Shown here piece after piece: positions 1-46,158 of a stretch of DNA of 46,158 nt. The notes beneath the pieces are model-generated. The model was not told the origin of the DNA, searched no databases, and saw only the letters and a program-made list of their open reading frames with translations. How positions within the stretch are numbered: the stretch's first letter is position 1; every line of letters begins with the position of its first letter. This stretch comes from a virus. Where the stretch lies: positions 1-46,158 of the IMG/VR virus record IMGVR_UViG_3300024239_000004. One strand, written 5' to 3'. Position numbers and translations under genes: made by a program.

Positions 1-146
1 TGGCTCAGCAGCCAGAGCAATCTGGCGCTGAGACTAAGACTGAAGTTGTAGAGCCATTGGCTCAGCAGCCAGAGCAATCTGGCGCTGAGACTAAGACTGA
101 AGTTGTAGAGCCATTGGCTCAGCAGCCGGAGCAATCTGGCGCTGAG
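1..146 (+). repeat. 57-bp in-frame tandem repeat, left end
   Basis: Two full copies and one partial copy of a 57-bp unit run head to tail. In frame the unit encodes the 19 residues QQPEQSGAETKTEVVEPLA. The last, partial copy differs by one silent base (CCA to CCG at about 134) and then diverges into unique sequence at about 147. The same unit fills the right end of the window, so the contig was broken inside the array. Confidence 0.97.
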
Positions 147-257
147 TTCCGTTATCGCGTTACCAATAGCAGAATAGGGCATGAAATCGGCCATATACTC
201 ACGTATGACCATAAGCCAAATGAAGTGTTCCTTGCCTGCTTGGAGCGAGTAGAATAG
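1..257 (+). CDS. Repeat-containing protein after the capsid gene, C-terminal part (continues from the right end)
   Basis: This is the 3' part of the gene that begins at 46009. The reading frame (codons at 3, 6, 9 and so on) has no start here and continues the frame of the right end when the identical ends are overlapped. It encodes acidic 19-residue repeats rich in Q, P, E and T, then a unique tail of about 36 residues beginning FRYRVTNSRIGHE. Merging the 74-base overlap would give a protein of about 110 residues with 3.5 repeats; the true copy number is uncertain. Genes directly after the major capsid gene in related phages often encode small head-associated proteins with a basic N-terminus. 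The function here is unknown. The gene is followed at once by a terminator. Confidence 0.8.
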   Translation, partial: AQQPEQSGAETKTEVVEPLAQQPEQSGAETKTEVVEPLAQQPEQSGAEFRYRVTNSRIGHEIGHILTYDHKPNEVFLACLERVE

Positions 258-260
258 AAG

Positions 261-282
261 AAGCCCCTCAAGGGGCTTTTTT
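261..282 (+). terminator. Rho-independent terminator after the capsid block
   Basis: A 7-bp stem (AAGCCCC/GGGGCTT) with a TCAA loop runs into six T residues. It lies four bases after the stop codon of the repeat gene and probably ends the capsid transcript. Confidence 0.88.
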
Positions 283-366
283 AATGGGGTTACCAAAGCC
301 CGTTGAGCGTGGACTTATAAAGCATTTGTGATAGCATTTAATTTCACTAACAAAGAGGAAAATCAA

Positions 367-447
367 GTGCCGCAATCTCAACAACCTGAAAAGCCGATTA
401 AGCCAGCTCAGGAAAATAAACGTAATCCTAAGCCAGCTAAGCGCTGA
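367..447 (+). CDS. 26-residue Pro/Lys/Gln-rich peptide, possible leader or N-terminus of the next gene
   Basis: A GTG start has a good ribosome site (AGAGG, 8 bases upstream). The 26-residue product is rich in proline, lysine and glutamine and has no hydrophobic segment. It ends 19 bases before the ATG of the membrane protein at 467, which has no convincing ribosome site of its own. The +1 frame at the stop reads on as SAEQIDNIK directly into that membrane protein. The peptide may therefore be a translational-coupling leader, or the real N-terminus of the membrane protein joined by a +1 frameshift or separated from it by an indel. Confidence 0.5.
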   Translation: MPQSQQPEKPIKPAQENKRNPKPAKR

Positions 448-466
448 ACAGATCGACAATATCAAG

Positions 467-856
467 ATGGCCGCATTTATTGCGGCTTGTCTTTTTAATC
501 GGCAGGCATTACTGATTGTTTCGTTTCACGCGATAGGCGCACTGCTATTTAAGTTCACCAGTTCAGATCCAGTTATATACTTTTTCTTGGCGGCATCGAT
601 GTATAGCACGAGCGCCGCAGTCAATATCAGGCTAAAATCAGAAATTCGTCATGTTTTGATTATAGTATGGTGCTTAAATTGGCTTGCTGCAGTAGATTTC
701 ATCATAGCGCCGGATAGGGTCACTTGGTTTTACACCTACTATCCTTGGCTTATCAACTGCATGGACACTCTCATTATTTATCATCTGCTGAATGCTAAGG
801 GGCTTAAACTTGTCGGAACTACTCGCCCTTGGTTTTGCAGGCTGGTTAATCTATAA
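467..856 (+). CDS. Multi-pass membrane protein in the head-to-neck interval
   Basis: The 129-residue protein has three or four hydrophobic segments (about residues 14-32, 36-52, 62-80 and 90-108) and no recognised domain. It starts a cluster of membrane proteins placed between the capsid and neck genes. A holin, antiholin or superinfection-exclusion role is possible from size and topology, but nothing identifies it. The ATG lacks a clear ribosome site, so translation may be coupled to the 26-residue ORF upstream. The 3' end overlaps the 48-residue ORF at 792. Confidence 0.65.
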   Translation: MAAFIAACLFNRQALLIVSFHAIGALLFKFTSSDPVIYFFLAASMYSTSAAVNIRLKSEIRHVLIIVWCLNWLAAVDFIIAPDRVTWFYTYYPWLINCMDTLIIYHLLNAKGLKLVGTTRPWFCRLVNL

Positions 857-938
857 TCGTTGGCAACGAATCAAACAAATCAGAGCTGAAAACCGTGAAA
901 GAGAGCGTAAAGCACTTAATCGAGACGATAACGGCTGA
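792..938 (+). CDS. 48-residue single-pass membrane peptide
   Basis: This short ORF lies in another frame over the end of the upstream membrane gene. It has one hydrophobic helix (about residues 9-21, ELLALGFAGWLIY) and then a highly charged Arg/Glu-rich tail. This N-in or N-out small membrane design occurs in phage lysis and exclusion peptides, but no family is recognised. It begins with ATG, and its 3' end overlaps the GTG start of the next gene by 44 bases, which weakens the call. Confidence 0.5.
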   Translation: MLRGLNLSELLALGFAGWLIYNRWQRIKQIRAENRERERKALNRDDNG

Positions 939-1215
939 TACAGGCGCTTACATGCAGACCTTTCAGCATAAGTTTATTACCTATGCCGGAAGTACGAGCG
1001 CAATTTATCAGCTCAGAGAGCGTTTAGAGAATTGGCTTCCTGACTGGCTGACCGACCCAATATCAAGCGCTTTTGTTTTTTTGTCCAACTTTCCGATGAT
1101 GGACTTTCTTTCTGGCACTGCTGTATTGCTTCTTGTTATAGAGCGCGGCTTTATTATTCACGGAAAAATAACTGAGTACAAAGCAAAGCGCAAATCGCCT
1201 AAGGATGGTGCCTAA
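895..1215 (+). CDS. Small membrane protein, holin-like topology
   Basis: The protein has up to 106 residues from GTG at 895; an ATG at 952 (starting MQTFQHKF) would avoid overlapping the 48-residue ORF and is a fair alternative. The C-terminal half has one or two hydrophobic stretches (about residues 58-70 and 74-87), followed by a basic tail (KAKRKSPKDGA). This fits a holin-like protein, but the recognisable lytic enzyme is far away at 15.4 kb, so the role is uncertain. It ends in a TAATG overlap with the head-tail connector gene. Confidence 0.6.
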   Translation: MKESVKHLIETITADTGAYMQTFQHKFITYAGSTSAIYQLRERLENWLPDWLTDPISSAFVFLSNFPMMDFLSGTAVLLLVIERGFIIHGKITEYKAKRKSPKDGA

Positions 1216-1595
1216 TGGCTGCAACTATCACCATCGAGCAGATTAAAGAATTCATTCCGACTGATTTACCAGATTCAGTTCTTACTGGCTACATTACCTT
1301 TGTAGCGCAAGCCGACACTTGCCTTGATTCAAATTCAGTACCGGGCGAAACCCAAACAGTTTTAAAGCTAAACGCCATTGCTCATTTAATTGCCCAGTCA
1401 TCAGGCGCATCAGGCGAAGTTACAAGCGAAAGAAGCCGGACAGGTGCAGCAGTTACTTACAAAGAAACTCAAGGCGGCACAGGCACAGCTTCAACTTCTT
1501 ATGGGCGGGTTATGCAGCAGCTTGATATGTTCGGCTGCTTAACTTCGCTTTTCAAACAATCGCGTTTTATTAATTCAATAGGCAGAGGTTGCTAA
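1215..1595 (+). CDS. Head-tail connector (adaptor) protein
   Basis: The 126-residue protein has a largely helical N-terminal part (TITIEQIKEFIPTDLPDSVL, then VLKLNAIAHLIAQS) typical of gp6/gp15-like adaptor proteins that form the first ring below the portal. Its place between the capsid and head-closure genes supports this. The start ATG overlaps the preceding stop (TAATG). Identification is by position and general character, not a diagnostic motif. Confidence 0.65.
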   Translation: MAATITIEQIKEFIPTDLPDSVLTGYITFVAQADTCLDSNSVPGETQTVLKLNAIAHLIAQSSGASGEVTSERSRTGAAVTYKETQGGTGTASTSYGRVMQQLDMFGCLTSLFKQSRFINSIGRGC

Positions 1596-1840
1596 TGGCT
1601 AACACAGTGGGCGGCGGCTTAAATTCCGTATACACAACAACGCAAGAATTTTTTCTTACTACATCATGCACGGTATCGGTGACTCCTTCATCTACTGGCT
1701 CTGCTGCAATTCAAGTTAAAGCCTCAAACGAGTGGGCGACGGCGCAGACTTTAACTGCTGGTCAGTGTGTAGTCGTTGACACATTTAACGTAACTATAAG
1801 GATTTTAGTTACAGGCACTTGCACCTATGAGATTGTTTAA
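1595..1840 (+). CDS. Small beta-rich virion-associated protein
   Basis: The 81-residue protein starts MANTVGG at an ATG overlapping the previous stop, with an AGAGG ribosome site at 1584-1588. It is rich in Ser, Thr and Val in alternating patterns typical of a small beta domain, with no membrane segment. It sits among neck genes and just before a LamG-like protein, so a decoration or neck accessory role is plausible. I do not recognise the family. Confidence 0.65.
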   Translation: MANTVGGGLNSVYTTTQEFFLTTSCTVSVTPSSTGSAAIQVKASNEWATAQTLTAGQCVVVDTFNVTIRILVTGTCTYEIV

Positions 1841-2488
1841 ATGCTTATCAGACCAGTGACAAGAGCAGTAGTTAAAAGTGTATGCAGAAATATCACTAGA
1901 TTAGGTCAAAGGTGGGCTCTAAACTTTGACGGTATTGGTATTCGTGGGGTATTGGCTAATCGGGCTATCAATGTTGATGGTGATATTGATATCGAGTTTT
2001 ATAGCCCGTCTAATTTTGCAACGTTTTATACACTAATTAGTCAAAACATATCCACCAATGCCGGTTTTATCGAGTTCAGGCTTATTGCTTTTACTTCAGC
2101 AACGCCGGTTTTACAGCTTGTTGTCGGTGGGCAGGTAACTGATATTCTTACCGAGGTGCAAGGACTTCGCCCAAACTCAAAATACAGAATGACCCTCATA
2201 GGGAACAATCTAAAAGTTTATTTCAATGGCGTAGTCATACGTGATTACATATTTACCAGAGGCTCACAAAGAGAACCCACCGCAAAAACATCTATTGGCG
2301 CTCAGACGAACGGAGTTATTGATACCTACTATCGTTTTTTTAGCGGTATACAGCGTGATGTGAAGATCAACGGAACCTTGTGGGCTATATCTGACCGTAA
2401 TCAATCTATTCAGCCGTCAGTTCCGGCTGGAAACAATATGACTATCAGCAATGCTACCAGCGCTAACTGGGTGGAGGTATCAGCATGA
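1841..2488 (+). CDS. LamG/concanavalin A-like domain protein
   Basis: The 215-residue protein is almost entirely beta-strand. It has the character of a laminin-G or concanavalin-like jelly roll: WALNFDGIGIRG at the start, then IDIEFYSP, LRPNSKYRMTLIGNNLKVYFNG and a late DVKINGTLWAISDRN. Such domains bind glycans and occur on phage capsids and tails. It lies in the neck gene block, so it may be a head or neck decoration that touches the cell or environment. Family assignment is by fold-like pattern only. Confidence 0.6.
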   Translation: MLIRPVTRAVVKSVCRNITRLGQRWALNFDGIGIRGVLANRAINVDGDIDIEFYSPSNFATFYTLISQNISTNAGFIEFRLIAFTSATPVLQLVVGGQVTDILTEVQGLRPNSKYRMTLIGNNLKVYFNGVVIRDYIFTRGSQREPTAKTSIGAQTNGVIDTYYRFFSGIQRDVKINGTLWAISDRNQSIQPSVPAGNNMTISNATSANWVEVSA

Positions 2489-2775
2489 GCTTAGAAACCT
2501 ATTTAGCGCTATCTGGGCCTAAGTACGTAGTCATCAGCAAAGAAGCTCACCTTACACAACCGGTAGCTTATGAGCTTGCACCAGAGCCGGGCGGTTTTAT
2601 TTATAATAATATCGAGTACGTAGCTATAAATGTTGAGCCTGTATCGTTACCTGATTTAGTTGCTTACATACAACAACAGGCAGGTATTGAATTTGAGTTT
2701 ACGCAGGGTAGTGGTCTGGTGTCTCTGCTAACGCATGAGCAAGTGTTGCAACTGGTAAATGGTGGCAACGAATGA
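2485..2775 (+). CDS. Unknown small protein in the neck module
   Basis: The 96-residue protein has a good ribosome site (GGAGG before the ATG) and overlaps its neighbours on both sides by four bases. No family is recognised. Its coupling to the LamG-like gene suggests the two work together, perhaps as chaperone or partner. Confidence 0.65.
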   Translation: MSLETYLALSGPKYVVISKEAHLTQPVAYELAPEPGGFIYNNIEYVAINVEPVSLPDLVAYIQQQAGIEFEFTQGSGLVSLLTHEQVLQLVNGGNE

Positions 2776-3107
2776 GCCAAATACTAGCCAGATTCTTAAA
2801 AGACAACTGCACGGTTTGGCGCTCAACTGGTGAACCTGACGACTTCGGACAAATCCAATATGGTGCAGCCGAGCCTTTTAAGTGTGCTTATCAGGAAGGT
2901 GGAAAGCTAACCACGGATAAAGACGGTAATCAGTTTGTTCCTATCGCCGGATTCGATATGTACGACCAAGGGATAAAAATAGGCGATCTGATAGCATTCG
3001 GCACTTACACAAGTACGCCTGACTTAGCCCCGGCTAACAAGATCAGAAAAGTCGTGCTTGGCACTGAAATTCGTGGAAAGCGTGACGTAACTTTGATGGC
3101 AGGTTAA
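2772..3107 (+). CDS. Head closure / head-tail adaptor protein
   Basis: The 111-residue, beta-rich protein resembles small stopper proteins: a TVWRSTGEPDDFGQ segment, then GDLIAFGTYTSTPDL and a C-terminal IRKVVLGTEIRGKRDV. Proteins of this size and position (between connector and HK97 gp10-like genes) close the capsid after packaging. Support is mainly order and size. Confidence 0.65.
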   Translation: MSQILARFLKDNCTVWRSTGEPDDFGQIQYGAAEPFKCAYQEGGKLTTDKDGNQFVPIAGFDMYDQGIKIGDLIAFGTYTSTPDLAPANKIRKVVLGTEIRGKRDVTLMAG

Positions 3108-3109
3108 CT

Positions 3110-3547
3110 ATGCCGCTAAAAGGTATGAATAAGGTCAAAGCCAATACTGCTAAGTTTATCGACAAGGTAAATTCTAAGAATGAAAAGGTTTTAACTGAAA
3201 TAGGTGCCTTAGTTATCAGTTATGCAAAGTTTTACGTGCCGCTTGATACCGGAAATTTATTAAACTCTGATTTCAGACAGGTGTTTCAGGATAGGGAAGA
3301 TGTGTGGACTTTGACTGTGGGGTTTACTGCCAATTACGCATTACCACTGCACGGCACTGACACCTATACGCCATTGTGGAAACCTAGACCTGTCGGTACA
3401 AAAGTGTATGATCAAGGCAAAGGAAAGCCGCCAAGAATTAAGACGGCAGTAAACAATGACGCTACGCCGCAATTCTTAAGCCGAGGCGTAGATGATGCAA
3501 TGGACGGTATAATGAAGATTATCGAGCATGAGTACAGAAACGTATGA
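3110..3547 (+). CDS. Minor head/neck protein, HK97 gp10-like tail completion protein
   Basis: The 145-residue protein has the HK97 gp10-like pattern: a helical N-terminus, AKFYVPLDTGNLLNSD (the usual "P.DTG.L..S" motif at about residues 43-54), then VGFTANYALPLHG, where such proteins have the "Y...HEG" turn. It lies between the head-closure and tail-terminator genes, as expected. Confidence 0.8.
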   Translation: MPLKGMNKVKANTAKFIDKVNSKNEKVLTEIGALVISYAKFYVPLDTGNLLNSDFRQVFQDREDVWTLTVGFTANYALPLHGTDTYTPLWKPRPVGTKVYDQGKGKPPRIKTAVNNDATPQFLSRGVDDAMDGIMKIIEHEYRNV

Positions 3548-3927
3548 TGTACGACGATATTAAAGCGCACTTACAAGCATCCGGGCTAATGGCTGCTTAC
3601 ACGTTTCAATCTGTTTTTAACGAGCAAGCGTGGGACGCAGCAAAGCGCTATTGCGTGATCCGAGGCGTTGGTGGTGCTGGTGATAAGTACGTCAGAAATG
3701 CAACTTTTCAAATTCACTTTTTAGCTAAAGTAAATGACACAGCATTAGCAACGCTTAGCGCTGATGCGGACAAGGTTTTAAGATTCGTGCTGAACAACTA
3801 TAAGCGCGGTAATCTGATTAATTTTGGCTTAGCTCTTGATGTTTCAGGACCGTATTACACCGACTCAGGCCGGATGCAATATTATTTTGAAGTCATGGTT
3901 AAGTCGGATGATGTGAAAGCCCCGTAA
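3544..3927 (+). CDS. Tail terminator protein
   Basis: The 127-residue protein has the size, alpha/beta character and position of lambda gpU-like terminators, which cap the tail tube and join it to the neck. It overlaps the previous gene (ATGATG start) and lies directly before the major tail protein. The assignment rests on order, size and pattern (YDDIKAHLQASGL, TFQIHFLAKVNDTALATLSADADKV). Confidence 0.7.
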   Translation: MMYDDIKAHLQASGLMAAYTFQSVFNEQAWDAAKRYCVIRGVGGAGDKYVRNATFQIHFLAKVNDTALATLSADADKVLRFVLNNYKRGNLINFGLALDVSGPYYTDSGRMQYYFEVMVKSDDVKAP

Positions 3928-3971
3928 GGGCGAAACGGTAGGCGTTAGCCTTAACAAAGAGAGGTAATAAC

Positions 3972-4463
3972 ATGGGCGCTTTTATAGGTCGTGACGTAAC
4001 AATCGAGTTACTTTTAGCAAAAGAGACTCGCGCAAAAGTAAATGGTGCTTATCCTAAGCCAGTTTCACCGGCAGCGTATGTCGTGCTTGGTGGTACTCGC
4101 GGTTTAAGTAAATCAACCGAGTGGGACACAGTGGACGCAACCAGCCGGAGTTCTGCAGGCAACGTGCGTGAATCGCTGGTTAACTATTTATCTGTTAGTG
4201 GCTCAGTGGATGGCGTATGGCTGACGGAAGATGAAGAAAACATTGAGGACGCAAGCGATTATATCAATAACCCAACATCAGGCCAGCCTTACGGCTGGAT
4301 TAAATTAACCCGCCCAGGTGATAACGGCGGCACTGTGACTGAAGAAATTTACGCAATACTGACCTCGTTCAGCTTTGAAGCGCCCTATGATGATGTAGGA
4401 ACTTTCAGCATGGACTACACAGGCCAGCAAGCCGTAATTAAAACAGTAGTTCCGGCTCCATAA
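3972..4463 (+). CDS. Major tail tube protein
   Basis: The 163-residue protein begins MGAFIGRDVTIELLLAKETRAKV and contains GGTRGLSKSTEWDTVDATSRSS, typical of siphovirus tube proteins. It is preceded by a strong ribosome site (GAGAGGTAATAAC), fitting a highly expressed structural gene. A 44-base gap before it holds only short imperfect hairpins. Confidence 0.82.
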   Translation: MGAFIGRDVTIELLLAKETRAKVNGAYPKPVSPAAYVVLGGTRGLSKSTEWDTVDATSRSSAGNVRESLVNYLSVSGSVDGVWLTEDEENIEDASDYINNPTSGQPYGWIKLTRPGDNGGTVTEEIYAILTSFSFEAPYDDVGTFSMDYTGQQAVIKTVVPAP

Positions 4464-5087
4464 ATGGCAAATATCGCTATCGGAGAGGCAGCGATTTACG
4501 TAGACGGGCGGGAAGTTATTCTTCGCCCGTCTTTTGCTAACATGCAGAAAATCGGCACGCCGGAAGAAATCAAGGAAACTCTATGGGATTGCTTTAATGC
4601 ACTGCAAAAACAGCAGGCAGGATTAGATCTTCACTATAGCGATATACTGCCTTGCTCCATCGTCTTTGATGCCTGTGGTGGTGACGAGATAGAAAGCCGC
4701 ATATTCGGCCAGCTATCTACATCGGATGACAGGATAGAATGGATGCCCGGCATTGAGCCAGTGGAAAATCTTATCATCATGGCAAACCATCTGCTTTCAT
4801 GGGGCATAAACGGCAAACCAAGCAAAGGAAGATTGCGAAAAGCAGCAAATGAAAAAGACGGCAAAGAGTATTTGTTTGATCCGCTTGAGTTCGTCGGCGC
4901 TGCTGTGGCTCATTTTGGAATGAGTACCGCTGACGCATGGAATTTAACAATGGTCGAATTTCAGCGCATAATGGATAGTAAATATCCACCTGTCGATCCA
5001 AAGAAAGAAAAACACTACATGACCGCTGATGAGCTAAGAGAGCTAAAGCAGCGAGTAGGAAAGAGTAAACCCGCCAAACAGAGGTAA
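4464..5087 (+). CDS. Tail assembly chaperone-like protein (DUF6246-like)
   Basis: The 207-residue protein lies between the tube and tape measure genes, where tail assembly chaperones are encoded. The N-terminal half is a compact domain and the C-terminus is highly charged (VDPKKEKHYMTADELRELKQR). Unlike lambda G/GT there is no overlapping extension ORF: the tape measure starts four bases later. It is therefore probably a single-product chaperone. Confidence 0.68.
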   Translation: MANIAIGEAAIYVDGREVILRPSFANMQKIGTPEEIKETLWDCFNALQKQQAGLDLHYSDILPCSIVFDACGGDEIESRIFGQLSTSDDRIEWMPGIEPVENLIIMANHLLSWGINGKPSKGRLRKAANEKDGKEYLFDPLEFVGAAVAHFGMSTADAWNLTMVEFQRIMDSKYPPVDPKKEKHYMTADELRELKQRVGKSKPAKQR

Positions 5088-5090
5088 CGC

Positions 5091-7493
5091 ATGGCTGACA
5101 CTAATTTAGGCGGCGTATATTACGAAGTTGACGCAAAGACTGGCAATCTGCTGAAAATGAATGACGATGTTTCATCATCCATTGATAAGCTTGTCGGTCA
5201 ATTTGCAAAAGTAGATAACTCCACAAAGAAAAACGAGCAGTCATATAACCAAGCTGGCGCTGCAGCTAAGTCAATGGCCGCCGATATTGACAAGACGGCA
5301 AAATCTGCACTGACAGCAATATCTGCATATGAAAAAATGTCATCCGAGCTTCAACAGCAAAGAGCAAGTGTATCTAGTTTCATAGCCAAGCTAAAAGAGC
5401 AAAACGAAACATTAGGATTGTCAGCAACAGAATTAGCCCAATACCAAGCCGCCAAGCTTGGGGCTTCTGAAAAAGATCAGCAGATAGTTGCAAACCTTCG
5501 GGCACAAATAGACGCTTACGAAAAAAATCAGGCTGAGATTAGAAAAAATCAGGCTGCGCTTGACGCAATAGATCAGCAGCAACAGCAAAACAAAGCAAGC
5601 GTTGCAGCAATGGTTCAGGCGCTTCAAAACCAAGCCGCCACACTTGGAATGACTACGCGCCAGATCATCCTGCACAAAGCTGCGCAGGAAGGTGCGACAG
5701 TAGCCGATAGAAAAGCCATTATAACAGCGCTAAACCAGATAGAGGCATTTGAAAGGAAAACTGAGGCCACAAGACGCGCGACACTTGAAATGACTAAAAC
5801 AGCCCAAGCTGTTAATCAAGCTGCTGGATCGATGCGAGGGATTAGAGGCGTTGCTGGTAATCTTGGTTTCCAATTACAGGATATAGCAGTTCAAGCTCAA
5901 GCTGGAACAAGCGCCTTCGTTATATTGGGACAACAAGGCTCACAGCTTGCGTCTGCATTCGGCCCTGGCGGCGCTGTGCTTGGCGCTGTCATCGCTGTAG
6001 CCTCTGCAATTGGCGGCGTTTTATTTACATCATTAAAAGAAACGTCAGCAGAGATAAAAGACAAGTTCAATCCATCCATAGATGAAATGAAAGAAAAGAT
6101 GGATGAACTAACAAAGGCGCAGGCTGAATTTGCAATTATTCAGCTACGCAAGGATATGGAGCCGCTTGCTAACGTGGCTAGATCCACCGCAGCTCAGGTT
6201 GAGTACCTAACTAAGCAAATACAAAAATACCCATCAAATAAAGACATAGTTCAGTGGAATGAGGAGCTGGTAAAGCAGCAGGCTATTTTAGATGGGGTTA
6301 ATCAGCAAATTGAAAGAAATCAGTCCGATCTCAAAGCCTATGAAGATATAGTAAAAAGAAACATTGAAGGAACCCAAGGTCAGCAAAAATCAGAAAAAGA
6401 AAGAGCTGAAGCTCTTGCTGCTCTAATTAAGCAAACGACAACATACGCTGAGACCATTGGGTTAAGCGCCAGAGGTATAGCTTTGTATGCGGCGGAGCAA
6501 AATAAAGCAACACAGGCAGACATAGACACCATTAACGCTTTGTTCGACACTATAGAGGCATACGAGCTTAAGCAAGAGTCAGTAAGAAAAGCAACAGCAG
6601 AGCAAAAGGAATACGCTAAAGCTGTTGAGGAGTCATTTTTAAAAGAGCTAAAGGCGGAGCAAGACCAGAGAAACAAGATCACTACCGAGTTTGAGCAGGT
6701 TCAAAAAGGAATTACAGCCGACATTGAAACTCCAGCACAGAAAGCAGAAAGAGAGCTTGCGGAAAGGTTAGCCGTTATTCAGAAATACAATCAACTTGAA
6801 ACTGTTGAGGAAGCAAGGAAAACTCAAACAGGGGTAATGGCACAGAAGGCATACGAGGCCCAACTAACCAAGATCAAGAAAGACGAAGAAGCCAAGCGAT
6901 TGAAGATGAATAGCGACACGCTTGGTTATACTGCTGATCTGTTTGGTAACTTGGCTCAACTAGCCGAAGCTGGCGGCAAGAAGTCTTTCAACGCTTGGAA
7001 GCTGTTTGCCTCTGCTCAGGCTGCAGTTAACGCAGCGCTTGCAATAACTAACGTATTGGCTACGGTTCCGGCACCGTTTAACTTTGCGCTTGCTGGTACT
7101 GTCGCTGCTGTTACTGGCGCTCAGATAGCCACAATAAACAGCCAAAGCTATGGCGGCGGACGTTTATACGGCGGACCTGTGCAAGCTGGTGCAATGTACC
7201 CTATCACTGAAAACGGCAAGCCTGAGATATTGCAGCAAGGCAACAAACAATACCTATTGCCCGGCTCAAGCGGTAATGTGATCAGCAATAAAGACATGGT
7301 GGCTCAAAGTGGTTCAAATGTTAGCGTTGAAGTTAACGTGCAAAACATGAACGGCTCTCAGGTTGACGTTAAGCGCAGCCAAGGCCCGAACAGAAAAGAA
7401 ATCATTGATATTATAGTCGCTGACATTGGCAATAGAGGCCAGACCTATAGAGCCATAACAAGTACAACCAGCGCAAGAGGCACGACACGATGA
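5091..7493 (+). CDS. Tail tape measure protein
   Basis: The 800-residue protein sets tail length and is threaded through the tail tube. Long Gln/Ala/Lys-rich coiled coils fill residues 1-240 and 310-620. A hydrophobic stretch at about 250-315 (FQLQDIAVQAQAGTSAFVIL and beyond) is typical of tape measure membrane segments. A second hydrophobic block lies at about 640-690. Three degenerate repeats of about 45 residues share the pattern ETLGLSA, YQAAKLGAS, then IDAYE. The gene has a good GAGG ribosome site and overlaps the next gene by four bases. Confidence 0.93.
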   Translation: MADTNLGGVYYEVDAKTGNLLKMNDDVSSSIDKLVGQFAKVDNSTKKNEQSYNQAGAAAKSMAADIDKTAKSALTAISAYEKMSSELQQQRASVSSFIAKLKEQNETLGLSATELAQYQAAKLGASEKDQQIVANLRAQIDAYEKNQAEIRKNQAALDAIDQQQQQNKASVAAMVQALQNQAATLGMTTRQIILHKAAQEGATVADRKAIITALNQIEAFERKTEATRRATLEMTKTAQAVNQAAGSMRGIRGVAGNLGFQLQDIAVQAQAGTSAFVILGQQGSQLASAFGPGGAVLGAVIAVASAIGGVLFTSLKETSAEIKDKFNPSIDEMKEKMDELTKAQAEFAIIQLRKDMEPLANVARSTAAQVEYLTKQIQKYPSNKDIVQWNEELVKQQAILDGVNQQIERNQSDLKAYEDIVKRNIEGTQGQQKSEKERAEALAALIKQTTTYAETIGLSARGIALYAAEQNKATQADIDTINALFDTIEAYELKQESVRKATAEQKEYAKAVEESFLKELKAEQDQRNKITTEFEQVQKGITADIETPAQKAERELAERLAVIQKYNQLETVEEARKTQTGVMAQKAYEAQLTKIKKDEEAKRLKMNSDTLGYTADLFGNLAQLAEAGGKKSFNAWKLFASAQAAVNAALAITNVLATVPAPFNFALAGTVAAVTGAQIATINSQSYGGGRLYGGPVQAGAMYPITENGKPEILQQGNKQYLLPGSSGNVISNKDMVAQSGSNVSVEVNVQNMNGSQVDVKRSQGPNRKEIIDIIVADIGNRGQTYRAITSTTSARGTTR

Positions 7494-7990
7494 CAACAAG
7501 GCCGCAGTTCATAAGCAGCAAAGAGCGCAGGCGCAGATACAAGACCATAGAGTTTTATAATCCAACTATCGGAGTTTTGCGCTATGTGGATGGGCGGATA
7601 GACCCAATTAACTTCACACTTGAATCAACTGCACCGCGCAATACTGGAGAGTCAGTCACTTATGAAGGTGGCTCAATACGGTATCAACTACCTGAGCAAA
7701 ACAGCGACAATGCCAGTTTAGAGATACAGCTTGGCCGTGTTGGAAAGATGATTAAACAAAAGCTCAAGCTGTTAACTGGGTTTGCCAGATTCGATCCGAC
7801 TGAGGTTATAATCAGAGAATTCATTGACGGCGCAACAGATGGCCCTTTTGTTTTAGTTATGAACGTGTCCACTGTGACAATGACGGCGGAAGGTGTATCT
7901 ATCCTTGCCGAACTGGACAATCCAGCATCGCGCAATGTAAGCGAGATTTACACGATAGAAAGATTCCCGGGCTTGGGCGAGGTGTTTTAA
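7490..7990 (+). CDS. DUF1833 family tail protein
   Basis: The 166-residue protein matches the DUF1833 minor tail protein pattern: an ISSKERRRRYKTIEFYNP start, a central SLEIQLGRVGKMIKQKLK and a C-terminal beta region ending with RFPGLG. In siphoviruses this gene sits between the tape measure and NlpC/P60 genes and its product forms part of the distal tail. It is joined to its neighbours by ATGA and TAATG overlaps. Confidence 0.8.
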   Translation: MTTRPQFISSKERRRRYKTIEFYNPTIGVLRYVDGRIDPINFTLESTAPRNTGESVTYEGGSIRYQLPEQNSDNASLEIQLGRVGKMIKQKLKLLTGFARFDPTEVIIREFIDGATDGPFVLVMNVSTVTMTAEGVSILAELDNPASRNVSEIYTIERFPGLGEVF

Positions 7991-8424
7991 TGGATAATAT
8001 CACTTGGATTAATTCAGTTGCTGGAAAGCCTTGGGTTGATCGCGCTTATGGACCAACCGCATTCGACTGTTGGGGATTAGTTATCGACTCATTCCGCAGA
8101 ATTGACGGCGTAGAGCTGCAAGAAGTCGCTGGTTATGGCGAAGGCTTGCCAATCGAAGAAATAGGCGCAGAGACGGCCACGTTATACGGATGGCCTGAAA
8201 TTGCCAAACCTGCTGATGGTTGCGTCTTTTGTATTTATCTATCCAATGGCTCAATGGTTCACGTTGGCCGCATCTTGTCTATTTACAAAGCTGGATTACA
8301 CGCAGTTCATGCTGCAGGAAAAGACGGTAAAGGCCAAGTCGCAGTTGAGGCTGTGCGCTCAATAACAGACAAATACAAAGACCGGATTAAATACTACATG
8401 AGGCCAACCGATGCCAGTAATTAG
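7990..8424 (+). CDS. NlpC/P60-type tail-tip peptidase
   Basis: The 144-residue protein carries the NlpC/P60 catalytic Cys motif AFDCWGLV (Cys at about residue 27) and a later His motif, SMVHVGRI (about residues 88-95). Such enzymes, like lambda gpK, sit at the tail tip and cut peptidoglycan stem peptides during entry. It overlaps the next gene by 14 bases. Confidence 0.88.
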   Translation: MDNITWINSVAGKPWVDRAYGPTAFDCWGLVIDSFRRIDGVELQEVAGYGEGLPIEEIGAETATLYGWPEIAKPADGCVFCIYLSNGSMVHVGRILSIYKAGLHAVHAAGKDGKGQVAVEAVRSITDKYKDRIKYYMRPTDASN

Positions 8425-10858
8425 CATTCAGCGAGATCCGGCAAATATATCGCAGGCAGAACATCACAAGATAGATGGGCAGATAAATCTACTTGAATGG
8501 CTGTGCGCTAATGTCGAGCACAACATGAATGATTTGCACTGTGCTTTCTACCTTAACCAGAAAGAGCTTTGCAATACTTGGGATTATGACCATGAAAAAT
8601 GTAACGAGCTATTAGACATTGAAATAGGTTTATTGGATCAGGTTGTTTTAGTTGTTAGACCTGCAGGTGTAGATCCATTCACCGCCGCGATAATCGTAGC
8701 CATAGCTGTAACCGCTGCTGTTGTCGTAGCCTCACTTATACCTAAAGTGCCAGACCAGATCGACACTGGCGATCCAACAAGCAACAACCAATTAAACACC
8801 GCATCAAACAGCTTTAGACCAAGACAAGCGATACCTGATATAGCCGGACAAGTTGTTGCTTATCCTGACTTTGCTCAAAGATCGTATTACTACTATGAAA
8901 GCAATAGGCGCGTATTTGTCGAGGTTTTCTGCGTTAGTATTGGACATATCGAGGCGTCTACCGATGACGTAAAAGAGGGTGATACACCATTTTCTGATAT
9001 AGGCGGATACAAGGCAGAATTTTTCGGCCCAAATGAACACCCATCAACACTGCTTAATGTCTACACAAACCCGTCAACTCAGGATGTTGATCTTCTTTCG
9101 CCGGACCAGCAAACAAAAAGCGCTTATGTTGACTCAGGATCTGTTATAGGACTGACTGGCAGGGTTACTGTTGGTGCCGAGATAATGGAGCAGTTAGCTT
9201 TAGCTGTTGGAAATAATGTAGAAATAAACATAGAAGCAAGCTCTATCGATTCAGGAACATTTGAGGTTAACGGATCGTATGTGGTGACAGCGGTCGATGA
9301 AAATTATTTTGAAGTGGTCAGCGATTGGTCTGAAGCTGGAAGTATACAGAGCGGATACATAGCTAATACTGATTACTCATCAACAGCGCCATGGTATTTT
9401 ATAGGTTCAGCGCAGAGGATTTGGTTTAGTGTAAAAATGCCATCCGGCATTAGAAAGGGCGATGGAACTGACGCTTCAGTTAATTTTAGATTCACTGCTG
9501 AGCTTTTAGATGAAGATGGAGAGCCGACAGGCACAACCCTTGTTAGAGAGGGGTCATTTTTTGGCAACACACAAGAGGCTCAATATCAAACATTTGAAAT
9601 GAATGCTGATATATTTGGCTCGGTGAAGAAATTCAGGGCGAAAGCTGAAAGGCTAAGCTCCTACCTTGGTGACAACTCAATAGATTTACTCACTCTGGAC
9701 GCAATAAGCGCAGTGCAGGATTACGCGCCAAACTTTGGAAATGTGACAATTTTAAAAGTTGAAAGAAGGTCCGTACAGAGAATAAACAGAGGCGGCAGCG
9801 AAAAAATAAATTGCTTAGTGACTCGCAAGCTTCGTATTTTCGATAACGAAACAAAAACATACGGCACTGATTATGTGGCGACAAGAAGCTTTGCAGATTA
9901 CGCTTTTTATCTTTTGCATGAAAGGATGGGTGTAGCTATTGAAAATATCAACACTGATGATTTGTTTGGCATAAAAGAAAATCTGTCAGATGCGCAGCTT
10001 GGTTATTTTGACTGGACTTTTGACGATAAGTCAGTAGGCGCAAGAGACAGGCTTGAATTAATCTGCAATGTGGCTCGCGTTCGCTACTGGAACGAAGGCT
10101 TAAACTGGTCTTTTACCCGCGAAGAATTAAAGCCAGTTCGCCAACTTATGTTTAACCGCCGTAACTTAAAATCTGCATCTGCTCAGTATGTTCAGCGATT
10201 CCGCCAACCGTCCAATTTTGACGGCGTAACGATCAAGTATGTCGATCCGGTAAAAAACGCTCAAGTAGAAATCCATAAGCGGATTGTCGGAACTTCATTT
10301 GTTGACGGCCAGGGCAACGAGCCATACGAAATAGAGCTAAGCGGCTGTAGAAACCTGCTACAAGCGCAGAACAGATTAGAGCTTGAGGTAAGGCGGTTAA
10401 TCTATCAAAACATCAGAGTTACCGACACGGCGCTTAATGACGCTTTATTATGCCGCTTAGGTTATCGCGTCGATTGGGTTGATATGTACGACTCTGATCT
10501 ATTTAGCGGCGAAATTATCGGCATTGATGGCAACGCTTATAAAACATCAGAGCGATTCACGCCTAAGCCCGGAGTTGATTATTATGTTTATGTAACCGAC
10601 GATGAAGGCAATCCATCAAACAGCGTCATAGCAACAGCAAGATCTGACGGCAACTTGTTCGGATTTGAAGCGTACGGCCTGTCAGGTGTATTTTTGTCTG
10701 GTGGTGTTGTACAATTAGGCAGCAGGTATTTTATCGCGTCAAATGACGATTTAGACGCCTCGGCGTTTACAGTAATCGGCAGGGGTAGACCAAATGAGAT
10801 GGGCGAGTGCGAAATCGAGTTGGCGGAATACAACCCACTTATGTTTGAGGCTGACTGA
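8411..10858 (+). CDS. Tail tip / host specificity protein J-like
   Basis: The 815-residue protein combines several parts. Residues 1-85 look like a ubiquitin-like lambda gpI-type domain. Residues 88-118 form a hydrophobic Ala/Val/Ile segment (TAAIIVAIAVTAAVVVASLI), common in gpI and TipJ proteins. The rest is a long, mainly beta, J-like region with baseplate hub features (RDRLELICNVARVRYWNEG and later RVDWVDMYDSDLFSGEIIGI). It builds the tail tip and contacts the receptor or fibres. The following genes encode the exchangeable receptor-binding parts. Confidence 0.82.
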   Translation: MPVISIQRDPANISQAEHHKIDGQINLLEWLCANVEHNMNDLHCAFYLNQKELCNTWDYDHEKCNELLDIEIGLLDQVVLVVRPAGVDPFTAAIIVAIAVTAAVVVASLIPKVPDQIDTGDPTSNNQLNTASNSFRPRQAIPDIAGQVVAYPDFAQRSYYYYESNRRVFVEVFCVSIGHIEASTDDVKEGDTPFSDIGGYKAEFFGPNEHPSTLLNVYTNPSTQDVDLLSPDQQTKSAYVDSGSVIGLTGRVTVGAEIMEQLALAVGNNVEINIEASSIDSGTFEVNGSYVVTAVDENYFEVVSDWSEAGSIQSGYIANTDYSSTAPWYFIGSAQRIWFSVKMPSGIRKGDGTDASVNFRFTAELLDEDGEPTGTTLVREGSFFGNTQEAQYQTFEMNADIFGSVKKFRAKAERLSSYLGDNSIDLLTLDAISAVQDYAPNFGNVTILKVERRSVQRINRGGSEKINCLVTRKLRIFDNETKTYGTDYVATRSFADYAFYLLHERMGVAIENINTDDLFGIKENLSDAQLGYFDWTFDDKSVGARDRLELICNVARVRYWNEGLNWSFTREELKPVRQLMFNRRNLKSASAQYVQRFRQPSNFDGVTIKYVDPVKNAQVEIHKRIVGTSFVDGQGNEPYEIELSGCRNLLQAQNRLELEVRRLIYQNIRVTDTALNDALLCRLGYRVDWVDMYDSDLFSGEIIGIDGNAYKTSERFTPKPGVDYYVYVTDDEGNPSNSVIATARSDGNLFGFEAYGLSGVFLSGGVVQLGSRYFIASNDDLDASAFTVIGRGRPNEMGECEIELAEYNPLMFEAD

Positions 10859-11328
10859 TGCTTGAATTTCCATCATTTATTCGAGGGCCTGTTGAAGCTG
10901 GTTATTCTAGGGATGAAACCCCAAGGTTTGGAACAAGCCAGCCAGCATCCGGCGCTTATTACTCTGAAATAGTTTCAGACGATGCGCCAATGTTTTTTAG
11001 TGTCAATTTCGTCTTAACAAGAGATGAGGCTGCAGGGTTTAGAGCGTGGTTGAGACTAAATAACTATGAAATACTGACTGGAGGACAGTTTAAAATATTG
11101 CTGTCCACAGAGGACGGCATAACAGAGCAGGTAGCCAGCTTTACACCAAACGGAATACCTCAACTATCCAGCGAATCAGGGCGCGTGGTAAATTACTCTG
11201 GTGAAATTTTAGTGCAGCGATTTAATGAGCCGTCATTAGGCAGCGAAGATTTGGTGCTTGGTGCACTGGAGCTTGGCGGACGATCTCTGCTAGACACAAT
11301 AGTTAACATAGATATGCCAAGGATTTGA
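10858..11328 (+). CDS. Distal tail protein of unknown family
   Basis: The 156-residue protein begins LEFPSFIRGPVEAGYSRDETPRFGTSQPASG and has the DEAAGFRAWLRLNNYE pattern seen in small tail proteins encoded next to J-like genes. Probably it attaches the tailspike or fibre to the tip. The start overlaps the previous stop (TGATG). Confidence 0.65.
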   Translation: MLEFPSFIRGPVEAGYSRDETPRFGTSQPASGAYYSEIVSDDAPMFFSVNFVLTRDEAAGFRAWLRLNNYEILTGGQFKILLSTEDGITEQVASFTPNGIPQLSSESGRVVNYSGEILVQRFNEPSLGSEDLVLGALELGGRSLLDTIVNIDMPRI

Positions 11329-11329
11329 T

Positions 11330-13777
11330 ATGCCATTAAATGATCCGGTCCCATCATCAGCATTTGATGTGCTGCAGCGAAACACTAAAGATACCGACAG
11401 GTTTGTCAATAGCGAGTCTATTTTTAAAAACCGCACAAACAAAAACATAAAGCCTATACCTCTAATTGAAGCAGAAGCAAGAGCGGCGGTTTTAGCAATC
11501 GGCTTTAAGTTTCTTGATCCGCTTACTTTTGAGACGGGAGCAACACTAACGTCAGCAGAGCAGGCTTTATACTGGTCTCCTGCAAACGGTGGTAACGGTT
11601 TTTACTACCGCTGGAACGGGGCATTTCCATCTGGCGGCAAAGTTGTGCCACCAAACTCAACGCCGCTAACTACAGGTGGCGTATCAGATACAGCATGGAT
11701 AATCGTACAAAACAATCTCAGCTTTGTGCAGGAAGATCGCCCATCTGGAAATATATTAATAGGCTCTAGATGGTGGAAGCCAACAAAAGCCGCCACAGCT
11801 TTGAAAGTAGCACTAAACGGCAATCCTCACTGGCTGCAAGAGTTTGTGGTTGGTCAGGCTGGCGGCAGTGCAGCAGCAGGCATAAAACTGGAAGATTTCG
11901 ATTCCAGCGCAGGTACTGGCGGTGATGATACCGTGGCTTTTGAGCAAGCTTGCCTTCGGTCAATGGAAACCGGAGAAGGTATACAACTATTAAATAAAAC
12001 TTACCTTATCAGACCTAGATTGGTCTCAGATGGTAATTATAACTTTAAGGGCTTTTTGCGAGGCATGGGTGACACGATGATCAAATCATTCACCAGCCCA
12101 GAAAGGCTTCCCGATTTAACATGGCCCAGGCTTTTACCAGTAACCGCGCACAAAGTTGAAATAAGTGGCTTTACTCTTGATGGAAACATATCAGCAGATC
12201 CAGTTGATGAAGCTGGATGGGCCTCTGGTTATGACTCATTCACAGGGGCAAGAGGTCTTGTATTAGAAAATTGTCATGGGCCGCTCGTTTTTCATGTGAC
12301 AGGTCAAAACACAATGTGGGCAGCTATTGCATCTTACGGCTGCGAACACTTTGCTATTCTGCAAAATACCATTGATTATTGCAGAGGAAGCTCTGGAGAT
12401 GGCATTTACTGCTGGGGAAGAAACGGCTTTATAGGGTATAACAAAATAAACGATGTTACACGCATAGGTATTGTTGTAGAAACGAACGCAGGATCTACGT
12501 TCACATCAAGAAACATTCAAATAATCGGCAATAAAATGACTTATGGTCATGATGCTTCTGGTTTATATGGAGGCGTTGAGGGTAATGTAGGCATATGGTG
12601 CGAAAACACGCTTAACGTTAATACAGAGCTTAATGAGGTTATTGACTTCCTTGAGGGTGGAATAAGATCTGTCCCATCGTTTATATCTGGAACAGAGGAT
12701 TCAGTTGATAATTACTACAGAGCAACAACGCTACATAAAAACAATATTATCAAAAAAACAAGATATGGGTATCTGGTTGACAATATTTATGATGGAATTA
12801 CAAACGTAACTCACATAGAAGGTGGCACTGTCACAGAGGTCAATGTTGGTGTTTATGTTGGAACTCAAGCCGAATTTGTACCAAACAACAAAGTGGTCAT
12901 CAAAGATCTTGATGTCGGCATATCAGTCCACAACATAGCAACAAGAGCTGTAATGCAGTTAGCTGGTTATGTTGAAATAGACGGAATGAATGTTTATTTT
13001 GATGACAATTTTAATCAGGAGTTATGGGATTCTCCGACAGACGTTTCTGGATATTCGACATTTGGCGCATTCAGCAATGACTCAGGATATGAATTTAAAG
13101 CAAGAAACGTAAGGTGTTACAAGGTTATTGATGGAGTAAGGACCAGCATTGGCGTTAGAACAAAATTCGAAAGCCCCAAGACAAAAGAGAGGCTATCGCT
13201 TATCTTGGAGGATATGGTTACATCTCAACTGACCAATGTTGTAAGAAAATTTCATTACATTGGTGGCGAGGCAAGACAGCTTGGCAGTGATGTACCTACT
13301 GAAATCGGCTTGTACGAAAGAGTAAGGGTAACAGGAAGGAATCTTGTCGGCACCTCGCCGCAAATAGTTAGTGTCGAGGATTCGTGCGAATACATCAAGT
13401 TTGACAGATGTGACATTGAAATGGATTCTCCTGATGAGTACCTGTATTTGTACAATCAAACTAAAGTGTCAGTAATGCCGCTGGTAAGACTTCATGGTTG
13501 CAAAATAAAGAGAAACTTTGAAACTAATGGCCCGGCAATTAGGGTTAATGCGAGCCCAGAACTACTTTCGGAGTATGACGATATATTTAACTATGAAATG
13601 AGCCTGTGCACCATCGAAAATACCGGTGGCACAACATCAAATCCGATAGTTATTTCTGATTATGACGCCCCAGACGGTGCAAAACTGATAGGATATGGCA
13701 ATATTAAGTCAGCCTCTATCACAAACAATACGTCAGGAAATATTTCCACAGCAAACTTTAACGTAGTGGCTCTATAA
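11330..13777 (+). CDS. Tailspike with parallel beta-helix, probable polysaccharide-binding or -degrading protein
   Basis: The 815-residue protein has an N-terminal region of about 165 residues resembling tailspike head-binding domains (YWSPANGGNGFYYRWNGAFP, then TTGGVSDTAWI). A right-handed parallel beta-helix follows from about residue 185 (KLEDFDSSAGTGGDDTVAFE is the usual pectate-lyase-like entry), with many N-rich coils such as ISGFTLDGNI and KNNIIKKTRYGYLV. Such spikes bind and often cut surface polysaccharides. Catalytic residues cannot be assigned from the sequence alone. Confidence 0.85.
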   Translation: MPLNDPVPSSAFDVLQRNTKDTDRFVNSESIFKNRTNKNIKPIPLIEAEARAAVLAIGFKFLDPLTFETGATLTSAEQALYWSPANGGNGFYYRWNGAFPSGGKVVPPNSTPLTTGGVSDTAWIIVQNNLSFVQEDRPSGNILIGSRWWKPTKAATALKVALNGNPHWLQEFVVGQAGGSAAAGIKLEDFDSSAGTGGDDTVAFEQACLRSMETGEGIQLLNKTYLIRPRLVSDGNYNFKGFLRGMGDTMIKSFTSPERLPDLTWPRLLPVTAHKVEISGFTLDGNISADPVDEAGWASGYDSFTGARGLVLENCHGPLVFHVTGQNTMWAAIASYGCEHFAILQNTIDYCRGSSGDGIYCWGRNGFIGYNKINDVTRIGIVVETNAGSTFTSRNIQIIGNKMTYGHDASGLYGGVEGNVGIWCENTLNVNTELNEVIDFLEGGIRSVPSFISGTEDSVDNYYRATTLHKNNIIKKTRYGYLVDNIYDGITNVTHIEGGTVTEVNVGVYVGTQAEFVPNNKVVIKDLDVGISVHNIATRAVMQLAGYVEIDGMNVYFDDNFNQELWDSPTDVSGYSTFGAFSNDSGYEFKARNVRCYKVIDGVRTSIGVRTKFESPKTKERLSLILEDMVTSQLTNVVRKFHYIGGEARQLGSDVPTEIGLYERVRVTGRNLVGTSPQIVSVEDSCEYIKFDRCDIEMDSPDEYLYLYNQTKVSVMPLVRLHGCKIKRNFETNGPAIRVNASPELLSEYDDIFNYEMSLCTIENTGGTTSNPIVISDYDAPDGAKLIGYGNIKSASITNNTSGNISTANFNVVAL

Positions 13778-13786
13778 GGATTAATT

Positions 13787-14521
13787 ATGGCAACAACTTA
13801 CACATTTGACAACGTACCTGATGAGTCGCTAATAAATGCAGGTGACAAGCTTAAGGTGTCGTTGTCAGATCCAATCCCATCATGGGTTTGGGTCGGCGGA
13901 TACGGCTGGGCTGCAATCACGGATGAGTCAGCAGGGAGCATAGCTGTAACCGCAGCACAGGAGGCTTTATCCAGTGCTGATATAGCAGTAGCGGCAGCAG
14001 AGGAATCAGCAGAATCAGCGGCTGAATCTGCTGATTCTGCCAGCCTTGCTCTGGCTCTATCAAATTATGTCGGATCATGGTCTTCTGCGACTGGTGCAGC
14101 ATCAAAACCTGCATCATATGGGCATAACGGCGCAGTATGGGCCTTAAATGTTGACCTTGCTGATATAACGCTGTCTGAGCCATCACTGTCCAACGATGAT
14201 TGGCAAATTGCCTCGCAAGCGACGCTGACGACAGAATTAAAGTCAGTCATTATACCAGCGTCTGGGACTCTGCAATGGGGAGCTGTCAATGAATTCCTGT
14301 CTGCTTCCACTGTTACAATGCCATTGGCTAGTGCTGTTGATGCTAATACATTTTTGGATGTATACGTATCAGAAAAACACAAAGGAATAACCGTCACTAT
14401 CAATAGTAGCGGTAGCGACACATTTAACAGCGGAGTTGCCGACAATCAGTTGATTTTAAATTTTACGTCAGGAGGGGCTATAAGAATAACTTCCGATGGC
14501 ATATCTGAGTTGAGGATTTAA
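13787..14521 (+). CDS. Tail fibre protein with coiled-coil stalk
   Basis: The 244-residue protein has a short N-terminal domain, an Ala/Ser/Glu heptad-like segment at about residues 52-87 (EESAESAAESADSASLALAL) typical of a trimeric fibre stalk, and then YVGSWSSATGAASKPASYGHNGAVW, a common phage fibre module. The C-terminus is beta-rich. A strong AAGGA ribosome site precedes it. Confidence 0.78.
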   Translation: MATTYTFDNVPDESLINAGDKLKVSLSDPIPSWVWVGGYGWAAITDESAGSIAVTAAQEALSSADIAVAAAEESAESAAESADSASLALALSNYVGSWSSATGAASKPASYGHNGAVWALNVDLADITLSEPSLSNDDWQIASQATLTTELKSVIIPASGTLQWGAVNEFLSASTVTMPLASAVDANTFLDVYVSEKHKGITVTINSSGSDTFNSGVADNQLILNFTSGGAIRITSDGISELRI

Positions 14522-14523
14522 AC

Positions 14524-15231
14524 ATGGCTATAACAATAGAAATAGGCGGAAGCTCTGCGCAAACAGTGGTTAAAAAATCTCAAAAATTCATAACTTCTGG
14601 CAATTGGACCCGTCCTGCAAATATTGCAGGAGATACGGTATATGTAACTGCATGTGCTGGTGGAGGCAGTGGAGGCTCCTCTGGTAGTACAGATCCTGGT
14701 TATTGGTCTTACGGTGGATGGGGCGGCGGTTACGTTGAAAGGCAACCGATAAACGTTTTATCAGTACCATCCGCAACTGTTACCATAGGAGCTGGTGGGA
14801 TCTCGGCTGGTAATGGTAATGTTGGTAATGCTGGTGGTGACACATCTTTTGGTTCCCTGTTGACTGTACGTGGAGGCTCTGGCGGAGGAAGGGTTAAGAA
14901 TGCTACTGCTCCATCCACAGATATACAAATAGCTTTTGCAGGTTCTGGAATAGCTCCTTACATGATTTACTCGGACGGTACTAGTAATCCGATTGTTTCT
15001 TACATGACGCAGAGTAGCTCAGTAGCTGGAAATAAAAAAGGGGCAAACTCCAACATAAGTAATGGTGTATTCGCAGGAGGAGGGGCTGAAGGAAGGTTTG
15101 GTAATGGAGGTGACGCCAGTTCCGGTAGTGCTTTGGCAAATTCAGGTGCCGGCGGCGGCGCATCACACACAGGTTCAACTGGTAGTGGTGGGTCAGGTGT
15201 CTTAATTATTGAGTGGGAAGAGTTTGTATGA
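14524..15231 (+). CDS. Glycine-rich tail adhesin
   Basis: The 235-residue protein has a short N-terminal strand region and a KFITSGNWTRP motif seen in phage glycine-rich tail domains. About 150 residues of Gly-rich loops follow (CAGGGSGGSSGS, GGWGGGYVERQP, GAGGGASHTGSTGSGGSG). Such Gly-rich loops, like those of the gp38-type adhesins, are exchangeable receptor contacts. Its location after the spike and fibre genes supports a receptor-binding role. Confidence 0.75.
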   Translation: MAITIEIGGSSAQTVVKKSQKFITSGNWTRPANIAGDTVYVTACAGGGSGGSSGSTDPGYWSYGGWGGGYVERQPINVLSVPSATVTIGAGGISAGNGNVGNAGGDTSFGSLLTVRGGSGGGRVKNATAPSTDIQIAFAGSGIAPYMIYSDGTSNPIVSYMTQSSSVAGNKKGANSNISNGVFAGGGAEGRFGNGGDASSGSALANSGAGGGASHTGSTGSGGSGVLIIEWEEFV

Positions 15232-15392
15232 GATACGCTATAGTTGAACAAGGGAAAGTTGTGAACGTTGCTGTTGCTGATGAACCATTATTTGATAATT
15301 GGGTGGAGGGAGAAAATGCTTCAATAGGGGATTTATATTCTGACGGAATATTTACCAAGCCTACGGAAGATTCACCAGATGAATTACCGTGA
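15228..15392 (+). CDS. 54-residue tail-fibre-associated protein (XkdW-like pattern)
   Basis: The start ATG overlaps the stop of the adhesin gene (ATGA) and the stop overlaps the lysis gene by 14 bases. The sequence (MRYAIVEQGKVVNVAVAD, then GDLYSDGIFTKP) follows the pattern of short proteins encoded after phage tail fibres, in which an "Y.I...G.V.N..." hairpin is followed by "G..Y..G.F..P". It may be a fibre assembly or cap protein. Confidence 0.7.
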   Translation: MRYAIVEQGKVVNVAVADEPLFDNWVEGENASIGDLYSDGIFTKPTEDSPDELP

Positions 15393-15849
15393 TTTTAAAG
15401 AATTCTGCTTTAATCACCTATCTTGCTGGTCGCTATACAGCGAGCCAGTAACTGAACTTAATGCTATGATTGTCGCCCACGAGTCGCTCGGCTGTAAATT
15501 CATCCGGCAAATCGGCGGCGGACCTGCTCGCTCATGGTGGCAGATTGAAAAACCTACTCATGATGATGCGTGGGACCGTAGTCGATCAATCCGCAAGAAT
15601 GCAGCTAAAGCAGGAATTAAGCGCGACTGGTCAAAAATTGAAGATCCAGTTTATGCTTTGTTTGTGGCTAGGCATATTATTATGCTTGATCCAAAACCAG
15701 TACCTACCAAGCCTGCTGATATGGCGAGATGGTGCAAAGAGAAGTGGAATGGCGGAAGGCTAGTTGATGGCAAATGGATTGGCGGCGGCAAAGCAACCCC
15801 TGAAAAATACCTGAAAGATTATCATGCATGGCAAGAGGGTAAGTTATGA
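15379..15849 (+). CDS. Endolysin, lytic transglycosylase-like
   Basis: The 156-residue protein carries AHESLGCKFIRQIGGGPARS followed by WWQIE (about residues 33-57). This matches the Glu-Ser and "G.A.G.WQ" core of lysozyme-superfamily lytic transglycosylases, with the Glu of HES as the likely catalytic acid. No signal peptide is visible, so release would need a holin. It follows the tail genes and is coupled to the small gene at 15846. Confidence 0.75.
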   Translation: MNYRDFKEFCFNHLSCWSLYSEPVTELNAMIVAHESLGCKFIRQIGGGPARSWWQIEKPTHDDAWDRSRSIRKNAAKAGIKRDWSKIEDPVYALFVARHIIMLDPKPVPTKPADMARWCKEKWNGGRLVDGKWIGGGKATPEKYLKDYHAWQEGKL

Positions 15850-16046
15850 ACGCAATACTAAGTATAGTGAAAATGATACTGGCGAGGATGGCAACAAAGT
15901 ACGCCGCCGAGCTAGTTGTAAACCACACAATAAAAGCTCTTGAAAAAGCGGCGACGAATACAGAAACCACTATTGACGACGAATTAGTGGCTAAATTCAA
16001 AGCTGAAAAAGATTTTATTGTGCAAACCATTAATTCAGCATTATAA
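15846..16046 (+). CDS. Small helical protein linked to the endolysin gene
   Basis: The 66-residue protein overlaps the endolysin gene by four bases (ATGA). Residues 1-25 are amphipathic to mildly hydrophobic (AILSIVKMILARMATKYAAEL) and the rest is charged helix. Similar short proteins accompany phage endolysins, but the segment is not a clear transmembrane helix, so calling it a holin is not justified. It is the last gene of the late operon. Confidence 0.65.
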   Translation: MNAILSIVKMILARMATKYAAELVVNHTIKALEKAATNTETTIDDELVAKFKAEKDFIVQTINSAL

Positions 16047-16083
16047 TCAAACCCGACATACTCCCAAAGTTGTTGTGGTCCTT

Positions 16084-16106
16084 AGCCCCTTTATTGGGGC
16101 TTTTTT
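16084..16106 (+). terminator. Terminator of the late operon
   Basis: A 6-bp stem (AGCCCC/GGGGCT) with a six-base loop is followed by TTTTTT. It lies 37 bases after the last late gene and overlaps the 3' end of the convergent minus-strand gene. Confidence 0.88.
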
Positions 16107-16480
16107 ACATCTGCGTATCGGCGTCCAGTTTTAACGCTGTGAATTGTCGAATAGCTAACACCATATAAGGCGGCTAGATACTGCATCTTATCTTTGCTTT
16201 CACGTATTTCTATTACCTGCTCAGGCTTTAGCTTTCTTCTGACTTGTCCGGCATTTTTCTTTCTAACACAACCGCAAGAATTAGTATGCTTATTAGACGG
16301 AACAACAAGAGTTATATTTCCACACTCACAATAAGCCACCCACTTAATAGCTGATCCGCACGACCTGATTGCGGTCGGGTAAAGCATTCTTAATTTGCCT
16401 TTCACCTTTCCTGTGTGATCAACCTGATTTGTCTTTACCTTTGCTTTAATTTTTCCGGCATATTCTTGGCTGATTACCAT
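16091..16480 (-). CDS. Zinc-finger plus helix-turn-helix DNA-binding protein
   Basis: The 129-residue protein contains a zinc ribbon-like block (WVAYCECGNITLVV, then NSCGCVRKK, about residues 47-75) and a C-terminal helix-turn-helix (YLAALYGVSYSTIHSVKTG). The Cys block resembles that of phage AP2/HNH-associated DNA-binding proteins, but no HNH nuclease core is present. It is the last gene of the minus-strand early region; the ribosome site GGGGGAG is strong. Its stop codon lies inside the late terminator hairpin. Confidence 0.75.
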   Translation of the reverse strand: MVISQEYAGKIKAKVKTNQVDHTGKVKGKLRMLYPTAIRSCGSAIKWVAYCECGNITLVVPSNKHTNSCGCVRKKNAGQVRRKLKPEQVIEIRESKDKMQYLAALYGVSYSTIHSVKTGRRYADVKKPQ

Positions 16481-16806
16481 ATCTCCCCCGTCGCTCTAAA
16501 ATGTCGGATCCAATAGTTAACCGACATTGGGGGTATATTTTCGCCCATCTGTTTTACTGCTGGTACGGTTCCGATGTTATGTTCAACCTTGTACGCCATG
16601 ATACGCTTTATCTTATCCAGCAATAACCGTCTGCGCTCACCCTGCACACGAGATACGCCGTGACGGACTGGCTTTACTATAAAAGGCTCCTGACCGTGCC
16701 GCTTTAGCATCTGATTCACCTGAGCCGTTGTGTACCCGGTCATTTTTGCCACTTTCCACGGCTGGAGGTCTTTTGCCAACTCCAGTACTGTTTTAACTTC
16801 GATCAT
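16474..16806 (-). CDS. Helix-turn-helix protein of unknown role
   Basis: The 110-residue protein (start MIEVKT at 16806 with GGGG upstream) has two helix-turn-helix-like segments: AKDLQPWKVAKMTGYTTAQV at the N-terminus and ENIPPMSVNYWIRHFRATGE at the C-terminus. It overlaps the zinc-finger gene by seven bases, so the two are probably co-translated. Confidence 0.65.
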   Translation of the reverse strand: MIEVKTVLELAKDLQPWKVAKMTGYTTAQVNQMLKRHGQEPFIVKPVRHGVSRVQGERRRLLLDKIKRIMAYKVEHNIGTVPAVKQMGENIPPMSVNYWIRHFRATGEIW

Positions 16807-16842
16807 AAACAAACCCCGTAGTTATTGTGTAACACCACTCGA

Positions 16843-16932
16843 TCAATTCTTGCCATTCCTTTTGTTGTATAGCCAGTTTGACCAGCAAAATACAGCAAAG
16901 AATATTCCAACGAAAGTTAAGTATTCAATCAT
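16843..16932 (-). CDS. 29-residue single-pass membrane peptide
   Basis: The ORF starts in an ATGA overlap with the upstream gene. It encodes an almost wholly hydrophobic helix (LTFVGIFFAVFCWSNWLY) with a basic tail (NKRNGKN). The overlap and topology suggest a real micro-gene; the function is unknown. About 36 bases without a gene follow it. Confidence 0.55.
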   Translation of the reverse strand: MIEYLTFVGIFFAVFCWSNWLYNKRNGKN

Positions 16933-17141
16933 AATCTTGCCTCTATCGCTTCGGCTGCTTTCAGGTGTTCAACAACGCCAAACATCATTTGTGATCTGGC
17001 CTTGCGAATGTTTTTACTGAAACTTAATCCGGCGTTAAATTCAAAACCGACAGCCTCACAGGTTTTAATCACATTGCCGTACAAAGCCTCTTTGCTGTAA
17101 ACGCTGCTAAGGCGCTTCTTTCCTTGCTCTAGTGGTGTCAC
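16929..17141 (-). CDS. Small unknown early protein
   Basis: The 70-residue, mainly helical protein starts with GTG in a GTGA overlap, and AGGAGAG lies upstream. No membrane segment or known motif is seen. It belongs to a run of tightly overlapping minus-strand genes. Confidence 0.65.
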   Translation of the reverse strand: MTPLEQGKKRLSSVYSKEALYGNVIKTCEAVGFEFNAGLSFSKNIRKARSQMMFGVVEHLKAAEAIEARL

Positions 17142-17344
17142 TGTTGTCTCTCCTTATCTAAAAAATGGTAATCGTTGCCAGTTCGTAAAAACTCTTTATA
17201 GTCATCGGCAACCTGTTTTTCTTGGCGCTTTATTTCTTCATTGTCGCGTTCAGACTCCAGCCAGTAAAGAAAGCTAATCACCACAAAGAAAAAGATAAAT
17301 ACAGCAAACGGAATCCAGACCCATAATTCCAATAAATCAGTCAT
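17138..17344 (-). CDS. Single-pass membrane protein
   Basis: The 68-residue protein has a strong transmembrane helix at about residues 8-29 (WVWIPFAVFIFFFVVISFLY) followed by a charged helical cytoplasmic tail. TAATG and GTGA overlaps tie it to both neighbours. Its function is unknown; host membrane interaction early in infection is possible. Confidence 0.65.
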   Translation of the reverse strand: MTDLLELWVWIPFAVFIFFFVVISFLYWLESERDNEEIKRQEKQVADDYKEFLRTGNDYHFLDKERQQ

Positions 17345-17538
17345 TATGAAGCTCCCAAGAAAAATAAAACACCAAAGCCGACACCGATAGCAAGTAGCAA
17401 CAAAACAGCGCCTAAATGGCCGTTGTTGTAATTTGCGCTGTAATTGATTCGCTTGCCAGGCACTAAGTTCACAAAGTCCTTCAGCGTCTCTACAGGCGCG
17501 TTTAAAGCCTCTTGTTCAGATTCAAATTTAAGATTCAT
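17344..17538 (-). CDS. Tail-anchored membrane protein
   Basis: The start is MNLKFESEQ at 17538, chosen because GAGAGG lies 8 bases upstream; an ATG nine bases earlier is too close to it. The 64-residue protein has a soluble N-terminus and a C-terminal hydrophobic helix (LGAVLLLLAIGVGFGVLFFL). With the preceding small membrane proteins it forms a cluster of three consecutive membrane genes. Confidence 0.65.
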   Translation of the reverse strand: MNLKFESEQEALNAPVETLKDFVNLVPGKRINYSANYNNGHLGAVLLLLAIGVGFGVLFFLGAS

Positions 17539-17869
17539 AGCATTCACCTCTCAAAAAGTTAATAGCTTCGGTTATTTCGTTTTTCTCTGTTTCAAAGTGG
17601 AAAACACCGGACTCCGAAACTCCATCCAAAATAAAACCGCCCGGCCCTACAGAAAAAATCGCATAACCAGTTGTTGCTGGGTTTTTCAGGTTGAATAGGT
17701 AAGTTAATCCTGCCAATTCTGCCAACTGCTTACCATATTCCAGATCAAAACCAGCTTTAGTTTTAGCCTCCATTTCCTTATAGACTTGAGGCTTGTCTCT
17801 TTTAATTTCGCACACTCTTGATTTATGCAATCCGTAGTGTTTTGCTACGTCGATTTGTTTTGTTTTCAA
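17528..17869 (-). CDS. Cro-like helix-turn-helix protein with C-terminal domain
   Basis: The 113-residue protein starts with an atypical helix-turn-helix (IDVAKHYGLHKSRVCEIKR) and then has a mixed alpha/beta domain (GYAIFSVGPGGFILDGV). It is probably a DNA-binding regulator. It lies downstream of the promoter at 18137-18165 and overlaps the next gene by 11 bases. Confidence 0.6.
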   Translation of the reverse strand: MKTKQIDVAKHYGLHKSRVCEIKRDKPQVYKEMEAKTKAGFDLEYGKQLAELAGLTYLFNLKNPATTGYAIFSVGPGGFILDGVSESGVFHFETEKNEITEAINFLRGECYES

Positions 17870-17908
17870 TTTATTCTCCCAGTTGCTGCGCCCCGAAGGG
17901 CTCAGTTA

Positions 17909-18094
17909 TTAGAACTTAACAAATTCACCTGTTCTTTTGCTTTTTAAGCAAGTAACTACACCTCCGCGCTTGCCAACCAATGTGTAGAAAGCTGGCTCAA
18001 AACCGCGACTTTCAATATCAAGAGCAATCGCACCTTCCATGCTCTCAACTCTTACCAACTCCATTTGCTTTCCGTTGTAGTTTACTGTGGTCAT
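17909..18094 (-). CDS. Small unknown protein, first gene after an internal promoter
   Basis: The 61-residue beta-rich protein (MTTVNYNGKQMELVRVE) has no recognised motif. It is the first gene downstream of a good minus-strand promoter, with a GGAGAGATAAA ribosome site. The 39 bases after it hold only a weak hairpin without a T tract. Confidence 0.65.
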   Translation of the reverse strand: MTTVNYNGKQMELVRVESMEGAIALDIESRGFEPAFYTLVGKRGGVVTCLKSKRTGEFVKF

Positions 18095-18136
18095 TTTATC
18101 TCTCCTGCCGACACCATGCCGCGCTTCAATAAATTC

Positions 18137-18165
18137 ATATTAGGCGAACTAATATATAAACGCAA
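18137..18165 (-). promoter_or_regulatory. Minus-strand promoter, TTGCGT family
   Basis: On the minus strand the sequence is TTGCGT, 17 bases, then TAATAT. It lies just after the terminator of the upstream operon and 43 bases before the ATG at 18094, so it restarts transcription for the distal gene cluster. Confidence 0.72.
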
Positions 18166-18187
18166 CATTTATTTTAATGGTTTAGAT

Positions 18188-18213
18188 AAAAAAATACCGC
18201 CACTAGGACGGTA
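18188..18213 (-). terminator. Terminator of the recT-to-SSB operon
   Basis: On the minus strand a TACCG/CGGTA stem, extended by CC/GG across a one-base bulge and closed by a TAGT loop, is followed by seven T residues. It lies eight bases after the stop of the SSB-like gene. Confidence 0.85.
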
Positions 18214-18220
18214 CTTGATT

Positions 18221-18571
18221 TCAGCGGCGTGGATAGCCGCCTTGTGGTTGATTGAATCCTCCTTGCGGCTGATTGAATCCTTGCTGTTGCCCTTGAGGTT
18301 GTTGCTGGTAATTCTGCTGATTACCTTGCTGCTGCGCTGCATCATCAAACACCGACAACATAACCATATCTCGCGGCGCTTCGCCTTTTTTAAGTGCCAA
18401 AAGGTTTTGCTGCAAAAGAATGCCAGCCAGGTTAACTGCCGGATCAAGCATGGCGTATTCCTTGCCATTTTGACCGATAATTAAAACACCCACATTTGTC
18501 CACTCACCTTTTTGCTGATTGTCTTGCTTGCTAACATATTCCCCGGTAATGGCGGCCAGTCGTTTTGTCAT
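18221..18571 (-). CDS. Probable single-stranded DNA-binding protein (SSB-like)
   Basis: The 116-residue protein has a compact beta-rich N-terminal domain (LAAITGEYVSKQ, then WTNVGVLIIGQNGKEYAML). A Gln/Gly/Asn-rich tail with FNQPQGG repeats follows from about residue 85, which is typical of SSB C-terminal linkers. However, the tail ends GGYPRR instead of the acidic SSB tip, so partner docking may differ. It shares an operon with RecT and an exonuclease, which fits a recombination role. ATG at 18571 was chosen for its GAGG site. Confidence 0.6.
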   Translation of the reverse strand: MTKRLAAITGEYVSKQDNQQKGEWTNVGVLIIGQNGKEYAMLDPAVNLAGILLQQNLLALKKGEAPRDMVMLSVFDDAAQQQGNQQNYQQQPQGQQQGFNQPQGGFNQPQGGYPRR

Positions 18572-18581
18572 TTCTATTTCC

Positions 18582-18806
18582 TCATATCTCAATTAAAGTT
18601 TCTTTCCAATCCATGCCTTCTAAATCCAAAGGACCAATGCAGTAACCATACGTGCAATAATCCCAATAAAGATGATGCAGCGTAGGGCTTGATTCATAAG
18701 CCCAGGTTTCACCATCGGCATCAGAAGCGATAAACTTGCACCGCTCCGGCACTGTCAGTTTTAAGCCGTGATAATCGACCTCTTTCATAGGTTCGGCAAA
18801 TTTCAT
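18582..18806 (-). CDS. Small unknown early protein
   Basis: The 74-residue protein is rich in Trp, Tyr and Cys (LYWDYCTYGYCIGPLDLEGMDW) with no known motif. It overlaps the upstream gene by four bases and sits between the methyltransferase and SSB-like genes. Confidence 0.65.
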   Translation of the reverse strand: MKFAEPMKEVDYHGLKLTVPERCKFIASDADGETWAYESSPTLHHLYWDYCTYGYCIGPLDLEGMDWKETLIEI

Positions 18807-18994
18807 AGCTCCTCCGAAAGCTGCTTAATATGCAGCTCCATTTTATTTAAAATCATAGCGGTTAAGTAATTTGACATTGCCGCCTCACGTATGCCGGATA
18901 TTTCGATCAGCTTCTTTGCTGCGTCGATTTCTATCTGGCGTTGCTTTGCTTTAAAGCTGGCTTTTAGTTGGCTGATAGTGTCGGGCTTATTCAT
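18803..18994 (-). CDS. Small helical early protein
   Basis: The 63-residue protein is predicted to be entirely helical and charged (LKASFKAKQRQIEIDAAKKL). It overlaps the methyltransferase gene by eight bases and the next gene by four. No family is recognised. Confidence 0.65.
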   Translation of the reverse strand: MNKPDTISQLKASFKAKQRQIEIDAAKKLIEISGIREAAMSNYLTAMILNKMELHIKQLSEEL

Positions 18995-19550
18995 TTTTAT
19001 TCCCTATGGTAATTGAACCATCCACCTCATTACCGAATACGTCCCAGCCTTCAGTTTTTACTCTGGCGAACATTTCAAGGCGCGGAATATCTCCGCACAA
19101 CTTAACAACGTCTTGCCTGAATTCATCAGGCTTCTCAGAGTGCCGCCCAATCACAGCCAGCCTTACCTGCCTTACTGATTTGCTAAAAGGCTTTGGCTTG
19201 CCTCTGGTTGCTATTATGGCGCACTCAGCACCCGCCCGAGTCCAGAAGCCCATGCCGAAAAATTGCAGGAACATCTGAGTTAGCTTAACCCAAATAAAAC
19301 CATTCATATTTTTGACAGTGAAACCCCAAGCCTTAACCAGATCTAAAGCCTCCTGCGGTTGACTGCTGACATACCACATAACTAATACGCAATCCTTCGC
19401 ACATAGTGATTCGACGTCAAGCTTTTTCAGATCATCAATACTCATAACCGGATATTGATTTGCTGCGCCTGATTTCATTGATCCGCCAGTGTTTTTGTTA
19501 TTGAATTCCCAGGCCGGATCAGCGTAGATAATCCCGTACTTGCCGCTCAT
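18987..19550 (-). CDS. MT-A70 family N6-adenine DNA methyltransferase
   Basis: The 187-residue protein begins with the MT-A70 fold signature GIIYADPAWEF, a DPPW variant with DPAW at residues 11-14. It continues with CVLVMWYVSSQPQEALDLVK and ends with ARVKTEGWDVFGNEV, where MT-A70 enzymes have their "F.R....GW...G" motif. It transfers a methyl group from S-adenosylmethionine to adenine N6. No partner endonuclease is nearby, so it is probably an orphan enzyme protecting phage DNA from host restriction. Confidence 0.88.
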   Translation of the reverse strand: MSGKYGIIYADPAWEFNNKNTGGSMKSGAANQYPVMSIDDLKKLDVESLCAKDCVLVMWYVSSQPQEALDLVKAWGFTVKNMNGFIWVKLTQMFLQFFGMGFWTRAGAECAIIATRGKPKPFSKSVRQVRLAVIGRHSEKPDEFRQDVVKLCGDIPRLEMFARVKTEGWDVFGNEVDGSITIGNKNE

Positions 19551-19759
19551 AAACCACCAGCCAGCCGGATAAGGCGATCAATCTCCATTGCTGCATTCTC
19601 TGCAACTTTTTGGCTTTCTGTGAACTGACAGCCCGGCAATATCCAGTCCATGCGACCATTAAATGAAGAAGCCGGAACAATGGCGCGACCATAGACCAAT
19701 GAGCCTGTGGCAATGCCGCCAGCGTTGTTATGGTCTATAAATTCAACTCTTTGCATCAT
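19547..19759 (-). CDS. Small unknown early protein
   Basis: The start MMQRVEFID at 19759 is preferred because the longer frame would lie over the well-formed upstream gene. The 70-residue protein has a central GSLVYGRAIVPASSFNGRMDWI segment and a C-terminal helix. It overlaps its neighbours. No family is recognised. Confidence 0.6.
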   Translation of the reverse strand: MMQRVEFIDHNNAGGIATGSLVYGRAIVPASSFNGRMDWILPGCQFTESQKVAENAAMEIDRLIRLAGGL

Positions 19760-20111
19760 TTGTCCCGTTATTTTTAATTGATTTGCCAATTTCAGCAGCT
19801 GCGCGAACAATGGCGCGGCGCGTTGCAGCGTATGGGTCAGATAAAAACAACTCAGTGCACTCATTGACCTCTAAAAACCAAACTGTTGTTGATTTTAATT
19901 CATCAGAAATGGATACCTCAAATCTTAACTTAACAGCAAGATGCAGCGCGTCTGCATCTGAATTTAATGGGTTCCATTTTGTTTTGTTTTTTGTATTTTT
20001 ACTGCCAACGATTAATCCATCAAAATTATCATCCTGATTAATGCTGATAGCTTTAATGTTCAAGCCATGCGCTTTAGCAGCTAGATGCAATAATTCCTTA
20101 TCGTCCATCAT
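19743..20111 (-). CDS. Phage protein of the DUF2591-like type
   Basis: The 122-residue protein has the layout of small phage proteins like lambda NinX/DUF2591: NSDADALHLAVKLRFEVSI in the middle, and DPYAATRRAIVRAAAEIGKSI at the C-terminus. A similar pattern recurs in this genome at 27250 and 31343, so these may be related copies. Function is unknown. Confidence 0.6.
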   Translation of the reverse strand: MMDDKELLHLAAKAHGLNIKAISINQDDNFDGLIVGSKNTKNKTKWNPLNSDADALHLAVKLRFEVSISDELKSTTVWFLEVNECTELFLSDPYAATRRAIVRAAAEIGKSIKNNGTNDAKS

Positions 20112-20994
20112 TCACCCCAATGTTTTTGTTAATGGCTTCAATAGCGTTAATCAAAGTCGTGCAACCTAAAATCGCATCAGCTTCAACACGCGCCTGAACA
20201 TCGTCCCATCCTAATTCTTCGTTTTGATTAGTCAGGATGCTGCTGTATTTGATTTTGGATAAACTGCCGTCATCTTTTACGACAAAACTGATTTTACCTT
20301 CCTGCTCAAGCTCAAGGCGTTTAACCAGTTTGTCTTGCAAGTGGCTTTGTACTTCATCGGCACTAATCAAATGATGGTCAAACTTAGCCTTGGCACCTTC
20401 TTCATCCGGCGCGACGAATTCAACTGCTGCGCCCAATGCAAAGCCTTCTGGTAAGTTTTTACCCTGAGTCCAGAAGTGCAACTGCTGGTTAAGTTGGTGA
20501 TTGTCAAAAGCTGGCAGTGCAGGCAGTGAAACAAGCGCTTTACGCAGCAAGCCTAAGAAGGTTTCAGCTACGCTTGCCGAATTAGTGCCAACGACCAGAT
20601 ACTGAGTTTTGATGCAGTAAAAAGCGTTTACTACTTTTGATTTTACGAAAGCGCGTGGCAGTAGAGTCTGGATCAATTCCTCTTTCAGCACCTGCTTTTC
20701 TTTGCGCGAAAGTGGACGACCTTTTTCTTGCTGAGTCTCCGCGATTTTTGGCGCTAATTCTTCGGCAATAACTGCAGGTGGTAAAACCTTCTCTTGGGTT
20801 TTCATTGCCAGCAATACATAGCCATCAGCGTGAGCAGCCAAATTTGAACTGTAAGGCACCGGCTCTGCAAATCCGGTTTTAATAGCCTCCTGTGAAGTGC
20901 AGGGCGTAAACACAAATTGCCCAATAGATTCAAAAAGTGAATCGTTAAAAATACTTTCAGTGATTTTGTAAACTCGTGCATTTTTAGGAAACAT
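20098..20994 (-). CDS. rdgC: RdgC-like recombination-associated protein
   Basis: The 298-residue protein matches RdgC closely in length (bacterial RdgC is about 300) and sequence. It starts PKNARVYKITES, then has GRPLSRKEKQVLKEEL (the well-conserved "R.....K...K" helix) and DEVQSHLQDKLVKRLELEQE near the end. RdgC forms a DNA-encircling dimer that restrains RecA. In a phage it may protect ends or shift recombination toward the phage RecT system. It has its own promoter at 21046-21073, a GGGAG ribosome site and a GGGCC/GGCCC hairpin in its leader. Confidence 0.9.
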   Translation of the reverse strand: MFPKNARVYKITESIFNDSLFESIGQFVFTPCTSQEAIKTGFAEPVPYSSNLAAHADGYVLLAMKTQEKVLPPAVIAEELAPKIAETQQEKGRPLSRKEKQVLKEELIQTLLPRAFVKSKVVNAFYCIKTQYLVVGTNSASVAETFLGLLRKALVSLPALPAFDNHQLNQQLHFWTQGKNLPEGFALGAAVEFVAPDEEGAKAKFDHHLISADEVQSHLQDKLVKRLELEQEGKISFVVKDDGSLSKIKYSSILTNQNEELGWDDVQARVEADAILGCTTLINAIEAINKNIGVNDGR

Positions 20995-21045
20995 TATAAC
21001 TCCCGTTATTGTTGGTTACGGGCCATTTCTGGCCCTTCGTTGATT

Positions 21046-21073
21046 AATATAACCGCTTTAAATGTAAACGCAA
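21046..21073 (-). promoter_or_regulatory. Promoter of rdgC, TTGCGT family
   Basis: The minus strand reads TTGCGT, 16 bases, then TATATT, about 50 bases before the rdgC ATG. It lies in the only sizeable gap (95 bases) of the recT-to-SSB operon. Confidence 0.68.
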
Positions 21074-21089
21074 GAAATAAATAAAATAT

Positions 21090-22697
21090 TTATTCGATAG
21101 CACCGAAGCTGCGTAAAATGTCCAGCAAGCGCTCTAAGTCTGATGGCGTGATTTCCACTGTAGCAGACCAATCAACAACAGCATCCGTCAGCGTTGGCGT
21201 CCAGTTTTCAAACTTACCACCAAGCGTATTTGACAACTGCTGTTTAGCTTCATCTAAAGCGACTGTGCGCACTGAAGCAACTTGCTGCTGCACTGGTTCA
21301 GCTTGTGGCTGGTTAGTCGATTCTGGCTGAATCTGCGCGGCTTGCTGCTGTTTTAATAAGTCAGCTTGCTTCTTTGCTTCTTCTGCCGCTTTGCGCTCTG
21401 CTTCCTGTTGCTCATAATCACTAACACGCTTTTGCACTAACAACAGCATATCGTCATGAGCTTTCAGGCAGATATTGGCAAAGTCGTTAAACAGGAAACT
21501 AAAGCCTTTGCTATGCTCCTGATAAATCTGCACGTTCTTTTTGATGATTGCGGCATAGTTATTCGCTTCAATCTTGCCTCGCGCCAATTCATCAGCCGCC
21601 GCATCTTTCAGGCTTTGGACGGTCTTTTTGCCTTTGATAGCTTCTGCAAAGTTAACGCTCAGTGCCGGAAGTGGATAACCAGCATCATGCTCAAGGCTTA
21701 ACACATAGCTTGCCAATTCAGATTTTGCATTGCTGACAATATCCAGCTTAATCTGCTCTTTGCGGTTTTTAACCTGCTTTTCAGTGTTTAGCCGGGCTGC
21801 GCGGATAGATGCCGATATTTCTGCAACGTCTTTGACAAAGCGGTCAATGTCCACAACCTTACCAACAACCTGCTCTGATACGGTTTGTAGCTTTTCCTCT
21901 GCCGCTTTGAAAAACTTAACCATTGATTCAGCGTCTGCAAAGTCCTGGTCTGTTTCCAGTGGCTTTTTGCTTTTCTCGACAAGATCACTTGCAGCCACTT
22001 TGTAAACTTCGATATTTGAAATAACCGACAGGCTGGTTTTATCGAACTCAAAGTTAAGCGCTGGCAAGTCGCGGATAACTTCACCAGTTAACTTTTCAGT
22101 CTTTTGCTCCGGCTGGTAGTTTTCCAGATCGGCTTTAAACTGCTTCCAGCCGTCAATAATGGCCTTTTGGCGTTCAGGCTGTGACTTATACTCAATGCTG
22201 GTCATATTTGATTCAGTGCCGTCTGACGTTGTAAAAACGCATGACGAAGCGCCAGAAACTAAAAGCTGATGCTCAACCTGGGGCCAGTGCGTATCTGGTA
22301 AGTCCTGATTGTTCTGGATGAATGCGGCCAGCTCTGCATTGTAGAGTTTATGCTCAAAACAAATTGACTCGCACATGGTCAGGCCGTCAAAAGATGCGGC
22401 CAAATAATCTAAGCCGTCAACATCACAAACACCCGTAACCGGAAATAAATCCTGCCCGATCTTCTTTTCGATAATAGGACGCGCATCAGCCTCAGCCTTG
22501 TGTCCTTTATCAAACAGGCGCTGCATTTGCTCGCTGACTTCTTCGACTAAGCCAGTTGACTTTTCATGCAGCAACTGACTACGGCTTTTGTACTTCGATA
22601 AGCCAAGCATTGCAGGAGCATCTGATGCGGTAAATTTAGTTGCGCGGAACTGGTGCCATTCCGCCGATCCTTGTTGTCCAACTTCTGCTATTTTCAT
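21090..22697 (-). CDS. YqaJ-type 5'-3' exonuclease with long C-terminal extension
   Basis: The 535-residue protein has a YqaJ/lambda-Exo nuclease domain in residues 1-190. Visible parts are GSAEWHQFRATKFTASDAPA at the start, FDKGHKAEADARP (catalytic-region Glu), AASFDGLT (metal-binding Asp), FEHKLYNAEL (E-x-K) and WPQVEHQLLVSGA. The remaining 340 residues are long helices resembling the DUF1351 coiled coil found beside RecT in other phages, then a Gln/Ala-rich linker and a small C-terminal domain. It would produce 3' single strands for RecT, and it overlaps recT by four bases. Confidence 0.88.
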   Translation of the reverse strand: MKIAEVGQQGSAEWHQFRATKFTASDAPAMLGLSKYKSRSQLLHEKSTGLVEEVSEQMQRLFDKGHKAEADARPIIEKKIGQDLFPVTGVCDVDGLDYLAASFDGLTMCESICFEHKLYNAELAAFIQNNQDLPDTHWPQVEHQLLVSGASSCVFTTSDGTESNMTSIEYKSQPERQKAIIDGWKQFKADLENYQPEQKTEKLTGEVIRDLPALNFEFDKTSLSVISNIEVYKVAASDLVEKSKKPLETDQDFADAESMVKFFKAAEEKLQTVSEQVVGKVVDIDRFVKDVAEISASIRAARLNTEKQVKNRKEQIKLDIVSNAKSELASYVLSLEHDAGYPLPALSVNFAEAIKGKKTVQSLKDAAADELARGKIEANNYAAIIKKNVQIYQEHSKGFSFLFNDFANICLKAHDDMLLLVQKRVSDYEQQEAERKAAEEAKKQADLLKQQQAAQIQPESTNQPQAEPVQQQVASVRTVALDEAKQQLSNTLGGKFENWTPTLTDAVVDWSATVEITPSDLERLLDILRSFGAIE

Positions 22698-23578
22698 TGT
22701 TGATCTCCCAATTGTCTAATCGATTCTTTCTGATCTTCGGTTAATAAATACTTGCTCGCTGCAATGGTCATAATGTCAGCCACTGATTTTTTGCCTGATT
22801 CGATAATTCCTGACCAGTATTTGAAGTTGCCTTCCCACTGTTCCGGCGTCATTTCTGGCAATGCGTTTACTACGCGCTCAACTGGCGTTGCATTGGCTTT
22901 TTGTTCTTCATGCTGCCATTGCATCATCTGTCCGCGCTCAAGCATTTCCATCAATTCGGCGCTGTTTGGCAAGCGACGGCATAAGCGGTGCATACATGCT
23001 TTCTTTGCCATGCCTTCAAACCAATCAACCCAAGGACCGCGATCACTATTTTTAGACGCTGAACGGACTTTCTGAATATCGTCCATATTCATAACTTCAA
23101 ACTGGATCTCGCCGTCTTTCATCTTGGCGTAAGCAAATACGCCCATCATTTCACCGCGAGCGCCTAGAGTTGGTTCGTACTCGATATGCTCACCGTCTCC
23201 GTCCATCCATGCGCGGAATTTGTCACCCTGATAAATAGCTCGGCTTGCGATAACTGCGATTTCACCAGACTGACGCGCTCGTTTCATAACGCCGTCAACC
23301 ATAGGCATATACTGAGCTTTTTTAATCCAGTCATTGCCCTGCTTAGTACTGAACACGACTAAAGCAGCTTCGCGGTTATCAGCTACTAAACCATCCTTAG
23401 CGCACTGAGTCAGAGAGTTAATGACCGACTGAGGATCGGCGGCTAACAGGTCTTTGTTATTAGCCAAAGCCACGGCTGCGCACTGAACAAATCGGTCATA
23501 ACTAACATGCACAGGCAGAATAGACTGAACCCCTGCAAGCTGTTGTTTTAAGTTTTCGATAATTACTGGTAAAGACAT
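22694..23578 (-). CDS. recT: RecT family single-strand annealing recombinase
   Basis: The 294-residue protein has the RecT core: NSLTQCAKDGLVADNREAAL, YMPMVDGVMKRARQSGEI, and GPWVDWFEGMAKKACMHRLC where RecT proteins carry "P.W..W..EM..K...R". It loads on the 3' strands made by the YqaJ exonuclease and anneals homologous DNA. ATG at 23578 is chosen for its GGGAGG site 7-8 bases upstream. It is the first gene of the operon. Confidence 0.92.
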   Translation of the reverse strand: MSLPVIIENLKQQLAGVQSILPVHVSYDRFVQCAAVALANNKDLLAADPQSVINSLTQCAKDGLVADNREAALVVFSTKQGNDWIKKAQYMPMVDGVMKRARQSGEIAVIASRAIYQGDKFRAWMDGDGEHIEYEPTLGARGEMMGVFAYAKMKDGEIQFEVMNMDDIQKVRSASKNSDRGPWVDWFEGMAKKACMHRLCRRLPNSAELMEMLERGQMMQWQHEEQKANATPVERVVNALPEMTPEQWEGNFKYWSGIIESGKKSVADIMTIAASKYLLTEDQKESIRQLGDQQ

Positions 23579-23605
23579 TTTCAAACCTCCCGTTAAAGTT
23601 CATTC

Positions 23606-23634
23606 ATTATTAATTGTGTTTAGATAAAACGCAA
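23606..23634 (-). promoter_or_regulatory. recT operon promoter
   Basis: The minus strand reads TTGCGT, 17 bases, then AATAAT (or a 16-base spacer with TAATAA), followed by the recT leader and GGGAGG site. The spacer contains the 15-base sequence also found at 40604-40618, so a bound protein would sit between the -35 and -10 boxes. Confidence 0.65.
23614..23628 (+). promoter_or_regulatory. Candidate operator TTGTGTTTAGATAAA, copy 1
   Basis: This 15-base sequence occurs exactly twice by eye, here within the recT promoter spacer and at 40604. The core TTTAGATAAA occurs a third time at 18181-18190 near another minus-strand promoter. Its placement suggests a repressor or activator site. Confidence 0.5.
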
Positions 23635-23649
23635 CCACTATTTACATTG

Positions 23650-23678
23650 TTTACTAAATTATTTTTTAGGTGTATTCT
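23650..23678 (+). promoter_or_regulatory. Promoter of the plus-strand regulator
   Basis: TTTACT, 17 bases, then TATTCT lies 26 bases before the ATG at 23704 and diverges from the recT promoter. The match to consensus is moderate. Confidence 0.45.
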
Positions 23679-23703
23679 TCTAAAAAACTCAAAGGGGCAA
23701 ATA

Positions 23704-23946
23704 ATGCGTGGATTAGGTAATAAATTAGAGCAAATAGCTTACGACGACTTTCTAAAGCTGATCGGCATGGAAGGCTGTACGCATCAGGAACTAGCTAAAA
23801 GATTCAGCGTTGGCTACATGACTGCAGTAAACTGGAAAAACAGCCGGGGTTATGTGCCTGCTGAAATAGTCCTATTAGCGTTCAAGATGGGACTTATGAC
23901 AGGTGCGCAACTAAAGACAGCGCTGAAGATAAAAAACACCAAATAA
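23704..23946 (+). CDS. Small helix-turn-helix regulator
   Basis: The 80-residue protein contains a helix-turn-helix pattern (CTHQELAKRFSVGYMTAVNW, about residues 25-44) and a second helical part (PAEIVLLAFKMGL). ATG at 23704 follows an AGGGGC ribosome site. It is transcribed away from the recT operon, and its promoter region adjoins the 15-base operator candidate, so it is a good candidate for the protein that controls the recT promoter. Confidence 0.7.
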   Translation: MRGLGNKLEQIAYDDFLKLIGMEGCTHQELAKRFSVGYMTAVNWKNSRGYVPAEIVLLAFKMGLMTGAQLKTALKIKNTK

Positions 23947-23992
23947 CCGATACGGTGTTAAGATAAGCCATCCTGACAAATTCGAGGTTTAT

Positions 23993-24175
23993 ATGCACAA
24001 CTACCACAAAACACCGACAGAAAAAGCAACGCACCGCGATCCGTTTAAGATGGAGTATTATAAGCAGTGCGGTACAGGCTGGAAAAAGTACGACCGCCAA
24101 AGTAATGAGTTCAAGCAGTGTGAAACGCTTGACGATGAAACGTTATCCAGACTTGTTCCTGTAATTAGCGCCTAA
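23993..24175 (+). CDS. Small unknown protein beside the regulator
   Basis: The 60-residue, hydrophilic protein is rich in Lys, Tyr and Cys (MEYYKQCGTGWKKYDRQSNE). It has a GAGG ribosome site and is followed at once by a terminator, so it forms a two-gene plus-strand unit with the regulator. No family is recognised. Confidence 0.6.
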   Translation: MHNYHKTPTEKATHRDPFKMEYYKQCGTGWKKYDRQSNEFKQCETLDDETLSRLVPVISA

Positions 24176-24179
24176 CAGA

Positions 24180-24206
24180 AAGCCCGATTAGTTCGGGCTT
24201 GTTTTT
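24180..24206 (+). terminator. Terminator between convergent genes, probably bidirectional
   Basis: AGCCCGA/TCGGGCT with a five-base loop is followed by TTGTTTTT on the plus strand and by TTTCTGTT on the minus strand. It separates the regulator unit from the end of the replication operon. Confidence 0.85.
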
Positions 24207-24208
24207 AT

Positions 24209-25468
24209 CTACACTCGGATCACTATAAAACCGGTATTTACATTCGTTCCTGACTCTCTAAAGCTTCCAATTGGCAAGTCATGCCATTGACCTTTGACCT
24301 CTCCATGTTCATACCAAGCTGTCGCTGGCAATATCGAAACAAGCAAACCTCTAGGCTTTAGAAACCTTTTAGCCTGCTCAATGTGTTTTAAGTAGTGCCT
24401 GCCGTAAAATGGCGGATTCATTACTACTACGTCATAAATTGGAGTAGGTGACATCTCCAGAAAATTAGCCGTGTAAACATTATGGCCTTTGCCTCTTGCT
24501 TGTTTAGCTCTGCCAGGGTGAACTTCAACACCATAACACTCAAAGCCTTTTGATTTTAATACGTCTAAAATCGCGCCATCACCACATGAAGGTTCTAGCA
24601 CTAAAGAGCCTGGCGGAATGCTAACAGACTTTAGCACGTAATCAATCACGCTCCGGGGCGTTGGGTAAAACTGCAAATCTTTAGACACTGCAGTGCTTAC
24701 TGTCCTTTCGCCTTTATCCTCTGCATCAGGCAAAACATCGCCGTAAAATTCATGCAATGCCTCGTTGATCAGCTTTAACGCTCGCGCATCAAAATAAGCG
24801 TGAGCATTGCCATTCTGATAACAGCGAACAGATATGCCCAGGCGCTCAAGCTCAAAGTCTGCTGATTTCAGTTTGCTGCTATAAACCAGATCGCGTTCTT
24901 CATCTGACAGTTTGGCCGCTCCGCTCACCTGTAGCATAGCCTCGCACATATCCTTTAACTGGTCCGAGCCCCACGATCCGTACCCGCCAAAAGATTGAAT
25001 GATTACGCGCTTCGGCAATCCTTTAACGCCAACACCAAAGTTAGAGTGTGACTTGTAAAACTTATCAAGTTTACAGAATGCTTCTGCCAGACCTTTTAAA
25101 ATGTAATAGCGTGGATTCTCCCAATACTTACCAAAGGTGGCCTGTAGGTTTTCAAGCGTCAACTCTGCAGGCTTGACTAGCGACTGGTGAAACTTGCGTT
25201 TATCATCTGCGCTAAATACGTTATCTAAGCCAAGGCGGTAGTAAATCGCAAGCCAAGTGCTCGACAGTAAAATCCGCTGCCCGGCTGTTTCGCTTGGGTA
25301 CTGCTTACCTACGATAGTCTCACCGTTAAAACCGCCAATCACCTGAACAGCCATGTTTAGCTTCTCTTGCGCTTTGGTAAACTCTCTGATTTCATCGTTA
25401 AGACTTTCTGATTTTATTTTATACTCGCTGACAATATCCTTTAAGCTATGTGGTAGAGCTAGACTCAT
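24209..25468 (-). CDS. DUF4942 N6-adenine methyltransferase
   Basis: The 419-residue protein has a DUF4942-type N-terminal half (residues 1-230) and a class I methyltransferase half. The latter shows FYPTPRSVIDYVL, LVLEPSCGDGAILDVL (SAM-binding motif I) and VVVMNPPFYGRHY (NPPF, adenine-N6 type). It methylates DNA adenine with S-adenosylmethionine. No endonuclease partner is seen, so it is an orphan modification enzyme. It is the last gene of the replication operon and starts in an ATGA overlap. Confidence 0.88.
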   Translation of the reverse strand: MSLALPHSLKDIVSEYKIKSESLNDEIREFTKAQEKLNMAVQVIGGFNGETIVGKQYPSETAGQRILLSSTWLAIYYRLGLDNVFSADDKRKFHQSLVKPAELTLENLQATFGKYWENPRYYILKGLAEAFCKLDKFYKSHSNFGVGVKGLPKRVIIQSFGGYGSWGSDQLKDMCEAMLQVSGAAKLSDEERDLVYSSKLKSADFELERLGISVRCYQNGNAHAYFDARALKLINEALHEFYGDVLPDAEDKGERTVSTAVSKDLQFYPTPRSVIDYVLKSVSIPPGSLVLEPSCGDGAILDVLKSKGFECYGVEVHPGRAKQARGKGHNVYTANFLEMSPTPIYDVVVMNPPFYGRHYLKHIEQAKRFLKPRGLLVSILPATAWYEHGEVKGQWHDLPIGSFRESGTNVNTGFIVIRV

Positions 25469-25821
25469 TTTGATAACTCCTGTAATTCAGCAATAAAAGC
25501 AGCGCAACACATGGCATGAGCAGCGTGCGGCAATCCTGATTCCTGATCTAACACTTCACCTCGCAACATGGCAAAAGAATGACGCAACAAAGCAGCATGG
25601 TAACGCTGCAAAGCGTCCGGCACTATTCGCCAGCCTTCCGGCTTGTACTTCTTTGCGCCGAACGTCATCACTTGCGCCATCAGATCAATCGCTACAGGCG
25701 GTAACAGGTCGTAGCGCGGTTTGTCGCTGTCGTGCTTTGCTTGTGCGTAATGTTCTCCATCGCCGCCGTTATGCGCTATTGCATTGATCCGATCATCTTC
25801 CGGCCATTCCATTTCTTTCAT
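25465..25821 (-). CDS. dATP/dGTP diphosphohydrolase-like protein (DUF5664)
   Basis: The 118-residue protein matches the N-terminal dATP/dGTP diphosphohydrolase family: KPRYDLLPPVAIDLMAQVMT, then FGAKKYKPEGW, and LRHSFAMLRGEVLDQESGLP with AHAM. The His, Glu and Asp residues in the two helices fit a metal-dependent all-alpha NTP pyrophosphatase. It may adjust dNTP pools during replication. No PurZ-like gene is present, so 2-aminoadenine DNA is not indicated. The start ATG at 25821 has GGGG upstream. Confidence 0.8.
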   Translation of the reverse strand: MKEMEWPEDDRINAIAHNGGDGEHYAQAKHDSDKPRYDLLPPVAIDLMAQVMTFGAKKYKPEGWRIVPDALQRYHAALLRHSFAMLRGEVLDQESGLPHAAHAMCCAAFIAELQELSK

Positions 25822-25823
25822 AC

Positions 25824-26423
25824 TCACCCCATCTCCACTAAGTTATCTATACAGTTTTGTAATTCTTCTTCGCTGCCATAGCTGCGCGATAAAATAAACC
25901 GCCAACATACGCCAAAAGCCTGTTTGTAAAACTCTTGCCATTCATCGGCATCCATTGAGTTGAAATTAATCGACCTTTCAACTTTTCGAACTCCTGCCGG
26001 TGTCATTTCCAAATCATACAAACCAGATTCAGCTTTAACCCAACGATGCAGAGCTTCAATAGATTTTGACGGCGTATCTATACGCTGGCTTCGTCTTTGC
26101 GCTAATTCGTCCATAAACGCATTGCAGGCCGCTTTAATCGCGCCCGAGTTGCCCGACTTGGCATCAAGCCAATCAGCAAAGTTATTCAGCGTTGATTTTT
26201 CAGTTGAGCTGATTAATCCGCCTTGCGGCTCCCACGCATCCATGGCAAGTTGCAACAACCCGCCCCAATACATCTTGTGCCACTTCAAACTACGCTGTTT
26301 TACCTGAGTTAATGCCACTCTCACAGGCTGGCCAATTTTAATCTTGCCGTATTCATCAGCATCTTTTGCCGTGGCTGGCTGCAATCCGTTGCCTGCTGTT
26401 TTAACCATCATGATTTCAATCAT
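25824..26423 (-). CDS. DUF1367 family phage protein (NinB-like position)
   Basis: The 199-residue protein has the DUF1367 pattern: GQPVRVALTQVKQRSLKWHK near the N-terminus, with HKMYWGGLLQLAMDAW, and DADEWQEFYKQAFGVCW near the end. Members sit in the ninB region of lambdoid phages and are thought to act in recombination or replication. It precedes the diphosphohydrolase gene. Confidence 0.8.
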   Translation of the reverse strand: MIEIMMVKTAGNGLQPATAKDADEYGKIKIGQPVRVALTQVKQRSLKWHKMYWGGLLQLAMDAWEPQGGLISSTEKSTLNNFADWLDAKSGNSGAIKAACNAFMDELAQRRSQRIDTPSKSIEALHRWVKAESGLYDLEMTPAGVRKVERSINFNSMDADEWQEFYKQAFGVCWRFILSRSYGSEEELQNCIDNLVEMG

Positions 26424-26424
26424 G

Positions 26425-26625
26425 CTAAAACTCCATCCGGCTTGCTATCCGGGCTACTGCTAATTCTGACTCGACCAGATCGCTGATTGATTCAAGCAGG
26501 CAATCTGAATAGCAAAAGAATGATATTCCGCCGCAGGACATTCTGATTATTTGATCGTCATATCCGTTTAAATCGCACTCCATTAAATCCCTTGGCTGTG
26601 CAAATTGGTTTTTGTATGGTTTCAT
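26425..26625 (-). CDS. Small unknown early protein
   Basis: The 66-residue acidic protein contains several Cys residues (MECDLNGYDDQ, MSCGGISFFCYSDC) but no clear zinc pattern. It overlaps the YopX gene by four bases. Confidence 0.6.
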   Translation of the reverse strand: MKPYKNQFAQPRDLMECDLNGYDDQIIRMSCGGISFFCYSDCLLESISDLVESELAVARIASRMEF

Positions 26626-27056
26626 GGCTTCACCAGTTCAGGGTTTTGATAGATATTTCCGATCACTTCGCACTGAATAAAATGCGGATACCATCTGTAA
26701 TTTCCTTTCCAAGCGTCTTTTGGAAAATTCATTGAAGCTCCGTTTTCAGGTGTTATCGTCACGCTAACATTGAAAATTTTGCGCTTGATATTTTTCGCAT
26801 ACTCACCATTAGCGAACGGCGCAGCTAAAATATCACCTTCGTAAATCTCAACTCCGTTTTTATCTTTAAGTCCAGTAAATTGTAAAACATCAATTTCATT
26901 CAGACTTAGCAATCCAGCCGAGCCATCAGGTAGTCCGCGCACATGGTCTATCCAAGCGAAAACTGCGCCTAGCAAAGTAAACTCACCGAACAAGTTAAAT
27001 TCAGGGGATATACTTTTGCTTACTTTGTCATACGCTTTAAATTTAATTTCTCTCAT
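26622..27056 (-). CDS. YopX family protein
   Basis: The 144-residue protein starts MREIKFKAYDK and has LQFTGLKDKNGVEIYEGDIL and VIGNIYQNPEL, the defining YopX pattern. YopX proteins are widespread in phage early regions, but their biochemical role is not established. ATG at 27056 overlaps the previous stop (TAATG) and has GGGG upstream. Confidence 0.92.
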   Translation of the reverse strand: MREIKFKAYDKVSKSISPEFNLFGEFTLLGAVFAWIDHVRGLPDGSAGLLSLNEIDVLQFTGLKDKNGVEIYEGDILAAPFANGEYAKNIKRKIFNVSVTITPENGASMNFPKDAWKGNYRWYPHFIQCEVIGNIYQNPELVKP

Positions 27057-27253
27057 TACATCACCCCTTTGCTGCAATAAACTCCGCTTTGACAATTTAG
27101 CTGACGTATTTCTTTGTAAGCTGTAACGCCTTTGATGTTGGCTGCAAATCGGGCTAAAACATCATGCTCTTTGAATTTATCGGTTTTTACTCTTATTAGC
27201 CGCATCCTGCATCCCGGTATTGGCTGACCGTTTGTTGGTATGAATTCACTCAT
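27056..27253 (-). CDS. Small unknown early protein
   Basis: The 65-residue basic protein (MSEFIPTNGQPIPGCRMRLIRVK) has no recognised domain. It is linked by overlaps to YopX and to the gene upstream. Confidence 0.65.
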   Translation of the reverse strand: MSEFIPTNGQPIPGCRMRLIRVKTDKFKEHDVLARFAANIKGVTAYKEIRQLNCQSGVYCSKGVM

Positions 27254-27624
27254 TTGATTAATCCTCCTGCGAACAATTCATGAGCCAAAACGCAAATAGC
27301 GCGGCACATTGCGTCATTTCTGTAGGCTGGAACAATACGGCTTTTGTATAAAAAACTTTTGGTTAAACCTTTGCATTTTGCAACGGCGCGATCTTCGTGG
27401 AATATCATTTCCATTTGCAGCTTTGACGCTACGCTGATCGCATCAGCAACCAGAGTTAACGGCGCAAAGTACATCGGCTGATTCCCTTCGTTGTGCTGCT
27501 TTAAAAATCCGTACTCTGATGGAGTTTCATCAATCCATACATAACCAGTTACAAAGTCGCCATCAGCGAAAAGCGGAATATTTAACGCCCTTGCGCAATC
27601 TTCAGTAATTTTTTTGTTAGTCAT
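27250..27624 (-). CDS. DUF2591-like phage protein
   Basis: The 124-residue protein has the same general layout as the one at 19743: a KITEDCARALNIP start, LTLVADAISVASKLQMEM in the middle and DAMCRAICVLAHELF at the C-terminus. Such proteins are common in phage early regions and have no known function. Confidence 0.65.
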   Translation of the reverse strand: MTNKKITEDCARALNIPLFADGDFVTGYVWIDETPSEYGFLKQHNEGNQPMYFAPLTLVADAISVASKLQMEMIFHEDRAVAKCKGLTKSFLYKSRIVPAYRNDAMCRAICVLAHELFAGGLIK

Positions 27625-27627
27625 AAC

Positions 27628-28965
27628 CTACCCCATTGTTTTTAGTTGTGCGTCTTTCTGATCGCAATTCATCCAGACGCCGTTTACTACCTTGGCGAAT
27701 GTTGTTTCTGCTTTGCCGTGTCTGTTCTTGCTGCAGATCATTTCAGCGTATGGCCCACACTCAGAATCAGGGTTAAACAAATAATCGTAGTAAGGAAAAA
27801 AGATATAATCTGCGTCATTCTCAATCTGTCCAGAATCGCGCAAATCTGAGTTAATCGGGCGCTTGTTTGCTCTTTGCATGTTTGAGCGGGATAACTGAGC
27901 CAGCAGCACTACAACACAGCCAATCTCTTTCGCAAGGCGCTTGCATTGCTTTGTGACTTCGCCCACTGATAAATCGTGTCTATCTGCTTTTGGTAGCTTC
28001 ATCAGCGTTAGATAGTCAACAAAGATTGCCGATATTCTTCCGCCTTGGGCGATAACGTCTCGCGCATTCATTTTGATTTGCTCAACGGTCAATACTGGGT
28101 TATCGCAAACATAAAGATTCGTTGAATTAAGCTGCTCAATATGTGATCCAATTTTTCCCCAATCAGTGTCGTTATAATGCTTCGGTTTTTTGTTTTGCAC
28201 TGCAGATCCCATCATCCGATCAGCAATCTGCGCTGACGGCATTTCAAGACTATAAACTTGAACGGTGCGATCTGGATATTGCCGAGCCATTTCTATTGAG
28301 CTTGTCACCATGACGGCAGTTTTTCCTTTTCCGGGATTCGCACCAATTACAACCAAAGAGCCGGGCTTTAATAAATCATCGCCAAGCATTTCATCAACAC
28401 CGTTAAAACCGAACGTAACGCCTTTTTCAGTTTCCTTGCCTTGGTATTCATCATCAGCCCGCGCTACCCATTCGGAAATCAACTGACCCACATGCACCAT
28501 GCCTGAGCTTTCACCGTGGGCCTTTTGCATCAAAGCTTCAATGGCTGACTCTGCATTACCCAACGATTGAATGATGTTGTCGGATGACTGGATAGACTCA
28601 TAAAGCGAAGTTAGCACCTGTAAAGACTTGCGCTGCAAGGATGCGTTTTTAATGGTCTTTATATGGCTTTCGATTGCTGCATAGCTGGACTGCTCTTTAA
28701 TTAAAACCCCAATGTCTGTGAATAATATTTTTTTGCCAGCGTGCTTTGATCTGTCAATTTCTTCGTAAATCGTAATCATGTCGAAAGACTGCTCTGACAT
28801 GACTGACTTTTTAATGTGCAGGTAAATTGTTGAGCAAGTCTGGCACTGAATATCTACAGGCTCTAACTGCGTTACATAGCGGAACATTTCAGAAATTGGC
28901 TTTTCATCTGCCATTAAAAACAAAGCGCCGATCAATGCTCTTTCTGAGTTTGTGGAATCAATCAC
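27628..28965 (-). CDS. dnaB: Replicative DNA helicase, DnaB-like
   Basis: The 445-residue protein has the DnaB layout: an N-terminal helical domain (NSERALIGALFL at the start) and a RecA-like domain with Walker A GANPGKGKT (about residue 210), Walker B ISAIFVDYLTLM and the QLSRSNMQRANKRPINSDLR motif. It unwinds DNA at the phage fork. GTG at 28965 is preferred: it has AGGAG nine bases upstream, begins at the usual IDSTNSE and overlaps the previous gene by eight bases. Confidence 0.93.
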   Translation of the reverse strand: MIDSTNSERALIGALFLMADEKPISEMFRYVTQLEPVDIQCQTCSTIYLHIKKSVMSEQSFDMITIYEEIDRSKHAGKKILFTDIGVLIKEQSSYAAIESHIKTIKNASLQRKSLQVLTSLYESIQSSDNIIQSLGNAESAIEALMQKAHGESSGMVHVGQLISEWVARADDEYQGKETEKGVTFGFNGVDEMLGDDLLKPGSLVVIGANPGKGKTAVMVTSSIEMARQYPDRTVQVYSLEMPSAQIADRMMGSAVQNKKPKHYNDTDWGKIGSHIEQLNSTNLYVCDNPVLTVEQIKMNARDVIAQGGRISAIFVDYLTLMKLPKADRHDLSVGEVTKQCKRLAKEIGCVVVLLAQLSRSNMQRANKRPINSDLRDSGQIENDADYIFFPYYDYLFNPDSECGPYAEMICSKNRHGKAETTFAKVVNGVWMNCDQKDAQLKTMG

Positions 28966-29470
28966 GGATCTGAACTCCTGTCTTTTGTGCAATCAATGCG
29001 CTGATGTTTTCCAGCTCTTGCGGTAGGTCATTGGCAGATGCCTGCTCGATGGCTTTGTAAGCATCCATAAATGAGCGCTTGAGACGCTCTATATTCGATT
29101 GTTCTGCGTACCCTACGGCATTGCACCCCCCAACCATTTGAAGCGCTGCCAGCGTCGTCTGGTTGCTTGTAATTGGCTTTCTGCCATTAGCCGCAGCTTT
29201 TAGAACTTTGAACCACTCAAGTTCTGGCGTTGTTTCGGGTTTTTTGTTTTGCAGTGTGATCTGATAAACCACATCAGCAACCTTTGGAAAGAATCGGCCC
29301 CGGTCTGGATCTGTTCGATGTGCCTGCAATGCGCCAGCTATTTGCTGTGCAGAGTAACCGGATAAGTCAGATATAAACAGGTCCAGCAATTGCTTGTTAA
29401 ATGCCTTTTCGTAGCTGAGGCAGGTTAGGCTGTATGCCTCGACTATTTTCTGTAGGTCATGTGCGTTCAT
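28958..29470 (-). CDS. Helicase loader-like replication protein (lambda P position)
   Basis: The 170-residue helical protein (MNAHDLQKIVEAYSLTC, then GALQAHRTDPDRGRFFPKVADV) has the pattern of phage replication proteins between O-like initiators and DnaB. The "H..DP..G.FFPK.ADV" segment is common in these. It probably loads the DnaB helicase. ATG at 29470 has GGAG upstream and overlaps the initiator gene by 14 bases. Confidence 0.75.
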   Translation of the reverse strand: MNAHDLQKIVEAYSLTCLSYEKAFNKQLLDLFISDLSGYSAQQIAGALQAHRTDPDRGRFFPKVADVVYQITLQNKKPETTPELEWFKVLKAAANGRKPITSNQTTLAALQMVGGCNAVGYAEQSNIERLKRSFMDAYKAIEQASANDLPQELENISALIAQKTGVQIRD

Positions 29471-30218
29471 TGATAAACTCCATAGCGGCTTGTGATATTT
29501 GTTCAACAGTTCCAACTTGCTTCATCGGTTTCATCGGTTGCTGTGATTTGGTCCAGTTTCTTACTGAGGCTTTCCAATCCTTCATTTTTGTTTTACCAAC
29601 AACCCACCCTTTCGACTGATAGAAGTCAACAAACTTCTCAGCCTCTAGTTCAGATCCTTTTCCTATCTCAAACATATAGGCCCAAACTTCCTGTTTGCTT
29701 GGCGGTAAAAATTTATTCCGATTCGGTGAAACTTCTGTTTCTCCGCAAGAGGGAATCAGTAAGAGGGAATCAGGAATCAGTAAGAGGGAATCAGCAGGAT
29801 TAGTTCCGTCTTGCTCTGGTTTTAATCGAGATAAATCGCGATTAATCGTGAGTTCTTTTAAATCAACGACTTGGCGCATAGATTCGTTAAATTCTGGAAT
29901 ATCGCTACCAGCCTGCTTTTCGTTTTTATGCGGGTTCTGGTGCTTAACAAAATTCACAATGTTTGCAAAGATTCTATCGCCGTCCGAGTAGAACCGTATG
30001 AATCCAGATTTATCCAGATTTATCGCGATTTTGTTAATATCGCATTCGTCATACGGCAAAATCTGAGCTTTCACCTTGCCTGATCTCCACTCAAGGTTTC
30101 CGCGATAGTCAGCCAGAGTCCAAAGCCCGATAAACAGCAAACGGCCTAAAGCACAGTTTTTTTCTGCCAGATCATCATTCAGGAAAAATGCTGGCTTGAT
30201 GTTTCTGGATCTAGCCAT
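29457..30218 (-). CDS. O-like replication initiator
   Basis: The 253-residue protein has an N-terminal winged-helix type region (PAFFLNDDLAEKNCALGRLL, FIGLWTLADYRGNLEWR), a low-complexity middle and a C-terminal domain (EAEKFVDFYQSKGWVVGKTK). As with lambda O, the middle of the gene holds short direct repeats and palindromes, so it may bind its own gene to start replication. The repeats give the duplicated peptide DSLLLIP. It lies before the loader-like and helicase genes. Confidence 0.78.
   Translation of the reverse strand: MARSRNIKPAFFLNDDLAEKNCALGRLLFIGLWTLADYRGNLEWRSGKVKAQILPYDECDINKIAINLDKSGFIRFYSDGDRIFANIVNFVKHQNPHKNEKQAGSDIPEFNESMRQVVDLKELTINRDLSRLKPEQDGTNPADSLLLIPDSLLLIPSCGETEVSPNRNKFLPPSKQEVWAYMFEIGKGSELEAEKFVDFYQSKGWVVGKTKMKDWKASVRNWTKSQQPMKPMKQVGTVEQISQAAMEFINERT
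29747..29795. repeat. Direct repeats in the initiator gene, candidate replication origin
   Basis: Three copies of the 14-base AAGAGGGAATCAG(T/G/C) lie at 29747-29760, 29761-29774 and 29782-29795, with a partial copy between the last two. AT-rich palindromes with an ATCGCGAT core follow at about 29825-29850 and near 30010-30036, with ATTTATC direct repeats. Iterons and an AT-rich palindrome inside an O-like gene match the lambda origin layout. Confidence 0.55.
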
Positions 30219-30856
30219 TACAAAGCACCTTCGGAGTAAAGTCTTTCGTTAATCCAAACTTCGCCAGCCGGAGTAAATAAAGCTTGCGAGTGGCTCACTT
30301 CAGTTTGCTTCATTTCGCCAAGCCCTTTTTCTACAAACCATTGCTGAAATGCCCGACCACGTTTAACGGCGCGATTAAATACGCCAACTTCTTCTAAAAA
30401 TTTATTAAGCCAAACTGCTGATTTTCCGTGTTTCTGCGCTACCTGTGTCGAAGTCATTAAGGTGTGGCGTTCGACCAGTTTATCGACAAAAGCCACTTTA
30501 GGCGCTGCCAGTTCAAGTTGTTTAACCTGATCCGCGCATAGCTGCAATGCTTCGCCGTATGTTTGCGGTATGTAAAATTGATTGGCCTCAAGTTCTTGCC
30601 AGCGATCAACTATTGCCGCTGTAAATTCTGGGCTGTTTTGAGTAACCAAAATCAGGCTATCTCGTTTTGTTAAAAGGTATTCTGTGTATACCTGTTTGTT
30701 TTGCGGGTCTTGGTATTGGGTCTCTTGCGGTGCAATAACCCCCTTTGCCGCCATTCTTTCAGCGGAAACCTTTATATTGGAATGCTGCTTGTTAAGCAGT
30801 TGAGCAATTTCTCGCGTTGACATGGTTAGTTTGCTTTCTTTTGCAATAAGCTGCAT
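30218..30856 (-). CDS. Rha/KilAC antirepressor
   Basis: The 212-residue protein has a Rha-like N-terminal domain (MSTREIAQLLNKQHSNIKVS, then YLLTKRDSLILVT) and a C-terminal KilAC domain (VAFVDKLVERHTLMTSTQVA, then NKFLEEVGVF and RAFQQWFVEKGLGE). Such proteins bind DNA and override repressors. It is the second gene of the minus-strand early operon, with a GAGG ribosome site. Confidence 0.88.
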   Translation of the reverse strand: MQLIAKESKLTMSTREIAQLLNKQHSNIKVSAERMAAKGVIAPQETQYQDPQNKQVYTEYLLTKRDSLILVTQNSPEFTAAIVDRWQELEANQFYIPQTYGEALQLCADQVKQLELAAPKVAFVDKLVERHTLMTSTQVAQKHGKSAVWLNKFLEEVGVFNRAVKRGRAFQQWFVEKGLGEMKQTEVSHSQALFTPAGEVWINERLYSEGAL

Positions 30857-30882
30857 AATTTATTTCCTCAGTTAATTAAATT

Positions 30883-30907
30883 GCCTCGCCGCCAGCGGGG
30901 CTTTTTT
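30883..30907 (+). terminator. Plus-oriented terminator inside the minus-strand early operon
   Basis: GCCTCGC/GCGGGGC with one G-T pair and a five-base loop is followed by six T residues on the plus strand only. On the minus strand the hairpin is followed by AATTTAATT, so it would at most attenuate that transcript. It overlaps the stop of the Cro-like gene. Confidence 0.7.
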
Positions 30908-31076
30908 ATTTCAAGTTATTCAGGTAGTCAGACAGCGCCTTAACTGTGCTGTAAGCCGGATCACAATCTTTGTTCATCAGCTTATGCAATGTGTTGTAGT
31001 GAATTCCTGCTGCCTCTGCTACTGCTTTTAAATTGCTGTGTTTCAGCCTGTCTCTTATCTGCTCTAGTGTTAGCAC
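30906..31076 (-). CDS. Cro/CI-type helix-turn-helix regulator, GTG start
   Basis: The 56-residue protein starts at GTG (31076) with AGAGGAAG upstream. It contains a textbook helix-turn-helix, NLKAVAEAAGIHYNTLHKLM, followed by STVKALSDYL, matching small Cro-like regulators. It is the first gene of the minus-strand early operon, and its promoter overlaps the opposing plus-strand promoter, so it probably controls the divergent switch and its own expression. Confidence 0.82.
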   Translation of the reverse strand: MLTLEQIRDRLKHSNLKAVAEAAGIHYNTLHKLMNKDCDPAYSTVKALSDYLNNLK

Positions 31077-31115
31077 GTTAACTTCCTCTATTTGTTAAAA
31101 TCACTCGTTAATGTG

Positions 31116-31144
31116 TTGACAAGCATACGTGCGTAAATTAAAGT
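31116..31144 (+). promoter_or_regulatory. Rightward early promoter
   Basis: TTGACA, 17 bases, then TAAAGT: the -35 box is perfect. It drives the plus-strand early operon that begins at 31173; the start of transcription should be near 31151. Confidence 0.78.
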
Positions 31145-31150
31145 AGTCAA
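31122..31150 (-). promoter_or_regulatory. Leftward early promoter, overlapping the rightward one
   Basis: The minus strand reads TTGACT, 17 bases, then TATGCT. Its -10 box lies just inside the -35 box of the rightward promoter and vice versa, so RNA polymerase cannot occupy both. It drives the Cro-like gene and the replication operon. Confidence 0.75.
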
Positions 31151-31172
31151 CACCAACAACTGGAGGATGAAG

Positions 31173-31340
31173 ATGCATTATTTTGTTGAAGTGTTCGATA
31201 TAGAAACTGAAGAAGTTGTTAAGTCTATTCCTTGCGCTACAAAGCCAAAAGCTGACCGTGTTATGCAGGGAGTTTTCATCAATCTTAACCACTCAAAGTA
31301 CGATGCAAGAGTAGTGTTAAAAAATACTTCGGGAGAATAA
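31173..31340 (+). CDS. 55-residue first protein of the rightward early operon
   Basis: ATG at 31173 has GGAGG six bases upstream; an ATG at 31167 is too close to it. The protein (MHYFVEVFDIETEEVVKSIP) looks like a small beta-alpha domain. No family is recognised. Its position directly after the strong rightward promoter makes it one of the first phage proteins made. Confidence 0.68.
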   Translation: MHYFVEVFDIETEEVVKSIPCATKPKADRVMQGVFINLNHSKYDARVVLKNTSGE

Positions 31341-31342
31341 CC

Positions 31343-31735
31343 ATGACCAAAAACGCAAATTTGCCAGCAATGACCACACAACAAACAAAAGACCTACTAA
31401 TCCACGCAGCCAAAGCCGCAGGACTGGAAGGATACACGTTTCAGGAGTCAACGCCCCCGCAAAGCGCAATGATGGTACGCCGCAACATTGACGAGCACGG
31501 TTGGGATATTGGCGTGCAGGAGTTTGATCCGATTAATTGCGATGGGGATACTTTTGGGCTGATGTGCCATAAGAGGATGGATGTTTGCATTGACCATAAC
31601 AATGACTATGTTGACGTGTATTTATACCATGAAACAGAGCTTGTTAACGTCACTGAATACGGGCAAAACATTAAAGAAGCAACCCGCCTAGCAATCACAA
31701 AGGCGGTTGTTATGACTGAGGGGTGGAGAGAATGA
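31343..31735 (+). CDS. DUF2591-like early protein
   Basis: The 130-residue protein (QTKDLLIHAAKAAGLEGYTF at the start, NIKEATRLAITKAVVM near the end) resembles the small phage proteins at 19743 and 27250 in layout. Function unknown. It overlaps the next gene by four bases. Confidence 0.62.
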   Translation: MTKNANLPAMTTQQTKDLLIHAAKAAGLEGYTFQESTPPQSAMMVRRNIDEHGWDIGVQEFDPINCDGDTFGLMCHKRMDVCIDHNNDYVDVYLYHETELVNVTEYGQNIKEATRLAITKAVVMTEGWRE

Positions 31736-32007
31736 TCAGCCACATATCAACAACTGAACGCACAGCCAGAAAAGATTACTCCTGCATGTCTTGCGAATGG
31801 CTTGCAGAGCTTGACGATTTTAGCTGGTTTTCATTTGCAGAAAAGCGACTGTTGGTTACTCTGCTAAGAAAGAGAAAAGGCATGATCCGCAAAGGTGAAA
31901 AGCACATGGTTTTCGTTGGAAAGTATGAAGGCGAAATAATCACAAGTCGATACATTCAGGCGGCGCACGAGCTTTGCAAAAAGCATGATGTTTACTGTTA
32001 CGATTAA
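31732..32007 (+). CDS. Small early protein with possible Cys motif
   Basis: The 91-residue protein starts MISHIST at 31732, in an ATGA overlap with GGAGAG upstream. It has YSCMSCEW near the N-terminus and CKKHDVYC near the C-terminus, which together could bind zinc (C-x2-C and C-x6-C). KGMIRKGEKHMVFVGKYEGE resembles domains in phage proteins of unknown function. Confidence 0.65.
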   Translation: MISHISTTERTARKDYSCMSCEWLAELDDFSWFSFAEKRLLVTLLRKRKGMIRKGEKHMVFVGKYEGEIITSRYIQAAHELCKKHDVYCYD

Positions 32008-32024
32008 AATCTGGAGATGATTAA

Positions 32025-33210
32025 ATGAAAATCCAAAAAGGCCATTACGTGCCAAAAGAATTAATTACGTCAGAGGCTATCCATGAGGCTGTTGTGAAGT
32101 GCTTTGTGGCGGCTGGGTTTAAAAAAAACAGACAATGCTGGACGTTTCGGCGTGCCAATAGGCGATGGCTTGTGTATCGCATCTGATGGAGAAATAATGT
32201 GGGGAGGTGTTGGCTTGAGCGCAAAAGAGCCACTAACACTCCAGCAACTATTCACAGCAGAGAATGGGTTGAAGTGGCCTGAATGGGCCGAAAGCATTGA
32301 TACTGATGGTAAGGCTGTTTGGTTTCATGGACGAAGGGCGCGTGAATTTATTTCAGGCGAAATTGGCACGGGACCTGTCATCATGACTTTAGCCACCCGC
32401 CAACCAAAGGAGAAAGAATTGAATAATCAAGAAATTATCGACAAATTAATTGTTGAGACAAATGGCGTTTTACGTAACCGCAAATATTTTTTTATCAAAG
32501 ATGGCAATATCGGCCTTTGGTTTCCATGCGGAAGCCTGGACTCTTTGCACTTGTGTACAACTGAACAATTCACCAAACGCGCCAAAGAGCTAGGCTTCGC
32601 CAACGGCTATCGTTGGGGCGTTGAATATCCTACCAATGGCAAGCGGCCAGATTTGGATGTTGACGTTGTTGTTTATGGCCGAAACTATTGCGACGGGTGC
32701 GGCAAGGTCGATAAAGTAAAAAACTTCTTTTGGAATGACTACTATAAATTCAAGGTAGTTGATGATCGCTACAAGCCAGCAGACACAAGCTATCTCAATG
32801 CGTCAAGTCAAGACCAAAGCTTAACGCATAAGTCAGCAGATGAAACCATACCGCGCAATAACTCGGATTGGTATTGTTACGAAAACCAGAGGGCGCTGCG
32901 GTTGCCGGATGTTGGATTAAGATGTTTAACATGGTTTGATGATGGCAAAGAATGCTGGCACGAATGTTTAGTGTTGCGTCATTCGCCATTTGAAACAGAT
33001 GTTGCTGCCGTATCTCTTGTTGGTAAGCACGATAGAAAGCTTGTTTGGGCTGACGACTTCAAGCCAATCGACCATGCCAAGCGCAAAGCTGAGCTGGAGA
33101 AAAGGACCACAATACTGGCTGCAATGAAAGCCTGTAAACATACCTGTAATGGGTCGGTTTTGAATGATTTGTACGATAAGGGTTATTTGCGCTTACCAGA
33201 CCAAAAATGA
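32025..33210 (+). pseudogene. Early protein split by a +1 frameshift at an A8 run
   Basis: A short ORF starts at ATG 32025 (MKIQKGHYVPKELITSEAIH) and stops at 32186. A second frame, open from about 32104 to 33210, continues the same protein in the +1 frame (TDNAGRFGVPIGDGLCIASD). The switch lies at the eight-A run 32121-32128: with seven A residues the gene is one uninterrupted frame of about 394 codons. This may be a sequencing or assembly indel, a real mutation or phase variation, or slippage. The joined N-terminus matches phage proteins that end a first module with TLQQLFTAENGLKWPEWA. The distal part has a FWNDYYKFKVVDDRYK segment and no recognised enzyme motif. Confidence 0.72.
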
Positions 33211-33302
33211 TCTACATAATCACACTAGCAGCAACTAAAACAATAGCGGCCATATACGTAATATGGCTCTATAACCAGATTGGTTTTGATAAAGAGGTTT
33301 AG
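33207..33302 (+). CDS. 31-residue membrane peptide
   Basis: The ORF starts in an ATGA overlap with the preceding stop. It encodes a hydrophobic helix (IITLAATKTIAAIYVIWLY) with a short acidic tail. It is the third very small single-pass membrane peptide in the genome. Confidence 0.5.
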   Translation: MIYIITLAATKTIAAIYVIWLYNQIGFDKEV

Positions 33303-33303
33303 T

Positions 33304-33615
33304 ATGGGAGTTTCAGAAAGAATAAAGGTTAAAAACGAGGCGCAAGAGCGAGTAAAAAGCATGGAGTTTGGCGATCCTGTTACTAATGTTTGCGCTGGAC
33401 CGGATAACCCACGAAGACACGCTTACTTTTGCCAGTTATTGACCAAGACAAGAAAAAACAAATTTGGATTAAACCACACCGAACACTTTGTAAAATGCAC
33501 CGACAGAAAAGGCAAATTCTGGAATACTGACATTGAGGTGATATTTGCAGGTCATATCGAATACGCAGAATGTGAAAAGCTATTTGCATCGATATGGAGC
33601 GCACATTATCAATGA
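33304..33615 (+). CDS. Small unknown early protein
   Basis: The 103-residue protein starts MGVSERIKVK at 33304 with AGAGG upstream. It contains a GDPVTNVCAGPDNPRRHAYF segment suggestive of a small beta domain. No family is recognised. Its 3' end overlaps ninG by four bases. Confidence 0.62.
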   Translation: MGVSERIKVKNEAQERVKSMEFGDPVTNVCAGPDNPRRHAYFCQLLTKTRKNKFGLNHTEHFVKCTDRKGKFWNTDIEVIFAGHIEYAECEKLFASIWSAHYQ

Positions 33616-34166
33616 CAGCCAAATGCAAGCTATGCAAAGCGCCAGCCACTTTAAAGGCTGGCCTTTTTAATTTCTGCAACATTGATCACGCCTATGAGTA
33701 CAGCAAGCTAGCCAAGGAGAAGCAGCAAGCCAATAAAGCCAAGAAGCAAAGGCAATCTGACAGGGAAAGAAAGAGGGTGCTTAAAAGTCGCTCTGAGTGG
33801 CTTAAAGATCTGCAGGCGGTGTTTAATAAGTTTATCAGGCTGAGGGATAAAGGATTACCGTGTATCAGTTGCGGACACCCTGACGATGGCTCAAGACAAA
33901 GACACGCAAGTCATTATAAAAGCGTTGGCTCTACTCCCGCATTGAGATTCTGCGAGATTAATTGTTTTGCAGCTTGCTCTATCTGTAATAACTATTTAAG
34001 CGGGAACCTGGTTCCATACCGGGCTGCATTGATAGATAAAATAGGTCTTGAGCAAGTCGAGTGGCTAGAGGGTCCGCATTCACCGTTAAAGCTAACTATT
34101 CCAGAAATTCAGGCAATGATTGCAGAGTATAAATTGAAGGTTAAAGAAATGGAGAAAGCCCCATGA
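33612..34166 (+). CDS. ninG: NinG-type recombination endonuclease
   Basis: The 184-residue protein matches lambda NinG (Rap). It has an N-terminal CKLCKAP with a later NFCNID zinc site, a basic helix rich in Lys/Arg/Gln, then LPCISCGHPDDGSRQRHASH, followed by ALRFCEINCFAACSICNNYL and SGNLVPYRAALIDKIG, an HNH-like fold. NinG cuts branched recombination intermediates and so complements the RecT/YqaJ system. It ends the rightward operon. Confidence 0.9.
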   Translation: MTAKCKLCKAPATLKAGLFNFCNIDHAYEYSKLAKEKQQANKAKKQRQSDRERKRVLKSRSEWLKDLQAVFNKFIRLRDKGLPCISCGHPDDGSRQRHASHYKSVGSTPALRFCEINCFAACSICNNYLSGNLVPYRAALIDKIGLEQVEWLEGPHSPLKLTIPEIQAMIAEYKLKVKEMEKAP

Positions 34167-34173
34167 AGGGGCT
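34157..34173 (-). terminator. Terminator between convergent operons
   Basis: AGCCCC/GGGGCT with a five-base loop lies over the ninG stop. The minus strand continues TTTCTCCATTT, so it ends the minus-strand accessory operon better than ninG, whose side reads GTTAGTT. Confidence 0.6.
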
Positions 34174-34200
34174 GTTAGTTAAACTCTTTTTGTGATTGGG

Positions 34201-34317
34201 TCATTGCTGTGACTCCTGTTGTTTTACATAAGCCCAGCTATGCCAGTCTTTGCTCCATACGACAATTTTTCCTTTTTTACGCAAGTATTTCGCTCTGCGA
34301 GAACTTATTAACCTCAT
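34201..34317 (-). CDS. 38-residue basic peptide
   Basis: The ORF starts in a TGATG overlap with GGGGGAG upstream. The product is strongly basic with several Trp residues (MRLISSRRAKYLRKKGKIVV, then WSKDWHSWAYV). It may be a small nucleic acid- or protein-binding protein. A further nine-codon ORF follows to 34175 but is too short to support. Confidence 0.55.
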   Translation of the reverse strand: MRLISSRRAKYLRKKGKIVVWSKDWHSWAYVKQQESQQ

Positions 34318-34877
34318 CACTCCCCCTTAGCTATGGACTCGGCGTATTGTTCGGCAAACTGCAGTACGTGCAGAATAGCGGCCTTGTAATACTCAATCTT
34401 CTGAGCGCTTGAGTCAGGAACTTCAACTCTTGACGCTAATTCAGAAGAAAACTTTCTAACAGCCTCTGCCTTGATTTGGTTTAGGCATTGAGTTGTCAAC
34501 TTAGAGTTTACAACTAAATCAAGTTCATCTGCTTTCTTGTGCCACCCGCTGCTTGCGCCAGTTGCCCTCATCAGTTTTATTGCCGGCTCAGCAAGCTGTT
34601 TAAGCACTTCAATCTGCGCCACCAAAACAACCTTTTCGCGCTCAAGCTCGGCTATGCGGTCGCGCCTAGAGGCGAAATCACCTTCTACAATAGACTTTAT
34701 CGAATCCCAAGTTTCTTGATAGTTTGGCCAATCTGACTCGACTACAACACATTCAGGCATCACTGAATCATCAATATTTATTTCAGACAAAGCAGCGCCT
34801 AACGCTGATTTTTGGTGGTCAGTCATCTTTGACAACTTCAGCACCACATATCTTGTTTCTTTTTTAAACTCACTCAT
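34317..34877 (-). CDS. Coiled-coil early protein (Ea22-like layout)
   Basis: The 186-residue protein has a central coiled coil (RDRIAELEREKVVLVAQIEV) and a C-terminal helical part, and resembles Ea22/ead-type phage proteins in layout. The N-terminus (YVVLKLSKMTDHQKSALGAA) is a separate small domain. Function is unknown. Confidence 0.6.
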   Translation of the reverse strand: MSEFKKETRYVVLKLSKMTDHQKSALGAALSEINIDDSVMPECVVVESDWPNYQETWDSIKSIVEGDFASRRDRIAELEREKVVLVAQIEVLKQLAEPAIKLMRATGASSGWHKKADELDLVVNSKLTTQCLNQIKAEAVRKFSSELASRVEVPDSSAQKIEYYKAAILHVLQFAEQYAESIAKGE

Positions 34878-35056
34878 TCACTCTCTCCCGTTTCTGTAAT
34901 ATCTAATTCGCTTATTGCCTCCATAGACAAATTGCGATCCCGGTTAATCAACACTTCAAACATAGTCAGCGCGTCAGGTATGTGCATTGCATCTAGCTCG
35001 TAACTGATGTATTTGTTACTGTGGCGCACTGTTGCAGCGATTTTATAATTACGCAT
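34874..35056 (-). CDS. Small unknown accessory protein
   Basis: The 60-residue protein starts MRNYKIAATVRHSNKYISYE at 35056, ten bases after GGAG. It looks like a compact alpha/beta domain. It overlaps the previous gene by eight bases and the next by four. Confidence 0.6.
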   Translation of the reverse strand: MRNYKIAATVRHSNKYISYELDAMHIPDALTMFEVLINRDRNLSMEAISELDITETGESE

Positions 35057-35207
35057 TTTTATCAAACTCCACACAGCGCACCACGTAAATCAGTGCGCCG
35101 CCTTGTTTGTATTTATCCATGACTGGCATAGATTTGAAATCGAGCTTTGAGCAGTCATGGTCTTTATGCTTGCATGATTTGCACATGCTGGCTTTTGGGT
35201 GGTGCAT
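35049..35207 (-). CDS. 52-residue Cys/His-rich (zinc-finger-like) protein
   Basis: The ORF starts in a TAATG overlap. The product has MCKSCKHKDHDCSKLDF, in which three Cys and several His residues form a probable zinc site (C-x2-C-x6-C), and then a short beta region (ALIYVVRCVEF). The overlaps on both sides strongly support a real gene. Function unknown. Confidence 0.68.
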   Translation of the reverse strand: MHHPKASMCKSCKHKDHDCSKLDFKSMPVMDKYKQGGALIYVVRCVEFDKNA

Positions 35208-35614
35208 TAGTCAGCCTTCCAATATTTATTATCAAGAATCGCTCTGGCTTGTAACAGAATTTCAGCAACAGCTAAAGCATGTTCGGCGCCATTTGCTTTT
35301 GATAAGTCAAAACCTACATTATGAGCCTTCTTGATAGTTTCAAGTTTGCCTTGGTATTCCTCCAAATCTTTGTGCGTCGAATGCTCATACATTGGCTTTT
35401 TGTAAATCCAGTAAGGCCTATCTGGGTCAATTGATTTTCCATCTAACTTTGAGAAGATACCGCTTCCCGCTGTGAATTGGTTGCTCTCAACAGATGAAAC
35501 AGTTGTGGCGACTTCAAACATCCTGCGGAAAGCAATACATCCTGAGCCAAAGTCTATCTCTGCCACATGCGGCACATACATCACATCACCAACTTTAATA
35601 TCTGCAAATTCCAT
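35207..35614 (-). CDS. Unknown protein, first gene of the small minus-strand operon
   Basis: The 135-residue protein starts MEFADIKVGDVMYVP, a small beta-barrel-like start, and has a C-terminal helical part (NGAEHALAVAEILLQARAIL). It has a GGGAGG ribosome site and lies downstream of the promoter at 35641-35668. Confidence 0.65.
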   Translation of the reverse strand: MEFADIKVGDVMYVPHVAEIDFGSGCIAFRRMFEVATTVSSVESNQFTAGSGIFSKLDGKSIDPDRPYWIYKKPMYEHSTHKDLEEYQGKLETIKKAHNVGFDLSKANGAEHALAVAEILLQARAILDNKYWKAD

Positions 35615-35640
35615 ATCAACCTCCCATTAAACCTAAACAA

Positions 35641-35668
35641 ATAATATACCCACCACAGATAAACGCAA
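35641..35668 (-). promoter_or_regulatory. Promoter of the small minus-strand operon, TTGCGT family
   Basis: The minus strand reads TTGCGT, 16 bases, then TATTAT, 27 bases before the ATG at 35614. The -35 region continues TTATCT as at the recT promoter. Confidence 0.65.
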
Positions 35669-35676
35669 GCAATAGT

Positions 35677-35705
35677 TTAAGAGTTTTTTAGTTTTGTGCT
35701 AATAT
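35677..35705 (+). promoter_or_regulatory. Promoter of the terminase genes
   Basis: A TAATAT -10 box (35700-35705) lies 28 bases before the GTG start of the small terminase gene; the -35 region is weak (TTAAGA at 17 bases). The sequence GTGCTAATAT recurs before the portal gene at 39152-39161. Confidence 0.5.
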
Positions 35706-35733
35706 TCACAATAAATAAATCGGAGAGGTGTTT

Positions 35734-36312
35734 GTGTCTGAAATAAAGCTTACGCCGAAGCAAGAGGCTTTCTGCCTTGCTCTTGTGAAGTCTGAAACAG
35801 CTAGTCAGTCAGATGCGTACAGGCAGGCTTATAATGCGTCAAAAATGACTTCCAAGACCGTCAATGAAAGAGCAAGTGTTCTAATGGCTGACAGCAAGAT
35901 AACAGCAAGGGTGGCTGAATTAAGGGCTGCTGCTGCGAAAGGGGCTGTTATAGATGCGTCATACGTCCTTAAACGCCTTGTTGAGATAGATCAGATGGAC
36001 GTACTAGACATTCACAACGATGACGGCACAATAAAGCCTATAAAAGAATGGCCGAAGGTCTGGCGGCAGTTTTTATCCAGTGTCGAAGTGTCAGAGATAA
36101 TCACCAGCAAAGGCGACGACGAAAAAGTAACTGCAGTTCTGAAAAAAGTGAAGTGGCCTGACAAAGTGAAAAACCTTGAATTACTTGGTAAGCATTTATC
36201 TGTTGGCGCTTTTGTTGAAAGAGTGGATCACACAAGCTCTGACCGCAGCATGACACCCGCAAGCGTTAGCCCGGGCTTAGTCAGTTCACTGTTATCTAAA
36301 CTGGTGGATTAA
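35734..36312 (+). CDS. terS: Terminase small subunit
   Basis: The 192-residue protein begins with the typical LTPKQEAFCLALV, then SQSDAYRQAYNASKM and ASVLMADSKITARVAELR, the helix-turn-helix region of Terminase_2 small subunits. It recognises phage DNA and hands it to the large subunit. The second GTG (35734) is preferred to that at 35728 because of its spacing from GGAGAGG. It ends in an overlap with the large subunit gene. Confidence 0.9.
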   Translation: MSEIKLTPKQEAFCLALVKSETASQSDAYRQAYNASKMTSKTVNERASVLMADSKITARVAELRAAAAKGAVIDASYVLKRLVEIDQMDVLDIHNDDGTIKPIKEWPKVWRQFLSSVEVSEIITSKGDDEKVTAVLKKVKWPDKVKNLELLGKHLSVGAFVERVDHTSSDRSMTPASVSPGLVSSLLSKLVD

Positions 36313-37877
36313 TGGCTATCAAGCCGATTCAGTGGGATGAGCTATCTTACTCTGAACAGCTTGCTTTAGCCGCTGCCGGGGAGCAAAGCCCTTTAGCATT
36401 TACTGCCTTGTGGTTCAACATTACCCAAGGCGATTCGTTTAGAACAAACTGGCATCATCACTATTTCAACTGGGCTGCTGAAAAAGTCCTTTCTGGAGAA
36501 GTTAAAAACCTAATAGTAAATATCCCACCGGGCGGCACTAAAACAGAATTCTGGTCTGTGCATCTGCCTGTTTACTGCATGGTCAAATTCCCCCGGGTAA
36601 GAATACTCAACACCAGTTACTCAAAAGACCTCGTTAGCGAGAACAGCGAAAGATCCCGGGCGCTGGTAAAGTCATCTGAGTTTCAGCAGTTCTACAGCTT
36701 TGATATAGGTAAAGACAAAGTTGATGACTGGACTATAGAGAAAGACGGCAAGCGCATTCATCAGTTATTCAGCAGGCCATCAGGCGGTCAGATAACAGGT
36801 GTCCGGGGTGGTTATATGTCCGACAGCTTTAGCGGTTATATCAACGCTGATGACTGGGATAAAATAGACGACCTGTTCAGTGAGACAAAGCGCAAGAAGT
36901 CACACACCCGGATAGTAAACACCTTGCGAAGCCGTAAGGCTGATTTCAATACGCCTTTTATCTTTGTTCAGCAGCGCGGCCACGTAGATGACTCAACGGC
37001 TTATCTATTGTCCGGGAGCATGGGCCTTGAGATTGATTTGCACATCAAGATCCCGGCACTGATTGATCAAGATTATATTGATTCACTGCCCCCGGGCATA
37101 AAAGAGCGGTGCATCCAGGATGTTTGCAGCCATAAGCAACTAAACGGCAAGTGGTCATACTGGCCCGCAAAAGAATCTGTTGAAGATTTAACAGCCCTGA
37201 AAACTGCAAACCCGTACACATTCGCAAGCCAATACGACCAAGACCCGGAGAAGCTAGATGGCGGCATATTCTTTGAAAGCGACTTTGAATATTACGGTAG
37301 CGTGGAAGATGGCGCAGACATTCCACAGCCTGATAGCTGGGAATATCGGATTATCACTGTTGATACAGCGCAAAAGACTGGGGAGGCTAACGACTGGACT
37401 GTATACACTGAGTGGGGCGTTTATCAGGGCTGCATATACAGGCTCAGATCGTTCAGGAAGCGAGTAACAGCTAAAGAGTTAAGGCAGGCGTTTAAGTCAT
37501 TCGTACAAGCCTGCTGGGAAGATAACAGACCGAGCAATGGAAACCTGAGAGCGATACTTGTTGAAGATAAATCGTCAGGTACAGGTCTTATCCAGGAAAT
37601 GACTAATCAGTTACCACTAAGAATAACTCCGCTACCCAGGGCAAAAGATAAATTAACCCGGGCAATGGACTGTCAGCCCCACGTTGGATCAAAAAAGGTT
37701 AAGCTCAGATATGGCGATCCGACCAACTTAGATTTCGTCCCGGAGGTCTGCTCATTCAAAGAGGATGACTCGCACCCGTTCGATGACCAAACAGACACAA
37801 TGATGGATGCAGTTGATTATGTATGCATTCAGCCATTCACAACACCAAAAGCCTTTGTAATGAAACGCAGTCGATGA
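36312..37877 (+). CDS. terL: Terminase large subunit
   Basis: The 521-residue protein has the packaging ATPase and nuclease. The ATPase part shows a deviant Walker A, NIPPGGTKTE (about residues 72-81), as in this terminase family. The nuclease shows IITVDTAQKTGEANDWTV (metal-binding Asp), LVEDKSSGTGLIQEM and HPFDDQTDTMMDAVDY. It pumps DNA into the head and cuts it. It starts one base over the stop of the small subunit gene. Confidence 0.95.
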   Translation: MAIKPIQWDELSYSEQLALAAAGEQSPLAFTALWFNITQGDSFRTNWHHHYFNWAAEKVLSGEVKNLIVNIPPGGTKTEFWSVHLPVYCMVKFPRVRILNTSYSKDLVSENSERSRALVKSSEFQQFYSFDIGKDKVDDWTIEKDGKRIHQLFSRPSGGQITGVRGGYMSDSFSGYINADDWDKIDDLFSETKRKKSHTRIVNTLRSRKADFNTPFIFVQQRGHVDDSTAYLLSGSMGLEIDLHIKIPALIDQDYIDSLPPGIKERCIQDVCSHKQLNGKWSYWPAKESVEDLTALKTANPYTFASQYDQDPEKLDGGIFFESDFEYYGSVEDGADIPQPDSWEYRIITVDTAQKTGEANDWTVYTEWGVYQGCIYRLRSFRKRVTAKELRQAFKSFVQACWEDNRPSNGNLRAILVEDKSSGTGLIQEMTNQLPLRITPLPRAKDKLTRAMDCQPHVGSKKVKLRYGDPTNLDFVPEVCSFKEDDSHPFDDQTDTMMDAVDYVCIQPFTTPKAFVMKRSR

Positions 37878-38005
37878 AAGCCTATAAAGTCACGCTTAAA
37901 TCAGGGGGGGCGTTTAGCTATATTACGGATGAAAAGCCGGAGAACTTACCTGCTGCAATTTTCGAGAGATTTAGAGAATATCCAGAAAAGATAGAAAGTT
38001 TGTAA
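37874..38005 (+). CDS. 43-residue protein after terminase
   Basis: The ATG at 37874 overlaps the terL stop (ATGA). The product (MKAYKVTLKSGGAFSYITDE) looks like a small beta-hairpin plus helix. Small proteins of this kind often follow phage enzyme genes, with unknown function. The promoter of the RNA region begins eight bases after its stop. Confidence 0.62.
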   Translation: MKAYKVTLKSGGAFSYITDEKPENLPAAIFERFREYPEKIESL

Positions 38006-38012
38006 AAATAAT

Positions 38013-38041
38013 TTGCGCTTTTTGTATTCTTTGCGTATATT
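38013..38041 (+). promoter_or_regulatory. Promoter of the RNA/tRNA region
   Basis: TTGCGC, 17 bases, then TATATT: one of the best sigma-70-type promoters in the window. It has no ORF behind it for more than 500 bases, so it probably makes a noncoding transcript starting near 38048. Confidence 0.7.
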
Positions 38042-38047
38042 TAGCAT

Positions 38048-38430
38048 GTGTCGAGCAGGTAGCGCTGCTTAGGCAGGCAGAAGCCTCACCGGTAACACGG
38101 AAAAATAAATCGCGCTCTGTTAGTTTTGTGTTTCGCATCACTGATAATGGCACAAGAGCAAATTCGTTGATTAACGACGAAGCCCATCGTTAACGGGCAT
38201 TAGTTTATTGGTTAGGTGCCTTGAAAAGCATTAAATTGCTGGGCAATAAAACGGTTACTGGTATGCAGCCTACAAACCGAAGCGGCTAAAGCTAAACGCC
38301 CATAAGCTGCATCGAGACGCCTAAGCCAATGAGCTGAATGCGTGAAGCGCTTCCGGTGAGAGCGGTAGTATAAAGACATCACCCGCTTCAAAACGACAAG
38401 ATAAAGGCACTTGCCAGCTCATTACCAACA
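38048..38430 (+). ncRNA. Candidate large structured noncoding RNA
   Basis: About 380 nt carry no plausible ORF but many stems. Clear ones are: GTGT/ACAC (38048-38051 with 38095-38098) enclosing two hairpins; GCTC/GAGC with TTGTG/CACAA (38114-38159); TTAACGA/TCGTTAA (38171-38193), which competes with TCGTT/AACGA; ATTGC/GCAAT (38235-38247); ATGCAGC/GCTGCAT (38263-38312), crossing CGGTT/AACCG (38252-38279) as a possible pseudoknot; and AATGAGCTG/CAGCTCATT (38328-38423) enclosing GAAGCG/CGCTTC plus GGTGA/TCACC (38344-38389). A strong promoter precedes it and a tRNA follows. GOLLD and ROOL RNAs occur beside phage tRNAs, but I cannot confirm membership. Confidence 0.6.
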
Positions 38431-38432
38431 AC

Positions 38433-38506
38433 GCATCATTAATTTAATGGCAAAATCTCTGCCTTCCAAGCAGGTGACAACGGTTCGATTCCGTTATGAT
38501 GCTCCA
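38433..38506 (+). tRNA. tRNA-Gly, anticodon UCC
   Basis: A full cloverleaf is visible. The acceptor is GCATCAT/ATGATGC and the D stem ATTT/AAAT has GG in its loop. The anticodon stem TCTGC/GCAGG has loop CTTCCAA (anticodon TCC), and the T stem AACGG/CCGTT has loop TTCGATT. The 3' CCA is encoded. It reads GGA glycine codons. It follows the structured RNA by two bases and so is probably processed from the same transcript. Confidence 0.93.
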
Positions 38507-38573
38507 TTTACCGCAGCACCTTAACTCCAATAGTGGCTTGCCGTAGAGATGCGGCTTTAATTTTGGGCCAGTC
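38507..38573 (+). other. Leader between tRNA and HNH gene, with hairpin
   Basis: No gene is present. CCGCA (38511-38515) can pair with TGCGG (38550-38554), followed by CTTTAATTTT, a poor terminator or processing hairpin. TTACCG (38508-38513) could instead pair with CGGTAA (38090-38095) in the upstream RNA, which would bracket the tRNA. Confidence 0.4.
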
Positions 38574-39083
38574 ATGAAAAAATTAACAAAACAACAAAAG
38601 CAAGAGGCAAAGCAAGCGAAGCTAAAGCGCAGGGCTGATGATATTCAGAAAGCAAAAACAGAGGTTATGCAGTGGCTAGGTATTGGCGGTATTTATTCCA
38701 CTCTTGAAATAGTCTGCTGTGCTGCTGCCAAGCTTAATATGGTTTTGCGTGGTGATATTCACGAAAACCAGCAAATAAAATTTATCGCTGAGCGCATAAG
38801 GCGGATCGAGCGCCCTATAAAAACCAAAAGGCGATCAGATGATAATTTCTATTCATCTAGGCTTTGGAAAATAATCCGCTACCAAGCATTGGAGCTTCAT
38901 GGCAATAAATGCGTTTGCTGTGGTGCATCGCCTTCTGATGGAGTATCAATTCACGTTGACCATATAAAACCAAGATCAACACATCCAGAATTGGAGCTTG
39001 ATATAAACAACCTGCAGCCTCTTTGTGAGGATTGCAACGTGGGAAAAATAAACCAGTGGGACACAAGTTGGATTGGCTCATAG
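38574..39083 (+). CDS. HNH endonuclease
   Basis: The 169-residue protein has a basic N-terminus (KKLTKQQKQEAKQAKLKRRA) and a C-terminal HNH domain with CVCCGASP, HVDHIKPRSTHPELELDIN, NLQPLCEDCN and GK. The His, Asn and His residues and both CxxC zinc pairs are present. HNH enzymes next to terminase genes often help cut cos-type ends. Here it lies between terminase and portal, next to the RNA region, so a mobile (homing-type) origin is an alternative. Confidence 0.88.
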   Translation: MKKLTKQQKQEAKQAKLKRRADDIQKAKTEVMQWLGIGGIYSTLEIVCCAAAKLNMVLRGDIHENQQIKFIAERIRRIERPIKTKRRSDDNFYSSRLWKIIRYQALELHGNKCVCCGASPSDGVSIHVDHIKPRSTHPELELDINNLQPLCEDCNVGKINQWDTSWIGS

Positions 39084-39132
39084 CATCCATGACATACGGT
39101 CTTGTTGATACTATTGCTTAAAAACAGACTCA

Positions 39133-39161
39133 TTTAATAATTTTGGTCTAAGTGCTAATAT
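39133..39161 (+). promoter_or_regulatory. Candidate promoter of the portal operon
   Basis: TTTAAT, 17 bases, then TAATAT lies 27 bases before the portal ATG. The GTGCTAATAT segment is identical to that before the small terminase gene, which suggests common late control. The minus-strand TTGCGTTTT element at 39165-39173 overlaps the region. Confidence 0.45.
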
Positions 39162-39187
39162 GTCTAAAACGCAACCGGATTTAAGAC

Positions 39188-40588
39188 ATGCAAATAACAG
39201 TCAATCAATTAGCGCATCTAATCGCCAACAGCGCACCGCAGAGCTTGAGACAAAGCTGGGCCAATGCCTCACTGAAAGGCAACACTAAGCAGCAACAGGC
39301 TTGGTTTGATTTCGGCTGGCCGGAACAGCTTAGCTTTGACATGCTTTACAATATGTTCAAGCGCTCTGGTATAGCAAAATGCGTTGTGACTACTCCGCCG
39401 GATATTTGCTGGAAAACCCATCCGATTATCTGGGAAGGCAAGTCAGCAGAAGAAGCTCAGAAGCGAAAAACAAGAACAGCCTTCGAAAATGCAGCCGATG
39501 AATTAGCTGACAGATTATCCATTTACCAACTGATGAAGCAGGCAGACGTTAAAGGTCGCATTGGCTATTACTCTGCATTCATCATTCAGATAGCCGGGCA
39601 AGGCGAAGAAATAGAATGGATAAAGCCGCTAGGCAGAATTCGACCCGATCAAGTTGTCAAAGTTATTCCGGTTTACAGCGAACAATTGCGCCAATCAACA
39701 TGGGACGAAGATAGAACTAGCATTCGTTACGGCCAACCTTTGACGTACAACTACCAAGAAGCTGCAGTTGGTAGCACTGATGACTCAATTAAACGCAGCG
39801 AGACGATCCACCACAGTAGGGTAATTGTATTCACAGAAAACCCTGAATCGGATTCAATTCGCGGCATACCAGAGCTTGAAGCGTCATTTAATGACCTGCT
39901 AATGATCGAGCTTATTTGTGGCGCAGGTGGTCAGGGGTTTTGGAAGAATGCAGCAAACAAACTGCACTTCAATATTACTGACCCGCAAGCTGCACCTGTT
40001 CAAGCACAAGAAAAAGCAGACATGGAGCAATCCCTAGAGGATTTCACCACTGAGCTTGATAAATTCCTGCTGACCTCTGGCATTGACGTAAACAAGCTAG
40101 AAGCCGCTTTAGCTGACCCTGAGCCGTTTTATCAGATGTACCTGTCTAACATAGCCGCATCATCGCGCATACCGAAAAACCGCTTATCAGGCAGTCAGAC
40201 AGGCGTTTTAGCCGGAGACAAAGACGAAGCTGCTTTCCTATCTGAAATGATGAGCCGCCGTCAGAACTGGTGCGCTCAGATGGTCAATCAGTGGATCGAC
40301 TGGTGTATAGCTCATGGCGTTCTGCCTAAAGTCCGGTACGTGGTCGAATTTGACGATCTGCTTTCTGCTTCTGATGAGCAGCGTTTAACTTTGGTTGATA
40401 AGATGACTCAGGCAAACGACAAGCATATCACAGCACAAGTGAAAATCGGTGCAACTGAAATCAGCCCGTTATTCAGCGATGAAGAAATGCGCCTTGTTGC
40501 TGGTTATAAAGGCCCGGTAAGACAGGTTGTCGAGCAAGTGGAGGATGAAATAGTTGAGCCTGAAGCAGAAATAGTTGACAATCAATAA
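39188..40588 (+). CDS. Portal protein (DUF1073 family)
   Basis: The 466-residue protein matches DUF1073-type portals: FDMLYNMFKRSGIAKCVVTT with PPDICWK near the start, HHSRVIVFTENPESDSIRGI, and AASSRIPKNRLSGSQTGVLA near residue 325-350. Twelve copies form the ring through which DNA enters and leaves the head. The acidic C-terminal tail (VEDEIVEPEAEIVD) is typical of linkers to other head proteins. Confidence 0.9.
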   Translation: MQITVNQLAHLIANSAPQSLRQSWANASLKGNTKQQQAWFDFGWPEQLSFDMLYNMFKRSGIAKCVVTTPPDICWKTHPIIWEGKSAEEAQKRKTRTAFENAADELADRLSIYQLMKQADVKGRIGYYSAFIIQIAGQGEEIEWIKPLGRIRPDQVVKVIPVYSEQLRQSTWDEDRTSIRYGQPLTYNYQEAAVGSTDDSIKRSETIHHSRVIVFTENPESDSIRGIPELEASFNDLLMIELICGAGGQGFWKNAANKLHFNITDPQAAPVQAQEKADMEQSLEDFTTELDKFLLTSGIDVNKLEAALADPEPFYQMYLSNIAASSRIPKNRLSGSQTGVLAGDKDEAAFLSEMMSRRQNWCAQMVNQWIDWCIAHGVLPKVRYVVEFDDLLSASDEQRLTLVDKMTQANDKHITAQVKIGATEISPLFSDEEMRLVAGYKGPVRQVVEQVEDEIVEPEAEIVDNQ

Positions 40589-40603
40589 CGGATAGAATAC
40601 ATT
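40575..40603 (+). promoter_or_regulatory. Promoter of the accessory gene at 40641
   Basis: TTGACA, 17 bases, then TACATT: the -35 box is perfect. It begins inside the end of the portal gene. Confidence 0.68.
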
Positions 40604-40618
40604 TTGTGTTTAGATAAA
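40604..40618 (+). promoter_or_regulatory. Candidate operator TTGTGTTTAGATAAA, copy 2
   Basis: This copy is identical over 15 bases to that at 23614-23628 and begins directly after the -10 box, covering the expected transcription start. A protein bound here would block initiation. Confidence 0.5.
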
Positions 40619-40640
40619 TGTGTTTAAACGGGAGATTGAA

Positions 40641-41165
40641 ATGACTACAAAAACATTTTGGGCTTTAAGTGCTGAAGATTCTGAGCAACATAGACATGCA
40701 GCGGAAGCGCAAACAAAAGCCACTGAAGATGCGAAAAACTATGTTATTGAACGGATCAACTGTGATGGAGTTTTTATAACAACATCAGGCGCAATCTATC
40801 TTGGATTTAAAGAAAAGCAAGATAATCCACAGCTACATAAAAGACCTACTCACTGGCACGATGGTCAGCACCTGTACTGCACAAAAGCAAAAACAGAATG
40901 GAATCAAATCCTGATTGACGCTGAAAAGATAGCCAGATCAGCGATTAAGTTTGACGCTTACTGCAAAAATATTTGGCCAAAAATGGTTATTGCCAGCGTA
41001 GGCAGCGAAGGCGGTAGCAGCTTTTCACTCAATCAAACGTCATTTGGCTTTTTATCCGGCAGGGTAGTTGCCGTGGTTCCATTTGGTAGTGGCACTATTG
41101 ATAGCTCAATCATTGCTGATGGATTCAGCGAACTAACAATGTCGCAATACGCAGAACTTAAATAG
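40641..41165 (+). CDS. Accessory protein between portal and MuF (moron-like)
   Basis: The 174-residue protein starts MTTKTFWALSAEDSEQHRHA at 40641 with GGGAG upstream. It has no membrane segment or known fold; FSLNQTSFGFLSGRVVAVVP near the C-terminus is a beta region. The gene has its own promoter, operator candidate and terminator, so it is independent of the head operon. Such units often act on the host or exclude other phages, but no function can be named. Confidence 0.7.
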   Translation: MTTKTFWALSAEDSEQHRHAAEAQTKATEDAKNYVIERINCDGVFITTSGAIYLGFKEKQDNPQLHKRPTHWHDGQHLYCTKAKTEWNQILIDAEKIARSAIKFDAYCKNIWPKMVIASVGSEGGSSFSLNQTSFGFLSGRVVAVVPFGSGTIDSSIIADGFSELTMSQYAELK

Positions 41166-41189
41166 CCAGCATAACGCTGGCTTTTCTTT
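41164..41189 (+). terminator. Terminator of the accessory gene
   Basis: AGCCAGC/GCTGGCT with an ATAAC loop is followed by TTTTCTTT. The stem begins at the stop codon of the accessory gene. Portal operon transcripts must pass it or restart before MuF. Confidence 0.88.
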
Positions 41190-41228
41190 GTGTGCTACCA
41201 TATTCAAAACTACTAATCAGATCTGAAA

Positions 41229-42227
41229 ATGCAAATAACCAAAATCGTTGCCAACATATCATCAGCAGATAAATACCCCACAAGACAACAAGGCAATATC
41301 AGGGCTGGCGCTGCAGCTATCAAGCAAAGAATGCTCAGCGCAGAGGATGAAGTATTGGCGCTGTTTGATGCTATCCCGGTCAAATCGATCAACGTAAACC
41401 AGTTACAGAATAATGAGCTTTACTATCAGTACGAGCTATCAGCAACCAGATTTCTGCAAGTCGAGCAGGATATAAAAGACATCATAGCTAAATGGCTTGA
41501 GGTCCAGGATATAACGCAGAAGCCCGCCAGATGGTTTTTCAATCCATACTTAGATAAGGCTTATTCGTCCGGCACAGCAGCAAGCCTTACGCGCATGACT
41601 TCAGCACTCGAATCAACAGCATTTGCTGATACCTTTGACGGCCAGTTTTTAATGAGTCAGCTCGACTATGAAAACGTGCTTTTGTCCGAGCCATACCGCA
41701 GACGCATTGAGCTAGTCGCAGCAAGAACATTCAACAGCATGGCAGGCTTTGCTGATGAAAACGGTGTAAGACTGTCGCAGATACTTGCTCAGGGCATGGC
41801 TGGCGGTCAATCACCTGCAACCATATCGGCTTTGATGCAAAAAGAGTTTGAAGATATTCAGGGCTGGCGAGCTTTACGCATTGCCAGAACCGAAATCAAC
41901 ACGGCGCATAATGTGGCCCGGTCAGACACAGATAAAGACGCTAGAGACAGGCTTGGTATAGAGCTAAAGCAAATGCACGTTAGCGCGTTGCTTGAAACTA
42001 CTAGACCGCATCATGCAGAGAGACAAGGCTTATTGTTTACGCCAGAAGCGCAGGACTTGTGGTGGTCTATTGGTGCTAATCGGATTTCATGTTATTGCAC
42101 TACCGTGACGATTGTTTTCATCAACGGCGAGCCGCTACAAAAAGACTTAATCAAGAAAACAAGAGCCAAGGGCCAGAAATACCTTGGCATCGAAAGAGAG
42201 TATGAGGATGGGATTAATCCTGATTAA
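41229..42227 (+). CDS. MuF/SPP1 gp7-like head morphogenesis protein
   Basis: The 332-residue protein has the MuF fold in its C-terminal half: GMAGGQSPATISALMQKEF, then RALRIARTEINTAHNVARSD and HVSALLETTRPHHAERQG, with late Cys residues (NRISCYCTTVTIV). It is a minor head protein that associates with the portal and scaffold and may enter the cell with the DNA. Its end overlaps the convergent minus-strand gene by four bases. Confidence 0.88.
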   Translation: MQITKIVANISSADKYPTRQQGNIRAGAAAIKQRMLSAEDEVLALFDAIPVKSINVNQLQNNELYYQYELSATRFLQVEQDIKDIIAKWLEVQDITQKPARWFFNPYLDKAYSSGTAASLTRMTSALESTAFADTFDGQFLMSQLDYENVLLSEPYRRRIELVAARTFNSMAGFADENGVRLSQILAQGMAGGQSPATISALMQKEFEDIQGWRALRIARTEINTAHNVARSDTDKDARDRLGIELKQMHVSALLETTRPHHAERQGLLFTPEAQDLWWSIGANRISCYCTTVTIVFINGEPLQKDLIKKTRAKGQKYLGIEREYEDGINPD

Positions 42228-42391
42228 ATCTTTATTAAGTAAACCCCTATATTGATAATCACCACTAATGCTGCAACACCAAAAAACACAGTTGAAGCGA
42301 ACTTAAATCCATCCTTTTTTGCTATACACGCAAAAATAAGCAAGAATGGAATCGAAATAATAAACCAGCCAATTGCGTTATAAATACTCAT
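42224..42391 (-). CDS. Small membrane protein on the opposite strand
   Basis: The 55-residue protein (start MSIYNAIGW at 42391; a GTG at 42433 lacks a ribosome site) has two transmembrane helices (GWFIISIPFLLIFACIA and FASTVFFGVAALVVIINIGV) with a short basic loop. It is the only minus-strand gene in the head module, which marks it as an accessory insertion, possibly for superinfection exclusion. Confidence 0.6.
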   Translation of the reverse strand: MSIYNAIGWFIISIPFLLIFACIAKKDGFKFASTVFFGVAALVVIINIGVYLIKI

Positions 42392-42457
42392 TCTCGCTAT
42401 CCAATTAATCAATCCACACAAAAACTCTACCACATAAAAAATATTTGTCTATTACTT

Positions 42458-42486
42458 TTGTGTATTTTTTAAGTTTGGTTTATAGT
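42458..42486 (+). promoter_or_regulatory. Promoter of the second accessory unit
   Basis: TTGTGT, 17 bases, then TATAGT lies 27 bases before the ATG at 42514. It drives the two small genes that end at the terminator 42932-42961. Confidence 0.68.
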
Positions 42487-42513
42487 CTAGGTGTTTTCAG
42501 ATTGGAGGTGGTT

Positions 42514-42669
42514 ATGAAAGATAGTGAATTTTTAAACTGGATAGCTGACAGGCTCGTTTTTGTTCATGGAGATATGGAGGCTCAGGATTTTATTATCCGG
42601 CTCAGAAAAATGGCAGAGGGCGAACCTAAGCGCGAATTTGTGGTTAATCAAACTAAAGGTGGTGAGTGA
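42514..42669 (+). CDS. Small phage protein (WIADRLV family)
   Basis: The 51-residue helical protein contains FLNWIADRLVFVHGDMEAQD, a pattern seen in many phage accessory proteins of unknown role. ATG at 42514 has GGAGG upstream. It overlaps the DUF551 gene by one base. Confidence 0.68.
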   Translation: MKDSEFLNWIADRLVFVHGDMEAQDFIIRLRKMAEGEPKREFVVNQTKGGE

Positions 42670-42902
42670 TGGAGTGGATTAAGTGCAGTGAGAAAATGCC
42701 GGAATCCGGTGATGAATGCTTATTCTACAGACCACTTGCAGGAAACACAGGTGACCCTGTAATCGCAGTGAGGATTGCAAAAAATGATGACGGTCAATGC
42801 TGGGCGCAAACCGTTCCAGATGGGGAGCTTCCATGCAATCCGACAGATGGATATTGTCACGTATCTCACTGGATGCCTCTACCGCCTCCACCATCAGAAT
42901 AA
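42669..42902 (+). CDS. DUF551 protein
   Basis: The 77-residue protein has the DUF551 signature: MEWIKCSEKMPESGDECLFY at the start and YCHVSHWMPLPPPPSE at the end. Such proteins are common in phage accessory regions and their function is unknown. The start overlaps the previous stop (TGATG). Confidence 0.85.
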   Translation: MEWIKCSEKMPESGDECLFYRPLAGNTGDPVIAVRIAKNDDGQCWAQTVPDGELPCNPTDGYCHVSHWMPLPPPPSE

Positions 42903-42931
42903 TTGCAACAAACCTGCTTAAATCCTATACT

Positions 42932-42961
42932 AGCCCCAAGGTAATCACCAAGGGGCTTTTT
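42932..42961 (+). terminator. Terminator overlapping the ribosome site of the protease gene
   Basis: AGCCCC/GGGGCT with an inner GGT/ACC stem is followed by TTTTT, ending one base before the ATG at 42962. The 3' arm contains AGGGG, the only ribosome site of the next gene, so the hairpin may both end the accessory transcript and hide that site. Confidence 0.82.
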
Positions 42962-44437
42962 ATGCCACGCTTTACAGTAAATAAAGGCTCACTGTTCGTT
43001 AACGTAGTAAGTCAAGTTAATTCCGCAGCTATCCGCAAAGAAGTGAAAAACGGCAAAAGCTATATTGTTGTGCCGTCTTATACTCTGCCTGATGATGTGG
43101 TAATGAATGGCGGCTTATACCCTGCCGATGAGATAGAGAAAAGCTATAAGACGCTTAACGGCACTCATGCGCCTATCGAGCACCCGCAAGACGACAACGG
43201 CTCATTTATCAGCGCAACTTCACCACAGGCCATGATCAACGGCTATCTGATTGGCGCATTCAATACGAATGTTAAGCGTGAAAATGGTAGGGTCTATGCT
43301 GAAAAGTGGATACCTGAAACCATTGCAAATTCATCGGACAAAGGTAAGCGCCTAATTGACCGCCTAAATGCAATCATGAAAGGCAATGGCGAGCCAATCC
43401 ACACAAGTACAGGCGTTTTGCTTGAGCGCGAAACCGTGGAGCCTAAGACGAATGCCGCTGGTTCTGAATATTCGTGGATAGCGCGTAACATGATTTTCGA
43501 CCATGACGCTATTCTTCTGGATAACCCCGGCGCTGCTACTCCCGCTGACGGTGTTGGCATTGGCGTTAATGCTCAGATTGATGATCAAGAGGTTGAGCGA
43601 TTGGTTTTCATCGACAACTCAACTGGCTTGGATATGTCAGGCAGCCCAATGCAAGAGATCCGCGAAGCTGAACAAGCAGCCGGATTGATGAAAGCCAAGC
43701 TGAAAGAAGCCATCAAAGCCTATTACGAAGCCAAAGAAGAAGCCGAAAAAGAATCAGCAGAAATGCAGATGAACTCTGATTACTGGGTATGGGTTCAGGA
43801 CTGGAATCAGGACACGGTTATTTTTGATTGCGATGCTGGTTTAATGTCTGCCACTTATTCGACCGATGGCGACACTGTAACGCTTACCAGTGAGCCGGAA
43901 GCAATCAAGGTCGAACCTATGTATAAAAAGGCCATGAACGCAGCCAGGGACGCAATCAAGGCTATATTTGCAGCCAAGGGTAAAACGGCATACAATACAA
44001 AAGACAAAGTTGTCAATCCAATTTCGCAAAACAAAGAGGGTACGCGCATGGATAAAATCATTGCCGCGCTGAACGCTAAGGGCATTCAAACGAATGGCCT
44101 GAACGATGATCAGCTTTTGGCTGAATACAACAAAATGATTACAGCTAATAGCGGTGATGCAATTGCGCAAGCCGTAAAAGCTGCTATCGAACCTTTGGCA
44201 CAGCAAGTTAACACCTTGCAAGCAACTATCGCCGCTAACGCCGACAAAGAAAAAGAAACTATGGTTAACGCCTTAGTTGCTGCTGATGTTGGTTTAGATG
44301 CTGACGACCTGAAAGCTATGTCAGTGAACTCACTGCAAAAGCTTCACGCTAAGCACTGCCAAACAACTGCTGGTCTGAGTGGTGCTTTTAACTCTGCATC
44401 TGATGCAGGCGGTTACAAATTAGAAATGCCAGCGTAA
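42962..44437 (+). CDS. Capsid protease fused to scaffold (DUF2213)
   Basis: The 491-residue protein has an N-terminal DUF2213 protease domain: KNGKSYIVVPSYTLPDDVVM, LNGTHAPIEHP (likely catalytic His) and EYSWIARNMIFDHDAILLDN. A long charged helical scaffold follows from about residue 235 (MKAKLKEAIKAYYEAKEEAE), and another coiled part near the C-terminus. It helps assemble the procapsid and then cleaves scaffold. ATG at 42962 follows AGGGG by six bases. Confidence 0.88.
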   Translation: MPRFTVNKGSLFVNVVSQVNSAAIRKEVKNGKSYIVVPSYTLPDDVVMNGGLYPADEIEKSYKTLNGTHAPIEHPQDDNGSFISATSPQAMINGYLIGAFNTNVKRENGRVYAEKWIPETIANSSDKGKRLIDRLNAIMKGNGEPIHTSTGVLLERETVEPKTNAAGSEYSWIARNMIFDHDAILLDNPGAATPADGVGIGVNAQIDDQEVERLVFIDNSTGLDMSGSPMQEIREAEQAAGLMKAKLKEAIKAYYEAKEEAEKESAEMQMNSDYWVWVQDWNQDTVIFDCDAGLMSATYSTDGDTVTLTSEPEAIKVEPMYKKAMNAARDAIKAIFAAKGKTAYNTKDKVVNPISQNKEGTRMDKIIAALNAKGIQTNGLNDDQLLAEYNKMITANSGDAIAQAVKAAIEPLAQQVNTLQATIAANADKEKETMVNALVAADVGLDADDLKAMSVNSLQKLHAKHCQTTAGLSGAFNSASDAGGYKLEMPA

Positions 44438-44448
44438 GGAGCTGAATC

Positions 44449-44913
44449 ATGGCTAAAAATACTATTTTCGCTGGTGATGTTGGTAACTCATATCGTCCAC
44501 GCCAGCAAGAAGCAAAAACAACTCAGGCAGATGTTTTGCCTGGCATGTTAGTTGTTCGATCTTCTGGCTCTTTCGTTAAACACGCAACTGCTGGTCAGGG
44601 CGGTGATTTCTTCATTGCGAAAGAAAACTCAATGGCTCAGCAATCTGTCACTGATTTATACGCTAACGGTGATACTGTTTTTGCGTATCAGCCAGATCCA
44701 AACCAGTTGTTCAATATTGCCATTGCTGCAACACAAAACATTACCGCAGTTGGTACGCCGATCACCTCTAACGGTGCTGGCTATGGCCGAATCGCGTTAA
44801 CTACTGGCGCAGAAGAAGTGCTGTTCTATGCTGACGAAATCGTCAACGTAACAACGGCTGGTACTTTAGTTCGCTGTCGCGTTGCTGTCGCCGGCTATAG
44901 CGGCTTAGTTTAA
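44449..44913 (+). CDS. Capsid decoration-like protein
   Basis: The 154-residue beta-rich protein (MAKNTIFAGDVGNSYRPRQQ, then LPGMLVVRSSGSFVKHATAG) lies between the scaffold and major capsid genes, where phages of this type encode decoration or cement proteins of this size. It has no membrane or enzyme motif. Confidence 0.72.
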   Translation: MAKNTIFAGDVGNSYRPRQQEAKTTQADVLPGMLVVRSSGSFVKHATAGQGGDFFIAKENSMAQQSVTDLYANGDTVFAYQPDPNQLFNIAIAATQNITAVGTPITSNGAGYGRIALTTGAEEVLFYADEIVNVTTAGTLVRCRVAVAGYSGLV

Positions 44914-44923
44914 GGGGTAATAT

Positions 44924-45997
44924 ATGAGCTGGATTTTCTCTCAATCGCAAATGCAGGCGAACTCTGCAAACCGCGCCAACATGACAGAGCAGTACAATAC
45001 TCTGAACATGATGCGCTCTATCGCTGGTGATACTGATGACGATTTACGCGCTCAGGTTGCCCGCTACAACTCCAAATTAGCCGCTAACATGGGCCGCATC
45101 CCGGCTGATGTTTACCGCGACATGGACGCGCAGGCTGTAGCTATCATGCGCCAGCCAAACTTAACGCTGTTAACTGACTTGTTGCCACTGGCTAAGTCGC
45201 TGTCAATCGGTAAGATTTTGGCAGAATACCGCCAAAGCTCTGACGCTGGTAATGTGGTTACGTCTATTTCTGGTCAAGTGCCTATTCTGACTGATAAGAC
45301 CGCATACAAGTACGATGGCAACATCGTTCCTGTCCATGCTGTTGCTTATGGTCGCGAATGGCGTGAACTTGAAGGTCAGCGCAGTGAAGATTTTGACGGA
45401 CTGATCGACGATGCAGCGAACGCTACTCGAAACCTGCAAAACAAGATGGCCAACTATATCTACAACGGTGACGCCTCGTTATCGTTTAAAGGTAAAACTG
45501 GCTATGGCGTCAAAAACAACCCGAATACAGCCTTAGTTGATTTAGGTGCTGGCGGTTTAAATATCGACTTTACCTCTGCATCTGCAACAGGTGAAGCGAT
45601 TGCAAATGCTGTCAAGTCATTGCGTGACCGCTTGCGTATCACTAACGCTGTAAATGGTCAGGTCACATTTTACTTTAGCCGCACCGCTTTATCTAACTTT
45701 GAGCGTCCGTGGGACACTGGTAACGGCTCAAACATCAAGATCATTGATTGGTTACGTGGCTTAGAAGGTATCGCCGCAATTAAGGAAGATGCAAGCTTGA
45801 CTGGTAACGAAGTGGTATTCGGTGTTTTATCAACTGAATACATTCGCCCACTGGTAGGCATGGCAACAGGTACTTACCAAGTGCCGCGCACCATGTTCAA
45901 CTCTAACTACGATTTCGTGACAGCGAACGCAGTTGGTCTTGAGATTCGTGCAGACTACACTGGTAAATCTGGCTGGGGTTATGCTCGCGTAGCGTAA
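44924..45997 (+). CDS. Major capsid protein
   Basis: The 357-residue protein has the character of a HK97-fold capsid subunit: a helical N-terminus (ANMTEQYNTLNMMRSIAGDT), VYRDMDAQAVAIMRQ and YDGNIVPVHAVAYGREWREL in the core, and DFVTANAVGLEIRADYTGKS near the end. It resembles the DUF6260-type major capsid family. Expression is favoured by its GGGGTAATAT ribosome site. Confidence 0.88.
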   Translation: MSWIFSQSQMQANSANRANMTEQYNTLNMMRSIAGDTDDDLRAQVARYNSKLAANMGRIPADVYRDMDAQAVAIMRQPNLTLLTDLLPLAKSLSIGKILAEYRQSSDAGNVVTSISGQVPILTDKTAYKYDGNIVPVHAVAYGREWRELEGQRSEDFDGLIDDAANATRNLQNKMANYIYNGDASLSFKGKTGYGVKNNPNTALVDLGAGGLNIDFTSASATGEAIANAVKSLRDRLRITNAVNGQVTFYFSRTALSNFERPWDTGNGSNIKIIDWLRGLEGIAAIKEDASLTGNEVVFGVLSTEYIRPLVGMATGTYQVPRTMFNSNYDFVTANAVGLEIRADYTGKSGWGYARVA

Positions 45998-46008
45998 GGG
46001 GAATTTAA

Positions 46009-46158
46009 ATGGCAAGACCTAAGAAAGTAGTTCAGCAGCCAGAGCAATCTGGCGCTGAGACTAAGACTGAAGTTGTAGAGCCATTGGCTCAGCAGCCAGA
46101 GCAATCTGGCGCTGAGACTAAGACTGAAGTTGTAGAGCCATTGGCTCAGCAGCCAGAG
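46009..46158 (+). CDS. Repeat-containing protein after the capsid gene, N-terminal part (continues at position 1)
   Basis: The ATG at 46009 follows AAGGGG. The product starts MARPKKVV, a basic N-terminus typical of small proteins encoded after phage capsid genes, and runs directly into 19-residue repeats up to the last base of the window in an open frame. Joined to the left end through the shared bases it forms one protein of about 110 residues. The gene is therefore not truncated in the phage, only at the contig edge. Confidence 0.82.
   Translation, partial: MARPKKVVQQPEQSGAETKTEVVEPLAQQPEQSGAETKTEVVEPLAQQPE
46033..46158 (+). repeat. 57-bp in-frame tandem repeat, right end
   Basis: Two full copies (46033-46089 and 46090-46146) and 12 bases of a third are present. 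The last 74 bases of the window equal its first 74, which is expected when a circular or terminally redundant genome is closed inside a tandem array. Confidence 0.97.

Follow-up and report, generated by a model that had tools for sequence, protein, structure and literature searches.

A 46,158-base virus record, hereafter the window, which carries tail, replication and packaging genes, contains a candidate plus-strand RNA of about 390 nt (38042-38432) that runs into an intact tRNA-Gly and stands ahead of an HNH endonuclease gene, between the genes for the large terminase subunit (terL) and the portal protein. We tentatively favour the reading that this RNA is the 5' part of a mobile RNA-tRNA(Gly)-HNH cassette and that it limits or times the production of the HNH enzyme. 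The observations behind this reading are the layout of the cassette, the intact tRNA, an excess of folding that is specific to one strand, relatives in which the insertion is absent from the junction, and other structured RNAs that often lie upstream of related HNH genes. We infer the function of the window RNA, its expression included.

In such a cassette, the RNA would be transcribed together with the tRNA, either from the weak promoter-like site or through transcription that continues out of terL, and host RNase P would cleave the transcript at 38432/38433. The tRNA would thereby free the RNA that precedes it, giving this a defined 3' end and parting it from the HNH message, and the folded RNA could serve the cassette, most likely by controlling the amount of HNH enzyme as a structured leader or a stable decoy, while the HNH gene would drive the spread of the whole. 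Several findings weaken the cassette reading: the window RNA resembles no HNH-associated RNA and has no U-run signature, the loci of the two closest HNH proteins have no long RNA, the comparable RNA of Vibrio phages is not specific to HNH genes, the sequence is an orphan, and its supported domain was delimited post hoc.

Gene content of the terL-portal junction

The genes and signals of the junction are collected in Table 1. Read from left to right, terL is followed by a 43-aa ORF, about 430 non-coding bases, the tRNA-Gly, 67 non-coding bases, the HNH gene and the portal gene. The initial annotation, made from the sequence, had described a gene-free interval between terminase and portal with an intact tRNA-Gly at its end, and all of this was borne out: reading frames listed stop to stop yield no credible gene in 38006-38573, from the end of the 43-aa ORF (38005) to the HNH start (38574), which rules out a hidden protein gene, and matches to PHROG families identify both flanking genes. 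Relatives of the 43-aa ORF were looked for, and none were found. The HNH gene directly after the tRNA had been passed over by that annotation and is the most informative neighbour of the interval.

Table 1. Features of the terL-portal junction, in coordinates of the window
Feature	Position	Strand	Basis
terL, large terminase subunit gene, left neighbour	36312-37877	+	PHROG 38, E 2.4e-84
Small ORF, 43 aa; start overlaps terL stop (ATGA)	37874-38005	+	
Weak promoter-like site, TTGCGC-17-TATATT, 8/12 matches	38013-38041	+	Expected by chance
Candidate structured RNA, reaching the tRNA 5' end	38042-38432	+	ORF-free, MFE z, no Rfam match, no homologue
Possible small pseudoknot, TTAACGA/TCGTTAA (38171-38177 with 38187-38193), crossing GCCC/GGGC	38171-38198	+	Helix list
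Central domain; three hairpins at a junction closed by a long, interrupted outer stem	38187-38350	+	Shuffles
3' hairpin, TGAAGCG/CGCTTCA (38343-38349 with 38384-38390), inner GGTGA/TCACC	38343-38390	+	Helix list, sequence
tRNA-Gly, anticodon TCC, intact	38433-38506	+	ARAGORN; Rfam RF00005, 63.7 bits
Weak terminator-like hairpin, GCCGTAGAGATGCGGC then TTTAATTTT	38540-38564	+	One present, 1.7 expected from shuffles
HNH endonuclease gene, 169 aa	38574-39083	+	Pfam PF01844, E 2.6e-10
Portal protein gene, right neighbour	39188-40588	+	PHROG 146, E 3.6e-66

Comparison with relatives suggests that the block is an addition to this junction. The window RNA is absent from 35 loci around terL relatives, nearly all of which have 65-73% protein identity, and a portal-based search found no copy of it. 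The gap between terL and portal is about 15-17 nt in three of the relatives (L020, L032, L033), and in two loci with portals related to that of the window (L004, L029) the portal follows terL directly, with no insertion; a conserved insertion of the terL group was accordingly rejected. Because terL and portal are adjacent in relatives, the RNA-tRNA-HNH block was either gained in the lineage of the window or lost elsewhere, and gain is the simpler of the two.

Folding and signals of the interval

Statistical support for structure is concentrated in the centre of the interval. The stretch 38040-38432 has an MFE z of -2.95, none of 100 shuffles folding as well, and among 200-base tiles laid over 36000-40600 the lowest z, -3.54, falls on the plus strand of 38200-38399, for which the minus strand gives -1.12. 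The central domain reaches z -3.81 on the plus strand (0 of 200 shuffles) and -1.56 on the minus strand, the p-value being somewhat optimistic since the domain was picked after inspection of the fold. Its outer stem (38188-38349) scores 46.0, as compared with 30.3 +/- 4.3 in shuffles, of which 3 of 400 reach 46.0. The fold excess of 38040-38432 is owed almost wholly to this domain, and the 5' part (38042-38186) gives a non-significant z of -1.06. Of the large structured RNA joined to a tRNA that had been claimed, there stands a plausible plus-strand RNA with statistical and strand-specific support for its central domain; the 5' third does not share in it, and the supported structure is one domain, not the whole ornate picture.

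Single stems provide no evidence for a structured RNA, because the counts of perfect helices in 38040-38432 lie near those of shuffles: at scores of at least 13, 15, 17 and 19 there are 64, 21, 11 and 6 helices, against 52.6, 19.7, 8.2 and 3.0. The helices named in the initial annotation do exist, most of them being no more than chance would give. Its 7-bp stem with a loop side crossing another stem can also be traced, as the TTAACGA/TCGTTAA helix and the possible GCCC/GGGC pairing; taken alone, this small pseudoknot is not above chance, and it competes with the base of the central domain, with which the 3' hairpin has bases 38343-38349 in common. The central stem can moreover pair through its 3' strand (38319-38337) with 38067-38074 (8 bp) or with 38415-38423 (9 bp), the latter sitting just before the tRNA, which suggests possible alternative folds.

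The signals around the RNA are weak. A promoter with TTGCGC and TATATT spaced by 17 had been claimed, and such a site is present; it has 3/6 and 5/6 matches, when a 120-nt stretch is shuffled at constant composition, 38% of the shuffles contain an equally good site, and a standard scan does not have it among its listed sites, so that what stands is a weak, chance-level site. The terminator-like hairpin is likewise at chance level.

No homologue of the RNA came to light. A blastn search of the interval against 50,697 phage records returned matches to the tRNA part or by chance, and exact-word scans (three of IMG/VR and one of GTDB genome contigs) gave chance matches only, the best-looking of which (24 nt, L199/L212) was rejected as it lies inside an 835-aa ORF. 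No homologue appeared near relatives of the HNH gene either, and a search of genome contigs found no relative of that gene. The initial annotation had counted a lack of conserved homologues with covarying stems against a structured RNA; that is what the searches have so far returned, through absence of data and not through contradiction. As far as the searched sets reach, conservation of the window RNA is not detectable, and the absence of homologues is not proof.

The main rival to the cassette reading is that the interval is a non-functional or weakly constrained spacer which came with the tRNA and the HNH gene, its fold being a chance excess picked by inspection. We consider this unlikely, though it deserves to be taken seriously. 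A sequence with no homologue in any searched set, a promoter and most stems no better than chance and an unstructured 5' third is what a spacer would look like, whereas a strand-specific central domain that 0 of 200 shuffles equal, and the retention of about 390 non-coding bases in a compact phage genome, are harder to reconcile with it.

RNA elements upstream of related HNH genes

The HNH protein shares 48-57% identity with nine full-length relatives, and its N-terminal domain is common to Vibrio phage 2.095.A and the IMG/VR relatives. Full-length and more distant relatives together make up a set of 141 distinct loci. Several of these have 400-900 bases with no plus-strand gene ahead of the HNH start, and in a few a minus-strand gene occupies this space. 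The loci of the closest proteins (L120 and L121, 57%) have no long RNA upstream and a minus-strand gene instead.

A recurrent element stands upstream of many of these genes. It consists of a long hairpin, helix 2, usually of 20-27 positions, with a U-run immediately after it; the loop of helix 2 pairs with a strand lying ahead of the hairpin (helix 1), which makes a pseudoknot over a terminator. A detector, designed after examples had been seen and with its controls scored by the identical rule, matches 42 of 133 distinct HNH loci within 900 nt upstream. Elsewhere in these loci it matches 3 of 462 windows of 900 bases, and shuffling the upstream regions leaves 0.5 matches in 133. Examples are L119:2213-2410, L117:3466-3660, L122, L125, L130, L190, L184, L230 and L285, among others. 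Among the 43 detector matches there are 36 distinct sequences of helix 1 and 31 of helix 2. Six loci form a cluster (A5: L273, L275, L280, L285, L287, L290) whose downstream sequence is nearly identical, while compensated variation is seen in helix 1 and the inner hairpin: 95.6% of cells are paired, all slid registers give lower values, and the covariation score of the crossing helix is 0.264 as compared with 0.130 +/- 0.026 when shuffled (0 of 500). In this cluster both the crossing helix and the inner hairpin change rapidly, as if under diversifying selection.

Between the terminator and the HNH start lies a second RNA domain, which is conserved across several loci and has compensatory pairs. 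Its core reads ..CACCG..TAAAGCSCYATGAAG..CAGGSGCAAG.., with a compensated hairpin (alignment A1: L041, L046, L071, L072, L098, L058). tRNAs recur in these loci: a tRNA-Gln between the two RNA domains, and thus between the first RNA and the HNH gene (L095); a tRNA-Arg and a tRNA-Met after the terminator, again between the first RNA and the HNH gene (L184); and a tRNA array just upstream of the RNA-HNH locus (L267). A T-arm-like motif is seen in the second RNA domain of L246. In the HNH loci scanned, Rfam gave nothing above thresholds except tRNAs, and a search of open-access full texts found no paper on structured RNAs ahead of HNH genes in phages; the pseudoknot-terminator RNA is apparently undescribed, and neither it nor the second domain is in Rfam.

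The element is also present in cultured phages. Vibrio phages 1.276.O and 2.095.A have it ahead of their HNH genes, and their relatives have it ahead of a DNA methylase gene in jenny 12G5 (with a homologous region in 1.135.O and vB_VnaS-L3), ahead of a phosphoesterase gene in 1.054.O and ahead of small ORFs in 242E40-1 and 1.038.O. The idea that the RNA is specific to HNH genes was rejected on these grounds. The Vibrio phage copies often lie near portal or capsid genes; in IMG/VR, the form with an HNH gene is also found beside terminase, helicase or replication genes. Matches were found to 317 records; most of them extend over no more than the first 30-50 nt, which form a promoter element CCCACTTTGCATTTGTGTGGAGTGGGTGTATAAT, and the notion of the complete RNA in about 300 Vibrio phages was therefore dropped. 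The promoter element (e.g. L119:2219-2255) is highly conserved, with an internal inverted repeat CCCACT...AGTGGG and a TATAAT; it has matches in about 300 Vibrio phage records, and is followed by the pseudoknot RNA in several records and by other sequence in others. A 'tRNA-Und' is annotated in the RNA locus of 242E40-1 (L334:2667-2769).

The window RNA resembles the pseudoknot-terminator RNA (2.095.A, 1.276.O, L122, L125, L184, L190, L285) in three respects: it is a structured, non-coding RNA, it precedes an HNH gene from the same family, and its locus contains a tRNA (tRNA-Gly in the window; compare L095, L184 and L267). It differs in that it has no sequence similarity, no long U-run terminator hairpin and no crossing helix, and its promoter is weak. 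An nhmmer comparison of the window RNA with 136 HNH upstream regions gave no match, the covariance model of the second RNA domain (R1) reached a best E of 2.2 on the window, and the pseudoknot-terminator detector, in a run that included the window, did not report it. Although the window RNA does lie upstream of a same-family HNH gene, it was not filed as a member of this class, because it has no likeness in sequence, model or terminator and L120 and L121 have no such RNA. What the window and the HNH-linked loci have in common is the layout alone, structured RNA-tRNA-HNH.

It is rather unlikely that the window RNA belongs with the HNH-linked pseudoknot RNAs to a single fast-diverging group of phage selfish or accessory cassettes, often with tRNAs, in which the RNA would be the partner or controller of a small nuclease, its fold kept and its sequence rewritten. 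Pursuit of the window candidate brought out a recurrent RNA element, supported by covariation, ahead of phage HNH genes, and the presence of this element in cultured Vibrio phages makes the role of such RNAs testable in the laboratory, with the window RNA still an orphan.

Comparison with known RNA classes

The initial annotation had proposed that the RNA is a member of a class such as GOLLD or ROOL, a diverged relative, or an undescribed class. A permissive Rfam cmscan of 37500-39000 (1.5 kb, E up to 10) returned only the tRNA and unrelated sub-threshold matches, and a second scan of the whole window matched the tRNA alone. As far as Rfam models tell, membership is rejected: the GOLLD covariance model, which represents the conserved 3' region, has no match at E up to 10, and the ROOL model has none in either scan. 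The other candidates fared no better, ARAGORN giving a plain tRNA-Gly and no tmRNA (nor does Rfam), and group I and group II introns having no model match at a site where the tRNA and the flanking genes are intact.

We know of no function for GOLLD or ROOL, both large structured phage RNAs found near tRNAs. Working as they do would be a matter separate from membership. We regard it as distinctly unlikely that the window RNA is an independent large ornate RNA of this kind, self-assembling and abundant late in infection, for which the nearby tRNA would be typical and the HNH gene incidental. Its size, phage origin and adjoining tRNA fit such an RNA, GOLLD and ROOL being phage RNAs often near tRNA islands (PMC12286853), but there is no Rfam match even at E 10, a single domain is clearly structured, and the RNA is shorter than GOLLD, many of which exceed 800 nt, and than ROOL env-120 at 659 nt (PMC12286853). 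GOLLD is a phage-borne large RNA with tRNAs nearby or in its linker (PMC12286853), and the adjacent tRNA-Gly of the window agrees with this, which is not a sufficient feature for assignment.

It is possible but unsupported, and very unlikely, that the RNA acts in DNA cutting as a bound partner of the HNH protein. The model for such a partnership would be the omega-RNA of IscB/IsrB (HEARO) systems, which takes part in DNA cutting and is encoded directly upstream of the nuclease-family gene; IscB has an HNH domain. The window RNA does lie directly upstream of a small HNH gene, a pairing that recurs in other phages, and 38287-38301, in a loop of the candidate RNA, has a 15-nt inverted complementarity (14/15) to DNA 37908-37922 in the 43-aa ORF, for which the chance expectation is about 5% by a rough estimate. 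Against this, HEARO has no match, Pfam finds HNH-type domains only and no RuvC or IscB domain, the RNAs are wholly different from locus to locus, and genes other than HNH are also found with the same RNA.

More improbable still is the packaging or late-regulation role that had been suggested from the position between terL and portal: terminase relatives have no insertion at this junction, which rules out a conserved packaging element of the phage group, and related RNA-HNH loci also lie beside helicase or replication genes. As improbable is a leader that acts purely in cis, on maturation of the tRNA or on translation of HNH, and has no RNA function of its own. The direct junction with the tRNA and the HNH start 67 nt past it speak for such a leader; against it, the RNA is far larger than needed and has its structured domain 80 nt from the tRNA.

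Like GOLLD, the window RNA is phage-borne with a tRNA close by; unlike GOLLD, it has no model match, is shorter and has only one significantly structured domain. ROOL RNAs are phage-borne, lie near tRNAs, run to several hundred nucleotides and have proposed pseudoknots, in all of which the window RNA is like them, and it differs from them in the missing model match and in having one significant domain only. From HEARO and its omega-RNA it is set apart by the lack of a model match, by a 169-aa HNH protein with no RuvC or IscB domain and by the tRNA that intervenes in the window; common to both is a structured RNA upstream of an HNH-domain nuclease-family gene.
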